DNA of 44,629 nucleotides, from IMG/VR virus record IMGVR_UViG_3300020131_000107, positions 1 through 44,629 of that record. One strand, given 5' to 3'. Origin of the DNA: a virus. Positions within the stretch are counted from its first letter, which is position 1. Every line of letters begins with the position of its first letter. Made by a program: the position numbers and the translations under genes. Positions 1 to 44,629 of this stretch are shown one piece after another. A model generated the notes under the pieces. It was not told the origin of the DNA, ran no database searches, and worked only from the letters and a program-made list of their open reading frames with translations.

Positions 1-279
1 TCACTTGCGCCGAAGAAACACGACGTTCGTCGGCAGTTCGAGTTCTACGGCGATCGTCGGCGGCGCCTCCCGGCGCAAATCATAGTCACCCTCGGCGGTG
101 CGGTGCGCGCGCCAGGCTCCGGTGCGCGTCCGCGCGTTGAGCGCTTCGACTAAGTCCTCGATCTTGCCGTCGAGACGTTCAGCGTCGGTGCGCAGCAGCA
201 ATAGTCGGTCCGGCATGAGCCCAGATCTGGCGAGCTCGTCAGCGATCTCGCGGAAATGGCGGCGGCGGCCGAAAATCAT
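1..279 (-). CDS. hypothetical protein (92 aa)
   Basis: Unrecognised 92-residue basic protein. The N-terminus is Arg-rich (MIFGRRRHFREIADELA) and is followed by helical sequence, then a strand-rich tail ending VVFLRRK. The ATG at 277-279 is preceded on the minus strand by GGGGAG, a good ribosome site, and the TGA stop is exactly at the left window edge. It is the last leftward gene before the edge. If the window is a circular genome, the next leftward gene (44629-44393) starts directly after this stop. No function can be assigned. Confidence 0.6.
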   Translation of the reverse strand: MIFGRRRHFREIADELARSGLMPDRLLLLRTDAERLDGKIEDLVEALNARTRTGAWRAHRTAEGDYDLRREAPPTIAVELELPTNVVFLRRK

Positions 280-299
280 CCTGCTCCCCTCGTGCCTCG

Positions 300-578
300 T
301 TACATCCGCGCCAGGCTGGCCTCGCGGCGTTGCTCTGGCGTTAGGCCGGGCGCATCAGGCGCCTGGGGCTCGGCGGCGTCAAGGCCGGGCGCGAGCGGGC
401 GCGGCTTTTCCGGCAGATTGTCGATCCAGGCCTGCAGCTTGGCGCGCTTCCAGCGATAGCCGCGCCAGCCCTGATCGACCGGCGCGACCGGACACTGACG
501 ATCGAACTGGTCGGGCGTCATGTCGCAGAACGCGGCCGCGGTCTCGCGGCGCATCAGCTCGGGCCAGCGATCGCTCAT
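300..578 (-). CDS. putative excisionase-like / MerR-type HTH protein
   Basis: 92 residues. Residues about 8-50 (LMRRETAAAFCDMTPDQFDR then GYRWKRAKLQAWID) have the pattern of small phage winged-helix proteins of the AlpA/excisionase type: a recognition helix, then a wing containing W/YRW and a helix whose end matches LxxWID. The C-terminal 35 residues are Pro/Ala-rich and probably disordered. The start overlaps the previous gene's stop by ATGA. Such proteins act as directionality factors or transcription regulators. No integrase is visible in the window, so a regulatory role is as likely as excision. The family call is an inference from pattern. Confidence 0.6.
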   Translation of the reverse strand: MSDRWPELMRRETAAAFCDMTPDQFDRQCPVAPVDQGWRGYRWKRAKLQAWIDNLPEKPRPLAPGLDAAEPQAPDAPGLTPEQRREASLARM

Positions 579-805
579 CGCTTGTGGCCGGGCGGCGGTT
601 TCGAGCTAAACCACTCCCCCGTCTCGAGCCAGTGTGTGTCGATCGGCTGGTTCGGGCCGCCGCGAAGCACGCGCCGTTTTCCCGTGCGACGATTGCGCTG
701 GTACAAATGCACGCCCGTGTCGCGCACGTCTTCCCATTCGTTTCCGCGGCCGATCCAAACGCCAAAAACAAAGCACGCGACGGGCAACATCAGTTCGTAA
801 ATCAT
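575..805 (-). CDS. small membrane protein (76 aa)
   Basis: The chosen start (ATG at 803-805, MIYELMLPVACFVFG) makes an ATGA overlap with the upstream gene and has AGGTGA as ribosome site; a longer in-frame start upstream lies inside that gene. Residues about 4-20 form one hydrophobic segment, followed by a basic hydrophilic domain (RNRRTGKRRVLRGG), so the protein is probably a single-pass membrane protein with a cytoplasmic C-terminal domain. Family and function are not recognised. Confidence 0.6.
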   Translation of the reverse strand: MIYELMLPVACFVFGVWIGRGNEWEDVRDTGVHLYQRNRRTGKRRVLRGGPNQPIDTHWLETGEWFSSKPPPGHKR

Positions 806-1083
806 GACTTGATCACCTGTGTGCTGCGGCCGACGGAGCGGTGGTGGCGCTTCCAGGCCTCCGCCCATTCACGTTCGGCGGCGTTGCGGCGGGCGAGGAA
901 GTCGGCGCGATCGCGAGTGACGCCGAGCGGTTCGAAGAAGCCGGCGGTCGCCGGCGGGAAAGCGTGGTCGATCAGCGCGATCAACAGGTCGACGGGAACG
1001 CGGTCGATCGTGTCGATGAAGAGCCAGCGTTTGTGCTCACACTCGGCGCGCCAAGCGGCCGCGGCTTCGGCGTGTTCACGCAT
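802..1083 (-). CDS. hypothetical protein (93 aa)
   Basis: 93 residues, mostly helical, with abundant Ala, Arg and Trp in the N- and C-terminal thirds and a central hydrophobic helix (DLLIALIDHAF). It starts 8 nt inside the end of the upstream gene and overlaps the downstream membrane-protein gene by ATGA, so it is translated as part of the leftward operon. No family is recognised. Confidence 0.55.
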   Translation of the reverse strand: MREHAEAAAAWRAECEHKRWLFIDTIDRVPVDLLIALIDHAFPPATAGFFEPLGVTRDRADFLARRNAAEREWAEAWKRHHRSVGRSTQVIKS

Positions 1084-1477
1084 CGGGCGGCGCCTTCATC
1101 GAGCCCAGTTCGTCCGCGCACAACGCCTGGATGATCGCGCGCATGAGTGCGATGGCGGCGTTCGGACCTGATGACACGAAGTCATTCATCGCCTCATCCC
1201 AATGATCGTCACCAACCTTTGCCGCCCAGCGCCCGTTTTCCTTGTCGTCCCACACTGCGACCTCACGATCAGGAAGCAGGGTGTCGCGTAGCGCAAGGGC
1301 CGCATCGAGCGAGCTAGTGTAGTTCGGTGTCGGCGGAGCACCCTTGTTAAGGCGATCCCACGCGAGTCGCTGCGCATCACGCTCAGGCTCAAGCACTCGC
1401 TCGATCTGCTGCTCTACCGCGAAATTGGGGGCGGCGATGCCATCGAGCGCGTCGCGAAGTAACTGCAAGTCAGACAT
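1076..1477 (-). CDS. phage ABA-sandwich-domain-like protein
   Basis: 133 residues from the ATG at 1475-1477 (MSDLQLLRDALDGI). The block YTSSLDAALALRDTLLPDRE, followed by a W-containing segment and then an Ala-rich helix near NAAIALMRAIIQAL, matches what I know of the phage ABA sandwich domain family, whose members carry a Y-T-S/A-S-x-D-A-A-L signature. The family is common in phage early regions and has no known biochemical role. The call rests on this signature alone. An Arg-rich upstream extension in the same frame was not used because it overlaps the neighbouring gene too far. Confidence 0.6.
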   Translation of the reverse strand: MSDLQLLRDALDGIAAPNFAVEQQIERVLEPERDAQRLAWDRLNKGAPPTPNYTSSLDAALALRDTLLPDREVAVWDDKENGRWAAKVGDDHWDEAMNDFVSSGPNAAIALMRAIIQALCADELGSMKAPPDA

Positions 1478-1802
1478 CGGACGGCGCCTTCTGGAGGAGC
1501 GCGGGCTGGCGCGTCGCGGGGCGCCAGCGATACGGCGCATCTTCGAAATAGCCGCCGTCGGCTTGCTGCCAGCCGCCCGTTCCGCTGCGCGTGATCAACG
1601 CCGGATTCCAGCGCACCACGCAGCAATACGGTTCGACGCCCCAGCGGGTCTCGATCTCGATCCAGGTCACGCCGTCGCGCGGCATGTCGCCGAGCCGCCA
1701 AGCGGGTTGCAGCTGCGGCGGCGGCGCGGGAAGCAGTGCGGCGAAAAGTATGATGCCGACGATCAGCACGCAGATTGCGAGGTTCGGAAAAACGACCATC
1801 AT
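1470..1802 (-). CDS. hypothetical protein with N-terminal membrane anchor
   Basis: 110 residues. Residues 2-26 (VVFPNLAICVLIVGIILFAA) form a strong transmembrane helix or uncleaved signal anchor, and the rest is a soluble, Trp-rich domain with WIEIETRWG and a CC pair. Two ATGs occur in tandem at the start; the outer one overlaps the upstream stop by ATGA. The protein is probably anchored in the inner membrane with the soluble part outside. No family is recognised. Confidence 0.55.
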   Translation of the reverse strand: MMVVFPNLAICVLIVGIILFAALLPAPPPQLQPAWRLGDMPRDGVTWIEIETRWGVEPYCCVVRWNPALITRSGTGGWQQADGGYFEDAPYRWRPATRQPALLQKAPSDV

Positions 1803-2254
1803 TCGCCGTCCACACCGACGAAGTGCTTGGTGTCGTCGGCGCCATCACCGGTCGTATAGAGCCAATAGCCGGCGTCGATGGCGTCGAGAACCGTTCTGCG
1901 GTCGGTGTTGAAGACAGAGGCCAGTTCGCGGACGCACACCCTTCGCCCCTGCTGCATCATGACGTAAGTCTGAATCGCGTCCGCGAAGTGGGATAGTTTC
2001 ACGCCGACGTCCTCGCTTTCGTCGACGAACAGATCGCGGCGCCACGGCGAGGCATCTCCGTCGCGAAATGAGAACTCGCGAATCTTCCCTGTCCAGAAAT
2101 CCTGCGCCTTAGCTGCTAGCGCGCAATCGTGCGGGGTTGCTCCATAGGTGACGACATGCGTCAACGCGCCGTCCCAGCCGATGAGCAACACCTGATGAAG
2201 ATCATGCTTCTGAGCGACACTCTTGGCCGTCTCGATCGGAATACGCTTCGGCAT
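1799..2254 (-). CDS. phage conserved hypothetical with C-terminal HTH-like segment
   Basis: 151 residues from MPKRIPIET; the ATG at 2252-2254 overlaps the upstream TGA (TGATG). The N-terminal part (KHDLHQVLLIGWDGALTHVV then TYGATPHDCALAA) resembles a small alpha/beta domain found widely in phage early proteins, usually unannotated. The C-terminal part (VRELASVFNTDRRTVLDAID) looks like a helix-turn-helix. A DNA-binding regulatory role is possible but unproven. Upstream in-frame sequence is Arg-rich and lies within the neighbouring gene, so it was excluded. Confidence 0.6.
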   Translation of the reverse strand: MPKRIPIETAKSVAQKHDLHQVLLIGWDGALTHVVTYGATPHDCALAAKAQDFWTGKIREFSFRDGDASPWRRDLFVDESEDVGVKLSHFADAIQTYVMMQQGRRVCVRELASVFNTDRRTVLDAIDAGYWLYTTGDGADDTKHFVGVDGE

Positions 2255-2748
2255 CACGCCACCTCCTCCAGGCGCGCGCCGGCGGCGACGGCGGCGATCT
2301 GGTCTTTGCTGAGCGGGCGCCAGGCGATGATTTGACGCACGAGCGAGGGTGCGCCGCGTTCTTCCTTGTCGCGGGCGGCGTCGTGCCAGGCCCACATCGC
2401 GGCCCAGTTCTCGAAGCCGTCGCGCCGCGCGAAGGAATCGTTCTCGGCGTCGAGGATCTCGCGCTCGAGCGCGTCAGCCATCGCGTCGACGGTCAGCGTC
2501 GACCGCAGTTCGCTGACGAAGACGATGCCGGCGGCGTTGAAACGCAGCAGGCCGCGCAGGATGACGACGCCCACGCCGCGGCGCGCCGCCTGCTTCGTCC
2601 TGAGGCCGGTCCAAAGCCCGATCGTCTCGCCGACATTGGCGTGGCGCGAGGGCGCTTTGCGCTGGCGGCGCAGCGTCAGGACCTTCGGCTCTTTGGCGTC
2701 GGTGTCGATTTGCGGCCCGAAGGCGGTTTTGAAGCCGTAGGCGATCAT
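2254..2748 (-). CDS. ASCH/PUA-like phage protein
   Basis: 164 residues. The segment KVLTLRRQRKAPSRHANVGE followed by TIGLWTGLRTKQA is the layout of phage proteins with an ASCH (PUA-like) fold: a KxxTLR start, a basic loop, then GExIxLxTGxRTK. These proteins are thought to bind RNA or modified nucleotides; the phage role is unknown. It overlaps the next upstream gene by ATGA and the downstream one by TGATG. The C-terminal half (ENWAAMWAWHDAARDKEE, then IIAWRPL) also fits the family. Fold assignment is by motif only. Confidence 0.65.
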   Translation of the reverse strand: MIAYGFKTAFGPQIDTDAKEPKVLTLRRQRKAPSRHANVGETIGLWTGLRTKQAARRGVGVVILRGLLRFNAAGIVFVSELRSTLTVDAMADALEREILDAENDSFARRDGFENWAAMWAWHDAARDKEERGAPSLVRQIIAWRPLSKDQIAAVAAGARLEEVA

Positions 2749-2969
2749 GAGTCTCTTCTCTCTGTTGAAGGCGACCCCTCGCCCTGGCGATTGGTGTTGG
2801 CGATGTAGGCGGCCGTCGCCAGGCGCGCGAGGCGCGCAGCGTCCTCGGCGTCGAGCTCGACGGTGGCGGCGCCGAGCGGGCGCGCGGCGATCTTGACCAG
2901 CATGTCGGCGATGAAGGCGGCGTCGTCTTGTTCGAGGCTCGCGCGCAGCGCGCGTTCGGTCGGACTCAT
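2745..2969 (-). CDS. hypothetical protein (74 aa)
   Basis: 74 residues, strongly helical and Ala-rich (SPTERALRASLEQDDAAFIA then DMLVKIAARP), with a polar C-terminus. The start overlaps the stop of the 34-codon gene upstream by ATGA and the stop overlaps the downstream ASCH-like gene by ATGA. No family is recognised. Coding is supported mainly by this tight packing. Confidence 0.55.
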   Translation of the reverse strand: MSPTERALRASLEQDDAAFIADMLVKIAARPLGAATVELDAEDAARLARLATAAYIANTNRQGEGSPSTERRDS

Positions 2970-3070
2970 CGTGCGCAGCTCCCGACGCAGGTGGTGACGA
3001 GAAAGCCGACGGCGCTCCAGAACGCGGCGACGGCGCCGATGAACAGCAGGCGTCCCTGGCGGCCGGTCAT
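2966..3070 (-). CDS. small single-pass membrane protein (34 aa)
   Basis: A 34-codon gene read directly from the sequence: MTGRQGRLLFIGAVAAFWSA, then VGFLVTTCVGSCAR. Residues about 8-29 form one transmembrane helix preceded by a basic N-terminus, giving an N-in orientation. It fills the only gap between its neighbours and shares ATGA overlaps at both ends (start 3068-3070, stop 2966-2968), which is the strongest evidence that it is real. Function unknown. Confidence 0.55.
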   Translation of the reverse strand: MTGRQGRLLFIGAVAAFWSAVGFLVTTCVGSCAR

Positions 3071-3345
3071 CGAAACCCTCCCGACAAGCCGTAGGCGAAC
3101 AGCGCGGCCGTAGCGGCGGTCATGACGAGAGCGCCGGCGATCAAGAGCGCGCGGCTGAGCGGCTCGAGCGCGCCCGCGCGGCGCAGGGCGCGGCTGAACT
3201 TAACGACGCCGCCGAACGCGATCGCGGCGTCGCTGGCGATCAAGCGCCGGCGCAAGCGCCAGTAGGACGCGCGCAACACCTGGCCGGCGACGACGGCGCA
3301 GCCGCCGGCGATGAAGGCGGCATAGATGTGCGTCAGCGCGGTCAT
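3067..3345 (-). CDS. membrane protein, two predicted TM helices
   Basis: 92 residues from MTALTHIYAAFIAGG; the ATG at 3343-3345 overlaps the upstream TGA by ATGA. Two hydrophobic segments are seen, residues about 5-24 and 64-88 (LLIAGALVMTAATAALFAYG), with a basic linker (RRRL...RALRR) between them. The product is probably an inner-membrane protein with a cytoplasmic loop. It lies beside the 34-aa membrane protein, so the two could act together. No family is recognised. Confidence 0.55.
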   Translation of the reverse strand: MTALTHIYAAFIAGGCAVVAGQVLRASYWRLRRRLIASDAAIAFGGVVKFSRALRRAGALEPLSRALLIAGALVMTAATAALFAYGLSGGFR

Positions 3346-4451
3346 GCCGCCACCCTTTGGTGCGCGAGCGGCGGGCGCTCGTCGTGGGTGCGGCCGTCGA
3401 GAACGCGGCCGGCGGCGCGCTTGCCGACGCGCGTCAGCACAACCATCGTGTCGTCGTGATCCGGCCACGGGTGCGCGCCGAGCCGCCCGAGCGGCCATGC
3501 CACCGGCGTCTCGCCGCGCCAGTCCGTTTTCGGGATCGTGACGGGCGCGTGCGCGCCCCACTGCTTGAAGAAGAAGGCGACGCCGGCGGCGGCGCACTGA
3601 TCGCGGATTGAACGCACCCAGTCGGGATGCATCGGCCGCGCGCCTGGGCCGCTTTCGCCGCCGACGATGACCCAATCGACGGCCTTGCGTGCGCCGTCGA
3701 GCGTGTCGAAGAGGCCCAGCCGTGTCATGTCGCCGAGATCGCTGAGCAGCGGCTCGACGCTCCACAACCGCGCGGCAGCGGGCGTCATCGCCAGGTTTGG
3801 TCCGCGGCCGGCGCCGTTCTCGCGATCCTCGATTGAAACGCCGAGCCAGACATTCGGCAGGGGGCCGGGGGGAAGTGTGCGCAAGCCACGCTCAAGCAGC
3901 GGGCGCACGTCAGCGAGGTACGCGTCGCGACCTCGCTCCTCAAGCCACACACGCTCAACGCGATTGAGCAGCGCGGGCCAAGCCGGGCAGCGCACGCCGC
4001 GCGGCGCTACCTGCGAGCCGAATAGAGCTTCGAAGTACGCCCTCATGCGTTTGTCGCGCTTGGTCAACACGATGAAGGTGTGCTGCGGCGCGCACGCCGC
4101 GACCGTCAGCACCCGGTCTATGAAAGCGTCGGGTACGAACTCGCCGAACAGATCGCTCATCGAGCAAACGAAGATCGTGCGGGGCTTCTTCCAGCGCAGC
4201 GGCTGCAGCAGCGTTTTTTCGTCGAGGAAGATCTCGACCTCGGCTTCGTTCTGCTTCTTGTAGGAAAGTCCATTGCCGAAGCGGCCTTCGTTCCAGCGTT
4301 CGGCATAACACAGGCGGCAACCTTCGCTGGCGTGAATGCAGAACCAGCCGAGCTTGCCGTCAGAGCGGCGGCGCGCGCGGATCGGATTCCAGGTCGCGCC
4401 TGGCGAACCGTCAGCGTTCGCCGCCCATTCGATCTTGGTGCCGTCGCTCAT
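3342..4451 (-). CDS. phage Gp37/Gp68 family protein (DUF5131)
   Basis: 369 residues from MSDGTKIEWA, the normal start of this family; the ATG overlaps the upstream TGA. Family landmarks are present in order: WNPI near residue 22, a Cys cluster CIHASEGCRLCYAERWNEG, FVCSMSDLFGEFVP, VLTKRDKRM, NVWLGVSIEDRE, WVIVGGESGPGARPMHPDWV and FFFKQWGA. The spaced cysteines suggest an iron-sulfur or metal site, as in radical-SAM-like proteins, but the biochemical role of the family is not established. It is common in mycobacterial and proteobacterial phages. The length is normal and all landmarks are intact. Confidence 0.9.
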   Translation of the reverse strand: MSDGTKIEWAANADGSPGATWNPIRARRRSDGKLGWFCIHASEGCRLCYAERWNEGRFGNGLSYKKQNEAEVEIFLDEKTLLQPLRWKKPRTIFVCSMSDLFGEFVPDAFIDRVLTVAACAPQHTFIVLTKRDKRMRAYFEALFGSQVAPRGVRCPAWPALLNRVERVWLEERGRDAYLADVRPLLERGLRTLPPGPLPNVWLGVSIEDRENGAGRGPNLAMTPAAARLWSVEPLLSDLGDMTRLGLFDTLDGARKAVDWVIVGGESGPGARPMHPDWVRSIRDQCAAAGVAFFFKQWGAHAPVTIPKTDWRGETPVAWPLGRLGAHPWPDHDDTMVVLTRVGKRAAGRVLDGRTHDERPPLAHQRVAA

Positions 4452-4672
4452 TGGACGCATCCCCAGTTGGGATGACGCGGCAGAATCATGAAGTGCGTAA
4501 GCTCGATCGAGTGCTCGCACATGACGATCCACTCGCCTGCGACGCGCGATCCGGTGACGACAATTTTGCCGCCGCGGCCACAATCACACGTGATGGTCGC
4601 TGCAAGGGCAGCGTTCTCGATGTCGGGCGGCGCTTGTTCAAGCCTTTGCCAGACCGGCGGCCTTGCAAGCAT
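4448..4672 (-). CDS. hypothetical protein with CxC motif (74 aa)
   Basis: 74 residues, beta-rich, with ATITCDCGRGGKIVV and a later C (VMCEHSIEL) and H residues that could form a small metal site. Its ATG overlaps the upstream TGA as TGATG and its stop overlaps the Gp37/Gp68 start by ATGA. No family is recognised. Confidence 0.5.
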   Translation of the reverse strand: MLARPPVWQRLEQAPPDIENAALAATITCDCGRGGKIVVTGSRVAGEWIVMCEHSIELTHFMILPRHPNWGCVQ

Positions 4673-4995
4673 CAGAGGGCCTCCACTTTTTCGACGCTGT
4701 GCACGTTGGCTTCGTCGAGGCGGCAGTCGAACGCGTGGAGCTCGCCGCCGGCGCGGACATGAACGCGCACGACGGCGCAGCGCGCGGCCTCGCCGCGGGT
4801 GACGGCGACGGCGTGGCGATAAGCGGCGAGCGACTCGGGGCCGCCGCGGAGGCGCAGCGTGTGCGCTTGCGCTTCCGCATCGATGCCGGGCAACCAGGCG
4901 ACGCCGCTGGTGTAGAGCGCGCGCGCTTCCGGTTTCGGCGCCAGCTTGGCGGCGACCGCCGCGAGCGCGCCGCCGATCGGATAGAGGTCGCTCAT
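4672..4995 (-). CDS. hypothetical protein (107 aa)
   Basis: 107 residues from MSDLYPIGGALAAVAAKLA. The ATG at 4993-4995 overlaps the upstream stop by ATGA, so the long Arg-rich in-frame extension upstream is shadow sequence. The chain is Ala-rich with alternating charged strands (CAVVRVHVRAGGELHAFDCR). No membrane segment is visible. No family is recognised. Confidence 0.55.
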   Translation of the reverse strand: MSDLYPIGGALAAVAAKLAPKPEARALYTSGVAWLPGIDAEAQAHTLRLRGGPESLAAYRHAVAVTRGEAARCAVVRVHVRAGGELHAFDCRLDEANVHSVEKVEAL

Positions 4996-5321
4996 AGCGG
5001 CAGCTCGTCGTCGTCGTCGTAATCGTGATTGCTGGCGCCGGCCGCGTTCGCGTCCGGCTGCGGCAGTTCGCGGTATTGGATCGGCCGGACCGGGCGCGAC
5101 TGTGCGGTGCTGGATTGGTCGCGCGCGATCTGTTCCGAGCAGGGCCGGATCGAATAAATCGCCGACACGCCGTAGAACTCCGTCACTTCGCCATCGGGCG
5201 CGGGGATGTCGATGCGCAGCATCTTGCCGCCGGCGGTCTCGACTTCCTTGACGCGGCCGGGGCGCGTGCGATGGCCCATCAGTTCGACGATGGCCCAACC
5301 TTCGAACGCGACTTCGCTCAT
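4992..5321 (-). CDS. phage conserved hypothetical (beta-rich, acidic tail)
   Basis: 109 residues. FEGWAIVELMGHRTRPGRVK, then EVETAGGKMLRIDIPAP and TEFYGVSAIYSIRPCSE match a small phage family I recognise by its F-E-G-W-A-h-h-E-L-M-G-H opening and F-Y-x-x-x-A-I-Y-x-I-x-P core, which is usually annotated as hypothetical. The C-terminus is an acidic run (DYDDDDELPL). It sits directly downstream of the ParB-like gene with an ATGA overlap, so the two are probably co-translated. Role unknown. Confidence 0.65.
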   Translation of the reverse strand: MSEVAFEGWAIVELMGHRTRPGRVKEVETAGGKMLRIDIPAPDGEVTEFYGVSAIYSIRPCSEQIARDQSSTAQSRPVRPIQYRELPQPDANAAGASNHDYDDDDELPL

Positions 5322-7582
5322 TGCGCGGCTCCCTTCGCAGCGGTCTTCGATTTCGGCTTCGCCGCCTTCTTCGCCGGCGGCTTGGCGAGCTTCTTCGCGG
5401 ACTTCGCCGCGCCCTTCTTCGATGCGGTGGGGGCCGCAGCTTTCGCGGCGGAAGACGCGGTCTTCGCTGCGGCCCCCTTGCCCGCATCCAACCGCCCGGG
5501 CTTACCTTTCGGCTCCCGTGGCGCGGGCAATTTCGGTTTCGGCGCTTCGTCCATGCCGCAGAGCGTGCGCAGGAGCGGCGGGACCCAGGCCGCGGTGGCG
5601 CCGCCGCCTTTGGCGTGATCGGCGACAAGAGCGGCGAGCGCGGCCTTCGTCTTGACGCCGGCGCTGTCGAGGCCGAGCTCGGCGGCGGCCGCTTCGAGCG
5701 AGGCTTTCGAATAGCCTTCGAGATAATCGGCGTCGGGGATGAAATGCGCCGCCGGATTCGCGCCGGCGAGTCGGCCGAGCAGCATCAGCGCGTCGCGTTG
5801 GTCGTCTTTGTAATCGCGCGCGGCGGTCGGCTCGATCACTTTGACGCTTTCGCCGACGCAGAAGGCGAGCAGCGCCAGCACGTCAGCCTGCGGCCAGGTC
5901 GTCATTCGCGCTTCGAGCTTGTCGATCGGCTTGCCGAGCGCGACCAGCCAGCGTTTGCGCGCCGCTGCTTGCGCATCAGCGCCGAGCAACGCGTCTTCGT
6001 CGGCGAACTCGGCGCCGGTCATCCCCTGCCCGGCGCCGCGAATCGTCAGCGCTTCGCAGGCGCTGTCGTTAAGATCAATGTCGAACACTTCCCGCGCCAA
6101 AGCGGCCGTCACCGCGATCAACGCGATGTCCGGCCGTTGCGCCAGCGCGCGGCCGACGATGGCGCTGGCGATGCGCGACGTTTTCTCGTGCGTCAGGTTC
6201 GTCATCGGCGCCTGCGGTTCGGGCTTGGCCGGTTTCGCGCTGGCGGCTTTGCCCTTCTTCGCGGCTCTGCCGGCCGGCGTGGCCGGCCGTGATTTCGGCG
6301 AGATGACGCCGCGCGTGATAGCGAGCGTGCCATCGCTGTTCAACGTGACGGCGACACCGCTCTTTTGCTTGGCCTTGTCATCGAACTCGTAGAATGAGTC
6401 CTCGATCGCTTCCCTGGCGTTGCGCAGATCGATTTCTTCGTCCTCGATCTCCGTCATGCGTTCGGCTTCTTCGTCGGTGTATTCGCCGACCTCTTCGGCG
6501 GTGTCGCGCTTTTCACAGCCGCGCTCGATCGCTTCGTACTCGGCGCGCAGCGCCTTCAGCTTGGCGTCGAGCTCTTTGACGCGGGCTTTTTCTTCGGGCG
6601 TCGGCTTGCGCGGCGTACCGAGATTTCCGTCTGCGTACTTGCCGTAGGGCATCGTGATCGCGGCGTCGACGAAGAGGAAGCCTTCGGCCTCGAGCTTGGC
6701 GGCTTCGGCTGCGAGCTTCTCCTGCGCCAGGCGCTCTGCGAGCGCAGGGTCGAGCCAGCGCGATTGCTCGGGCGCCTTGAAGAACTCCTGTTCGATCTGG
6801 CCGCCGGCGGCGAGGTAAGCTTCCTCGCCGACGAAGCGGGCGACAGCGTCGCCGGCGACGAGCGTGTCTTTCTTCAGTTCATCGCGCACGCGCCACTCGA
6901 CGTCGCGCTGCTTGCCGAGGCCCTTCCACACCTTCTCTTGCCGCGACATATGCGCAGTCGCGTAGAGCTGCGCCACATCGAGCGAGAGTTCGCCGGCGCG
7001 CAATGCTTCAAGGATCGGTTCGTGCAGGCTCGCGAGCTTCATGCGGCTCTTGACGAAGCGTTCGGTGACGCCGAACGCCTTGGCGATCTCGCTGATGTCG
7101 CGGCCTTCGATCACGGCCATGCGGTTCCAGGCGAGCGCGGCGTCGACGACGCCGAGATCGACGCGCTGAGTGTTTTCGGCGATCGACGCCGCGGTCGCGT
7201 TCGCCTGCGTCGTGATGCGCAACGGAATGGCGTCGAAATCGACTTTGAACGCCGGTGCGTCCGGCGCGACGCGCGCCGCGTCCCGGATCAGCTTCAGCGC
7301 ATTGAGGCGGCGGCGACCGCCGACGATGGCGAAGCGGCCCTCGTCATCTTCGTACGCGAGCAGCGATTGCAAGAGACCGCAGGCGATGATGTTGGCGGCG
7401 AGCTCGTCGATGTTTTCGAGCGGAGAGTCCGCGCGCGCGTTCTCCGGCGCGACGTAGAGCTTATCGAGCGGCGCTGCGCCTTCGCGGATCGGCGGCGCTT
7501 CGAACGGCGCGAGGCGCGGCGAAACTTCTATGCCGGCGATCGCGGCAGGTACGCCTTTGGGCTTGCGCGCGGCTTTAGCCAT
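5318..7582 (-). CDS. ParB/Spo0J-family nuclease-like protein with long basic C-terminus
   Basis: 754 residues from the ATG at 7580-7582, which has AAGGAAA upstream. The ParB N-terminal fold is seen with PLDKLYVAPENAR (residues 38-50), VGGRRRLNAL (87-96, the GxRR box) and AENTQR (135-140), followed by a KorB-like HTH at about 161-180 (RDISEIAKAFGVTERFVKSR). Residues about 330-410 are Glu/Lys-rich and helical. The last ~60 residues are Lys/Ala/Pro repeats like histone H1 tails, suggesting nonspecific DNA binding. ParB proteins are CTP-switch DNA clamps that work with ParA. No ParA was found nearby, so a role as an orphan regulator or DNA-coating protein is also possible. Confidence 0.85.
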   Translation of the reverse strand: MAKAARKPKGVPAAIAGIEVSPRLAPFEAPPIREGAAPLDKLYVAPENARADSPLENIDELAANIIACGLLQSLLAYEDDEGRFAIVGGRRRLNALKLIRDAARVAPDAPAFKVDFDAIPLRITTQANATAASIAENTQRVDLGVVDAALAWNRMAVIEGRDISEIAKAFGVTERFVKSRMKLASLHEPILEALRAGELSLDVAQLYATAHMSRQEKVWKGLGKQRDVEWRVRDELKKDTLVAGDAVARFVGEEAYLAAGGQIEQEFFKAPEQSRWLDPALAERLAQEKLAAEAAKLEAEGFLFVDAAITMPYGKYADGNLGTPRKPTPEEKARVKELDAKLKALRAEYEAIERGCEKRDTAEEVGEYTDEEAERMTEIEDEEIDLRNAREAIEDSFYEFDDKAKQKSGVAVTLNSDGTLAITRGVISPKSRPATPAGRAAKKGKAASAKPAKPEPQAPMTNLTHEKTSRIASAIVGRALAQRPDIALIAVTAALAREVFDIDLNDSACEALTIRGAGQGMTGAEFADEDALLGADAQAAARKRWLVALGKPIDKLEARMTTWPQADVLALLAFCVGESVKVIEPTAARDYKDDQRDALMLLGRLAGANPAAHFIPDADYLEGYSKASLEAAAAELGLDSAGVKTKAALAALVADHAKGGGATAAWVPPLLRTLCGMDEAPKPKLPAPREPKGKPGRLDAGKGAAAKTASSAAKAAAPTASKKGAAKSAKKLAKPPAKKAAKPKSKTAAKGAAQ

Positions 7583-7922
7583 TGCTGTTTCCTTTTTGCT
7601 GGAGTTCGCGCGCACGGCGCAGGATGCGCAGCGTGTTGAGCTGCGAGCGCGCGAGCTGGCCGGCGGCCTTCATGGTCTCGTGCGCGACGTCGTCATTGCT
7701 GCTGGGGCTGATGGCGCAGTCGATCTCGACCGCGAGCGCGCGCGTCAGCGCGTCGATACGGGCGTAGAGGCCGACGCCAGCGGCCATCGCCTCGGCGGTC
7801 AACGTGTGAATCAGGTGCGCCAGCGCGTCGGTTTGCGCGAACGGGTCGTTGAGGCCGGCCACGCCGGCGCGGGCTGCGCGGCGGGCGGATTCGACGGCGA
7901 GCGAGGTGACAGATTCGGGCAA
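7575..7922 (-). CDS. first gene of leftward operon, hypothetical (115 aa, TTG start)
   Basis: 115 residues, all-helical and Ala-rich, with no recognised family. The start is TTG (7920-7922) preceded on the minus strand by GGAGGGG at a 6-7 nt spacing, a strong ribosome site that compensates for the weak codon; no ATG is available upstream. It is the first gene downstream of the leftward promoter at 7954-7982, the position occupied by N in lambda. Nothing in the sequence identifies it as an antiterminator. The stop overlaps the ParB-like start by 8 nt. Confidence 0.6.
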   Translation of the reverse strand: MPESVTSLAVESARRAARAGVAGLNDPFAQTDALAHLIHTLTAEAMAAGVGLYARIDALTRALAVEIDCAISPSSNDDVAHETMKAAGQLARSQLNTLRILRRARELQQKGNSNG

Positions 7923-7953
7923 AAGCGCCCCTCCGCGTTACAGGCGGAGCGGA

Positions 7954-7982
7954 CGCTAACCGGGACAGTTCCCGGTCGTCAA
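7954..7982 (-). promoter_or_regulatory. predicted leftward early promoter PL
   Basis: On the minus strand TTGACG (7982-7977), a 17-nt spacer and TTAGCG (7959-7954) form a sigma70-like promoter facing the TTG-start gene at 7922. The spacer holds the perfect-arm palindrome O_L1, so repressor binding would block polymerase directly. Confidence 0.6.
7959..7976. promoter_or_regulatory. predicted operator O_L1
   Basis: ACCGGGACAGTTCCCGGT has 7-bp perfectly inverted arms around a 4-bp centre. The same pattern recurs at 9636-9653, on the other side of the repressor region. It lies between the -35 and -10 of PL. Confidence 0.7.
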
Positions 7983-7990
7983 CGGCGCAT

Positions 7991-8006
7991 TAGGGATTTG
8001 TCCCGA
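7991..8006. promoter_or_regulatory. predicted operator O_L2 (weaker)
   Basis: TAGGGATTTGTCCCGA keeps the GGGA-N4-TCCC core of O_L1. Its centre lies 31 bp (about three helical turns) upstream of the O_L1 centre, suitable for cooperative binding. Confidence 0.5.
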
Positions 8007-8012
8007 TAGACT

Positions 8013-8021
8013 TGTGGATTT
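8013..8021 (-). promoter_or_regulatory. weak DnaA-box-like site near O_L
   Basis: TGTGGATTT matches the complement of the DnaA box TTATCCACA at 7 of 9 positions. It is listed because a better match lies next to the right operators (9600-9608) and the phage encodes a DnaA domain-IV protein. On its own it could be chance. Confidence 0.2.
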
Positions 8022-8524
8022 CAGTTCGCTTGATCGGCCCACGCGGCGGCATCCCGCGCTGCGCGCCGGTCGAAGGGGAGGCCGAGAGTCTGCATTTCGC
8101 GCTCAACCGCCGCGACCTGACCGGTTGGAGTCAGCGCATCGCCGATGCCGGCGTACGAATTCACATAGCGGCTGTCCTGCTCGCGCGTGGATCGCGCGAA
8201 CCGGCCGTCCGCGGCGAACACGAACTCGGCTCGGGTGATGTCGAGGTCGCTGCCATTGGTGACGAGGCCGACGAACGGCACGAACGTCGATGCGTTGGTG
8301 CGATTGACGACATGATAGTACGTCCATGCGCTCTCGCCGCCGTCAGCGGCGTAGCGCACTTCGTGCGGCTGACCAAAGATCGCATGCAACTCCTGCTTCG
8401 TCGTCACACCGGGCTGCAGCTGTTGCCACCGGCCGAAATCGTGGACTGCCTGGCTCCCGTGCGTCGTGGTGCAGGCGGTCATAGCGACGGCCGCGATGAC
8501 GGCGGCGATGGTGCGCGTGAGCAT
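8021..8524 (-). CDS. BamE/SmpA(OmlA)-like lipoprotein in the immunity region
   Basis: 167 residues from the ATG at 8522-8524, preceded by GGAGAAG. The N-terminus (MLTRTIAAVIAAVAMTAC) is a lipoprotein signal with lipobox AMTAC, so the mature protein begins at a lipidated Cys. The segment LQPGVTTKQELHAIFGQPHE with WTYYHV downstream is the SmpA/OmlA pattern of BamE-like proteins. It is the third gene of a leftward unit: repressor, membrane protein, lipoprotein. Located between the repressor and PL/O_L, it occupies the place of lambda rexB/rexA and is probably expressed in the lysogen. A role at the host outer membrane, such as superinfection exclusion, is an inference. Confidence 0.8.
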   Translation of the reverse strand: MLTRTIAAVIAAVAMTACTTTHGSQAVHDFGRWQQLQPGVTTKQELHAIFGQPHEVRYAADGGESAWTYYHVVNRTNASTFVPFVGLVTNGSDLDITRAEFVFAADGRFARSTREQDSRYVNSYAGIGDALTPTGQVAAVEREMQTLGLPFDRRAARDAAAWADQAN

Positions 8525-8543
8525 CTGAAGCTTCTCCCCTCGA

Positions 8544-8819
8544 TTAAGCTGTGATGTCGGCGGCGCGAGACGGGCCGCTGGCCGCAACGCGCGCAGGCTC
8601 GGCGTGCGGCCGCGCGAAGATTGCGCCGGCGACGAGCAAGGCGGCGGCGATGATCGTCAGGTTCGTTTTCTCATTCAGCACGCCGATATTGTTGACGCCC
8701 GGACCGTCTAGGTAGCTGTAGCTCTCGAACGCCGATACGCCGGTGCTGGCGTCGATCGAGAGCGCGAAAATGCCGAGCGCCGCGCCGGCGCAGAACAGAA
8801 CCCAACCGAAACCCTGCAT
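8544..8819 (-). CDS. small membrane protein of the repressor operon (91 aa)
   Basis: 91 residues with two hydrophobic segments, about 2-22 (GFGWVLFCAGAALGIFALSI) and 54-69 (TIIAAALLVAGAIFA), joined by a polar loop of about 30 residues that would face the periplasm, and an Arg/Ala tail. AAGGAGGGG lies 5 nt before the ATG, an unusually strong ribosome site. The gene follows the repressor by 19 nt and precedes the BamE-like lipoprotein by 19 nt. Its position suggests lysogenic expression. No family is recognised. Confidence 0.7.
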   Translation of the reverse strand: MQGFGWVLFCAGAALGIFALSIDASTGVSAFESYSYLDGPGVNNIGVLNEKTNLTIIAAALLVAGAIFARPHAEPARVAASGPSRAADITA

Positions 8820-8838
8820 GTCAGCCCCTCCTTTTCGA

Positions 8839-9576
8839 TCAGCGCCGAGCCGGCAGATAGCCGCCGAGCACGAGCGCGGCGATTTCGATCAGATCTTCTT
8901 CGGCCGAGTCGCTGAAATCGAGTGGCGCTTTCCATTTCGGATTGCGCGAGCGCGGCCAGAGCTCCACCTTGCGCCCCTTCTTGAAAATCTGCTTCAGCGA
9001 GCGCTCGATCAGCCCACCCTGCTCGCGCTTTCGTTCGACGACGACGAAATCATCGTGCCGCGGGGCGTAGCCAATGGCGACGGCGTCGACGACGTGCACG
9101 AACACGCCCTCGGGATAATAGAGGTCGGCTGAATCGCCGCGCACAAGCTCGAGCCATTGTGCGTCCGGCGGGAAGCCGGGGTCGGCGGTGACCGGCGGCG
9201 ACACGAGCCGTTCCTGGGCGAGGTCGTCGACCTCGATCCAGGCGCCGGCCTGCACCACGTAGCGCACCGGCAGAAGCGGACCGCTGCGGACTGGCGCGCG
9301 CTGTGGCGTGTGCTCGTCGACGCGAAGCCGACCGGCGCCGTCGCTGCCTGGCAGCTCGAGCGCGGCGCTGACGTCTTCCATCGAACGGCCAAGCGTGTTC
9401 GCCAGAGCCGCGAGCGAGTCCGTACGCAGCACTCGGGACTTACCGCGCGCAAGGTCGCGCAGCATGTCGGGACTGCCCGCCGCTACCGCAGCCGCGTGCG
9501 GGCTGGAGAATCCGGCCGCCGCGAGCATGTCGAGAAAAGCTTTCGGGTACTGAGACTTAGAACGGGCACGGGGCAT
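8839..9576 (-). CDS. CI-like repressor, HTH plus S24 peptidase domain
   Basis: 245 residues from the ATG at 9574-9576. Residues about 12-65 form an HTH-type domain (AFLDMLAAAGFSSPHAAAVA onward). The C-terminal half is S24 peptidase-like: an Ala-Gly pair at 110-111 (VVQAGAW) in the place of the self-cleavage site, LVRGDSAD with candidate nucleophile Ser149, and ERSLKQI with candidate Lys195, then LWPRSRNP. All three elements are intact, so RecA-stimulated self-cleavage and SOS induction are expected. The ribosome site GGGAG abuts the ATG, so initiation may be weak, leaderless, or from the ATG at 9610-9612 (12 residues longer). Flanking palindromes are the likely binding sites. Confidence 0.88.
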   Translation of the reverse strand: MPRARSKSQYPKAFLDMLAAAGFSSPHAAAVAAGSPDMLRDLARGKSRVLRTDSLAALANTLGRSMEDVSAALELPGSDGAGRLRVDEHTPQRAPVRSGPLLPVRYVVQAGAWIEVDDLAQERLVSPPVTADPGFPPDAQWLELVRGDSADLYYPEGVFVHVVDAVAIGYAPRHDDFVVVERKREQGGLIERSLKQIFKKGRKVELWPRSRNPKWKAPLDFSDSAEEDLIEIAALVLGGYLPARR

Positions 9577-9599
9577 CTCCCGCAATCTGCCATGGGAAC

Positions 9600-9608
9600 T
9601 TATCCACG
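9600..9608 (+). promoter_or_regulatory. DnaA-box-like site beside O_R
   Basis: TTATCCACG matches the consensus DnaA box TTATCCACA at 8 of 9 positions. It lies between the repressor start and O_R2 and overlaps GATAAG on the minus strand, a candidate -10 for repressor transcription. Bound DnaA, or the phage's own DnaA domain-IV protein, could therefore affect repressor synthesis. This link is inference. Confidence 0.35.
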
Positions 9609-9613
9609 GCATT

Positions 9614-9627
9614 TGGGGTTCGTCCCG
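9614..9627. promoter_or_regulatory. predicted operator O_R2 (weaker)
   Basis: TGGGGTTCGTCCCG keeps the GGGN-N4-TCCC core seen in the other three sites. Its centre lies 24 bp from the O_R1 centre, upstream of the PR -35 element and on the repressor side. Confidence 0.45.
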
Positions 9628-9628
9628 C

Positions 9629-9658
9629 TTGACTGACCGGGCCATTTCCCGGTTCATG
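9629..9658 (+). promoter_or_regulatory. predicted rightward early promoter PR
   Basis: TTGACT (9629-9634) followed after 18 nt by TTCATG (9653-9658) mirrors the layout of PL: TTGAC, an ACCGGG...TCCCGG palindrome, then a TT-starting -10. The -10 is weak. The implied start point near 9665 is at or next to the ATG of the first rightward gene. Confidence 0.5.
9636..9653. promoter_or_regulatory. predicted operator O_R1
   Basis: ACCGGGCCATTTCCCGGT differs from O_L1 in three of the six central positions and keeps both outer arms. It occupies the -35/-10 spacer of PR, so a bound repressor would exclude polymerase. Confidence 0.7.
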
Positions 9659-9666
9659 GCTGCAGT

Positions 9667-9966
9667 ATGCATTCCGAAGCGCCCCCTTCTTCGCCCGCGC
9701 TGGCCGCCTTTTTGGCCCGGTTCGACGCCTATTGCGAAGCCGCCGGGCGTCAGCAAGGTCCCGTTTCGCTTCAACTTTTCGGCGCATCCGACCGGGTGAG
9801 CGAGATCCGCAACACCCGCTCGGATGTCGGTGTAAAGCGGCTCGCCCAGGCGGAAGCGGAATTGTCCCGCCTCGCCGCCGAAGCCGGGATCACACTGCCC
9901 GACGCCGTCGAGGGAACCGAGTCCGAAACGGAACCGGCGCGGCCTCTCCAGGCAGGCGCCGCATGA
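9667..9966 (+). CDS. Cro-like small regulator, first rightward gene
   Basis: 99 residues. Residues about 10-66 (ALAAFLARFDAYCEAAGRQQ, then PVSLQLFGASDRVSEIRN and VKRLAQAEAELSRL) resemble compact Cro/Arc-like phage regulators that begin with FLxRxDAYCxxxG and have a recognition helix near SDRVSEIR. Position supports this: it is the first gene of the rightward operon, divergent from the repressor across O_R. No Shine-Dalgarno sequence precedes the ATG, and the predicted PR start point is within a few bases, so translation may be leaderless. The C-terminal 30 residues are polar and probably disordered. The stop overlaps the next start by ATGA. Confidence 0.65.
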   Translation: MHSEAPPSSPALAAFLARFDAYCEAAGRQQGPVSLQLFGASDRVSEIRNTRSDVGVKRLAQAEAELSRLAAEAGITLPDAVEGTESETEPARPLQAGAA

Positions 9967-10472
9967 GCGACAAACCTCGCCTGCTCTCCCCTGCCGCGTA
10001 CGGTTCGCTGAAGGGCGCGACGGCGGCGGCGTTCGCCGTGGCGACGCCGCAGGGCACGGCTGAAGCGTTCGCGCAGCTGACGCGCAACGAACCGCGCTCG
10101 CTCAGAAAGTACGCCGACCACGCGCACGAATTGTTCGTGCCGATCGATATCGCCGCCGATCTCGACCGCGCGGCGGGGAAACCGATCATGGCGCGCGCTT
10201 TGGCGCAGCTTGCGGGTTGCGCCGTTTACGGCGTCAGCGGCGGCACGGAAGCGCGGGCGCTCAGCGCGATCAAAGAGACTGGCGAAGCTGTGGCTGCCCT
10301 GGCGCAGCTGGCGCCGGGGGCCTGGGGGCTCGAGCAGGCGAGGGCGGCGCGCGCGGACATTCGCGAAGCGATCGCCGCCCTCGCCGGTTTCGACGCCGCG
10401 CTCACACAGAGAATCGAAGGCGGCGTTAGCGCTTTTGCGCGGACCGCCGCAGACGAAGAAGGGAGCAGCTGA
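9963..10472 (+). CDS. phage regulatory protein, possibly CII (CP76)-like
   Basis: 169 residues. The N-terminal half (YGSLKGATAAAFAVATPQGT, then RSLRKYADHAHELFVPIDIA and DLDRAAGKPIMARALAQLAG) has the order seen in phage CII/CP76-like regulators: a short HTH-like stretch, the FVPIDIxxDLD segment, then a helix ending ALAxLxG. The C-terminal half is an Ala-rich helical region. Gene position, second after PR, is that of lambda cII. The assignment is by pattern and position and could be wrong. ATGA overlaps the upstream gene; TGATG overlaps the downstream one. Confidence 0.55.
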   Translation: MSDKPRLLSPAAYGSLKGATAAAFAVATPQGTAEAFAQLTRNEPRSLRKYADHAHELFVPIDIAADLDRAAGKPIMARALAQLAGCAVYGVSGGTEARALSAIKETGEAVAALAQLAPGAWGLEQARAARADIREAIAALAGFDAALTQRIEGGVSAFARTAADEEGSS

Positions 10473-10663
10473 TGGTGAAGCCGTTGAAGGATCGCATTCA
10501 CGCGACGTTGCAGAAGCACGGGCCGGCGTCGACCGACACGATCGCGCAGCGCATCAGCGTGAAGGCGAAGCTGATCAGCCCGCGTCTATCCGAGCTCAGG
10601 GCGGCGAAGAAGGTCAGCATGACGAAAGGCGACGGCGGCGAAGAGGTCTGGCGCGCCAAGTAA
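10472..10663 (+). CDS. small winged-helix-like protein (63 aa)
   Basis: 63 residues. LKDRIHATLQKHGPASTDTI followed by KAKLISPRLSELRAAKKV and a terminal strand pair (SMTKGDG then EEVWRAK) fits a minimal winged-helix domain of the kind that reads HGPASTxxIA...SPRLSELRxxxxV. The product is likely a DNA-binding regulator. GGGAGCAGCTG precedes the ATG, which overlaps the upstream TGA. Confidence 0.6.
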   Translation: MVKPLKDRIHATLQKHGPASTDTIAQRISVKAKLISPRLSELRAAKKVSMTKGDGGEEVWRAK

Positions 10664-10737
10664 CGAAGGCGCGCGCGCTTTGGGTCGGGGCGCGCGCTGA
10701 GCGAAAACACAAAGCTGCGGGGGAGTAGACCCACATC

Positions 10738-11136
10738 ATGGCAAAGCAATCGAGGGCGGCGTCCGCATCGTCGGGCGCGCCCAAGAATTCTGCGTGCGGC
10801 GGTCCGCGCAACAGCGCTGACGCCGGCGCGTCTTCATTCGCGGCGACGGCGCACTTTCGCGAGGCGCACGATCTGCTGAGCGCGCCGATCGCAACGCGCG
10901 TGAAGGCGATCGTCGAACGCTGCGCGGCGCGGCATGGGTTCACGGCCGACCAGCTGAAGGCCAAAGGCCGATCGCGGCCGCTGGTGAAGGCGCGCAACGA
11001 AGCGATTCAGCTGGTCGCCAAGTGTTTTCCCGATTTCTCCTATCCGCATCTCGGCAAGATCTTCCGCCGCGACCACACGACCATCATGCACGCGCTCGGC
11101 GTGCTCGGCCGGCAACAAAAGGCGCGCGCGCAATGA
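10738..11136 (+). CDS. DnaA domain-IV (Bac_DnaA_C) protein
   Basis: 132 residues. The first ~42 are Ala/Ser-rich and disordered. The rest is a stand-alone DnaA DNA-binding domain: VERCAARHGFTADQLKAKGR, then RPLVKARNEAIQLVAKCF, YPHLGKIF and the signature RDHTTIMHA (residues 111-119), which binds DnaA boxes in full-length DnaA. There is no AAA+ domain, so the product cannot unwind DNA itself. It could target replication proteins to a phage site or occupy host DnaA boxes. The gene starts 74 nt after the previous one and overlaps the next by ATGA. Confidence 0.88.
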   Translation: MAKQSRAASASSGAPKNSACGGPRNSADAGASSFAATAHFREAHDLLSAPIATRVKAIVERCAARHGFTADQLKAKGRSRPLVKARNEAIQLVAKCFPDFSYPHLGKIFRRDHTTIMHALGVLGRQQKARAQ

Positions 11137-11693
11137 CGGCCCTCGCTCGCCTCTTGCCGCCTGACGATAGCGACAGACGCGTCGCCGCGGTCGTGCGCGC
11201 CGCGCAGGAACGCTTCGAACGCGCCCGGGCGGCGAATATCAAAATGCTGGAAGAGCGCCGCGCCGAGCGCGAGGGGCGAAAGCCGGGGTTCAACGCCACG
11301 ATCGCCGAGGCGCGCGCGTACAAGCCGCCCGTCAATCCGAACATGCGTCGCAGCCGCCGCCCCGACGCCGAGCGCAAGACGCCGGCGCTCTGGAATCTGT
11401 CGCTGAGCGAGGAGACGGTGTTCTTCGCCATGCTGGAGCGCGGCTGGCCTTCGACGCGGGCGCTGACCGAGGCTGTCAATGAGCGCGCGGGGCTCAGTTT
11501 CGCGCCGCACAATGTCAGCGTCGTGCTCGGGCGGCTCCGGATCAAGCTCGGGCCGTTCGGCGTCGCGATTCCGCGGCGCCTGCCGCCGGGCCGTGGCAAG
11601 TACGATGTCGCGGTCGAACAGATCACGCTGCCGCCGGCGGTGCGTCGCGATCTCGAGGTCCGCGGCAGCATCGGCAAGGGCGGCTGCGCATGA
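11133..11693 (+). CDS. winged-helix protein A of a paralogous pair
   Basis: 186 residues from MTALARLLPPDDSDRRVAAV; the ATG overlaps the DnaA-like stop. The opening M-T/S-A-L-x-R-L...VAAVVxAAxxRFERARA is shared with the next gene. Residues about 85-165 (LWNLSLSEETVFFAMLERGW, then FAPHNVSVVLGRLRIKLG) have the layout of an OmpR/PhoB-type winged helix, less conserved than in the neighbour. No receiver domain is present. The product is probably a DNA-binding regulator of phage genes. Confidence 0.6.
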   Translation: MTALARLLPPDDSDRRVAAVVRAAQERFERARAANIKMLEERRAEREGRKPGFNATIAEARAYKPPVNPNMRRSRRPDAERKTPALWNLSLSEETVFFAMLERGWPSTRALTEAVNERAGLSFAPHNVSVVLGRLRIKLGPFGVAIPRRLPPGRGKYDVAVEQITLPPAVRRDLEVRGSIGKGGCA

Positions 11694-12205
11694 GCGCGCT
11701 CTGCCGCCTGGTCGAAGCTGACGAAGCCGACGCCCACGTCGCCGCCGTCGTGCAGGCGGCGCGCAATCGGTTCGAGCGGGCGCGGGCGCAAGCGCGGCCG
11801 CTGCAGCGTGTGGCGCGGGTCGAGGTCTCCTGCTGTCCGCGCTGTGACGAGCTGGCCGAAGAAGTGCGCGCGCTCCGCGAGCTGATGTTCCGCGAAAGCG
11901 CGGTCGCGCCGATCATGGCCTGGGGGGGGCTCACCGAATCGGAGGCGCGTCTCTTCGCCGTGCTGCTGGCGCGGCCGCTCGCGACCAAGGATGCGCTGCA
12001 CGCGGCGCTCTACGGCGACGATCCCGACGGCGGGGCGGAGCTGAAGATCATCGACGTGCTGATCTGCAAGGTGCGCGGCAAGCTGAAGCGCCGCGGCCTT
12101 GCCGCCATCGAGACCGTATGGGGCGTCGGCTACCAGCTGGCGCCGGCGGCGCGCGGGTCGCTCAACGCGCACTTCGCTTCGCTCAGGGAGGCCGCTGATG
12201 TGTGA
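11690..12205 (+). CDS. winged-helix protein B (OmpR/PhoB-type DNA-binding domain)
   Basis: 171 residues. After the N-terminal segment shared with the preceding gene comes CCPRCDELAEEVRALREL, a possible metal-binding knuckle plus short coiled coil. Residues about 80-155 form a response-regulator effector domain: LTESEARLFAVLL, LHAALYGDD, IIDVLICKVRGKLKRRG and IETVWGVGYQLAP, the last being the typical GxGY hairpin. No receiver domain is present, so control by phosphorylation is unlikely. An 8-G run at 11932-11939 lies in frame. The start overlaps the upstream stop by ATGA. Confidence 0.72.
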   Translation: MSALCRLVEADEADAHVAAVVQAARNRFERARAQARPLQRVARVEVSCCPRCDELAEEVRALRELMFRESAVAPIMAWGGLTESEARLFAVLLARPLATKDALHAALYGDDPDGGAELKIIDVLICKVRGKLKRRGLAAIETVWGVGYQLAPAARGSLNAHFASLREAADV

Positions 12206-12491
12206 CGGCGACAAGCAGCGCGTCGTCGTCTTCGCCGGCAATCGCCGGCGTGCGCTCGATTGGCTGCGCGACCGCGGCATCGATGGCGAGCGGCGCGAGG
12301 GCCGCTTCCCGGACGCAGCCATTCTTCTCGTCGTGCATCCGGACGAGCTCGATCACACGATGGCGGGGCTTGCCTTCGACCTCACCGGGTTCATCTTCGC
12401 ATCCGGTCCGCTGCGCCGTGCGATGGAAGCGCGGCGCGAGCGGTTTCACTGGCTGACCGAAGCAGAGTTTCTGCACGAGGTGCGGCGGTGA
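12198..12491 (+). CDS. hypothetical alpha/beta protein (97 aa)
   Basis: 97 residues from MCDGDKQRVVVFAGNRRRAL, with AGGGAGG a few bases upstream; it begins 8 nt inside the end of the winged-helix gene. Strands VVVFAG, AAILLVVH and TGFIFASG alternate with helices, suggesting a small Rossmann-like fold, but no nucleotide-binding motif is seen. The stop overlaps the GTG start of the prim-pol gene. No family is recognised. Confidence 0.55.
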   Translation: MCDGDKQRVVVFAGNRRRALDWLRDRGIDGERREGRFPDAAILLVVHPDELDHTMAGLAFDLTGFIFASGPLRRAMEARRERFHWLTEAEFLHEVRR

Positions 12492-13912
12492 CGACGATCT
12501 ATCACATCGCCGCCCTCGCCTATGCGGCGCGCGGCTGGGCGGTGTTTCCACTGCGCGTTCGCGACAAGCGGCCGATGATCGAACCTTCCGCGCCTGGCGC
12601 GAACGATGGCGGTTTTCACGCGGCGACGACGGATGCGGCCCAGATCGAAGCGTGGTGGACGCGGTGGCCGAACGCGAACATCGGCATGGCGACCGGCGCG
12701 GCGTCGGGCGTGTTCGTGCTCGATCTCGACGGACCGGAAGCGGAAGCGGGTTTGGCGCGTCTCGCCGGCGGCCCGCACATGGCACCGACTCTGATGCAGT
12801 ACACCGGCAAGGGCCGGCATCTTCTGTTCAAGCACGTCGAGGGCGTGCGCAATCGCGGCGGCGGCTATCTCGTCGACGGCAAGCGCGTGAAGTGCGCGGG
12901 CTTCGATGTGCGCGGCGACGGCGGCTATATCGTGCTGCCGCCGTCGATCCATCCGAGCGGGCGGCAATATGCCTGGGCCGATCGCGACACGCCGATCGCA
13001 AACGCGCCGGATTGGCTGCTGCGCGCGATCGTGCCGCCTCCCCCTAAGCCAGCCGCGGCGGCGGCGAGCTACAGCGACCGTTTCCGCGGCGGGCGCGCGA
13101 CCGCGTACGGTGAGAAGGCGCTCGACAGCGCTTGCCGGCGCATCGCGACGGCCGCGCCCGGCGTGCAGAACACGACGCTGACCAGCGAGGCCGCGGCGAT
13201 CGGCGAGCTCGTCGCCGGCGGCGAAATCGAAGCCGCGTATGCCGAACGCGCGTTGCGCGATGCGGCGGCGCAGATGAGCGAAGCCAAAGGGCCGTGGCTG
13301 GCGCAGCAGATCGAAGCGAAGATCGCCTGGGGCTTCTCTGTCGGCCAATCGCGGCCGCGCAAAGTGACGCGAGAAGATCGGCTCGGCGGTCCGCAATCGG
13401 AAACGCGCGCGGAACGGTTCGAGCGCGGTGTGCGCCAGGCGTCGCTGCGCGACGACCGCGGGCCGGTCGCGGTGATGATGAAATATCCGCCGGCGGCGGA
13501 CGCCACCCTGATCGTCGCCGATCGCGGTACAGCCGAGCTGGCGGCGCTCGCCTGGGAGGATGCGCAGGGCGGCGCCTACGGGCTCTTCGTCGTGCGCGAT
13601 CTCGGCGCGCTCGCCGGCGGCATCGCCAAGAATCGCGGCGGCTTCGACGATTGGTCGCGGCCTTCGCCCGATCCGGAACGGCCAGCGGCGACAAGCCCAT
13701 GGCGCGGGCGCGTGCTCGTCGTGCTGCCGGGCGCGCTCGAGGGCTTTCACGTCTCCAAGGGGACGAAGTGGGAGAAATGGATCAGCGCGGCGCGGCTCAC
13801 GCAAGTGATCGCGCTCTGCGTCACGCATTGGTGGAAAGCGGCCGGCGCCAGCGACGTGCAGGTGGCGACGCTGCCGGCTGATGAAGCGGAGGGTCAACGT
13901 GAAGCAGTTTGA
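12488..13912 (+). CDS. bifunctional DNA primase/polymerase (prim-pol)
   Basis: 474 residues from the GTG at 12488-12490 (GTGA overlap with the previous stop). The N-terminal prim-pol domain shows AARGWAVFPLRVRDKRP, GGFHAATTD, WPNANIGMATG, the catalytic VLDLDG (Asp79, Asp81) and GKGRHLLFKH with His111, then VRGDGGYIVLPPS. This domain synthesises primers and extends them. The C-terminal ~200 residues (ATLIVADRGTAELAALAWED onward) are not a recognised helicase; the helicase is a separate protein encoded at 15714. Splitting primase and SF3 helicase into two genes is common in phages. Confidence 0.88.
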   Translation: MTTIYHIAALAYAARGWAVFPLRVRDKRPMIEPSAPGANDGGFHAATTDAAQIEAWWTRWPNANIGMATGAASGVFVLDLDGPEAEAGLARLAGGPHMAPTLMQYTGKGRHLLFKHVEGVRNRGGGYLVDGKRVKCAGFDVRGDGGYIVLPPSIHPSGRQYAWADRDTPIANAPDWLLRAIVPPPPKPAAAAASYSDRFRGGRATAYGEKALDSACRRIATAAPGVQNTTLTSEAAAIGELVAGGEIEAAYAERALRDAAAQMSEAKGPWLAQQIEAKIAWGFSVGQSRPRKVTREDRLGGPQSETRAERFERGVRQASLRDDRGPVAVMMKYPPAADATLIVADRGTAELAALAWEDAQGGAYGLFVVRDLGALAGGIAKNRGGFDDWSRPSPDPERPAATSPWRGRVLVVLPGALEGFHVSKGTKWEKWISAARLTQVIALCVTHWWKAAGASDVQVATLPADEAEGQREAV

Positions 13913-14492
13913 GTTCGAGGAAACGGAAAACACGATCACGCTGCACGGGCTGGGCTTTCTGCAGGTGAAGCTCGGAGGCAAGCAGCGGCTGCATGTCTGG
14001 CACCCCGCCCTGCCGCGCCGCGCCTGCTTTGCGCATTCGGCGATTCACAATCATCGCTTTGGCTTCGTCTCGCGCGTGCTGGTCGGCGAACAGATCAACC
14101 ACGCCGTCGCAGTCGAGCGTAATGACGATGCGACGCACATCGCTTATCTGCACGAAGGTGCGCGCACGAAGTTCGGCAATCGGCCATGGATTGCCGATCG
14201 CCGTGTGCGCGTGCGCGAGATTGATCCAACGCGCGTGCTGCCCGGCGCTGAATATCATATGGCCCCCTACGCGTTCCACTGGACCGAGCCAGGCGGGGAC
14301 GGTCGTGTCGCTACGCTGATGACGAAGACAAGCGAAGGCGAACACGGCGCGCATTCGCTGTGCGCGGTCGGCGTCGAGCCCGACGCGGACTTCGATCGCA
14401 AGCAATGGTCGGCTGAGGCGCTTTGGGAAATCGTGATCGAGGTTTTGGGCGGCGAGAGCGCCGTCGTGCTGCTGTGCGACGTGCGCAAATAA
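13899..14492 (+). CDS. cupin-like phage protein
   Basis: 197 residues from the GTG at 13899, which has GGAGGG five bases upstream; an ATG at 13881 in the same frame would add six residues but lies over that ribosome site. The protein has LGFLQVKLGGKQRLHVWHP, then SAIHNHRFGFVSRVLVG and EYHMAPYAFHWTEP. The paired HNH and later H residues on beta strands look like a cupin metal site, as in cysteine-dioxygenase-like folds. It resembles a phage family usually left as hypothetical. Substrate unknown. It overlaps the prim-pol stop by 14 nt. Confidence 0.6.
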   Translation: MKQFEFEETENTITLHGLGFLQVKLGGKQRLHVWHPALPRRACFAHSAIHNHRFGFVSRVLVGEQINHAVAVERNDDATHIAYLHEGARTKFGNRPWIADRRVRVREIDPTRVLPGAEYHMAPYAFHWTEPGGDGRVATLMTKTSEGEHGAHSLCAVGVEPDADFDRKQWSAEALWEIVIEVLGGESAVVLLCDVRK

Positions 14493-14503
14493 AGGAGGGT
14501 GTC

Positions 14504-14944
14504 ATGTCGAAGTTTGGAAATCTCGCGTTCAAGCCGGTCGCGGTCGAAGAGCCGGAAACGGAGCGCGTCATCAAGGTGGCGGTGACGAAAGCCGGCGCGG
14601 TGAAGCTGACGTTCAACGCCGGCGCCTATGCCGAGCTCGGCAAGCCGGACGCGATGAAGGTCGAGGCGGCGAGCGCTGACGGCCGTGACTTCCTGCAGCT
14701 GACGCCCGCGAAACTCGGCGAAGGCTGGCCGGTGATGGAGCGGGACGCGCCCAAGAGCGAGAACGGCCGCCCGTCCGGCTCGTGCTCGATCAAGGTTCAC
14801 CCGTTCAAGCCCGGCGTCTGGCACGGCGCTGAGATGGCCGAGGCGGAGTGGCTGGGGGGGGGCGTCGTGGTCGTGGCGATGCCAGACTGGGCGTCGATGC
14901 GGCCGGCGGCGGACGACTCGGCTTCGGAAGCGGAGGCTGAGTGA
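14504..14944 (+). CDS. hypothetical protein (146 aa)
   Basis: 146 residues from the ATG at 14504, preceded by AAAGGAGGGTGTC, one of the best ribosome sites in the window, suggesting high expression. The sequence alternates strands (RVIKVAVTKAGAVKLTFNAG) and ends in an acidic tail. A run of nine G (14854-14862) encodes part of WLGGGV and is a possible slippage site. Its position in the replication gene block and the acidic tail loosely recall single-strand-binding accessory proteins, but there is no direct evidence for this. Confidence 0.6.
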   Translation: MSKFGNLAFKPVAVEEPETERVIKVAVTKAGAVKLTFNAGAYAELGKPDAMKVEAASADGRDFLQLTPAKLGEGWPVMERDAPKSENGRPSGSCSIKVHPFKPGVWHGAEMAEAEWLGGGVVVVAMPDWASMRPAADDSASEAEAE

Positions 14945-15337
14945 ATGTCTCGCTTCGCGCGCAGCGATCTCACCGTTGAGCAAGTTGAGGAGCTTCGGGA
15001 CACGCTAACGCGCGTCACGCGCGAGCGCGACGACGCACTGGCGAAACTGAACGCGCCGGAATTGCGGGATTTCAGCAGGGCCGTCGTCCTCGAAGCAGCG
15101 CATCAGCGCGCGCGTTGGGGATCGGCTCATGACGCCGGCAAGACGCCCGCCGACTGGTTCTGGCTCATCGGCTACCTGGCCGGAAAGGCTCTGCACGCCG
15201 CCGATGCCGGCAACAGCGAGAAGGCCCTGCACCATACCATTTCGAGCGCGGCCGCGCTCGCGAATTGGCACGCGGCGATCTTGGGCGCGGACAATTCGAT
15301 GCGGCCGGGCATCGCTGAAGATGCGAGGCCGCTGTGA
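14945..15337 (+). CDS. phage conserved helical protein, MazG-like appearance
   Basis: 130 residues. A short N-terminal coiled coil (EQVEELRDTLTRVTRERD) precedes the block VLEAAHQRARWGSAHDAGK, then DWFWLIGYLAGKALHA and KALHHTISSAAALANWHAAI. The order E-x-x-R-x-R-W-G...H...D-W...GYLAGKAL...ALHHTISSAAALANWH recurs in phage proteins and resembles all-alpha NTP pyrophosphatase (MazG-like) layout. A nucleotide-pool role would suit its position among replication genes but is unproven. The ATG follows the previous TGA directly (TGAATG). Confidence 0.55.
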   Translation: MSRFARSDLTVEQVEELRDTLTRVTRERDDALAKLNAPELRDFSRAVVLEAAHQRARWGSAHDAGKTPADWFWLIGYLAGKALHAADAGNSEKALHHTISSAAALANWHAAILGADNSMRPGIAEDARPL

Positions 15338-15717
15338 ACGCGATCGATCATCCGGCGCACTACAACGCGCACCCGCACGGCGTCGAATGCATCGAACTCG
15401 CCGAACAGCTGCCGTTCTGCCAGGGTAATGCGGTGAAGTATCTCTGGCGCGCCGATCACAAGGGCGCGCAGCTCGAGGATTTGCAGAAAGCGCTCTGGTA
15501 CGTCGAGCGGGCGCTCGACAGCGCCGCGGCGACAGTCGTCATCGATGATGGCTTGAAGGATGACGGTCACGACCCGTTTGCCCGACTTTTGGCGCGCGCG
15601 TGCGCCGGCTTCGCGCCGGACGTGGCGCAAGCGATCCGCGCGATCGCCGAGGGTCACCTCAACATCGCCGCCATCGCGATCCGGTTGCTATTGGCAAAAG
15701 CGGAGCGCGCCGGTTGA
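15334..15717 (+). CDS. DUF3310-family nucleotide-kinase-like protein
   Basis: 127 residues from the GTG at 15334 (GTGA overlap). The N-terminal 70 residues match DUF3310: IDHPAHYNAHPHGVECIELA, then GNAVKYLWRADHKGAQLEDL and QKALWYVERAL. The family is common in phage replication clusters and sometimes called nucleotide kinase without proof. Residues about 85-127 form an extra helical extension (FARLLARACAGFAPDVAQAI). The stop overlaps the TTG start of the helicase gene. Confidence 0.82.
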   Translation: MNAIDHPAHYNAHPHGVECIELAEQLPFCQGNAVKYLWRADHKGAQLEDLQKALWYVERALDSAAATVVIDDGLKDDGHDPFARLLARACAGFAPDVAQAIRAIAEGHLNIAAIAIRLLLAKAERAG

Positions 15718-17324
15718 CGGCGCGCCCTGCCCTCACGCTCGTCAGCGGCGGCGGCCCGGCGGTCGACGATCGGGCGCTGGCCGATTATGGCCGCGACGAT
15801 ATCGGCAACGCCGAGCGGCTGCGCGCGCGGCACGGGGCGGATTTGCGCCGCACGCCGGGCCTCGGCGTCCTGGTGTTCGACGGCCAGCGCTGGCGCATCG
15901 ATGACGACCAGGCGCACGCGCTGCGGCGCGCGCAGGAAACGGCGCGGGCGATCCGCAAGGAAGCCGACGCCATCCGCGCCGAAGCCGAGGGCGTCGAACC
16001 GGATCGGCGCAAGTCGCTTCTGGCGCGCGCCGAATCGCACATGAAGTGGGCGACGGCTTCGGCGAACTCGTCGCGCCTGAACGCGATGCTGGCGCAGGCC
16101 TGGCCGCACCTCATGGTGACGCACGAGGAGTGGAATGCACGGCCGCGGCTGTTCAATGTCACGAACGGCACGCTCGAGCTCTCGCCGGAAGAGGTGACGC
16201 TTCGAAAACACGCGCGCGAAGACTACATCACGCACATGGCCGGCGTCGCCTACGAGCCCGACGCCGAAGCGCCGGAATTTCGCGCGTTTCTCGATCGCGT
16301 GCTGCCGCCGTCGCCGGCGAGCGATGCGAGCGACGTGCGCTGCGTTTCCACGGCGGACGGCCTCGACCGATCCCTGCAGCATTTCGTGCGCCGCTGCTTG
16401 GGCGTCTGTCTGATCGATAGCGTGCGCGACCAGGCCATGATCGTGTTTCACGGCGGCGGCGCGAACGGCAAGTCGACGTTGCTCAACGCGGTGTCGCGCG
16501 TCCTGGGCGATTACGCGATGACGGCGGCGGTGCAGTCGCTGCTCTACAACGATCGCCAATCCGGAAGCGGCCCTTCGCCCGATATCGCCCGCCTCGCCGA
16601 AAAGCCGCGCCTGGTGCGCGTGTCCGAACCGGAACCGGGCGCGCGGCTTTCCGAAGGCGGCGTCAAGTCGATGACGGGCGGCGAGCCGATCGTGGCGCGC
16701 AAGCTGCAGGAAGCGCCGATCGAGTTCAGCCCGAATTTCAAGATCGTGCTCTCGTGCAATAACCGGCCCTCGATCCGCGGCGGCGATGACGGGATCTGGC
16801 GCCGCATTCTCTTGGTGCCGTGGAAAGTGCAGATCCCGGCCGAAGAGCAGCGCGAAAAAGGCCCGGCGCTCGAAGCGGCGCTGGAACGCGAGGCGCCGGG
16901 GATTTTGAACTGGCTGCTTGACGGGCTCGCCGATTATTTCGAGCGCGGCGGCCTTAGCCCCCCTGACGAGGTGCAGGAAGAGACGCTCGCCTATCGCACC
17001 GACAGCGACGTGATCGGGCGCTTCATCGCCGAGTGCTGCACCAAGGCCGAAGGCGCGCGCACCGAGTTCGGCGAGCTCTATGACGGCTTCAAGCTCTGGT
17101 CGCGCGACGAAGGCATGAAGGAGCCGCTGTCGTCGAACATGGTCGGCCGCCGCCTCACCGACCGCGGCTTCGGCCGCGAGAAGAGCGACGGCTTCGTCTA
17201 TCGCACGGGCCTCGAGCTCTTGCCGGAATGGCAGCTGATGGTGCGCACCGGCCAGCAGAAGAAGAAGGACAAGGAAGCGGCGGGCGCTGATTACGCGGCG
17301 GCGAAGGACGGGGGCGGCGAATGA
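15714..17324 (+). CDS. D5/P4-type SF3 helicase
   Basis: 536 residues. The start is taken as TTG (15714-15716), sharing TTGA with the previous stop; no ATG or GTG precedes the conserved region closely. The D5 N-terminal domain runs from about 20 to 210. The SF3 core has Walker A GGGANGKSTLLN (from residue 247), RLAEKPRLVRVSEPEPG as the Walker B region, KSMTGGEPIVARKL and the sensor segment FKIVLSCNNRPSIRGGDDGI with WRRILLVPW. The C-terminal domain (about 430-510) is winged-helix-like. It is a ring ATPase that unwinds the origin together with the prim-pol. An iteron-like array lies 320 nt downstream. Confidence 0.9.
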   Translation: MTARPALTLVSGGGPAVDDRALADYGRDDIGNAERLRARHGADLRRTPGLGVLVFDGQRWRIDDDQAHALRRAQETARAIRKEADAIRAEAEGVEPDRRKSLLARAESHMKWATASANSSRLNAMLAQAWPHLMVTHEEWNARPRLFNVTNGTLELSPEEVTLRKHAREDYITHMAGVAYEPDAEAPEFRAFLDRVLPPSPASDASDVRCVSTADGLDRSLQHFVRRCLGVCLIDSVRDQAMIVFHGGGANGKSTLLNAVSRVLGDYAMTAAVQSLLYNDRQSGSGPSPDIARLAEKPRLVRVSEPEPGARLSEGGVKSMTGGEPIVARKLQEAPIEFSPNFKIVLSCNNRPSIRGGDDGIWRRILLVPWKVQIPAEEQREKGPALEAALEREAPGILNWLLDGLADYFERGGLSPPDEVQEETLAYRTDSDVIGRFIAECCTKAEGARTEFGELYDGFKLWSRDEGMKEPLSSNMVGRRLTDRGFGREKSDGFVYRTGLELLPEWQLMVRTGQQKKKDKEAAGADYAAAKDGGGE

Positions 17325-17629
17325 TCGGCGCGGTCGTCATAGGCGAACGTCCGGAAAGCGCGAACGAAACGGGGTGCGGCAAACGCTGGCGCAATCTCTT
17401 CCGCGTCTCGTATCCGCTCAATCGCGGCGTAGCCGTCATCGTCAACGGGCTGCCCGCGCCGAGCGGGTATGAATGGTTGGATGCGCTCGAATTTCCTTGC
17501 CGCGAGAGCGCCGAGGAGGCCGGGCAGATCGCGGCGCGGACGTGGAATGCGGAGTTGGCGGGACGTGGCGCGGGCTTCATTTCGGTCGAGTGGCGTGAGG
17601 CCGTGCTGGTCGCCGGAGGTGAAGCATGA
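17321..17629 (+). CDS. hypothetical protein (102 aa)
   Basis: 102 residues, beta-rich (LFRVSYPLNRGVAVIVNGLP then ISVEWREAVLVAGG) with a central helix. It overlaps the helicase stop by ATGA. No family is recognised. It ends where the repeat array begins. Confidence 0.55.
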   Translation: MIGAVVIGERPESANETGCGKRWRNLFRVSYPLNRGVAVIVNGLPAPSGYEWLDALEFPCRESAEEAGQIAARTWNAELAGRGAGFISVEWREAVLVAGGEA

Positions 17630-17850
17630 GCGCGTGCGCCGCCCTTACAGTGACGATCAGTGACGAAGTGACAATTCGTCCTGCGCGCCTGTTCGCGCGC
17701 CGTTCTGTTTTCCGCGCCGGATCGTCCCTTTCGTCACTGATCGTCACTGCCGGAAAGCGTTGGCGGCCAAGGGCGCGAACCGAAAGTGACGAAAGTGACG
17801 ATGACCCCCTACGCACTCGCGCGCGCGTGCGCACGCGCTTTGCTGGCTAA
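17626..17850 (+). CDS. doubtful small ORF overlying the iteron-like repeats
   Basis: 74 codons. In favour: the ATG overlaps the previous stop by ATGA and GGAGGTG lies 5-6 nt upstream. Against: the sequence runs through the repeat octamers, is rich in Ser/Arg/Thr without a clear fold, and codon choice is dictated by the repeats. It may be translated without a selected function. Confidence 0.3.
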   Translation: MSACAALTVTISDEVTIRPARLFARRSVFRAGSSLSSLIVTAGKRWRPRARTESDESDDDPLRTRARVRTRFAG

Positions 17851-17893
17851 CTCTCGATATTCGTCACTTTTGTCACTTGTCACTCTCGTCACT
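17648..17893. repeat. iteron-like array of AGTGACGA octamers, candidate replication origin
   Basis: Eleven copies of AGTGAC(G/A)A or its complement lie in 246 bp. Forward copies start at 17649, 17659, 17667, 17785 and 17794; reverse copies at 17731, 17741, 17861, 17870, 17877 and 17886. Spacing inside groups is 7-10 bp. 17648-17667 and 17730-17749 are a perfect 20-bp inverted repeat. An alternating CG/CA stretch lies at about 17815-17840. The array sits just after the primase and helicase genes, the usual place of a phage or plasmid origin. A binding array for a regulator is the alternative. Confidence 0.65.
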
Positions 17894-17902
17894 GGATCAA
17901 GC

Positions 17903-18691
17903 ATGAAAAAAACAGCTGCAGCACCAGTGGTCGCGTACGATCCAGACCGGGCGACGGCGCGCCTCAGGGGCGCGCTGGCGGGCGCGGGCGTGGAGACGGC
18001 CGATGTCTTGGCTGAGGTCGAGTCCGCGGCCAAGGCGGCGAATGACGCGGGGCTGAAGCCGAATAAACAGCAGCGCAAGGTGAAACAGGCGGTGCGTCGC
18101 GCGGTGGCGGATATCGCGCAGCCGATGAACGAAGCCGAGCGCCTGGGCGCGGCGCTGCCGCCGGTGCGGGCGCTGTTGCAGACGAGCTGGCGGGTCGAGC
18201 AAGTCGACGTGCCGCCGGGCGAGGAATTCATCGAAGCCCTGCCGGCGTATGTCGTGAAGTTTGATGGCAACGCGCCGTTGGAGCGGCTGCGGCGCGCGGG
18301 CGTGTTGGAGGATCATCAGGTGCGCGCGGGCGAGAAAGTGTGCGCGCTCTACCTGGCGGCCGTGAAGCCGCCGAAGGTGACCGGCTCGTATGATGGCATT
18401 ATCGCGCAAGGCGGGGCTGCCCCGCGGCCGTGGGTGGAGGTCGGCAGTGATGCGTGGCAATCGCTGAATGAGGCGCTCGCAGGGCTGCTGCCGAATGAAG
18501 CGGAAGCGGTGATGGAAGTCGCGGTGTACGAAACGACCATTGAAACGCTGGGCCGGCGGCGTTCGCTGGTGCGGTTTCAGGAGCGGCGAAAAGCTGAAGC
18601 GGGCGTGGTGCAGCTTCTTTCTTGTGGACTCACGCGGCTCGCGATGCATTGGGGGCTTGTCGCGGGGGGACCCCGCGATGTACCGAAATAG
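17903..18691 (+). CDS. late early-region regulator candidate (262 aa)
   Basis: 262 residues from the ATG at 17903 (MKKTAAAPVVAYDPD); an earlier in-frame ATG at 17786 would read through the repeat array and is less likely. The middle is helical and basic (NKQQRKVKQAVRRAVADIAQ). The C-terminal 75 residues (AWQSLNEALAGLLPNEAEAV, then YETTIETLGRRRSLVRFQER and LLSCGLTRLAMHWGL) resemble the HTH-like segment of DUF6456-type proteins. It is the last early gene, directly before an intrinsic terminator and the late operon, where lambda has Q. A late-activation or antitermination role is inferred from position only. Confidence 0.55.
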   Translation: MKKTAAAPVVAYDPDRATARLRGALAGAGVETADVLAEVESAAKAANDAGLKPNKQQRKVKQAVRRAVADIAQPMNEAERLGAALPPVRALLQTSWRVEQVDVPPGEEFIEALPAYVVKFDGNAPLERLRRAGVLEDHQVRAGEKVCALYLAAVKPPKVTGSYDGIIAQGGAAPRPWVEVGSDAWQSLNEALAGLLPNEAEAVMEVAVYETTIETLGRRRSLVRFQERRKAEAGVVQLLSCGLTRLAMHWGLVAGGPRDVPK

Positions 18692-18717
18692 GCATGGGCG
18701 CGAATCGCGTCTGACAC

Positions 18718-18750
18718 GGCCTCGCTGGCGACAGCGGGGCCGTTTCGTTT
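18718..18750 (+). terminator. intrinsic terminator at end of early operon
   Basis: GGCCTCGCTG (18718-18727), loop GCGA, CAGCGGGGCC (18732-18741): a 10-bp stem with one G-U pair, followed by GTTTCGTTT. It separates the early genes from the late block, so late expression needs readthrough or a new promoter. Confidence 0.7.
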
Positions 18751-18776
18751 GCCGCCAACCACAAAGGAGAAACGAC

Positions 18777-18782
18777 ATGTAA
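18777..18782 (+). other. start-stop codon pair (ATGTAA) at the usual start of the next gene
   Basis: AAAGGAG lies seven bases before an ATG that is followed at once by TAA, in frame with the ATG at 18792. The ribosome site belongs to this ATG, so initiation here would terminate after one codon. Confidence 0.75.
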
Positions 18783-18791
18783 GTTGTCGCG

Positions 18792-19031
18792 ATGTTCAAG
18801 TGCGCTGAGAAGACCGAGCGCGACAATGGCGGGCTTAGCGATCCGAAGAAGATCGTCGATGTGCGGCTCGTGCCGACGTATGACGAAACGGGTCCGAACA
18901 AGACGTGGTCGAAGTGGACGCCTGCGGGCGAAGTGAAGATGACGATCACGAACGATGCCGCGGCTGATGCGTTCGAGGTCGGCGTCGACTATCGGCTCAC
19001 GTTCACGCGCGAACAGCTGCCGAAGGAATGA
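18792..19031 (+). CDS. small phage protein with disrupted start (79 aa)
   Basis: 79 codons from the ATG at 18792. The frame continues upstream as GTT GTC GCG to TAA and ATG at 18777-18782, where the only good ribosome site lies. I recognise a phage family that begins M-K-V-x-A-x-F-x-C, followed by VxLxPVY...NKxxSKxTPxGxxxxTI and a terminal YxxxFTxxE. This gene shows the same order (VVAMFKCAEK, VRLVPTYDE, NKTWSKWTPAGEVKMTITND, DYRLTFTRE). The TAA is thus probably a one-base change from AAA (Lys). Expression now would rely on reinitiation 9 nt downstream. A sequencing error is possible. Confidence 0.6.
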   Translation: MFKCAEKTERDNGGLSDPKKIVDVRLVPTYDETGPNKTWSKWTPAGEVKMTITNDAAADAFEVGVDYRLTFTREQLPKE

Positions 19032-19233
19032 GTGCGCGCGGCGGGAGGCCGGACGCCTCCCGCTGCGGGTCCTTCCCGGCCAAAAAGCATACACGGCGCG
19101 ACGAAGGCGCGGGGCTTGCGCAGTGGGGCAGACGCAATTTCTGGTGAAATTTTGTGGGGTTAGACCGCTACCTGTAGTGCGATTTCACCCTGCCGCCACC
19201 TGAACGAAGTGTGGCGAAGCTGACGGGTGAGGT
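19032..19233. other. noncoding region before terminase, candidate cos region
   Basis: This 202-bp gap is among the longest noncoding stretches and sits directly upstream of the terminase small-subunit gene, where lambda-type phages carry cos. It holds a perfect 9-bp hairpin (19041-19049 with 19055-19063) and an 8-bp inverted repeat GGTGAAAT/ATTTCACC (19143-19150, 19182-19189) that could be a terminase or regulator site. A late promoter may also be here; no convincing -35/-10 pair was found. No cleavage site can be identified from sequence alone. Confidence 0.35.
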
Positions 19234-19839
19234 GTGAAACGGGTCGCGTTCGCGGAATTGGCCGACATCTCGCCGGCCATGGTGACGAAGTACGGCGAGC
19301 AGGGCCTGCTCGTGTTCATCGACGCCAAGAATCTCGACGCGCGCGCCTCGCTCGAGGCGCTGGCCGGACGTTTGGACGAAACGAAGCGCCAGGCGGCGCT
19401 GGCGAAACTCGACGCGGTCGAGAAAATCGCCGCAAACGACACCACTCAGCCACCGCCGGCGCCGCGCGCGCCGCCGCCTAGCGGCAAAACCGCGAAAGTC
19501 GAGATCGAAGAGCTGAAGCGCGACACGCTGCAGCTCGAACTCGCGCGCAAAGCCGGCGACCTTGTGCCGATCGAGGAAGTCGAACGCACGATTCTTGACG
19601 CCATCGCAGGCCTGCAGGCCGCGTTCGATCTCGAAGCGCGCGCCATGGCGGGTCAGCTCACGATCGACCTCGGTTTGAGCCCCGACCGCGAGGCGATGTT
19701 GGCGCGCCGCCTGCGTACGCTCTGCAACAAGGCGCGCCAGCGCTTCGCGGCGGACATGATGCGCCTGGCCGGCGGCGATTTTGTCCGCGAGACCGACGTT
19801 GATGCCGAAGACGGCGACGCTGAAGCGCGCGGCGCCTGA
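19234..19839 (+). CDS. terminase small subunit (Nu1-like)
   Basis: 201 residues from GTG (19234-19236) with GGTGAGGT just upstream. The N-terminal winged-helix-like part (VAFAELADISPAMVTKYGEQ then GLLVFIDAKNLDARASLEAL) corresponds to the Nu1-type cos-binding domain. A Pro/Ala linker follows (about residues 70-87), then a helical segment (VEIEELKRDTLQLELARKAG) and a C-terminal domain likely to contact the large subunit. It marks DNA for packaging. Two bases separate it from the GpA-type large subunit. The acidic tail (DVDAEDGDAEA) is unremarkable. Confidence 0.8.
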   Translation: MKRVAFAELADISPAMVTKYGEQGLLVFIDAKNLDARASLEALAGRLDETKRQAALAKLDAVEKIAANDTTQPPPAPRAPPPSGKTAKVEIEELKRDTLQLELARKAGDLVPIEEVERTILDAIAGLQAAFDLEARAMAGQLTIDLGLSPDREAMLARRLRTLCNKARQRFAADMMRLAGGDFVRETDVDAEDGDAEARGA

Positions 19840-19841
19840 CG

Positions 19842-22109
19842 ATGGCCGGCTATTCGCCCGCCCTCGCCGCCTATTTCGCGCCGCGCACCCGGCTCTATGG
19901 CGCGATCGGCGCTGCGGCCGAGCCGACGCCAGAGCTCAGCGTCGCGGAGTGGGCCGAAAAGCGCCGCTACGTCTCGGAAGACGCCGGCTCGCCGCAGCCG
20001 GGCAAGTGGTCGAACGCGACGACGCCGTACGCGGTCGAGATGATGGAGTGTCTGTCGCCGGATCACCCGGCCGACACCGTCACGCTCAAATGCGCCTCGC
20101 AGCTGGTGAAGACCGAGGTCGGTTTGAACTGGATCGGCCAGACGATCGACGTCGATCCGGCGCCGTTCCTGGTCGTGCAGCCTTCGCTGAGCGAAGCGCA
20201 GCTCTTCTCGACCACGAAGTTCGAGCCGATGGTGTCGGCGACGCCAACGCTGAAGAGCAAGGTGTTCGAACTGATCGAACGCTCGCGCACTGGCTCGACG
20301 ACGAAGACGAAACGCTATCGCGGCGGGCCGCTGCACATCGTCAGCGCTGGCGCGTCGAAGGATTTGCAGGCCAAGAGCGTCAAGCGGGTCTTCGCCGACG
20401 AGATTTCGGAGTATGGCGAGGATTCGGGCGAGCGCGGCGATCCGCTGGCGCAGGCGATTACGCGCACCGATGCGCACGCCGACCGCAAGATCCTGCTCGC
20501 GTCGACGCCGGGCGAGCTGCCGGGCTGTCGGATTTCGAGCTATTACGAGAAGGGCGACCAGCGGCAGTTCTATTGCCCCTGCCCCGAGTGCGGCGCGTTC
20601 CAGACGCTCGATTTCGACCGGCTGAAGCGCACCGGCGAAGGCGCGGCGTTCGCGTGTGCCGAGTGCGGCGTGTTGATCGACGAGCGGCACAAGAAGCCGA
20701 TGCTGGCCGCCGGCGTTTGGATTAAAACGTACGAGAGCGAGGCCGACCCGCTCGGCAATCCGGCGCCGCCGGCGTGCTTCGAGGCGAGCGAGCTCGAACA
20801 CTGGCGCGGCCGATCGACCGAAGGCCGCCAGCCGAGCTTTCATCTGAGCCAGGTCTACTCGCCGTTCAAACCGTGGGCGCGCCTGCTCGATGAAGCGGAC
20901 GCGGCGCAGAAAGACCCGGCGCAGCGCAAGACGTTCCGGCAGCAGAAGCTGGGCCTGGCGTGGGACCCGGCGGTCGACGCGCCGGATTTCGAAGCGCTCT
21001 ACAAGGCGCGCGGCGAACACGTGCAGCGGGGCGTGGTGCCGGCCTGGGCGTGTCTGCTGACGGGCGCGGCCGACGTGCAGAACAACCGCATCGAATGGGC
21101 GGTGTACGCGTGGGGCCCGGACAAGTCGGGCGCTCGGATCGATTGCGGCGTGTGCGAGGGCGACACCTCGACTGACGCGCCGTGGCTCGAGCTCGCGGAA
21201 ATGATTAAGCGCCGCTGGCCTGGTGAAGCGACGCAACCGCTCGGGCTGGACGCGTTCGGCGTTGACTCAGGGGGCGGCGCGGGCCGGACGGCGAAGGTCT
21301 ACGAGTTCGTCAAACGCTCGATCGGTTTGAAGGCGCTGAAGGGCGCATCGAAGTTCGACGCGCTGCCGTTCGGCGAAGGCGGCATTGGCCGCGTCAAGGG
21401 CCGGAACGGCAAGTACGTCACGGCGAAGATCCACCTGGTCGGCGGCTGGGGCGTCAAGAAGACGATTTACGCGATGGCGTTTCGCGCGCTGCAGGCGAGC
21501 GAGGCCGGCGAGCGTTTGCCGTACGGGCTCTATTTCCCGTTCGATGCGCCGGAAGAGCACTTCAAACAGCTGACTGCCGAAGTGTTCAAAGAGCCGAAGT
21601 CGCGCCGCGCCGGCGCCGTCGGCTTCTGGGAAAAAATCAGTGGCCGCTCGAACGAACAGCTCGATCTCGCCGTTTATTGCTACGCGCTCGCCTGGGATAA
21701 GGGCTTGGAGCGTTGGGGCCCGACCGAATGGGCGAAGCTCTTTGCAGCGCGCGCCGCACCCTCGGGCGATGCGCCGCTGTTGGATTACGCCGCACGTGAA
21801 GCGGCCGAACAAGGTGCGCAGGCAATTCCCCGCCATGCAGCGAAGGAGCAGCCTGCCGCCGCGCCGGCGGTGCCCTCCCAGGACGCCGGCGCGCAACTTT
21901 TTCCGGCGGTCCGCGCTGTCGCGCCAACGACCGACACGACGCAAGATGCCCCCGTGAGCAGTGAACGGGAGGCGGCGCATCCGGCGCCGCCTCCCCCGCC
22001 GGCGGGGAGGCTTGCGAAGAATCCGTCAGCCAGCGACGGCGCGCTGCCGGCCTGGATGCAGCGTCTCGCTGCGCACAACAAAACCAACCAGAGGAAGCCG
22101 AGCGAATGA
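19842..22109 (+). CDS. terminase large subunit, GpA family
   Basis: 755 residues. The N-terminal ATPase has KCASQLVKTEVGLNW (from about residue 83) as the Walker A-like segment and VFADEISEY (about 182) as Walker B. A zinc-ribbon insertion follows: YCPCPECGAFQTLDF and FACAECGVLID (about 243-290). The C-terminal nuclease region contains AFGVDSGGGAGRT and VGGWGVKKTIY. The last ~130 residues are Pro/Ala-rich. It cuts concatemers at cos and pumps DNA into the procapsid with the small subunit. Lambda gpA is about 640 residues; the excess here is the disordered tail. Confidence 0.93.
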   Translation: MAGYSPALAAYFAPRTRLYGAIGAAAEPTPELSVAEWAEKRRYVSEDAGSPQPGKWSNATTPYAVEMMECLSPDHPADTVTLKCASQLVKTEVGLNWIGQTIDVDPAPFLVVQPSLSEAQLFSTTKFEPMVSATPTLKSKVFELIERSRTGSTTKTKRYRGGPLHIVSAGASKDLQAKSVKRVFADEISEYGEDSGERGDPLAQAITRTDAHADRKILLASTPGELPGCRISSYYEKGDQRQFYCPCPECGAFQTLDFDRLKRTGEGAAFACAECGVLIDERHKKPMLAAGVWIKTYESEADPLGNPAPPACFEASELEHWRGRSTEGRQPSFHLSQVYSPFKPWARLLDEADAAQKDPAQRKTFRQQKLGLAWDPAVDAPDFEALYKARGEHVQRGVVPAWACLLTGAADVQNNRIEWAVYAWGPDKSGARIDCGVCEGDTSTDAPWLELAEMIKRRWPGEATQPLGLDAFGVDSGGGAGRTAKVYEFVKRSIGLKALKGASKFDALPFGEGGIGRVKGRNGKYVTAKIHLVGGWGVKKTIYAMAFRALQASEAGERLPYGLYFPFDAPEEHFKQLTAEVFKEPKSRRAGAVGFWEKISGRSNEQLDLAVYCYALAWDKGLERWGPTEWAKLFAARAAPSGDAPLLDYAAREAAEQGAQAIPRHAAKEQPAAAPAVPSQDAGAQLFPAVRAVAPTTDTTQDAPVSSEREAAHPAPPPPPAGRLAKNPSASDGALPAWMQRLAAHNKTNQRKPSE

Positions 22110-22312
22110 CGACAGCAGATGACGTCGCCGCCATTCGCGCGGCCTTGCAGGCGCGCCGCAGCGGCCGCGCTGTGTCAAAGATCGCATCCGGCGGTCGCTC
22201 GGTTGAGTATGCGCAGATGACGATCGAGGAGCTCGAGCAGGCCTTGACGCGCGCCGAAGCCGAGCTCGCGGGCCGCCCGCGCCGCGGCGCGATCAAGCCG
22301 TATTTCGGTTGA
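22106..22312 (+). CDS. head-tail joining protein, gpW-like
   Basis: 68 residues, the same length as lambda gpW. MTTADDVAAIRAALQARRSG then VEYAQMTIEELEQAL matches the family pattern of helix, Y-x-x-hTxEEL turn, helix. It completes the head-tail connector after packaging. ATGA overlap with the terminase gene; four bases to the portal. Confidence 0.85.
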   Translation: MTTADDVAAIRAALQARRSGRAVSKIASGGRSVEYAQMTIEELEQALTRAEAELAGRPRRGAIKPYFG

Positions 22313-22316
22313 ACGC

Positions 22317-23963
22317 ATGAACGCCGTCGTGAATGCGCCCGCGCCCGTGCCCGCGGAAGAGAAGCCCCGCGTGCGCGTCAAGGCCTGGACGAAGCCCAAC
22401 CAGGCGCACGCGAGCGCGTATCAGGGCGCCGGTCGCGCGCATCAATCCATGGCCGGTTGGCATCCGATCCGCGCGAGCGCCGATGCCGATCTGCAGTACG
22501 AGCGTGAAGAGCTCGTCGCCCGCGCGCGGGATCTGCAGCGCAATGATGGTGCGACCGCGGCGGCCGTCATCCATTCGGCCGATCTTATCGTCGGCCATCG
22601 CTGGGTTCTGTCGGCAAAGCCCGACTATCACGCGCTCGGCATCGACAAGAAAACCTCGCGTGTGTTGGCGCGTGCGATGCAGCGCGAATTCTACGCCTGG
22701 GCGATGGACCCGCGGAAGCATTGCGACCGCCGGCGGCGTCAGACATTCCCCGGAATGCTCACGTTGATGGCGAAGCAATGGTCGGGCCCGGAGGGTGAAG
22801 CCCTCGCGGTGCTGGGTTTCCGTGATGAAGCCAAGCGTCTCGAGCTCGGCGCACGCTATTCCACGAGCCTCGAAGTGATCGACCCCGATCGCCTCAGCAA
22901 TCCGATGGGCCAGCCCGATTCCGACACGCTGCGCAGCGGCGTCGAGCTTGATGAAGACGGCGCGCCGATCGCCGCGCACATTCGCAGGGCCCACGCGATC
23001 GAGCCGGGCTTCTCATCGAAGCAGTATGAGTGGGAGCGCGTGCCGTGGGAAAATCCCGGCGGCCGCCCGATCGTGCTGCACGTCATGGATCACGACCGCG
23101 CCGCGCAGAACCGCGGTGTGACGCGCTTCGCGCCGATCCTGACCGCGATCAAGCAGCTGGCGCAAATCACGGACGCCGAAGCCGCGAACACGCTGCTGAA
23201 CGCGTTGTTCGGCGCCTTCATCAAAACCGGGTACGATCCGAAAGCGATCGCCGACGCGTTGGCGACAGGTGACCATGAAACCGATCCTTGGGGCTTCCGC
23301 TCGGCGTTTTATGAGATCGCGCCGCTCTTCCTGAACGGCATTCGCATGCCGGTGCTGGCGCCGGGCGACGAAGTGCAGATGAACACGTCGTCGCGCACGA
23401 CGCAGCCCTTTATCGATTTCCGCGCCGCCTTCTTGTCGATCGTCGCATCGATGACGGGCACGAGCTACGAACAGATCAGCCGCGATTTCTCCCGCACGAA
23501 CTATTCGAGTTCGCGCGCCGCGTTGAACGAAGTGTGGCGCACAGTCGGCGGGCGCCGGGCACAGCTCGGCCAGAACGCCGCGGACCAAACCTATTTCGCG
23601 GTGATGCAGGAAGCGTTCGACCGCGGCTATCTCACCGAGCCCGCCGGCGCGCCGCCGTTCGAGGAAATGCCCGGCGCCTATTGCGCGGCGACCTGGATCG
23701 GCCCGGCGCTCGGCAGCGTCGATCCGGTCAAGGATCGCCAAGCCGCGCAGATCGGCATCGAGATGGGCTTGACGACGCTCGAGAAGGAAGCCGCGGCCGA
23801 GGGCGAAGACTACGAGGATAATCTCGATCAGCTCGCCTACGAAAACGAGCTGCGCGCCGAGCGCGGTCTCGCTCCGGTCAATCCCGCTATCTATGGCGTA
23901 ACGCCGGCGACCGACGTCCCGGCCGCGCAACCCGCGCCGGCGTCGGCAAGCCGCGCGCGCTGA
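22317..23963 (+). CDS. portal protein, lambda gpB family
   Basis: 548 residues. Family landmarks include HASAYQGAGRAHQSMAGWHP at the N-terminus, RARDLQRNDGATAAAVIHSA, the conserved EVIDPDRLSNP, HVMDHDRAAQNRGVTRFAPI and SYEQISRDFSRTNYSSSRAA. Portal proteins form the dodecameric ring through which DNA enters and leaves. The length is close to lambda gpB (533). Genes on both sides keep lambda order. Confidence 0.93.
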   Translation: MNAVVNAPAPVPAEEKPRVRVKAWTKPNQAHASAYQGAGRAHQSMAGWHPIRASADADLQYEREELVARARDLQRNDGATAAAVIHSADLIVGHRWVLSAKPDYHALGIDKKTSRVLARAMQREFYAWAMDPRKHCDRRRRQTFPGMLTLMAKQWSGPEGEALAVLGFRDEAKRLELGARYSTSLEVIDPDRLSNPMGQPDSDTLRSGVELDEDGAPIAAHIRRAHAIEPGFSSKQYEWERVPWENPGGRPIVLHVMDHDRAAQNRGVTRFAPILTAIKQLAQITDAEAANTLLNALFGAFIKTGYDPKAIADALATGDHETDPWGFRSAFYEIAPLFLNGIRMPVLAPGDEVQMNTSSRTTQPFIDFRAAFLSIVASMTGTSYEQISRDFSRTNYSSSRAALNEVWRTVGGRRAQLGQNAADQTYFAVMQEAFDRGYLTEPAGAPPFEEMPGAYCAATWIGPALGSVDPVKDRQAAQIGIEMGLTTLEKEAAAEGEDYEDNLDQLAYENELRAERGLAPVNPAIYGVTPATDVPAAQPAPASASRAR

Positions 23964-23974
23964 AGGAAACACAC

Positions 23975-25630
23975 ATGACGATGCACCGCATCGCCCGCCA
24001 CGCGGGACGCCCGCTGCTGCTCACGCCCGACGCGGCGCGCGAGCTCGCACTGCGCGCGCTCGCCGTCAACGAACGCGCGCTGCAGCACGATCGACTGCAG
24101 AGCCGGCCCGGCGCGTTCTTCAAGCGGCTCGGCATCGCCAAGCTGCTGCAGAAGCGCGCCGGCGAAGATGACGACGGCGCCGTCATCGTGCTCGACGCAG
24201 ATGCGCCGCGCCAGCCGAAGGCCTACGCGCCGTCTTACGCCGGCGAGCCGGAAGCCGAAGGCTATGGCTGGTCGCTGATCGACGGCATCGCCTGCATCGA
24301 AATCGAAGGCGCGCTGCTGGATCGCGGCTTCTGCTCGATCTCTGGCGCAATGTTCTGGGGCTACGACACGATCGCGCAATCGCTGAAGGAGGCGATGGCC
24401 GAGCCGCGCGTGCGCGGCGTGTTCGTGCGGATGGATTCGCCGGGCGGCGTCGTCGCCGGAGGCCTCGAGGCGCTGACGACCGATATCCGCGCGATGCGCG
24501 AGAGCGGCAACGCGAACGGCAAGCCGATCTTCATGTTCGCCGATTGCATGGCGAGCGCCGCGTATTGGATCGGCGCCCAGGCCGACCGCATCTTTGCGCC
24601 GCCGGTCGGCATCGTCGGCTCGATCGGCGCGGTCATCGTGCACGAGGATTGGTCGAGCGCGATCGACAAGGCCGGCGTCGTCGTGACGCCGATTCAGTTT
24701 GGCGCGAAGAAAACCGACGGCGCCTGGTTCAAGCCGCTTAGCGAGGACGCCCGCGCGGACCTGCAGGCGGAGATCGATGCGATCGGCGAGCGCTTCGTCG
24801 CCGACGTCACCGCGGGCCGGCCGATGCTGTCGCGCGAGGCGCAGATCGTGACGCAAGCGGCGTGCTTCATGGCCGAGCACCCCGAGGCCGCGCGCTCCGG
24901 CAAGGCGCTCGGCCTGGTCGACGAAATCGCGCACGAAGCGGCCGCGTTCGGCGCCCTGCGCGCCCACGTGGCCGGCGCCTCCGTCAAAAACATAGCACCT
25001 GTTTCCGCATCGCGGCGCGCGCCGGCGCCGACGTCCGCGGCCTCTGTTGAACCCGGCGCGCAAACGGAGACTGAAGATATGCGCAAGACGAAGGACGCGC
25101 GCATCGCGGCGATCATGAAGCGTTCGGCGATGACCGAGTCGGAGAAGCTCGAAGCGATCCAGGGCATTCTGGACGAAGAGACGACCGAAGCGGCAGAAGA
25201 AGAGCCGGCCGAGGACGAAGCGGCCGCCGAGGGCGAGGAAGAAGAAACCACGGCCGAAGGCGAAGACGAAGAAGTCGAGGCCGAGGGCGAGGAAGAAGAG
25301 ACCACCGCCGAAGGCGAAGAGGAAGAGCCGAAGGCCAAGGCCGCGCTCGCGCGCGCCAAGGCGATTCTCGCCCTCCCCGAGGCCAAGGGCCGCGAGGCGC
25401 TTGCGCAGGAGCTCGCCTTTACCGCCGGCATGACGGCGAAGACGGCGAAGAAGCTGCTCGCCGCCGCGCCGAAAGCCTCTGGTCTCGCCGGCCGCGTCTA
25501 CGATCCCAAGCTCGGCGCGGCCGCCGAGACGGAAGCCGGCAAGAAGGCGCAAGGCGAGGCGAGCGCGATCGCCGATCGCGTGCTGGCTGCCTACGACGCG
25601 GCGATCGGCAAGGCGCCCGCGAAAAGCTGA
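23975..25630 (+). CDS. head maturation protease, S49/ClpP-like, with fused scaffold
   Basis: 551 residues. The SppA-like domain includes YGWSLIDGIACIEIEGALL, RMDSPGGVVAGG and ADCMASAAYWIG with candidate nucleophile Ser194, then PPVGIVGSIGAV. From about residue 369 an internal ATG begins a scaffold-like domain with a Glu-rich repeat (two 18-residue units, AEGEEEETTAEGEDEEVE type) and a helical C-terminus (ALARAKAILALPEAKGREAL). This is the arrangement of lambda gpC/Nu3. The protease trims capsid components and removes the scaffold after assembly. RBS AAGGAAA lies before the ATG. Confidence 0.9.
   Translation: MTMHRIARHAGRPLLLTPDAARELALRALAVNERALQHDRLQSRPGAFFKRLGIAKLLQKRAGEDDDGAVIVLDADAPRQPKAYAPSYAGEPEAEGYGWSLIDGIACIEIEGALLDRGFCSISGAMFWGYDTIAQSLKEAMAEPRVRGVFVRMDSPGGVVAGGLEALTTDIRAMRESGNANGKPIFMFADCMASAAYWIGAQADRIFAPPVGIVGSIGAVIVHEDWSSAIDKAGVVVTPIQFGAKKTDGAWFKPLSEDARADLQAEIDAIGERFVADVTAGRPMLSREAQIVTQAACFMAEHPEAARSGKALGLVDEIAHEAAAFGALRAHVAGASVKNIAPVSASRRAPAPTSAASVEPGAQTETEDMRKTKDARIAAIMKRSAMTESEKLEAIQGILDEETTEAAEEEPAEDEAAAEGEEEETTAEGEDEEVEAEGEEEETTAEGEEEEPKAKAALARAKAILALPEAKGREALAQELAFTAGMTAKTAKKLLAAAPKASGLAGRVYDPKLGAAAETEAGKKAQGEASAIADRVLAAYDAAIGKAPAKS
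25079..25630 (+). CDS. nested scaffold protein (Nu3-like), internal start
   Basis: 183 residues in the same frame as the protease, starting at an ATG (25079-25081) with GGAGACTG about 9 nt upstream. The sequence begins MRKTKDARIAAIMKRSAMTE, at the boundary after the Pro/Ala linker that ends the protease domain. Highly acidic middle and helical end are typical for scaffolds. Independent initiation is inferred from the lambda C/Nu3 precedent and the ribosome site. Confidence 0.55.
   Translation: MRKTKDARIAAIMKRSAMTESEKLEAIQGILDEETTEAAEEEPAEDEAAAEGEEEETTAEGEDEEVEAEGEEEETTAEGEEEEPKAKAALARAKAILALPEAKGREALAQELAFTAGMTAKTAKKLLAAAPKASGLAGRVYDPKLGAAAETEAGKKAQGEASAIADRVLAAYDAAIGKAPAKS
25226..25327. repeat. 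54-bp tandem repeat coding for Glu-rich units
   Basis: Two units, starting at 25226 and 25280, encode AEGEEEETTAEGEDEEVE and AEGEEEETTAEGEEEEPK. Differences are nearly all at third codon positions. The copy number could vary between related phages. Confidence 0.7.
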
Positions 25631-25699
25631 CGGTCCGCGTCGCTGGCGCGCGTAATCGTCAGCGTCCCTCCCAAACTCAATCGATAGGAGCTTTGCACC

Positions 25700-26074
25700 A
25701 TGGTTGGTGTGACGAACCATGCGGCGCTGGACCCCAACGGGCTTCTGGTGGCGCTGAACGGTCAGCCGGTGTCCGGCGAAATGGTGACCATCGCGTCCGG
25801 CGCTAATTTGGTCGCCGGCGACGCGCTCGGGCAGATTACGGCGAGCGGCAAGTACATCAAGTCGCTCTCGGCGGCTGTCGACGGCTCGCAGGCCATCGTC
25901 GCCGTCCTGGCCGAGGATTGCGACGCCAGCGGCGGCGACAAGAGCGCGTTCGTGTACTACACGGGCGAGTTCAACGAGAACAAAATCGGGTTCGGCACGG
26001 GTCACACCGCGGCCGCCAATCGCCGCGCCCTCGCGCAGAAGGGCATCCACATCCACAAGCCGCTCGCCGACTAA
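25700..26074 (+). CDS. head decoration protein, gpD-like
   Basis: 124 residues, near lambda gpD (110). VTIASGANLVAGDALGQITA and AIVAVLAEDCDASGGDKSAF then VYYTGEFNENKIGFGTGHTA follow the family pattern. Trimers of this protein bind the expanded capsid and stabilise it. ATAGGAGC upstream is a good ribosome site. It sits between protease/scaffold and capsid genes as in lambda. Confidence 0.88.
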   Translation: MVGVTNHAALDPNGLLVALNGQPVSGEMVTIASGANLVAGDALGQITASGKYIKSLSAAVDGSQAIVAVLAEDCDASGGDKSAFVYYTGEFNENKIGFGTGHTAAANRRALAQKGIHIHKPLAD

Positions 26075-26137
26075 CCGGCCTGCACCGCGCCGCGACCGCG
26101 GCTGTCGCCACACATTCCAACTCAGGGAAACACCACG

Positions 26138-27172
26138 ATGGATATGTATTCCACCGCTGCGATCGCGGAAGTCATCCGCCGTCAACAACGCCCGCAGCGA
26201 TTCCTGCTCGATCTCTTCTTCCGCAACCAGGTCGAGTCGGACGAAGAAGAGATCGCCTTCGATATCGAGATCAACAAGCAGCGCGTGACGCCGTTCGTCG
26301 CGGCGCACGTGCCCGGCAAGTTCGTCGAGGATCTCGGCTACGAGGCGAAGACCTTCAAGCCGGCGTACGTGAAGGACAAGCGCTCTCCGAACCCGAAGCG
26401 CGTTTTCAAGCGTGCGATCGGCGAAACGATCGGCGGCGCCCCGCAAATGACGCCGGCGCAGCGCGAAGCGGCGCTGCTGAACGCAACTCTGCTCGATCAG
26501 CAGGACATGTACTACCGCCGGCTCGAGCTAATGGCGGCCGACGCGCTTGACGACGGCATCACCACGGTGACGGGAGAAGGCTACGCGACGAAGACGGTGG
26601 ACTTCAGCCGGCCGGCGGGTCACACCGTGACGCTCACCACGACCGCTCGCTGGGGCGAGACTGACGTTTCGCCGTTCGAGAACATCGAAGACTGGTCGGC
26701 GACCTTCGCCGAAAACTCGGGCGTGCCGGTGACCGATATCGTTGTCGATCGCCTCGCGTTGCGTCTGCTCCGCGCCGACCCAAAGTTCGAAAAGGCGGTC
26801 GACACGACGCTGCGCGGCACCACGGCTTCGCTGGATCTCACCAAGCTGCCGGACTTCGGCGGCCAGCTCGTTGGCATCTGGAATTCGACGGTCCGGATCT
26901 GGATGTACTTCAACACCTACCACGACGACGCCGGCGCGCTGCAGAAGGTGCTGGCGGACTACAGCGTATTGCTGGGCAACAACGGCGAAGACGGCGCGCA
27001 AACGCGTTGCTTCGGGGCGATCCAGGACCCGGAGGCGGGCTACATCGTCGCGGAAAGCTTCACGAAGTCGAAGGTCGAATTCGATCCCGGCCGCCGCTTG
27101 CTGCTGATGCAGGGCGCGCCGCTGCCGGTGTTGTCGCGCCCGGCGGCCACGTTCCGCGCGCGCGTCCGCTAA
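26138..27172 (+). CDS. major capsid protein, gpE family
   Basis: 344 residues (lambda gpE 341). Landmarks are RFLLDLFFRNQVESDEEEIA, FDIEINKQRVTPFVAAH and KTFKPAYVKDKRSPNPKR near the N-terminus, DIVVDRLALRLLRADPKF centrally and a C-terminus with SFTKSKVEFDPGRRLLLMQG. It forms the HK97-fold icosahedral shell. A strong terminator follows 18 nt after the stop, which would keep capsid mRNA more abundant than downstream tail mRNA. Confidence 0.93.
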   Translation: MDMYSTAAIAEVIRRQQRPQRFLLDLFFRNQVESDEEEIAFDIEINKQRVTPFVAAHVPGKFVEDLGYEAKTFKPAYVKDKRSPNPKRVFKRAIGETIGGAPQMTPAQREAALLNATLLDQQDMYYRRLELMAADALDDGITTVTGEGYATKTVDFSRPAGHTVTLTTTARWGETDVSPFENIEDWSATFAENSGVPVTDIVVDRLALRLLRADPKFEKAVDTTLRGTTASLDLTKLPDFGGQLVGIWNSTVRIWMYFNTYHDDAGALQKVLADYSVLLGNNGEDGAQTRCFGAIQDPEAGYIVAESFTKSKVEFDPGRRLLLMQGAPLPVLSRPAATFRARVR

Positions 27173-27189
27173 TCGTTCCCTCCCCTCAA

Positions 27190-27224
27190 CCCCTCGGCGC
27201 GTCACGCGCCGAGGGGCCTTTCTT
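27190..27224 (+). terminator. intrinsic terminator between capsid and tail genes
   Basis: CCCCTCGGCGCG (27190-27201), loop TCA, CGCGCCGAGGGG (27205-27216): a perfect 12-bp stem, followed by CCTTTCTT. The interrupted T-run suggests partial termination. Confidence 0.8.
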
Positions 27225-27278
27225 GGCTTCGCGTGATCGGCGCGGCGCCCAGCAAGTCCCCTCAGAGGAGCAGCTCCA

Positions 27279-28268
27279 ATGTCCAACACCGAAAACATCG
27301 GCGGCGAACTGCCGCTCGCGAACAACGAAGCCCCGGCCGGCGCGGATCAGACGCAACCGGCCGCGCCGCAAACGGACCCGGCCGCCGAAACCGCCGCCGG
27401 CGAGGGCGTGACGACGGGTCCGGCGGCGCAAACGGAAACGCCGCCTGCAGCGGGCGCGGATCCCAATGCGCCTGGCTCTGGCCCCACGGCCGCCGACATG
27501 AACGGCTCGACCGAACAATCGCCGGCGGCTGAAGCTGCGCCCGCGCCCGGCGTAAGCGCTGAAGAGCACGCGGCCGAGATCGCGCGCCGCCAAGCTGCCG
27601 AGGCCGAAGCCGCGCGCCTGCAGCGCGAGCTCTTGGCCGCGCAAGCTGCGCTCGTGACCGAGGAAGAAGAAGACCAGCGCACCGCTGAAGCATTCGCGGC
27701 CGAGCGAGCCGCCCTGGTCGCGCAAGCCGACGCCCGCGCCGCCGCCGACGCCGCCGCCATGACGGCCGCGGTCGAAGCGGCCCGCGCCGAGGAACGCGCG
27801 GCGGCAAGCGCGGCGATCGCGAAGGCGACCGAGGACGCGCTGACGAACGCCGGCAAGGTTTCGAAAGAGGAGCGTGACGCGTTGAAGACCGAACGGGACG
27901 CCGCCAAGGCGGACGCCGCGGCGGCGCGCGCCGAGGCCGACGTCAAGGCGACGCAACTCGGGGAAGCGATCGCCGCCCGTGATCTGGCAGAGGCGGCGCG
28001 CGTTCAGGCAGTGCTCGCTGCGGAGGCTTCGGAGGTCAAGCTCGTCGCCGAAGCCGAAAAGACGAAGCGGGCGCAAGCGGAAGTCGAACGCCTGGCCGCC
28101 GCGCACGGCCAGGCTGTCGTGCAGACCGGCGCCGTACGCGAAGTGCGCGTGAAGCTGGGCGTGGTGCGCGGCGCCGAGGGCAAGGATATCGGTCCAGGCG
28201 GCACGCTCTTCCTGCCTGAAGCCGAAATCGAGGCGCTGGTCACCGCCGGCGTGATCGAGCGCGTTTAA
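27279..28268 (+). CDS. FI-position Ala-rich coiled-coil protein
   Basis: 329 residues. The first ~100 are Pro/Ala/Thr-rich and disordered. Residues about 105-270 form a long Ala/Glu/Arg coiled coil (AEIARRQAAEAEAARLQREL onward). The last ~40 (KLGVVRGAEGKDIGPGGTLF then LPEAEIEALVTAGVIERV) make a compact beta domain seen at the ends of phage proteins of the DUF7210 type. Between capsid and FII genes, it occupies the place of lambda FI, a packaging helper, though similarity to FI is not visible. GAGGAG precedes the ATG. Confidence 0.6.
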   Translation: MSNTENIGGELPLANNEAPAGADQTQPAAPQTDPAAETAAGEGVTTGPAAQTETPPAAGADPNAPGSGPTAADMNGSTEQSPAAEAAPAPGVSAEEHAAEIARRQAAEAEAARLQRELLAAQAALVTEEEEDQRTAEAFAAERAALVAQADARAAADAAAMTAAVEAARAEERAAASAAIAKATEDALTNAGKVSKEERDALKTERDAAKADAAAARAEADVKATQLGEAIAARDLAEAARVQAVLAAEASEVKLVAEAEKTKRAQAEVERLAAAHGQAVVQTGAVREVRVKLGVVRGAEGKDIGPGGTLFLPEAEIEALVTAGVIERV

Positions 28269-28279
28269 GAGTCCGCGGA

Positions 28280-28624
28280 ATGACGTTCGAAGCCGAGCTC
28301 GAGCGGATGCACGCCGCGTGCGACGATGCGTTCGGCGTGCGCGCCAGCTTCCGGCCGGCCGCCGGCGGCGCGCACCCCTGCGCGGTCGAGAAGCACGCGC
28401 CGGCGCCGGCGTTCGGGCTCGGCGAGGCGCAGGCGGTCGAAGCCGATCTCGTGCTGCGCGTGCGCACGAGCACGCTGCCGGCGAGGCCGAAGAAGAACGA
28501 TCTGTTTGAGCTGTTCGCCGCCGACGGCGTCACCGTCGCCGAGACGCTGCGCGTCCTCGAGACGCCAACGATCGAGGACGACGACGGCTTGCGCTACACG
28601 ATCAAGGTCGAGGCGGCGTCGTGA
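28280..28624 (+). CDS. head-tail joining protein, gpFII-like
   Basis: 114 residues (lambda FII 117). An N-terminal helix (FEAELERMHAACDDAFGVRA), then LVLRVRTSTLPARPKKNDLF and a terminal strand pair ending LRYTIKVEAAS fit the Phage_attach/gpFII family. It would bind the connector after gpW and accept the tail. The stop overlaps the start of a tiny gene by GTGA. Confidence 0.65.
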   Translation: MTFEAELERMHAACDDAFGVRASFRPAAGGAHPCAVEKHAPAPAFGLGEAQAVEADLVLRVRTSTLPARPKKNDLFELFAADGVTVAETLRVLETPTIEDDDGLRYTIKVEAAS

Positions 28625-28737
28625 AGCCGCGCTTCGAGTGGCCGAACGCCTGGGAATGGGGCATCTGCGCCCTGTGCGTGGCGATGTTCGCGCTCGGCTG
28701 CATCGTGGGCGCCGCCCAAATTGGAGCCGGGTCGTGA
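28621..28737 (+). CDS. small membrane protein (38 aa)
   Basis: A 38-codon gene starting at GTG: MKPRFEWPNAWEWG, then ICALCVAMFALGCIVGAAQI and GAGS. A basic/aromatic N-terminus is followed by one Cys-rich transmembrane helix. Both ends overlap neighbours by GTGA, which argues it is real despite its size. It is odd among structural genes; function unknown. Confidence 0.5.
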   Translation: MKPRFEWPNAWEWGICALCVAMFALGCIVGAAQIGAGS

Positions 28738-29438
28738 CCGTCACCCGCTTCGGCGACGGATCGGGCTTTCGCCTGGGCGTCGAGACCTTCGGCGCGTGGG
28801 CGAAGATCGCCGACGGCGAGCGGCGGCTCTTTGCGGAGAGCCAGCACAAGGCGCTGAAGGAAGAAGGCGACAAGCTGAAGAATGTTGGCCGCGATGCGGT
28901 GCGCAAGGCGAAGATCCGCGGCGCGGCGCGTCTCGCGACCGCCGTGCGCGGCAACATCTTCCCGAAGGATGCGCGGGCGATGGCCCGCAAGCCCGCTTAT
29001 CTGATCGGCACCAACGCCTCGATGCCGCTCGACCATTTGGAGACCGGCATCACGATCCACGCCAAAGGCGGCGGGCTGATGATTCCGATTTTCGAGGCGG
29101 CGAAGTTCAAGCAGCCGCATTTCGCGACTCAAGCCGGCCGGCTCTCGCGCGTGATCGCGGCGATGCGGCAAAAGTACGGTGAGCTGCATTGGCACACCTT
29201 GCGCGACGGCACGCCAGCTTACGGGGCTTGGTCAGCGAGCCGCGCCGGCAAGATGCGCTTCAAACCGCTTTTCATTTTGCGCAAGAGCGTGACGATCCCG
29301 AAGAAGCACGACATGTCAAACGCGATCGCGCGCGCGGCCGAGGGCTTCGAGGCGCGCGTCGCCGAGCGGACGATGCAGCTCTTCCTCGCTGGCCGCGACC
29401 AAGTCGTCGCGCGCGCGAGCGGCGGCGCAGCGCGATGA
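28734..29438 (+). CDS. minor tail protein, gpZ position (DUF6441-like)
   Basis: 234 residues from the GTG at 28734. ALKEEGDKLKNVGRDAVRKA then KNPxx-like basic region, FPKDARAMARKPAYLIGTNA and KKHDMSNAIARAAEGFEARV resemble the DUF6441 minor tail family. Its place between FII and U equivalents corresponds to lambda Z, a tail completion protein needed for head joining. Family call by pattern and order. Confidence 0.65.
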   Translation: MTVTRFGDGSGFRLGVETFGAWAKIADGERRLFAESQHKALKEEGDKLKNVGRDAVRKAKIRGAARLATAVRGNIFPKDARAMARKPAYLIGTNASMPLDHLETGITIHAKGGGLMIPIFEAAKFKQPHFATQAGRLSRVIAAMRQKYGELHWHTLRDGTPAYGAWSASRAGKMRFKPLFILRKSVTIPKKHDMSNAIARAAEGFEARVAERTMQLFLAGRDQVVARASGGAAR

Positions 29439-29869
29439 CGGTGGCGGAATCGGCGCTCGACGAAGCGGCGCAAATCATCGGCCAGGCGCTCGAGCTTGCG
29501 CAAGTGCTGCGCGACCCGATCGGCCCGCAGCAGCCGGACGAAGACGAAGACGGCGTCGGCCTCCTCGTGGCTTTGAGCGAGGGCGTCGGCAGCGAAACCG
29601 GCTATTGCATGGGCGCGGCCAGGCCGTTCGAGTTCGAGCACGCGGCGGCGCTCGAAATCCTCGTTGTCGGCGGCAGCGATTCCGAACGGCGTGCGCGACG
29701 CGCCGCGGCGCTGGCGGCGGCGGCCGCGGCGATCGCCGCGGACCCCACGCTTGGCGGCCTGGTCGATCACGCCGAAATCGGCGCGCCCGATCCAAGCGCC
29801 GAGGCGCGCTACGTCGCCTATGCGGCAACTTTGACCCTCACCTACACGGCGCCGGACGCGCTCGGCTAA
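29435..29869 (+). CDS. tail terminator, gpU-like position
   Basis: 144 residues. The pattern (ALDEAAQIIGQALELAQVLR, EFEHAAALEILVVGG, AYAATLTLTYTAPDALG at the end) is that of small tail-completion proteins often mislabelled acyl-CoA transferase. Position between Z and the tube gene matches lambda U, the ring that stops tube growth. ATGA overlaps the preceding gene. Confidence 0.65.
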   Translation: MTVAESALDEAAQIIGQALELAQVLRDPIGPQQPDEDEDGVGLLVALSEGVGSETGYCMGAARPFEFEHAAALEILVVGGSDSERRARRAAALAAAAAAIAADPTLGGLVDHAEIGAPDPSAEARYVAYAATLTLTYTAPDALG

Positions 29870-29886
29870 CAACGGAGCACAGTACG

Positions 29887-30888
29887 ATGAGCATTCGCGG
29901 CAGCGGCGTTACGTCCGTCTTCCAATTCCTGGCGGCGTTCGACAGCGACTTCCCCTCGACCGGGATCTGGTATCCGCTGTCGGCGTATACGCGCAGCGAC
30001 GGCAAGTCGAAGGGGCGCGAAACCGATCAACTGCTCGGCCGCGGCGGCCATAATAACCGCGATCCGGAGGCGTCGGCGCCGACGCTTTCCGAGGGGGGCG
30101 GCCCGGTGCGTGTGCCCGCGTGCCTGCGCGAATTCGGCTTCTGGCTGACGGTGCTGTTGGGCGCGCCGGAGACGACGGGCTCGGGCCCGTACACCCACGT
30201 CTGGGAAAGCGGCAAGGAAGATCTGAAGTACCTCGCGCAGTCGAAGCGATTCACCGACACCTGGTACGAGCGCACGCGCGGCCTGGTCGCCGACACGCTG
30301 GCGATCAACCTCGAGAAGAAGGCGGGCTTCGACGGCTTCGATCTCAATCTGATGCTGCTCGACGTGACGAAGGCCGGCGTCCAGGCGTCGGGCACGATCG
30401 CCGATCCGTTCGAGCTGCTGCGCGTGCCGGCGTCGATGCCATTCGTGAAGCGCAATGGCGTCGCGGCGCCGACGACGGCGTTCAGCCTCAATTACGCAAA
30501 TGGCCTGGAGCGCTACGATCCGCTCAACGGCAACGAATTTCCTGCCGCGCTCGATCCGGGAGAAGCGACGATCGGCGGCAGCTTCACCGTGCGACTGGCC
30601 GACGCGACGTTCGACGATCTCGCCGAGGCCGAAACCAAAGAGCCGTGGCAGTTCGGCTGGGTCAAGACCAACGGGCTCGGCGTGGGCTCACACGCCAGCC
30701 TCACCTTCGAGCTCACGAACGTGTCGATCGGCGTGGCGCCGAAAGCGGTGACCGGCCGCGGGCGGCTCTTCCAGACCTACAATTTCGTCGCCGAGCAATC
30801 GGCCGACGATCCGGCGATGACGGTGACCTTGGTGAACGACGTGTCGGGCTATCCCCCGCCCCCGCCGCCGCCGCCGCCGCCGCCGTGA
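29887..30888 (+). CDS. major tail tube protein, gpV position
   Basis: 333 residues. VTSVFQFLAAFDSDFPSTGI, FGFWLTVLLGAPETTGSG and PYTHVWESGKEDLKYL belong to a phage tail-tube type found in alphaproteobacterial phages; the tandem strands with T/S-G spacing fit the gpV-like tube fold. The protein ends in 11 consecutive prolines encoded largely by CCG repeats. Many copies stack to form the tail tube around the tape measure. GGAGCACAG lies before the ATG. Confidence 0.75.
   Translation: MSIRGSGVTSVFQFLAAFDSDFPSTGIWYPLSAYTRSDGKSKGRETDQLLGRGGHNNRDPEASAPTLSEGGGPVRVPACLREFGFWLTVLLGAPETTGSGPYTHVWESGKEDLKYLAQSKRFTDTWYERTRGLVADTLAINLEKKAGFDGFDLNLMLLDVTKAGVQASGTIADPFELLRVPASMPFVKRNGVAAPTTAFSLNYANGLERYDPLNGNEFPAALDPGEATIGGSFTVRLADATFDDLAEAETKEPWQFGWVKTNGLGVGSHASLTFELTNVSIGVAPKAVTGRGRLFQTYNFVAEQSADDPAMTVTLVNDVSGYPPPPPPPPPPP
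30853..30885 (+). repeat. CCC/CCG microsatellite encoding Pro11
   Basis: Eleven proline codons directly before the stop of the tail-tube gene; the last eight are identical CCG triplets. The tract can change length by slippage without breaking the frame. Confidence 0.8.
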
Positions 30889-30929
30889 TGAACGGCTAAC
30901 GGTCGAACGAAAAATTAGGGGTCCAAACG

Positions 30930-31571
30930 ATGACGTTGAAAGTGAAGAAGGCGGGCGCCCAGGCCAAGGCGCCCGTCACGTTCGAACTCGGGCACGGGGC
31001 GGTGTTGACCTGCCGCGTGCTCGACGCGTTCGAGCACAAGTTCGCGATGGCCGAAGCGCGCGCCGAGCTCAACGCTTTGATCGCCGGCGACGAGACCAAG
31101 CACAATTGGCTTTCGCTCGAGCCGCGGCGCGAGGAGATCCGCACGTCGCAGGCCGCGCAGGCGGCGGCGTACGGCTGGATGCAGGCGGTGCTGCTCGCGG
31201 CCGCGGCGGCGACGGCGCTGACCGGCGTCGTCGACGAAGATGGCGTCCCGCTCGATCCGTCGTTCGAGACGTTCGAGCTCTTGTTCAACGACAGCGGCGT
31301 CGAGAGCGCGTTCCGACTCGCCGCGTGGCGCGTCGAGCAATTGTGGGATGCGGAAAAAAACGTCTCAGGGCCCGGACCGAATGGGTCTGGGCCGGAGGCG
31401 GCGATTGGTGCGACGGCTGCAGAGCCGCCCGAGAGCCCTGCGCCACAGGCGGACGGCGCAAAGGCGAAGACGGACGCTGCCCCTTCGTCGAACACGCCGC
31501 CCGCACCGGAGAAGGCGAACTCGCCTGGGACATCGCCGCAAGCGCCGGATGCTGGGAGTTCGCCGGGCTGA
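30930..31571 (+). CDS. tail assembly chaperone, gpG-like (0-frame product)
   Basis: 213 residues if read without shifting. Residues 1-144 look like a real domain (VTFELGHGAVLTCRVLDAFE, AELNALIAGDETKHNWLSLE, AFRLAAWRVEQLWDAEKN). After the A7C tract at 31354-31361 the 0-frame becomes low-complexity Gly/Pro/Ala/Ser, while the -1 frame stays protein-like. This is the expected state for a G/GT chaperone pair: most ribosomes make G, a fraction shift to make GT. It precedes the tape measure gene as in nearly all siphophages. Confidence 0.75.
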   Translation: MTLKVKKAGAQAKAPVTFELGHGAVLTCRVLDAFEHKFAMAEARAELNALIAGDETKHNWLSLEPRREEIRTSQAAQAAAYGWMQAVLLAAAAATALTGVVDEDGVPLDPSFETFELLFNDSGVESAFRLAAWRVEQLWDAEKNVSGPGPNGSGPEAAIGATAAEPPESPAPQADGAKAKTDAAPSSNTPPAPEKANSPGTSPQAPDAGSSPG

Positions 31572-31741
31572 TGGGCGTCCTGGTCGGCCTCAATTGGGCG
31601 GCGGCGGGCGAGCGCATGGACGCGCTTGGCCTCGCCGGCGAGGCGCGCACGCGCGTCGTCGACTTCCTCGGCGCGATCGAAGCCGGCGCGCTGGCGGCTG
31701 ACGCCGAGCGCCGGCGCGAACAAGGCGAAGGCGAGCGCTGA
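30930..31741 (+). CDS. tail assembly chaperone, gpGT-like (-1 frameshift product)
   Basis: About 270 residues: 144 in frame 0, then 126 in the -1 frame beginning at 31361. The T part includes EWVWAGGGDWCDGCRA, GELAWDIAASAGCWEFAGLM and ALGLAGEARTRVVDFLGAIE, with Trp and Cys positions not expected of shadow sequence. The -1 frame stop at 31739-31741 overlaps the tape-measure ATG (TGATG), so coupling is preserved. A separate ATG at 31571 could instead yield a 56-residue protein. Confidence 0.65.
31355..31361 (+). promoter_or_regulatory. slippery heptamer for -1 frameshift
   Basis: A AAA AAC in the 0-frame register of the gpG-like gene (codons GAA AAA AAC) is the canonical X XXY YYZ heptamer. 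GC-rich sequence downstream (GGGCCCGG at about 31368-31375) can pair and may stimulate slippage. Confidence 0.7.
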
Positions 31742-34323
31742 TGGCGAGGATTGTCAAAATCGCCCGCTATGAGGCGGACGGCAGCCAGGTCACGCGCGAG
31801 TTCGCCAAGATGGGCGAAGCCGGCGAGAAAATGAGCGAGCGCGTCAAGAAGGGCGCCGGCTCTATGTCGACCTCGTTGCGCGCGATCGACGCCACGGCCG
31901 GCGTCGCGCGCGAGAAGATGGAAGGCTTCGCCGGTCAGGCCGGTTCGGTCGGCACGGTGCTGCGTTCGCTCGGGCCGATCGGGCTCGCCGCAGCCGCCGG
32001 AGTCGGCGCCCTCACCGCCGGCTTCGTCGCGCTGCAGGGCGCAACGCGCAATGCGGTGCGCGATCTCGGCGCCATTCAGGTCGCAGCGCAGCGTGTTGGC
32101 GTCTCGACCGATGCGCTGCAGGAATTGCGCTTCGCCGTGCTCGGCGTCGGCGGCGCGGCCGAACAGGCCGACCAAGCTTACAGCCAATTCGCGGAGAAAC
32201 TCGGCGAAGCGACGCTGACCCGCGGCGGCGGCGGCTTCGTCGCCTTGCAGCAGCTCGGCTTCGATGACGCGACGATCCTCGCCATGACGTCGGTCGAAGA
32301 GGCGCTGCCGCGCATCGCCGAGCGCATCGCCGGTTTGCGCGACGAAGCGCAGCAGACACGAATCGCCAAGGAGCTCGGGCTCGATACGCTGCTGCCGCTG
32401 CTGCAGCAAGGCGAAGGCGCGTTCGACCGCGCCGCGCAGGCGGCGCGCGACATGGGCTACGTGCTCGACCGTGAGCTGATCGCGCGCGCCGCCGAGTTCA
32501 ACGGCCAGTGGAGCCAGGCGGCGGCCGTCATCGACGTGCAGTTCAAGTCGGCGCTGGTCGACCTTGCGCCACACTTCATTTCGCTCGCTGAGACGATCGC
32601 CGGCGCGACGCGCAACCTGGTCGACTTCCTCGAACAATTCGACCGGATCGAGGACCGCGCCGCCGGTTCGCTGCGGCGCCAGCTCGCCCGCGCGTCGGCC
32701 GAGCAGGCCGAACTCTTCACGCTCTTTGGCGAGGGCGTGCTGCCGTCGAGCGCTGCGCCGCGCTCGGCGCTCGGCAACGAAGGCCTGGTGCTGGCGCGTC
32801 AGCGATACGCCGAACTCGAGCGTCAGGCGGGCGACCTCATTCGCGAGATCAACGGCAGGCCGGCCGCCGCGGCGCCGTCGCTGTCGATCGCGCCGACCAA
32901 CCCGCCAGCATCGCCGGGCGCTGCCGACGCCGAGCTCGCCCGCCACACCCAATTCATCGCGCAGCTGCGCGAAGAGCTGGCCGCCCGTGAGGCGCTGGCG
33001 GCGGCGCAGGCCGAGTTTCCGAAGGCTTCGCGCGAAGAAGCCGAAGCGCGCCTGGCGCTGCGTCAGCAGCTCGAAGCGATCAACGCCGCCCGCACCGCCG
33101 GCGTCGACATCTCCGACGCCGATCTCGCGCGGCTGCGCGCGCTCACGCAAGCGAACTTCGACGCCGCACAGGCGACGCGCGAGAACGCGCGCGCGCAAGA
33201 GCTCGCCGCGGCGAAGGCGCAGGAAGCGGACTTCCTGCGCACGTTCGAAACCGAGCGCGAGCGGCTCGACCGCGAGCAGTTCGAGCTGCGGTCGAGCGGC
33301 ATGTCGCCGGAGGCGATCGCCCGCGGCGTCGCGCGTCTTCGCGACGAGTACCGAGAGCTCGCCGCGGCGCAGTTCGAGGCCAGCTTCGCCGGTCAGGCGC
33401 TTGCCGGCGTAATGGCGGGGCACATTCGCGACTTCGGCGACCTGGGCATGCTGCTGAAGGATCTCGTCGCCGACGCAGCGATCCGAGAAATCCTGGCGGG
33501 CGGCGTGTTCCAGGAAGGCGGGATCGGCGGCTTCTTCTCGCGCGTCGGCGACCGCGTCGCCGGCGGACTGACCGGCGACGATGGCGCCACGCTCGACGGT
33601 CTGTTCGACGGCTTGCGCGAGATCTTCAATCCGCTGGAAGACGCCGCTGCGAAAGCGGGCGGCGTGTTGGCCGAGGAGCTCGCCGGCGGCGCGCTCGAGG
33701 CGGCGGCGAAGAATGCGATCGGCACGGCCGAGACGCTGCGCCACACCGCGGCGACCGGCGCCGCCAGCGTATCGCTCGGCGTCATGACCAAGAGCGCGCA
33801 GGCCGCAGCGGCGGCGCTGCAACAGGCGGCGGCGGCCGCCAGCGGCAAAGGCGGAAGCGATTTCGTCAGTGGTCTGTTTTCCATCTTCAGCGCAGGCAAT
33901 CCATCGCCGGTGGGGCACGGCGGTTTCGGTCCTAAGGGCGGCGGCCTCGCCGGCGGCGGCTCGATGATCCCTGGCTTCAGCCACCGCTTCGCCGAAATGC
34001 GGCCGGAACTGTCGATCGTCGGCGGCTGGGGCCAGGTGGCGCCGCCGGCGGCGGTCGATGGGCTCGCCGTGCTGGCGCGGCTCTCGCGCCTGACGCAAGC
34101 GCCGGCGCCAATTGCCGCCGCGGCCGGCGGGATGACGGTCAACGTCATCAACCAGTACGGGCCGGACGTCGCTGTCGAAGCGCGCGAAGGCGTTGGCGCC
34201 GACGGCGAGCGCGTGCTCGACGTCGTGCTGACGCGCAAGTTCGGCGAGAAGCTGGCGGGCGGGGCGCTCGACAGCGAGATGAACGCGCGTTTCGGCGCGC
34301 AGCGGCGGCGGATTCCGCGCTGA
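31741..34323 (+). CDS. tail tape measure protein, gpH-like
   Basis: 860 residues. The N-terminus (EFAKMGEAGEKMSERVKKGA), hydrophobic segment GLAAAAGVGALTAGFVALQG and coiled-coil stretch at about 410-560 (REELAAREALAAAQAEFPKA onward) are typical. Gly-rich patches near 690-740 and a C-terminus with MTVNVINQYGPDV are common in alphaproteobacterial phages. It fixes tail length; at about 0.15 nm per residue the tail would be near 130 nm. The start overlaps the GT stop. Confidence 0.88.
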   Translation: MARIVKIARYEADGSQVTREFAKMGEAGEKMSERVKKGAGSMSTSLRAIDATAGVAREKMEGFAGQAGSVGTVLRSLGPIGLAAAAGVGALTAGFVALQGATRNAVRDLGAIQVAAQRVGVSTDALQELRFAVLGVGGAAEQADQAYSQFAEKLGEATLTRGGGGFVALQQLGFDDATILAMTSVEEALPRIAERIAGLRDEAQQTRIAKELGLDTLLPLLQQGEGAFDRAAQAARDMGYVLDRELIARAAEFNGQWSQAAAVIDVQFKSALVDLAPHFISLAETIAGATRNLVDFLEQFDRIEDRAAGSLRRQLARASAEQAELFTLFGEGVLPSSAAPRSALGNEGLVLARQRYAELERQAGDLIREINGRPAAAAPSLSIAPTNPPASPGAADAELARHTQFIAQLREELAAREALAAAQAEFPKASREEAEARLALRQQLEAINAARTAGVDISDADLARLRALTQANFDAAQATRENARAQELAAAKAQEADFLRTFETERERLDREQFELRSSGMSPEAIARGVARLRDEYRELAAAQFEASFAGQALAGVMAGHIRDFGDLGMLLKDLVADAAIREILAGGVFQEGGIGGFFSRVGDRVAGGLTGDDGATLDGLFDGLREIFNPLEDAAAKAGGVLAEELAGGALEAAAKNAIGTAETLRHTAATGAASVSLGVMTKSAQAAAAALQQAAAAASGKGGSDFVSGLFSIFSAGNPSPVGHGGFGPKGGGLAGGGSMIPGFSHRFAEMRPELSIVGGWGQVAPPAAVDGLAVLARLSRLTQAPAPIAAAAGGMTVNVINQYGPDVAVEAREGVGADGERVLDVVLTRKFGEKLAGGALDSEMNARFGAQRRRIPR

Positions 34324-34655
34324 TGGGCGATCCGTGGCCGGACGTGCGCAAGCCGCTGCGCGAGGGCTGGCAGGGTCCCGCGCCCGATGGCGTGCGTCGC
34401 TCGACAATGGACGACGGCACGACGAAGAAGCGCGTCGCCTCGAGCGCGATCGGCGCGGTGGAAGCGTTCACGCTGAAGCTGACCGATTCCGAAGCGGCGC
34501 TGGTGCGCGCGCACTGGGACGGCAACAAGGCGCTCCGATTCGCTTTCCCGCATCCGGTCTGGGGCGCCGTCGAAGCCGAGTACGACAGCCCGCCGGTGTT
34601 CAGCGAAAAAGGCCTCTTCCGCTTCGTGCAGCTCAGGCTGGAAATTTTCTCCTGA
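34323..34655 (+). CDS. minor tail protein, gpM position
   Basis: 110 residues, beta-rich (AFTLKLTDSEAALVRAHWDG then FRFVQLRLEIFS) with a charged N-terminus. The length matches lambda gpM (109) and the gene lies directly after the tape measure. It is expected at the tail tip beneath the baseplate hub. The assignment is mainly positional. ATGA overlap upstream and TGATG downstream. Confidence 0.6.
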   Translation: MGDPWPDVRKPLREGWQGPAPDGVRRSTMDDGTTKKRVASSAIGAVEAFTLKLTDSEAALVRAHWDGNKALRFAFPHPVWGAVEAEYDSPPVFSEKGLFRFVQLRLEIFS

Positions 34656-35125
34656 TGCCGAGCGCGCGCTTCATCGATGCGGTCGCAGCCGCCAACACCG
34701 ACGAGCAGCCGGTGGCGCTCGTCACCGTCACGCACGCAGATTTCGGCGGGCCGCTGCGCTGGTGCACGGGCGGCGCCGACATCGTCAGCCGCGGCTTCAT
34801 TTTCGCGGCCCGGCCGATGACGCCGGTTCCTCCGGGCGAGAGCGCCGACGGCCGGCCGAGCGCGGCGAAGCTCGTGGTCGACAATATCGAGCCGGACGCG
34901 GTGGGCGCATTTCGCAGCATCACCGCTGGCCGGCCGAGCGTGCTGATCGAAGTGGTGCTGGCGGCGACGCCCGATACGGTCGAGCAGACCTGGCCTGGAC
35001 TGCAGATCGTTGCGTCGCGTCCGGCGGCCGACAGCATCGAATGCGACATCGCCGAGCGCGACGACGGCGAAGAGATCTGGCCGTTGCAGGCGTTTACGCC
35101 GGGTTCGACTCCGGGGCTGTACTAA
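34655..35125 (+). CDS. minor tail protein, gpL position (DUF1833-like)
   Basis: 156 residues. Motifs EQPVALVTVTHADFGGPLRW, RPMTPVPPGESADGRPSAAK and EVVLAATPDTVEQTWPGLQI are those of DUF1833-type phage proteins, which occupy the lambda L slot in many genomes. Lambda gpL binds an iron-sulfur cluster; here only two cysteines are seen, so that is not supported. It overlaps the next gene as TAATG. Confidence 0.75.
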   Translation: MPSARFIDAVAAANTDEQPVALVTVTHADFGGPLRWCTGGADIVSRGFIFAARPMTPVPPGESADGRPSAAKLVVDNIEPDAVGAFRSITAGRPSVLIEVVLAATPDTVEQTWPGLQIVASRPAADSIECDIAERDDGEEIWPLQAFTPGSTPGLY

Positions 35126-35601
35126 TGTCCGTTGTGTTCGCCCCGGGCGCCGGCGTCGACCTTACGCCGAACGCCGCTGCGCCGCTCGCGACCTGGGCGC
35201 CGCCGCTGCAACTGCGGGGCTGGTTTCAGGACGGCGGCCGCGGTCCGCTCGCCTTCGATTGCTATGGCCTGGCCTATTGGGTGCAGCAGCTGATCGGCCG
35301 GCGGGCGCGCGGTTACGAAGAGCTCTATCGCGAACTCGACATCCGGCTGACGCGCGAGGTCGACGCCCTCTTCCGCGCAGAATCGGACGCGTGGCGCAAT
35401 GTCGCTGCTGGCGGCGTCGGCGACGTGCTGGTGCTGGGCAGCGGCGGGCGCGCGCATCATGTCGGCGTGCTCTGCGGCGCCGGACGGATGCTGCATGCCA
35501 GCGCCCAAGCTGGGCTCCGTATCGACCCGATCGAAGGCCGGCGCGGCGTCACGCACGCCGCCGGGCTCAAAGTGTTCGCCTGTGTCGCGCCAAGCCGCTA
35601 A
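35125..35601 (+). CDS. NlpC/P60 tail-tip peptidoglycan hydrolase, gpK-like
   Basis: 158 residues. AFDCYGLAYWVQQL places the nucleophile Cys46, and GRAHHVGVLCGAGRMLHAS supplies His111/His112 and His124, the usual NlpC/P60 order. It should cut peptide crosslinks during DNA entry, acting at the tail tip. It corresponds to the C-terminal domain of lambda K; the N-terminal metalloprotease part is absent. This is the only clear cell-wall hydrolase in the window. Confidence 0.85.
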   Translation: MSVVFAPGAGVDLTPNAAAPLATWAPPLQLRGWFQDGGRGPLAFDCYGLAYWVQQLIGRRARGYEELYRELDIRLTREVDALFRAESDAWRNVAAGGVGDVLVLGSGGRAHHVGVLCGAGRMLHASAQAGLRIDPIEGRRGVTHAAGLKVFACVAPSR

Positions 35602-38600
35602 ACGCCAGGGCGTCAGCGCGGCGGCGCGGTCCGCCGAAAAGCAGGCGGAGGGCAGCCTCGCGCTGCCGTTCGAGGCGCCGCGCGCGTTCGTCCATCCGCC
35701 CGGGGCGACGCTGCAGGAGATCGTCGACGCGCTGATCGAGCGCGGTGAGCTCGACGCCGCTTGGCTGCCGCATCTCGAAATCTTCATCGACGACGCCCGC
35801 TTCGATCGATCGATCTGGAGCAAGGTGCGCCCGCGCGAAGGCCGCATCGTCGCGCTCCGGGCGCGGCCTGGATACATCCCAGGCGTCACCGAATTCCTCG
35901 TCAATCTGGCGATCAATATCGCCATCAGCGCCGGCATTTCGATGCTGACGCAGGCCTTCATCGGCGGCGGCCCGCAAATCCCCGGCTTCGAGCAGATCGC
36001 CGACATCGAAGCCTCGCGCAACGAAATCGCCCGCTGGCGCAAGGTGCCGGCCGTGCTGGGGCGGTTCCGGGTTTTTCCGCCGCACGCAGCCAAGCACTAC
36101 ACGCAAGGCCAGGACGAAAAGGTCGTGCTGCGGATGCTGCTGTGCTGGGGCCTCGCGCCCGTGAGCGTCAGCGACCTCAAAATCGGCGACACGCCGATCG
36201 AGAAGTTCGCCGGCGTCACTGTGCAGCACAAGCTGACGCCGGCCGACCCGTGGCCGACCATCTTCTCGAGTTCGCCGGACGAAGACGAGGGGCCGGGCCT
36301 CATCTCTTCCGAAGACGGCTGGGTCGAGCGCACCACATCGAGCGATCAGTGCGACTTGCTGCAGGTCGAGTTCGCGTTCCCCGAGGGCCTCATCTTCTAT
36401 TCGAGCGACGGCTCGCTGAAGACCTGGGGGATCGAGTTCCGAATTCGCTATCGCGAGACCGGCACAACGCAATGGCTCGATTTCGTCAGCGGCGAAGCCG
36501 CCGACGAGGGTCATTTCTACGATATCGACGGCGTCAAGAAGCAAAAGCCGTTCCGGATGAATTTCGAGAAAGCGGTCGCGCGCGGGCGCTACGACGTCGC
36601 GGTCAAGCGCACGCTCGCCGACGATCCGGGGCCGAAGGGCAAGAACGCGTTCCAGTGGTCGATGCTGAGGAGCTTCACCTTCGCCGCGCCGGTGACGGAC
36701 AATAATCTGGCCGTCACTGCGATCGAGATCGAAGCCAGCGATCAGCTCGACGGCGTCGTCGATCTCATCAACGGCGTGGCGCAGCGGATCGCGCCGCGCT
36801 GGGATTCGGTCGCGGAAGCGTACGGGTCCGAAGCCGAAACCTCGAACCCGTCCGAACTTTTCCGCTGGATCGCGTGCGGGCCTGGCGCGCCGAACCCGCG
36901 CGATCCTGCAACCGAGGTCGACGACGCCGCGCTCGGCGCCTGGGCCGAGCTCTGCCACGAACGCGGCTGGCGCTGCGACATGGAATTGCGCGCTGGCGCG
37001 GGACAAGACGAGATCATGCGCCAGGTGGCGCAATGCGGCCGCGCCAGCCCGATCACACGTAACGGCAAGCTCTCGGTCGTCATCGACGACGTGAAGCCGG
37101 CGCCGCGGCAGGTGTTCACGGCGCGCAACGCCTGGGGCTTTCGCAGCCAGCGCCGTTACGCGCTGCCGACGCATGCGGTGCGCTGCCAGTTCAACAACGC
37201 CGAAAAAGATTACCAGCCCGACGAGATGCTGGTGTTCTTTCCGGGCTATGACGAAAACACCGCCGATCCTGGGCGCATCGTCGCGCTGAAGACCGGCGGC
37301 AAAATCTATCCGAACGAAGTGCGCGAAGCGGCGCTGAGATACATCGCCGAAGCGTTGATCCGGGTCGAAGACTATTCCTGGCGTTGCGATTGGGAAAACC
37401 TCGCCTGCGGCAGGGGCGACCGCGTAGCCATCGCCCATTTCGTCATCGCGGTCGGGCGCCAATCGGCGCGGGTGAAGAGCCTGACGCTCGACGGCGCCGC
37501 AGAGAACGTGCTCGCGCTGACGCTCGACGAATTCGTGACGCAGAGCGCGGGCGACACGTACGGCCTCGCTTGGCGGCAGGTGGCCGGCGGCGAGATGACA
37601 CGCACGGTGTTGCCGCTGACGAACATGGAAAACGGCCGCGGCAAGGTGGTGACTCTGGCGACGCCGCAGCCCGTCGCCAATGCGCCGAAGGTTGGCGATC
37701 TCGTCGTCTTCGGCGATGCGGGCATCGAGACGCTCGACGCGACCGTGACGGACATCCAGCGCGCGCCGGAGCTCGAGGCCGAGATCCGCGCCCTGCCCTA
37801 CGATCCGGGTCTGTTCGACGGCGACCTCGAAGGCCTCACCGAGTTCGACGACGACACCACGTACGACGACGACACGCTGAACATTCAGGATCTCGGCGGC
37901 TTCCAGTCGGCCGTGTCCGGAGAAGCGTTCCCGCCGCCGCCGAAGCCGCAGATCGTCAACAAGCTCGCCAATTCGAGCGGCATCTTCGTCGACTATACCT
38001 TCCCGGCGAAGGACGCCTGGCGCGTCAACAAACTCGAACTCTATCAACGCCGGGACGACGACGACGGCGTGTTCGAACTCGTGCGGGTGCTGCCGGGGGA
38101 TGCGCGGCTGGCCGCATTCGGCGCCGGCCAATTGGGTTTGGGCTATCTGCTGAAGCTGGTTGCGATCGACGTCCGCGGCCGGCGCACCGAAAGCGACATC
38201 ATCGAAGTGGTGAGCCAGGCGGCGGCGCTGCCGTTCAGCGGCTTTCTGACCAGGCCGTCAGCCGTGGTCGCGACCGACTCTGACGGCGCCGGCGGCGATT
38301 ACAGCGCCGCGGGCGGGGTGTTCAAGATTCAGATCGGCGACGTCGTGCTCGACGAGATCGTCGATGACGACGGCGTCGCTTCGGCGTCGTTTACGGTGGT
38401 GAGCGCAACGCCTGGCCTTTCGATCTCGATCGACGCGGAAGGCGTATACGCGATCGCGGGGCTGACGCTCGACAGCGGCCAGGCGGTGCTGCGCGCGGTG
38501 CGCAATGGCGTCGCGTTCGACCGCACCTACGAGATCGCCAAGAACAAGGCCGCGGCGCCGAGCGAGCCGGAAACTCCGCCGTCAGGCTTTTCGGCGACGA

Positions 38601-39370
38601 TCGAGCTCACGTCGACTTCGGCCGGCGTCAATTTGCGCGAGCTCGCCAACGCGGCGGGCTATACCGGGTTCTCCGATGCGCACGTGACTTTCGTCGTGCC
38701 GGACGGCGTCACCGTCATGGGCGCACCTGGCGCGCCGAACGGCGGCGTTGCGATCGACACGGGCCCTTGGCCGACGGCAGAGTACGCGATCGATCTCTCG
38801 CTCGTCGTCGAGGCCGGCGGGCGCGTCATCGGCGGCGCCGGCAAAGGCGGCGACGGCGTGCCGTACAATCACGGCGCGCCAGGCGGGCAAGGCGGCGACG
38901 CCATCTATCTGCGCGCGCCGCTCTCGGTCGACAACGAAGGCGACATCTGGGGCGGCGGCGGCGGCGGCGGCGCAGGCGGCTGCGCGCGCGGACGGTTTTC
39001 GTTTTCCGATCTCAACGCCGGCGGAAGCGGCGGCGGCGGCGGCCAGCCGAACGGACCGCCGGGCGCTGGCGCCGACATCAACGGGGCCGACGGCAATGCC
39101 GGCGCGGCAGGCACGCAGCTGGCGCCTGGGGCTGGCGGCGCGCGGGTCAAGAACTCGGATTTCGCGCAGGCTGGCAAGGGCGGGGACGGCGGCGCCTACG
39201 GCGCGGCGGGCCAAGCGGGCGAGAACGCGCTCGTCGGCGCCAAGAACAAGTGGAACGGCGGGGCCGGCGGCGCGCCCGGCGGCGCCGGCATCAACGCCAA
39301 CGGCAATGCAGCGCCCGTGACCGGGCCCGGCGAAATCATCGGCGGCGTCATCGGCGCGGCTGAAGACTAA
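35582..39370 (+). CDS. tail tip protein J with Gly-rich C-terminal domain
   Basis: 1262 residues from the GTG at 35582, overlapping the previous gene by 20 nt; upstream in-frame sequence belongs to the NlpC gene's shadow. The N-terminal part has LEIFIDDARFDRSIWSKVRP, a hydrophobic helix (VNLAINIAISAGISMLTQAF) and KVPAVLGRFRVFPPHAAKHY, the usual beginning of gpJ-like proteins. The middle has fibronectin-like modules. From about residue 1078 the protein is Gly-rich with many GGxGG steps (AGGRVIGGAGKGGDG and similar), probably a polyglycine-helix adhesin. It contacts the host receptor. Confidence 0.85.
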   Translation: MSRQAAKRQGVSAAARSAEKQAEGSLALPFEAPRAFVHPPGATLQEIVDALIERGELDAAWLPHLEIFIDDARFDRSIWSKVRPREGRIVALRARPGYIPGVTEFLVNLAINIAISAGISMLTQAFIGGGPQIPGFEQIADIEASRNEIARWRKVPAVLGRFRVFPPHAAKHYTQGQDEKVVLRMLLCWGLAPVSVSDLKIGDTPIEKFAGVTVQHKLTPADPWPTIFSSSPDEDEGPGLISSEDGWVERTTSSDQCDLLQVEFAFPEGLIFYSSDGSLKTWGIEFRIRYRETGTTQWLDFVSGEAADEGHFYDIDGVKKQKPFRMNFEKAVARGRYDVAVKRTLADDPGPKGKNAFQWSMLRSFTFAAPVTDNNLAVTAIEIEASDQLDGVVDLINGVAQRIAPRWDSVAEAYGSEAETSNPSELFRWIACGPGAPNPRDPATEVDDAALGAWAELCHERGWRCDMELRAGAGQDEIMRQVAQCGRASPITRNGKLSVVIDDVKPAPRQVFTARNAWGFRSQRRYALPTHAVRCQFNNAEKDYQPDEMLVFFPGYDENTADPGRIVALKTGGKIYPNEVREAALRYIAEALIRVEDYSWRCDWENLACGRGDRVAIAHFVIAVGRQSARVKSLTLDGAAENVLALTLDEFVTQSAGDTYGLAWRQVAGGEMTRTVLPLTNMENGRGKVVTLATPQPVANAPKVGDLVVFGDAGIETLDATVTDIQRAPELEAEIRALPYDPGLFDGDLEGLTEFDDDTTYDDDTLNIQDLGGFQSAVSGEAFPPPPKPQIVNKLANSSGIFVDYTFPAKDAWRVNKLELYQRRDDDDGVFELVRVLPGDARLAAFGAGQLGLGYLLKLVAIDVRGRRTESDIIEVVSQAAALPFSGFLTRPSAVVATDSDGAGGDYSAAGGVFKIQIGDVVLDEIVDDDGVASASFTVVSATPGLSISIDAEGVYAIAGLTLDSGQAVLRAVRNGVAFDRTYEIAKNKAAAPSEPETPPSGFSATIELTSTSAGVNLRELANAAGYTGFSDAHVTFVVPDGVTVMGAPGAPNGGVAIDTGPWPTAEYAIDLSLVVEAGGRVIGGAGKGGDGVPYNHGAPGGQGGDAIYLRAPLSVDNEGDIWGGGGGGGAGGCARGRFSFSDLNAGGSGGGGGQPNGPPGAGADINGADGNAGAAGTQLAPGAGGARVKNSDFAQAGKGGDGGAYGAAGQAGENALVGAKNKWNGGAGGAPGGAGINANGNAAPVTGPGEIIGGVIGAAED

Positions 39371-39385
39371 AGGGAAGCTTTCGAC

Positions 39386-41980
39386 ATGGCGGGGATCGTG
39401 AAGAGCGCGGGCGCGTTGGCGTTCCGCGATTACGTCACTGACGGCGTGCCGGGCTCCGGCAAGAAGAAAGTCTCGAAAGCCGATGTGCGCCGTGTGTTCG
39501 CGCTGGTCGAGAAGTTCGCGCAGATCAAAGCCGTTTCGATCACGACGACGGTGCAGCCGTCATCGCCGGCGGACGGCGCGATCTACATCCTGCCAAGCGG
39601 CCGCAGCGGCGCGCAGTGGGGCGCGTTCGCGATCGGCGCCCTCGCCCTCTACGAGACCGGCCGCGGCTGGAGCGAAGTGCTGCCCGACGACGGCTGGACA
39701 GCGTTCGTCACCGATACGCAGCGGCGCTACGAGTGGAAGGACAGCGCCTGGGGCTGGAGCGATCCGCTTGGCGCGAGCACGATCGACACCGATGCGACGT
39801 TCGCGGCCAACAGCGACGCGAAGGTGCCGTCGCAAAAGGCGGTGAAGACGGCGCTCGACGCAAAGCTGGCGGCGAGCGCGATCGACACGGATGCTGCGCT
39901 CGGCGCCAACAGCAACGCGCTGGTCCCCTCGCAGGCGGCGGTCAAGGCCTACATCGACGGCCTGCTCGCGGCGAATGACGCGGCCGTTTACAAGGGCGCG
40001 ATCGACGCGTCGGCCAATCCGAACTATCCGGCCGCCAGCGCCGGCCACACCTACCGCATCTCTGTCGCCGGCAAGATCGGCGGCGCCGCCGGGCCCAGCG
40101 TGCAAGTCGGCGACATTGCGCTCTGCCACGTCGACGGCTCGGCCGCCGGCGATCACGCGACCGTCGGCGCGAACTGGAATATCATCCAGACCAATATCGA
40201 CGGCGCCGTGGTCGGGCCCGCAAGCGCGACCGACGGGCACATCGCCCAGTTCGACGGCGCGACCGGCAAGCTCTTGAAGGGCGGCCTGCAGCTCGACAGC
40301 GACACGACGCTCGCCGCCAATAGCAATGAGCGCGTCGCATCGCAGGCGGCGGTGAAGGCGTATGTCGACGGCGGGCTGGCTGGGAAGGCGCCGCTGGCTT
40401 CGCCGGCGCTGACCGGCACACCGACCGCGCCGACGCCGGCGCCGGGGACGAACACGACGCAGCTCGCCAACACCGCTTTCGTGACGGCCGCGATCGACGC
40501 GCTGATCGCGGCGGCGCCAGGCGCGCTGAACACGCTCGACGAGCTCGCCGCCGCACTCGGCGACGACGCTAATTTCGCCGCGACCGTGACCGCGGCGCTG
40601 GCGGCGAAGGCGCCGCTCGCCTCGCCGGCGCTGACGGGTTCGCCGACCGCGCCTACGCCGGGCGAGCACGACAACGACACCAGTATCGCGACCTCCGCCT
40701 ATGTGATGACGGCGATCAAGAACGCCTTCGGCATGACGCCGGAGATGTTCGGGGCCGTCGGCAACGGCGTCGCGGACGACACGACTGCGCTGACCAATTG
40801 GCTGAACGCCGTCATGGCGTCGTCGCGCCGGGTCGGTTTCCTCGGCTATAAATCCTATCGCATCACCGGGGCGCTGCCACAGATCAACGTGCCGGGCGTG
40901 CGCATTTATGGCGCCGGCCGTTCATCCAGCCACGACGTCGGCTCCGCCCAGGGCTCGATCATACTCTGCGCCGGGACCGCGGGGTACACGGCGCTGACGG
41001 TCGCGCCGACCTCGGGCGCCGGCAATCAGCGTTTGGACGGAATTGAACTCATCGGCTTCACGGTCAACGCCAACAGCGTGGCCGCCGTCGGCGTTGCGCT
41101 GCTCAGCTGCTTCAACTGGCGCGCCGAGGTTTCGGTGCACGAAGCGACGAGCAGCGGACTGCTTCTCGGCGTGGTGGCTTCGCTTGGCGAAGCGCGGGAC
41201 ACGCAACGCGGTCTGCTGCGCTTCTCCGGCCGCCAGGCGCTCAATGCGGCGCCGGCGCTGCGTCTCACCGGCGACACCGGCGCGAACACGTCGAAGAACA
41301 TCTTCCTCGAAATCGACATCCTGCATCGCGACGAAATCGGCATCATCGAGGAAAACGCCGACAACAATCACTGGCTCGACGTGCGCTGCAGCCGCGCCAG
41401 CGGCGGCAGCGCGGCGTACGGCTGGGAGTGCCGCGGCGGCGCGACCGAGCCGCAATCGGTTCGCCACGAAATCATCTACAAGTATTCAGGCACCGTGCCG
41501 CTCATCGCTCGCGGCACGGAGAGCTACACGGTCGCCTCGCAAGGCATCGACATCCGTTACAACGACGTCTCGAACGGGACGCCTGATCCGGTCGAAGGGA
41601 CCGGCGCGATCATCTTCGGCGATCATTGGCGGCAATCGACACCAACGCCGGTCGCCGGTGTCGGCGCGCTGACGGCGGCGACGAGCGAGCTGCGCTGGCG
41701 GCGGCGGCGGAAGCAAGTCGAGTTTCAGATCGCGATAACGATTACGACGAACGGAACGGGAGCGTCCTATATCAGCGTGCCGATGCCGGCGACGTCAGCG
41801 AACGGGACCGGCTTCGACGCCGTGTTCTGCGGCAAGGAAGTGCAGGCGACGGGCAGCATTCTCTCGGCGCGAATCGCGCCGAACACGTCGACCCTGGTCA
41901 TCCAGACCTTCAATGGCGGCTATCCCGGCGCAGACGGCTACAAGCTCGTGACGGCTGGCGCTTACGCGGCGGCGGCGTGA
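39386..41980 (+). CDS. tail fibre/tailspike with repeat stalk and pectate-lyase-like beta-helix
   Basis: 864 residues. The N-terminal region to about 125 is a probable attachment domain. Then come repeats of the type D-T/S-D-x-x-x-x-A-N-S-N-x-x-V-x-S-Q-x-A-V-K-x-Y-x-D (about 130-330) and two copies of APLASPALTGxPTAPTP, both typical of fibre shafts. From about 450, EMFGAVGNGVADDTTALTNW begins a pectate-lyase-3-like right-handed beta-helix, as in capsule-degrading tailspikes. The C-terminus is a small beta domain. It probably binds or cleaves a surface polysaccharide. Confidence 0.82.
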   Translation: MAGIVKSAGALAFRDYVTDGVPGSGKKKVSKADVRRVFALVEKFAQIKAVSITTTVQPSSPADGAIYILPSGRSGAQWGAFAIGALALYETGRGWSEVLPDDGWTAFVTDTQRRYEWKDSAWGWSDPLGASTIDTDATFAANSDAKVPSQKAVKTALDAKLAASAIDTDAALGANSNALVPSQAAVKAYIDGLLAANDAAVYKGAIDASANPNYPAASAGHTYRISVAGKIGGAAGPSVQVGDIALCHVDGSAAGDHATVGANWNIIQTNIDGAVVGPASATDGHIAQFDGATGKLLKGGLQLDSDTTLAANSNERVASQAAVKAYVDGGLAGKAPLASPALTGTPTAPTPAPGTNTTQLANTAFVTAAIDALIAAAPGALNTLDELAAALGDDANFAATVTAALAAKAPLASPALTGSPTAPTPGEHDNDTSIATSAYVMTAIKNAFGMTPEMFGAVGNGVADDTTALTNWLNAVMASSRRVGFLGYKSYRITGALPQINVPGVRIYGAGRSSSHDVGSAQGSIILCAGTAGYTALTVAPTSGAGNQRLDGIELIGFTVNANSVAAVGVALLSCFNWRAEVSVHEATSSGLLLGVVASLGEARDTQRGLLRFSGRQALNAAPALRLTGDTGANTSKNIFLEIDILHRDEIGIIEENADNNHWLDVRCSRASGGSAAYGWECRGGATEPQSVRHEIIYKYSGTVPLIARGTESYTVASQGIDIRYNDVSNGTPDPVEGTGAIIFGDHWRQSTPTPVAGVGALTAATSELRWRRRRKQVEFQIAITITTNGTGASYISVPMPATSANGTGFDAVFCGKEVQATGSILSARIAPNTSTLVIQTFNGGYPGADGYKLVTAGAYAAAA

Positions 41981-41984
41981 CGCG

Positions 41985-42248
41985 ATGACCTTCGACGATA
42001 TCTTCGCAGCCGCGCCGATCGGCGCGCGCCTCGCCGTGAGCGACGGCCGGCCGCAGCCGCCGGAACGCGCAGTGCAGCGCCTGCGCGCCTGGCGCTCGCA
42101 CAATTTCGAGGGACCGCTGGAGGAAAAGCTCGAGGCGAGCGAGAGCCAGCCCCGGCGGCTGAAAATCCGCGCCGTCGACCAGCTCGGCCTGACCGTCTCC
42201 TACACGGTCGCCGAGAACGTCGAGCACACATTCACGCTGCTCGACTGA
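41985..42248 (+). CDS. hypothetical protein (87 aa)
   Basis: 87 residues starting five bases after the fibre gene. Helical first half (ERAVQRLRAWRSHNFEGPLE) and strand-rich second half (RLKIRAVDQLGLTVSYTVAE). No signal or membrane segment. It might assist fibre assembly, as small genes after fibre genes often do, but no family is recognised. Confidence 0.55.
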   Translation: MTFDDIFAAAPIGARLAVSDGRPQPPERAVQRLRAWRSHNFEGPLEEKLEASESQPRRLKIRAVDQLGLTVSYTVAENVEHTFTLLD

Positions 42249-42332
42249 CCAGATCCTGCGCCGGGCCGTTGGGGCCGCCGGCGACGTGAACAGGATGAAC
42301 GCGGCCCCATGCAACAATCGAGGAGAACGACG

Positions 42333-42815
42333 ATGAAGAGACTTTGTCTCGCACTGGCGCTCGCGCCGGCTTTCCTGCTGACCGCCTGCGCGACCGACGG
42401 CATGGACACGGGCGGTGCCGGCGGCGCAGCCGATCAGCCGCTCGACGCCGACGTTGCCGAGCTCGAGCGCGAAGTGCAGAAGGCGGTCGACCGCAATGTG
42501 CGCGCCCGCGAGGAGCTGGCCGCTTCCAACGCCGAACTCGATGCGGTCGAAGCGAAGATCGCCGACGGCGCCCAGAAGGCGCTCGACTTCCTGCGCGCCT
42601 ATCGCAATCCGGTGACGCCGAATCCGGCCGAGCCGATCGCGCCCGACGTCGCCGCGCCGGCGCCGGCGGCAGAGCCGCCGGTGTTCACCGATGTGGCGTC
42701 GCCGGAGCTCACGCCCGAGACCACGAGCGGAGGCTTCGCCGAGACGATCGGCGAAACGTTCGTCGTGCCGGCCGAGGTGAGCGGCGAGGCCTCGGCCGAA
42801 ACCGGCGCCGGCTAA
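42333..42815 (+). CDS. coiled-coil lipoprotein of the lysis region
   Basis: 160 residues from the ATG at 42333 with GGAG seven bases upstream. MKRLCLALALAPAFLLTAC ends in lipobox LLTAC, so a lipidated Cys is expected. A heptad-rich helix follows (VAELEREVQKAVDRNVRARE onward, about 45-90), then a Pro/Ala-rich tail. It resembles outer-membrane murein-type lipoproteins in layout. It precedes the holin-like and spanin genes, so a role in envelope disruption is plausible, but no spanin partner is adjacent. Confidence 0.65.
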   Translation: MKRLCLALALAPAFLLTACATDGMDTGGAGGAADQPLDADVAELEREVQKAVDRNVRAREELAASNAELDAVEAKIADGAQKALDFLRAYRNPVTPNPAEPIAPDVAAPAPAAEPPVFTDVASPELTPETTSGGFAETIGETFVVPAEVSGEASAETGAG

Positions 42816-42831
42816 AGCCCCGGCCGAGACC

Positions 42832-42867
42832 GAAGCCCGGCGTAGGGGCAGCCTTGCGCCGGGCTTC
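42832..42867 (+). terminator. hairpin between lipoprotein and holin-like genes
   Basis: GAAGCCCGGCG (42832-42842) and CGCCGGGCTTC (42857-42867) form a perfect 11-bp stem with a 14-nt loop, followed by ACCACTTCTTC. No T-run, so it may slow or partly stop transcription, or protect mRNA ends. Confidence 0.4.
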
Positions 42868-42905
42868 ACCACTTCTTCAGCACCGCGCGGGGGAGCGCCA
42901 AGCAC

Positions 42906-43175
42906 TTGACCACACCAGAAGATACGCGCGCGCTGATCGTCGACACGGTCGAGGAAACGCTGCAACGCCTCGGCATCGACGTCTCGACGCCGGAGGGCAT
43001 CGAAGAGTTTCGCGCCGATCTCCGCTTCGCCCGCGAGATGCGGACGGCGACGGACGAAGTGAAACGCGCCAGCCTGATGGCCGCGGTCGGCACCGTGGTG
43101 ACAGGCGGCATCGCGGCCATTCTGCTGGCGCTCCGGCATTGGCTGCTCAACAGCCCGCCGCCCCCGGCCGGCTGA
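42906..43175 (+). CDS. holin-like protein, one TM helix (DUF6127-like)
   Basis: 89 residues starting with TTG (42906-42908); GGGGGAG lies 11 nt upstream. TRALIVDTVEETLQRLGIDV, FAREMRTATDEVKRASLMAA and the membrane helix VGTVVTGGIAAILLALRHWL recall small DUF6127-type proteins beside lysis genes in alphaproteobacterial phages. N-in, C-out with one TM is possible for a pinholin. Holin function is not demonstrated. Confidence 0.55.
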   Translation: MTTPEDTRALIVDTVEETLQRLGIDVSTPEGIEEFRADLRFAREMRTATDEVKRASLMAAVGTVVTGGIAAILLALRHWLLNSPPPPAG

Positions 43176-43202
43176 ACGGATTTCAACAACGGAGTAGGAA
43201 AC

Positions 43203-43865
43203 ATGAAACTCGCGCATCTTTGCGCGGCGTTCGCGATCGCGTGCGCCGCCCTCATGTCGATCGCGCCGCCGGCGGCGGCGCAGGACTATGCGATCGATTC
43301 CAGTGTCGTGCACCCCGGCGCCGATCGCGTTGTGCTGCAACAGCCGAGCGCCGAGCCGTCGGCGCAGTACGAGACGGCCGAGCTCACGCAGTACCAGAAC
43401 GATGCGGCGGACGGCGGCACTTCGCTGCCGTGGGGCGATCTCATCGCCGAGCTGCTCAACATGTTCGGGGCGCTCGTCGTCGCGGCCGTGCTGTTCGTTT
43501 TCCGCAAGCTGCCGGCCGAGGTCATCGCAACCTTGAACGCGGCCTGCATGATGCTCTTCCAAAAACACGCGAACGAGCTGATCGGCCACGCCGTAAACTA
43601 CGGGATCAATGTCACGGCAGGCGCCGTGCGCGGGAAGACCCTCGATTTCAAGGTCGGCAGCGCGGTGCTCGAGCGCGCGACGGATTACGCGGCGGAGCGC
43701 GCGCCGTGGTTCGTCAAGGTCATTCTCGGGGGCGCGGCGAATGTCCGTCAGATGATCGCGGCGCGACTCGAACTCGCCGAAGACGTGGCGCTGCCGCTGG
43801 CGAAGCCGCCGGCCGAGGCGTCGTTCGTCTCGGCGGCGCCGCCGGCCCCGGCGTCGGCCGCTTAA
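43203..43865 (+). CDS. signal-peptide membrane protein, possible holin (LLH-like)
   Basis: 220 residues. The first 27 form a cleavable signal peptide (MKLAHLCAAFAIACAALMSI, then APPAAAQ). After a 50-residue polar stretch comes one transmembrane helix (ELLNMFGALVVAAVLFVFRK) and then a helical domain (HAVNYGINVTAGAVRGK, ERATDYAAERAPWFVKVILG) resembling the C-terminal part of LLH-family holins. GGAGTAGG precedes the ATG. Likely part of the lysis cassette; alternatives include a tail-associated membrane protein. Confidence 0.55.
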   Translation: MKLAHLCAAFAIACAALMSIAPPAAAQDYAIDSSVVHPGADRVVLQQPSAEPSAQYETAELTQYQNDAADGGTSLPWGDLIAELLNMFGALVVAAVLFVFRKLPAEVIATLNAACMMLFQKHANELIGHAVNYGINVTAGAVRGKTLDFKVGSAVLERATDYAAERAPWFVKVILGGAANVRQMIAARLELAEDVALPLAKPPAEASFVSAAPPAPASAA

Positions 43866-43870
43866 GCCCC

Positions 43871-44119
43871 ATGCTCGGCTCCGTCATCGACTGGGCCAAG
43901 TTCGCCCTGCTCGCGCTCTCCCTGGTCGACAAGCTCGTCGATTGGGTTGAGCGCGAGCAGCTGCGGGGCGAGCTCCAGCGCGAGAATTTCCGCAAGCAAG
44001 TGGAGAAGCACCATGCCGACGTCGCCGCCGCGCGCGCGATTCGCGAGCGCACTCGCGCTGAGCTCGATGCTGCTCCTGACAAGCTGCGTGAGCATCCCGA
44101 CGCGCATTTTCGGGATTGA
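43871..44119 (+). CDS. inner-membrane spanin-like protein (Rz position)
   Basis: 82 residues. An N-terminal membrane helix (VIDWAKFALLALSLVDKLVD) is followed by a charged coiled coil (REQLRGELQRENFRKQVEKH onward). The lipoprotein gene at 44013 starts inside it in another frame, the classical Rz/Rz1 arrangement. The i-spanin would join the o-spanin across the periplasm and fuse the membranes at lysis. Shorter than lambda Rz (153). Confidence 0.72.
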   Translation: MLGSVIDWAKFALLALSLVDKLVDWVEREQLRGELQRENFRKQVEKHHADVAAARAIRERTRAELDAAPDKLREHPDAHFRD

Positions 44120-44261
44120 AGAGGAAGAGGCGCCGCGCAGCGTGCCCTGCGAAGCGCTCGAGCTTTTTCAGCCGTCACGCGCCGACACTGACGGCACGAT
44201 CGCACAGGCGATCGCACACAACCGCGTCTTCGATCGCTTCTGCGGGGCGGCCGGCGAGTAG
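44013..44261 (+). CDS. outer-membrane spanin lipoprotein (Rz1-like)
   Basis: 82 residues from the ATG at 44013, with GGAG about 8 nt upstream, in a frame different from the i-spanin gene that it overlaps by 107 nt. The signal (FASALALSSMLLLTSC) ends in lipobox LLTSC. The mature part is short, with an acidic stretch (GIEEEEAPR) rather than the Pro-rich region of Rz1. The overlap and lipobox are the main evidence. Confidence 0.72.
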   Translation: MPTSPPRARFASALALSSMLLLTSCVSIPTRIFGIEEEEAPRSVPCEALELFQPSRADTDGTIAQAIAHNRVFDRFCGAAGE

Positions 44262-44309
44262 AGCTCTCTCGCCGGCCCGCGCTCCTCGATCGCGCGCTGG
44301 CGGGCGGGA

Positions 44310-44353
44310 CGCGGGTCCGGGCGGGGCCTGACCCCTCCTCGCCCGGACCCGCG
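44310..44353. terminator. bidirectional terminator between convergent operons
   Basis: CGCGGGTCCGGGCG (44310-44323) and CGCCCGGACCCGCG (44340-44353) make a perfect 14-bp stem; the loop has a further GGGG/CCCC pairing. It lies between the end of the rightward late genes (44261) and the end of the leftward gene (44393). T-tracts are absent on both sides. Confidence 0.6.
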
Positions 44354-44392
44354 ATCGCGCTGCAGCTGCTGGCAGCTGACGATTCGAGGGGG

Positions 44393-44629
44393 TTAACGCC
44401 GGCCACGCTTGCCGAGGCGGCCAGGCGGCTCGCAGCGGACGCTGACATGGTCGCGCGATCCGCACCGGCCGCAGCGCGCCGGAATCTCGTTTAAGCGCCG
44501 CTCCTCTCCCCACCGTCTAATCGCTTCGCGGATATCGACCTTGCCGACGTGCGCGCAGGCGCCCGGCCGGACGCAATAGAACGCCACGCGCAGGCTGCCC
44601 TGCTCGTAAGCCTGTTTTAAAGTGATCAT
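44393..44629 (-). CDS. small zinc-ribbon-like protein (78 aa)
   Basis: 78 residues. CVRPGACAH and CGRCGSRDHVSVRC supply spaced Cys/His residues suited to one or two zinc sites. GKVDIREAIRRWGEERRLNE is a helical middle. It resembles small phage proteins that begin MITLxQA and contain HxGKVDL; none has a known role. The ATG ends exactly at the right window edge. If the genome is circular, it directly follows the stop of the gene at 1-279 (TGAATG), making it the last gene of the leftward operon. Confidence 0.65.
   Translation of the reverse strand: MITLKQAYEQGSLRVAFYCVRPGACAHVGKVDIREAIRRWGEERRLNEIPARCGRCGSRDHVSVRCEPPGRLGKRGRR

Follow-up and report, generated by a model that had tools for sequence, protein, structure and literature searches.

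The repressor block of this virus, together with the intergenic regions on its two sides, would with a probability that we put at about 0.9 constitute a lambda-plan immunity region of a temperate phage, in which a CI/LexA-type repressor acts on CGGG-N6-CCCG operators. The window analyzed, i.e., the whole stretch of 44,629 nucleotides (44.6 kb; IMG/VR record IMGVR_UViG_3300020131_000107), comes from a phage whose host is probably an alphaproteobacterium. The plan itself is lambda's and of a known kind; what is new is the sequence of the operator and the fact that it recurs across the family, and no description of this operator class was found in the open-access papers searched. Judged by the recurrence of the layout in related phages, the binding sequence predicted here is in all likelihood correct, and binding, cooperativity, promoter activity, autoregulation, and inducibility are features that we infer.

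The putative repressor (245 aa; 8839-9576, minus strand) has an N-terminal helix-turn-helix (HTH) domain (residues ~10-77) and a C-terminal S24/LexA-type autocleavage domain (~99-245). A110-G111, S149, and K195 are invariant in an alignment with 12 relatives, which places the Ala-Gly cleavage site and the Ser-Lys dyad as in self-cleaving repressors. The S24 family matches 12 of the 12 repressors in the family alignment, and the window repressor alone falls under the Pfam S24 cut-off (17.9 vs. 23.3 bits). In an AlphaFold model with a mean pLDDT of 82.5, residues 96-245 align with LexA (Z 13.2) and the lambda repressor (Z 12.7 and 10.8; range 9-13), and residues 9-77 align with 434 Cro, the 434 repressor N-domain, SinR, and P22 c2 at Z values (6-6.6) that are weak by themselves and consistent once joined to position and sequence. 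Sequence and model together argue for a CI/LexA-type protein, combining a 434-like HTH domain with an S24 autocleavage domain.

Two 18-bp palindromes of the form ACCGGG-N6-CCCGGT flank the repressor at a distance of 1677 bp from each other, OL1 (ACCGGGACAGTTCCCGGT, 7959-7976) and OR1 (ACCGGGCCATTTCCCGGT, 9636-9653). A preliminary description of this DNA had reported both as near-identical palindromes, and they are found exactly at these positions. It had also assigned a weaker partner to each, and these partners were confirmed as sites with GGG-N6-CCC cores: OL2 (TAGGGATTTGTCCCGA, 7991-8006; core GGGATTTGTCCC, 7993-8004) at 31 bp from OL1, and OR2 (9613-9628; core GGGGTTCGTCCC, 9615-9626) at 24 bp from OR1. 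All four of its sites are real, but a fifth was overlooked, OR3 (9568-9583; CGGGGCATCTCCCG, 9569-9582; GGG-N6-CCC core GGGGCATCTCCC, 9570-9581), which spans the repressor start codon; OR is therefore a three-operator cluster. OR2, OR3, and OL2 differ from the strong-site sequence. A further weak site, GGGAACTTATCC (9594-9605, offset 45), with five of six arm bases and matrix rank 41, was dropped as an operator, having no counterpart at offset 45 in the related phage L018 and overlapping a DnaA-box-like sequence.

The strong pattern occurs twice in the 44.6 kb, where 300 dinucleotide shuffles gave 0.003 on average, and in none of 5000 local shuffles did it appear in both intergenic regions. Of the 13 copies of GGG-N6-CCC in the window, four fall within the two intergenic stretches, which offer 166 start positions and for which the window-wide rate predicts 0.034 (Poisson P 5e-8); four were reached in 3 of 5000 local dinucleotide shuffles. 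As the pattern was taken from the same data, these P values are post hoc, and it is the comparative tests that are independent. Chance, i.e., GC-rich palindromes mimicking an immunity region, might seem favored by the pattern being no commoner than random at three mismatches: the search at that threshold, proposed in the preliminary description, returns six matches vs. 4.6 by chance and so has no power, but with two or fewer mismatches only OL1 and OR1 are left. Given two exact copies where 0.003 are expected, a layout that is repeated in independent phages, and a fixed 69-bp spacing, such mimicry is negligibly probable. With a matrix built from other phages' operators only, OL2 has the top score in the whole window (15.28; next 11.16), and OL1 and OR1 rank no better than 16 and 29, a moderate result due to the C and G that this phage has outside the arms and to the variable bases inside; their assignment therefore rests on layout and arms, not on score.

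A -35 element stands immediately outside each strong site and points outward: TTGACG for PL (7977-7982, minus strand), with OL1 occupying the spacer after it, and TTGACT for PR (9629-9634, plus strand), with OR1 in the corresponding position. The claim that each strong site lies in the spacer of an outward TTGAC promoter is thus borne out for the -35 element, which is conserved in relatives, and stays putative for the -10, as a scan found no acceptable sigma-70 -10 hexamer; PRM was not recognizable either. The word promoter therefore rests here on the conserved -35.

The lambda immunity region runs OL-PL, cI-rexA-rexB, OR-PR-cro-cII. The window resembles it in gene order, with repressor, accessory genes, and OL/PL to one side and, to the other, OR/PR followed by the Cro position, the CII-like gene, and replication genes, as well as in its three right operators, its strong operators inside the predicted PR and PL spacers, and its S24 self-cleaving repressor. 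It differs in operator sequence, in the position of OR3 over the repressor start codon, in the two left operators found, in the lack of an identified N homologue, in a PR operon that includes a DnaA domain IV protein, and in having, where lambda has rexAB, genes for a BamE-like lipoprotein and for a small protein of the membrane. The membrane protein (91 aa; 8544-8819, minus strand; phrog_8032, E 5e-5) lies downstream of the repressor in the rexA/rexB position, and the lipoprotein (8021-8524, minus strand; lipobox VAMTAC; phrog_3135, E 1.5e-10) is the last gene of the block, with a 64% identical homologue directly 3′ of the L018 repressor. Both (8021-8819, minus strand) are positioned for co-expression with the repressor, as are rexAB in lambda, and by this analogy both could act in lysogenic conversion or in the exclusion of superinfecting phages.

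At the head of the PL operon is a gene for a 115-aa protein with a TTG start (7575-7922, minus strand); L018 has a 51% identical homologue at the corresponding position. The protein matches no Pfam or PHROG family, though N proteins are so variable that it may be an N-type antiterminator. In the PL leader, a hairpin CUCCGC...GCGGAG (7915-7950, minus strand) would hide the GGAGGGG ribosome-binding site of this gene; it is retained in L018 with a different loop, and the fold is slightly better than in shuffled sequences (z -1.5 and -1.1). The PL operon also encodes a large ParB-like protein (765 aa; 5318-7615, minus strand; 52% identical homologue in L018), although neither a ParA (AAA_31) nor a tyrosine or serine integrase (PF00589, PF00239) was detected in the record, which may be a fragment. 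The prophage state is thus only presumed for this contig, which is perhaps a plasmid-like prophage or incomplete. On the plus strand, the PR operon begins with a 99-aa Cro-position protein (9667-9966), which has a predicted four-helix HTH-like fold and no sequence match to known Cro families. It is followed by a CII-like regulator (9963-10472) that matches phrog_101, “CII-like transcriptional activator” (E 1.6e-12), and no Pfam CII family, and that has a 65% identical homologue in L018, then by a small winged-HTH-like protein (10472-10663) and a stand-alone DnaA domain IV, i.e., DNA-binding domain, protein (10738-11136; PF08299, E 1e-12).

It is the related phages that decide the interpretation as a lambda plan, because the same layout recurs in them. 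The nearest annotated relative of the repressor, 37% identical by alignment, is that of Acetobacter phage phiAX1 (L013, LC644973), where it is annotated “hypothetical protein”; the phiAX1 paper makes no mention of operators (PMC8566455). The divergent region of phiAX1 contains TGCGGGGATATGCCCGCA, GCGGGGATATAACCGG, and ACGGGATAATTCCCGC, and the far side of the block contains GCGGGGATATCCCC and TGCGGTATAATCCCCGCA, with the main sites following TTGAC at both PR (TTGACC-A-ATGCGGGCATATCCCCGCAT) and PL (TTGACA-TGCGGTATAATCCCCGCA). phiAX1 thus shares with the window CGGG-N6-CCCG sites on both sides, TTGAC with an operator in the spacer, an OL spacing of 31 bp, and an OR1-OR3 distance of 69 bp, but has OR2 at 34 bp (24 in the window) and an outer half-site TGCGGG instead of ACCGGG. 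Sites of this type also flank the repressor block on both sides in Roseomonas rosea L024/L039 (OR at 4929, 4952, and 4987; OL at 5796 and 5824; PL TTGACA, PR TTGCCA), IMG/VR L025 (OR at 4945 and 4967; OL at 5699 and 5728; TTGACT and TTGACA), and Gluconobacter L048 (OR at 4882 and 4951; OL at 7278, plus one site in a TTGACG spacer), and are found on the right side only in Bombella prophages (TTGACA). In these relatives the main site lies in the spacer of an outward -35, which has TTGAC throughout except at the Roseomonas PR, and the window's PL arrangement, a -35 followed by OL1, is also seen in L013, L018, L024, L025, and L048. By our reading of the relatives, the dyad centre would always fall in the middle of the -35/-10 spacer. 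The OL-PL/OR-PR plan of the preliminary description is accordingly upheld in phages with repressors of this family, which have the same kind of sites, on both sides, in outward -35 spacers.

Spacing is conserved as well. Counted between 12-bp cores from OR1 towards the repressor, the offsets are 0, 24, and 69 in the window and L018; 0, 34, and 69 in phiAX1 and L048; 0, 23, and 58 in Roseomonas; 0, 22, and 41 in L025; and 0 and 75-76 in Bombella. OR1 and OR3 are thus exactly 69 bp apart in four phages (the window, L018, phiAX1, and L048), and in the phages compared the operator nearest to the repressor gene always reaches its start codon or ends just short of it. The left operators are 31 bp apart in the window, phiAX1, and L048, 28-29 bp in L024 and L025, and 22 bp in L018. 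In Rhizobium phage 16-3, also an alphaproteobacterial phage, the available parts of the sources describe a C repressor with operators on both sides, oL1, oL2, oR1, and oR2 (PMC12429752), and PL and PR under the control of C (PMC3694467); unlike in the window, no third right operator is named for 16-3 in those parts.

How far the motif extends was delimited by several searches. TTGAC-N1-2-ACCGGG-N6-CCCGGT has eight matches in viral_contigs, none of them near a repressor relative; the exact operator was therefore found in no other phage there. Used singly as queries in protein scans, the repressor, the Cro-position protein, and the ParB-like protein returned nothing, and a six-sequence alignment was too divergent for use as a scan query. 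In 385 genomes of the same class, 12 more distantly related S24 repressor loci lack a comparable GGG-N6-CCC set, which means that the operator does not extend to the superfamily as a whole. Another palindrome directly after an outward TTGACA is nevertheless present in at least two of the 12 (L056 and L060), and the layout with an operator in the spacer thus appears wider than the GGG-N6-CCC motif. Other palindromes directly after outward TTGAC were seen at ~4900-4950 in L020, ~1420 in L056, and ~1358 in L060.

Inverted repeats of this kind could instead be sites for a host factor, such as a LexA box or a site for another regulator, or GC-rich stem-loops acting as terminators or attenuators; GC-rich inverted repeats are frequent in such genomes, and the window has its 13 copies of GGG-N6-CCC. 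However, no T-run follows the repeats and a terminator scan did not return them, the alphaproteobacterial LexA box, GAAC-N7-GAAC, is another motif, and the repeat sequence varies between phages together with the repressor HTH. The 5.3-Mb Roseomonas rosea genome provided a whole-genome test of confinement in the host of a relative: ACGGGGATNTCCCCGT with 0-1 mismatches was found at three places only, all adjoining the prophage repressor and none outside the prophage immunity region. We consider a host-factor or stem-loop function very improbable.

The CGGG-N6-CCCG sites are better explained as operators of the repressor, whose DNA-binding domain they appear to follow through a natural domain swap. 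The repressors of phiAX1 and L048 are 95% identical in the N-domain and 36% in the C-domain, and their operators are alike; those of phiAX1 and L034 are 97% identical in the C-domain and 28% in the N-domain, and their operators differ, L034 having TGCGC-type palindromes without GGG-N6-CCC. L031 and L034 represent a clean natural domain exchange relative to L013, with 95-97% identical C-domains and unrelated HTH domains (24-28%). A finer change is seen in the closest relative, L018 (IMGVR_UViG_3300020202_000194), which is syntenic with the window (repressor 67%, ParB-like protein 52%, CII-like protein 65%, and Cro-position protein 51% identical) and shares its promoter flanks and OR geometry (0/24/69), but differs in an OL spacing of 22 rather than 31 and in the absence of the membrane-protein gene. 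Its OL1 aligns with that of the window between identical flanks, GTTGACGACCGG...CCG.TTAGCGTCC, and its OR1 aligns without gaps, yet its operators are ACCGG-N8-CCGGT, with ACCGGG changed to ACCGGT or ACCGGC and the promoter flanks nearly unchanged. The recognition helix changes along with the inner operator bases, from SPDMLRD in the window to SPDLLRN in L018, with Asn in place of Asp41. Position 41 of the window repressor presumably corresponds by alignment to the base-contacting Gln33 of the 434 repressor. The domain swap and the Roseomonas genome search both support the assignment of the operators to the repressor that the preliminary description had made.

The swap cannot fully separate repressor from Cro, as N-domain, operators, and Cro-position gene tend to travel together, and the palindromes might serve primarily the Cro-position protein, the repressor having its sites elsewhere or none. 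That protein is predicted to be HTH-like and travels with the operators, and in lambda Cro and the repressor use the same sites. Nevertheless, its fold matches are weak, with no Foldseek E < 0.3; L018 and L020 have recognizable Cro-position homologues, yet different operators; and several phages have such sites also beyond the repressor block and across the first codon of the repressor gene, where a repressor switch would need them. A primary role for the Cro-position protein is decidedly unlikely on this evidence, and a lambda-like sharing of sites would be compatible with a repressor switch.

The lambda-plan reading suggests the following mechanism. A dimeric CI/LexA-type repressor would bind palindromes CGGG-N6-CCCG, with ACCGGG-N6-CCCGGT as the best form here. 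Since OL1 and OR1 would lie between the -35 and -10 of PL and PR, bound repressor would silence both early operons: PL with the 115-aa and ParB-like proteins, and PR with the Cro-position, CII-like, and replication genes. OL2 and OR2 may act as secondary sites, probably through cooperative binding, and OR3, lying over the repressor's own start codon, may provide negative autoregulation that limits repressor synthesis. DNA damage would lead to RecA-stimulated (SOS) self-cleavage at Ala110-Gly111, freeing both promoters for lytic growth. The start of PR would be only a few bases away from the Cro-position ATG (9667), suggesting a leaderless message or one with a very short leader, and the CII-like protein presumably assists the establishment of lysogeny.

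A link to replication initiation may also be considered. A DnaA-box-like sequence, TTATCCACG (9600-9608, plus strand), lies between OR2 and OR3 and is the only match with one or no mismatch in the window; the only other WWATCCAC in the window (8014-8021, minus strand) adjoins OL2. A DnaA domain IV homologue is likewise encoded by L018, whose OL region contains TAATCCACA (6234-6242). DnaA-type sites could be wired into the switch, with the phage DnaA domain IV protein or host DnaA coupling lysogeny to replication initiation, but this is a speculative and unlikely proposal, unsupported in two further phages with DnaA domains.

As a system, an immunity region of this kind is unsurprising. Its recognition gives a concrete and testable operator code for a family of repressors of alphaproteobacterial phages, whose annotation does not go beyond “hypothetical” or “S24 protein”. 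The natural series described here, with conserved flanks, changed operator bases and recognition helix, and domain swaps, bears on which residues set immunity specificity, and it would be useful for predicting homo- or heteroimmunity from sequence.

Follow-up and report, generated by a model that had tools for sequence, protein, structure and literature searches.

An alternating AGTGAC iteron array downstream of a D5/SF3 helicase gene as a probable replication origin in a phage genome

In phage P4, priming and unwinding are combined in a single protein, alpha, and the annotated crr, which lies directly 3' of the alpha gene, consists of two 120-bp repeats whose octamers are ordered ++ -- + at 9 bp. 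The annotated origin of P4 is separate from crr, and the attP arms form another annotated repeat in the P4 record. The origin of Streptococcus phage Sfi21 is reportedly located near a P4-type primase, and for most sequenced phages no annotated origin is known. In SaPI/PICI elements, the origin is located 3' of the initiator gene, with two iteron sets around an AT-rich region (PMC6092414). The Cch2 protein of SCCmec, a helicase of the D5_N type, uses its C-terminal domain to bind direct repeats immediately 3' of its own gene; there are three iterons, AAGTG is required for helicase activity, the inverted repeats are dispensable for binding, and the family of the SaPI5 primase-helicase has its origin just 3' of the gene as well (PMC7581432). 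The Prim-Pol/SF3/winged-helix replication gene of pRN1 is followed on its 3' side by a stem-loop/inverted structure of roughly 100 nt, which is described as a stem-loop without iterons (PMC4234260). In a study of mycobacterial prophage RepA origins, the repeated sequences were not identified (PMC7157519).

The DNA analyzed in this study (hereafter, the window) is an entire IMG/VR record of 44629 bases, in which an array of short repeats occupies 17648-17893. We conclude that this array very probably serves replication as a cis-acting site and is most likely the origin of phage replication, which would be bound by the D5/SF3 helicase encoded upstream. The conclusion is based on the placement of such elements behind helicase genes in a gene-blind and a gene-first search, on a repeat hexamer that tracks the helicase tree, and on the conservation of the iterons; the least stable DNA at 17847, the longest alternating tract and the match of the helicase to the SaPI5 fold point the same way. 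The helicase gene is found at 15600..17324 on the + strand (Pfam D5_N, 5.3e-29; DUF5906, 3.7e-6; Pox_D5, 5e-4), and a Prim-Pol (archaeo-eukaryotic primase/polymerase) gene at 12260..13912 on the same strand (Pfam PF09250, E 8.6e-46) is likely the primase of the replicon. These matches confirm the first-pass annotation, which had placed the array after prim-pol and SF3 helicase genes. The helicase stop is separated from the array start by 324 bp and one small ORF (17321-17629), which counts against the origin reading; in most relatives the element is much closer to the initiator gene. On the 3' side, a DUF6456 gene (17903..18691, + strand; PF20057, E 3.9e-8) begins with ATG 17903, 10 bp past the last iteron, and is followed by the genes of the terminase small and large subunits and the portal. 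The portal, terminase, capsid E and decoration protein genes are all present in the window, which in this respect differs from the SaPI/PICI satellites and represents a full phage. Searches of the phage collection with window 17300-18800 (blastn) and with the DUF6456 protein (tblastn) gave no match.

The octamer AGTGAC(G/A)A occurs 11 times in the 44,629-base record, and 11/11 copies fall within 17649-17893; in dinucleotide shuffles of the whole record, the mean was 1.30 and the maximum 5, and 11 copies were reached in 0/100. The copies are ordered +++ -- ++ ----, i.e., iterons 1-3 (17649..17674, + strand), 4-5 (17731..17748, - strand), 6-7 (17785..17801, + strand) and 8-11 (17861..17893, - strand), and their start-to-start spacings are 10 and 8, 10, 9, and 9, 7 and 9 in the successive clusters. 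This recount agrees exactly with the first-pass description of an 11-copy alternating array (3 forward, 2 reverse, 2 forward, 4 reverse) with 7-10 bp spacing and a perfect 20-bp inverted repeat. An equal octamer density elsewhere in the genome had been named as grounds for rejecting the array, and the genome-wide count returned zero octamers beyond it. The 246-base array, with repeats in both orientations, is composed of two units. Unit A (17648..17749) contains 3 forward and 2 reverse iterons and the perfect 20-bp inverted repeat (arms 17648-17667 and 17730-17749), and unit B (17784..17893) contains 2 forward and 4 reverse iterons, which flank an alternating tract, and an 18-bp inverted repeat of 94% (arms 17784-17801 and 17861-17878). 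In both units the iteron sets face each other across a spacer. The arms of the window units can pair (z -4.8), which is a likeness to pRN1 and phage BIP-1; the iterons are a difference from pRN1 as it is described above. No Rfam match was obtained in the window.

Like P4, the window has two units of facing octamers 3' of the helicase gene, though at the distance given above, and P4 alpha matches the profile of the window helicase at 3.1e-28. The P4 type 1 repeat is GGTGAACA, which differs from the AGTGACRA of the window; the facing gap is about 35 bp in P4 (4330 to 4366) and 59-64 in the window, and the Prim-Pol and helicase of the window are encoded by separate genes, unlike P4 alpha. The two-unit layout resembles the annotated crr, and an alternative is that the array is only a helper site, at which the helicase binds while initiation takes place at a second position in the genome. 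P4 itself has an annotated origin (9086-9809) apart from crr, and Bacteriophage 4A (L314, LN889993) carries two widely separated units at 12421-12524 and 43882-43985. We nevertheless consider a helper site unlikely and favor an origin, because no second AGTGAC cluster was found in the record, which is possibly incomplete and in which 6 of the 17 AGTGAC hexamers lie outside the array and are dispersed. In addition, the single 3' site of PICIs is an autonomous origin (PMC6092414). Integrase arm sites were considered as a further alternative for the array; the attP arms of P4 are, as noted above, a repeat of their own.

The likeness of the window to SaPI/PICI elements lies in the facing iteron sets across a spacer 3' of an initiator helicase and in the helicase itself. 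The top VIA-align match of the predicted helicase model (mean pLDDT 89.3) is the SaPI5 primase-helicase (7ola; Z 29.8, rmsd 4.5, 387 aligned, residues 56-547), with which poxvirus D5-type and AsfvPrimPol structures tie within 1, and the helicase sequence profile A3 also reaches SaPI5 Rep (7ola) at E 5.9e-13. The D5_N and DUF5906 matches, the profile and the fold together identify a SaPI Rep-type initiator helicase, the DNA-binding part of which is predicted. In the model, residues 471-540 form a C-terminal helix-strand-helix-helix-strand-strand (H-E-H-H-E-E) segment. We propose that this segment, which is encoded at 17010..17219 (+ strand) and coincides in part with a weak Pox_D5 match (residues 468-520), is winged-helix-like and constitutes a putative iteron-binding domain; a recognition-helix signature was sought by eye in the C-terminal alignment, with nothing defensible found. 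Besides its full-phage setting, the window differs from SaPI/PICI elements in its two units, its CG-rich alternating core and the intervening small gene. It differs from SCCmec Cch2 in having 11 sites in facing sets rather than three iterons; AGTG is present in 11/11 window sites and AAGTG in 5/11. By analogy, the window element may act like the P4 crr, SaPI/PICI, Cch2 and pRN1 systems, from which it differs in its iteron sequence, its doubled units (relative to PICIs), its CG-rich alternating core and its full-phage setting. A search of the openly accessible literature found no description of AGTGAC arrays or of such a layout in full phages.

The nearest IMG/VR relative by helicase, L008/L167 (81% identity), keeps 9 octamers of units A and B at identical relative positions, and the gene between its helicase and array is a different one. 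The window and L167 differ at 5/87 iteron bases and at 37/158 other array bases (Fisher p 3e-4). A third relative, L154, has both units in unchanged order, and its array is within about 130 bp of the helicase gene. The unit A spacer of the window also contains a terminator-like 6-bp GC hairpin with a T-rich tail (17683..17700, + strand), one of 2 such matches compared with 0.8 expected; in L167 the hairpin is retained but the T run is not.

The ORF at 17626..17850 (+ strand), which the first-pass annotation regarded as dubious, does overlie the array, and the repeats could be explained as codons that recur by chance in a constrained small protein gene. The window, L167 and L154 all keep the frame open from an ATGA-type start; the ATGA overlaps the upstream gene in the first two and the helicase stop in L154. 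However, pN/pS between the window and L167 is 0.90 for this ORF, compared with 0.19 for the DUF6456 gene and 0.05 for the helicase (140 codons); its differences are spread evenly over the codon positions (15, 19 and 14 of 75), and no Pfam or PHROG family matched it. We therefore regard this explanation as very improbable. On sequence comparison a constrained protein is doubtful, and to that extent the ORF deserves its label; the frame kept open in L167 and L154 would still allow translation. It had also been stated that relatives conserving the protein and not the repeats would contradict the importance of the array; in L167 the repeats are better conserved than the ORF.

The facing unit recurs in other genomes. 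A gene-blind pattern consisting of a single array unit, with no reference to genes, matched 57 IMG/VR stretches and, in genome contigs from a wide range of phyla, another 43; the matches are redundant, many coming from one Acinetobacter group, and the genome matches L191, L195, L196 and L205 look like one sequence. When helicases were called with a profile built from the window helicase, 37/57 viral matches followed a D5/SF3 helicase gene on its 3' side at -1 to 407 bp, compared with 4.9% of randomly chosen positions within these loci, and 18/43 matches in genome contigs adjoined a helicase, compared with 4.4% of positions. The reversed-hexamer control matched 4 stretches, of which 2 are AGTGAC elements again and 2 (L230 and L231) are another tandem array. 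Against the origin reading, 20/57 viral and 25/43 genome matches are not beside a D5 helicase by this profile. Among the 20 viral misses, three lie behind helicase-like genes of other kinds (VapE-like in L134, DUF5906 in L151 and PrimPol-DUF927-Cch_HTH in L170), the sequence ends at the element in L146 and L183, and several others belong to a group of actinophage-like genomes that carry two units per contig at a distance from the helicase. The 25 genome misses include a separate kind with AGTGACTAA repeats and no helicase nearby. The exact unit was not found in phages Percival, Yang and RcapNL.

In the gene-first search, a facing hexamer unit was found within 600 bp 3' of the helicase at 27/80 IMG/VR loci, compared with 0/80 shuffled loci and 0/80 upstream regions. 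With wider spacing limits, the unit was present 3' of 33/77 helicase genes, with 0 in the shuffles and 0 upstream; the 44/77 loci without a unit at this hexamer setting speak against the origin reading. A looser 5-mer setting gave 42/77 positive loci, but 8/77 were also positive 5' of the genes. A close helicase was encoded by 6/385 alphaproteobacterial genomes, and the unit was found at 5/6 of these loci, the sixth locus comprising only 176 bp. The hexamers vary across helicase loci and include AGGGAG, TAGGGA, GTGGCG, TGGAGG and others. The facing-unit element is apparently widespread in phages.

In Mycobacterium phage Fionnbharth, the primase and the next gene are separated by a GGGACAT unit (record 48045-48170), and the position of this unit bears on the alternative that the array is a packaging site (cos/pac) bound by the terminase small subunit. 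The array lies between replication and terminase genes in the window, as does the corresponding site in Acinetobacter phage 4316, and AGGGAC-type repeats near the record ends of RcapNL (L186) flank an annotated 26-nt 3' cohesive overhang (40464-40489 and 1-26). This annotation conflicts with PMC8601537, in which RcapNL is listed as circularly permuted. The Fionnbharth unit closely follows the primase on its 3' side, ~9.9 kb inward of the nearer end of the linear 58076 bp record, and because of this position a packaging function is set aside as extremely improbable.

An origin bound by the neighboring helicase is also consistent with the distribution of the repeat sequence among helicase lineages. 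On a tree of 59 of the 63 non-redundant helicases, which was built by a quick method with long branches flagged and in which the AGTGAC rows were motif-found, AGTGAC versus other hexamers requires 8 changes, compared with 20.0 for shuffled assignments (0/500 as low). Such tracking is expected if the helicase reads the repeat. The window clade (3) is nested in a well supported group of 24, the remaining 21 rows of which carry other hexamers, and AGTGAC therefore arose or was retained on more than one occasion. The same tracking, together with the recurrence of the architecture behind helicase genes across many phyla, argues against a large operator, on which a repressor or the helicase would control the downstream DUF6456 and packaging genes. 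The distance of only 10 bp from the last iteron to the DUF6456 start codon would suit an operator, facing direct repeats are possible as operators, and dual use of sites as origin and operator by initiators is common; the promoter scan, however, found 0 sigma-70-like promoters in 17200-18100. We consider an operator function quite improbable. The first-pass annotation had left the choice between an origin with iterons and an operator, and the comparative evidence favors the former.

Unit B has further features of interest for the origin reading. Its spacer contains an alternating purine-pyrimidine tract of 21 nt (17818..17838; shuffle p 2e-4), the longest in the record. In the DNA-stability profile that had been suggested as a check, the minimum of the whole record for 50-bp as well as for 100-bp stretches (17847..17946, nearest-neighbor profile) begins at 17847, at the right-hand margin of the unit B spacer, and this region is a candidate for unwinding. 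A GC-skew plot, suggested at the same time, showed no switch at the array, the skew being mostly positive along the record, which counts against an origin. Two other features of the window do so as well: unit A has no long alternating tract, and the spacers are not AT-rich (AT 0.36 in unit B and 0.34 in unit A, with 0.35 in the unit A flanks), unlike those of SaPI/PICI origins. The longest alternating purine-pyrimidine run per spacer, measured in 63 units, has a median of 10, compared with a shuffled mean of 6.4, and is significant at p <0.01 in 17 and at p <0.05 in 25; the AT content of the spacer exceeds that of the flank in 52/63 units.

In the mechanism that we propose, the C-terminal domain of the helicase would bind the AGTGAC iterons, and the two facing iteron sets of each unit would load helicase rings around the spacer. 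Opening of the DNA may then start within or next to the alternating purine-pyrimidine tract and the unstable stretch at 17847, after which the helicase would unwind outward and the phage Prim-Pol would prime synthesis. Unit B may correspond to the core origin and unit A to a second helicase-binding unit, comparable to the doubled crr of phage P4.

A broader and more tentative idea, which we regard as somewhat less probable than its negation, is that a large proportion of the tailed phages with SF3-type initiators rely on a single origin module. Such a module would consist of 9-bp-phased iterons facing over a 45-95 bp spacer, often with an alternating (Z-DNA-prone) tract where opening starts, and separate helicase lineages, and even different initiator families (D5, VapE-like and DUF927/Cch), would have arrived at AGTGAC repeatedly, which would imply a readable recognition code between winged helix and iteron. 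If the origin reading holds, the presence of a D5/SF3 initiator would suffice for calling a phage origin by sequence alone, the PICI/P4 origin type would be a common property of phages, and natural helicase-iteron pairs would provide material for the recognition code and for orthogonal replicons. The recurring alternating tract would make the melting site of such origins directly testable.

Several additional observations were made during the searches. An initial pattern, AGTGACRAN{0,3}AGTGACRA, gave at least 120 matches, was judged from a size estimate to match mostly by chance and was rejected; of its loci, the analysis covered L123, which a later scan matched again. Two distant AGTGAC units that are not behind a helicase occur in actinophage-like genomes, namely Bacteriophage 4A and the pairs L130/L140, L138/L143, L147/L182 and L160/L166; in L140 and L143, one of the units follows a serine recombinase gene by 65 and 108 bp, respectively. 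Inverted arrays of the AGTGACTAAAGTGACTAAAG form, with no D5 helicase nearby, are present in L187, L188, L197, L199, L207, L208, L228 and L229, which are metagenome-assembled or environmental bacterial contigs, and seemingly represent another repeat class. In L230 (629-989) and L231 (1750-2110), a facing CAGTGA unit of ~100 bp is repeated in three tandem copies without a helicase match. In the window itself, the - strand at 5318-7615 encodes a large protein whose ParB-like N-terminal and HTH matches are weak and fall below the Pfam cut-offs.
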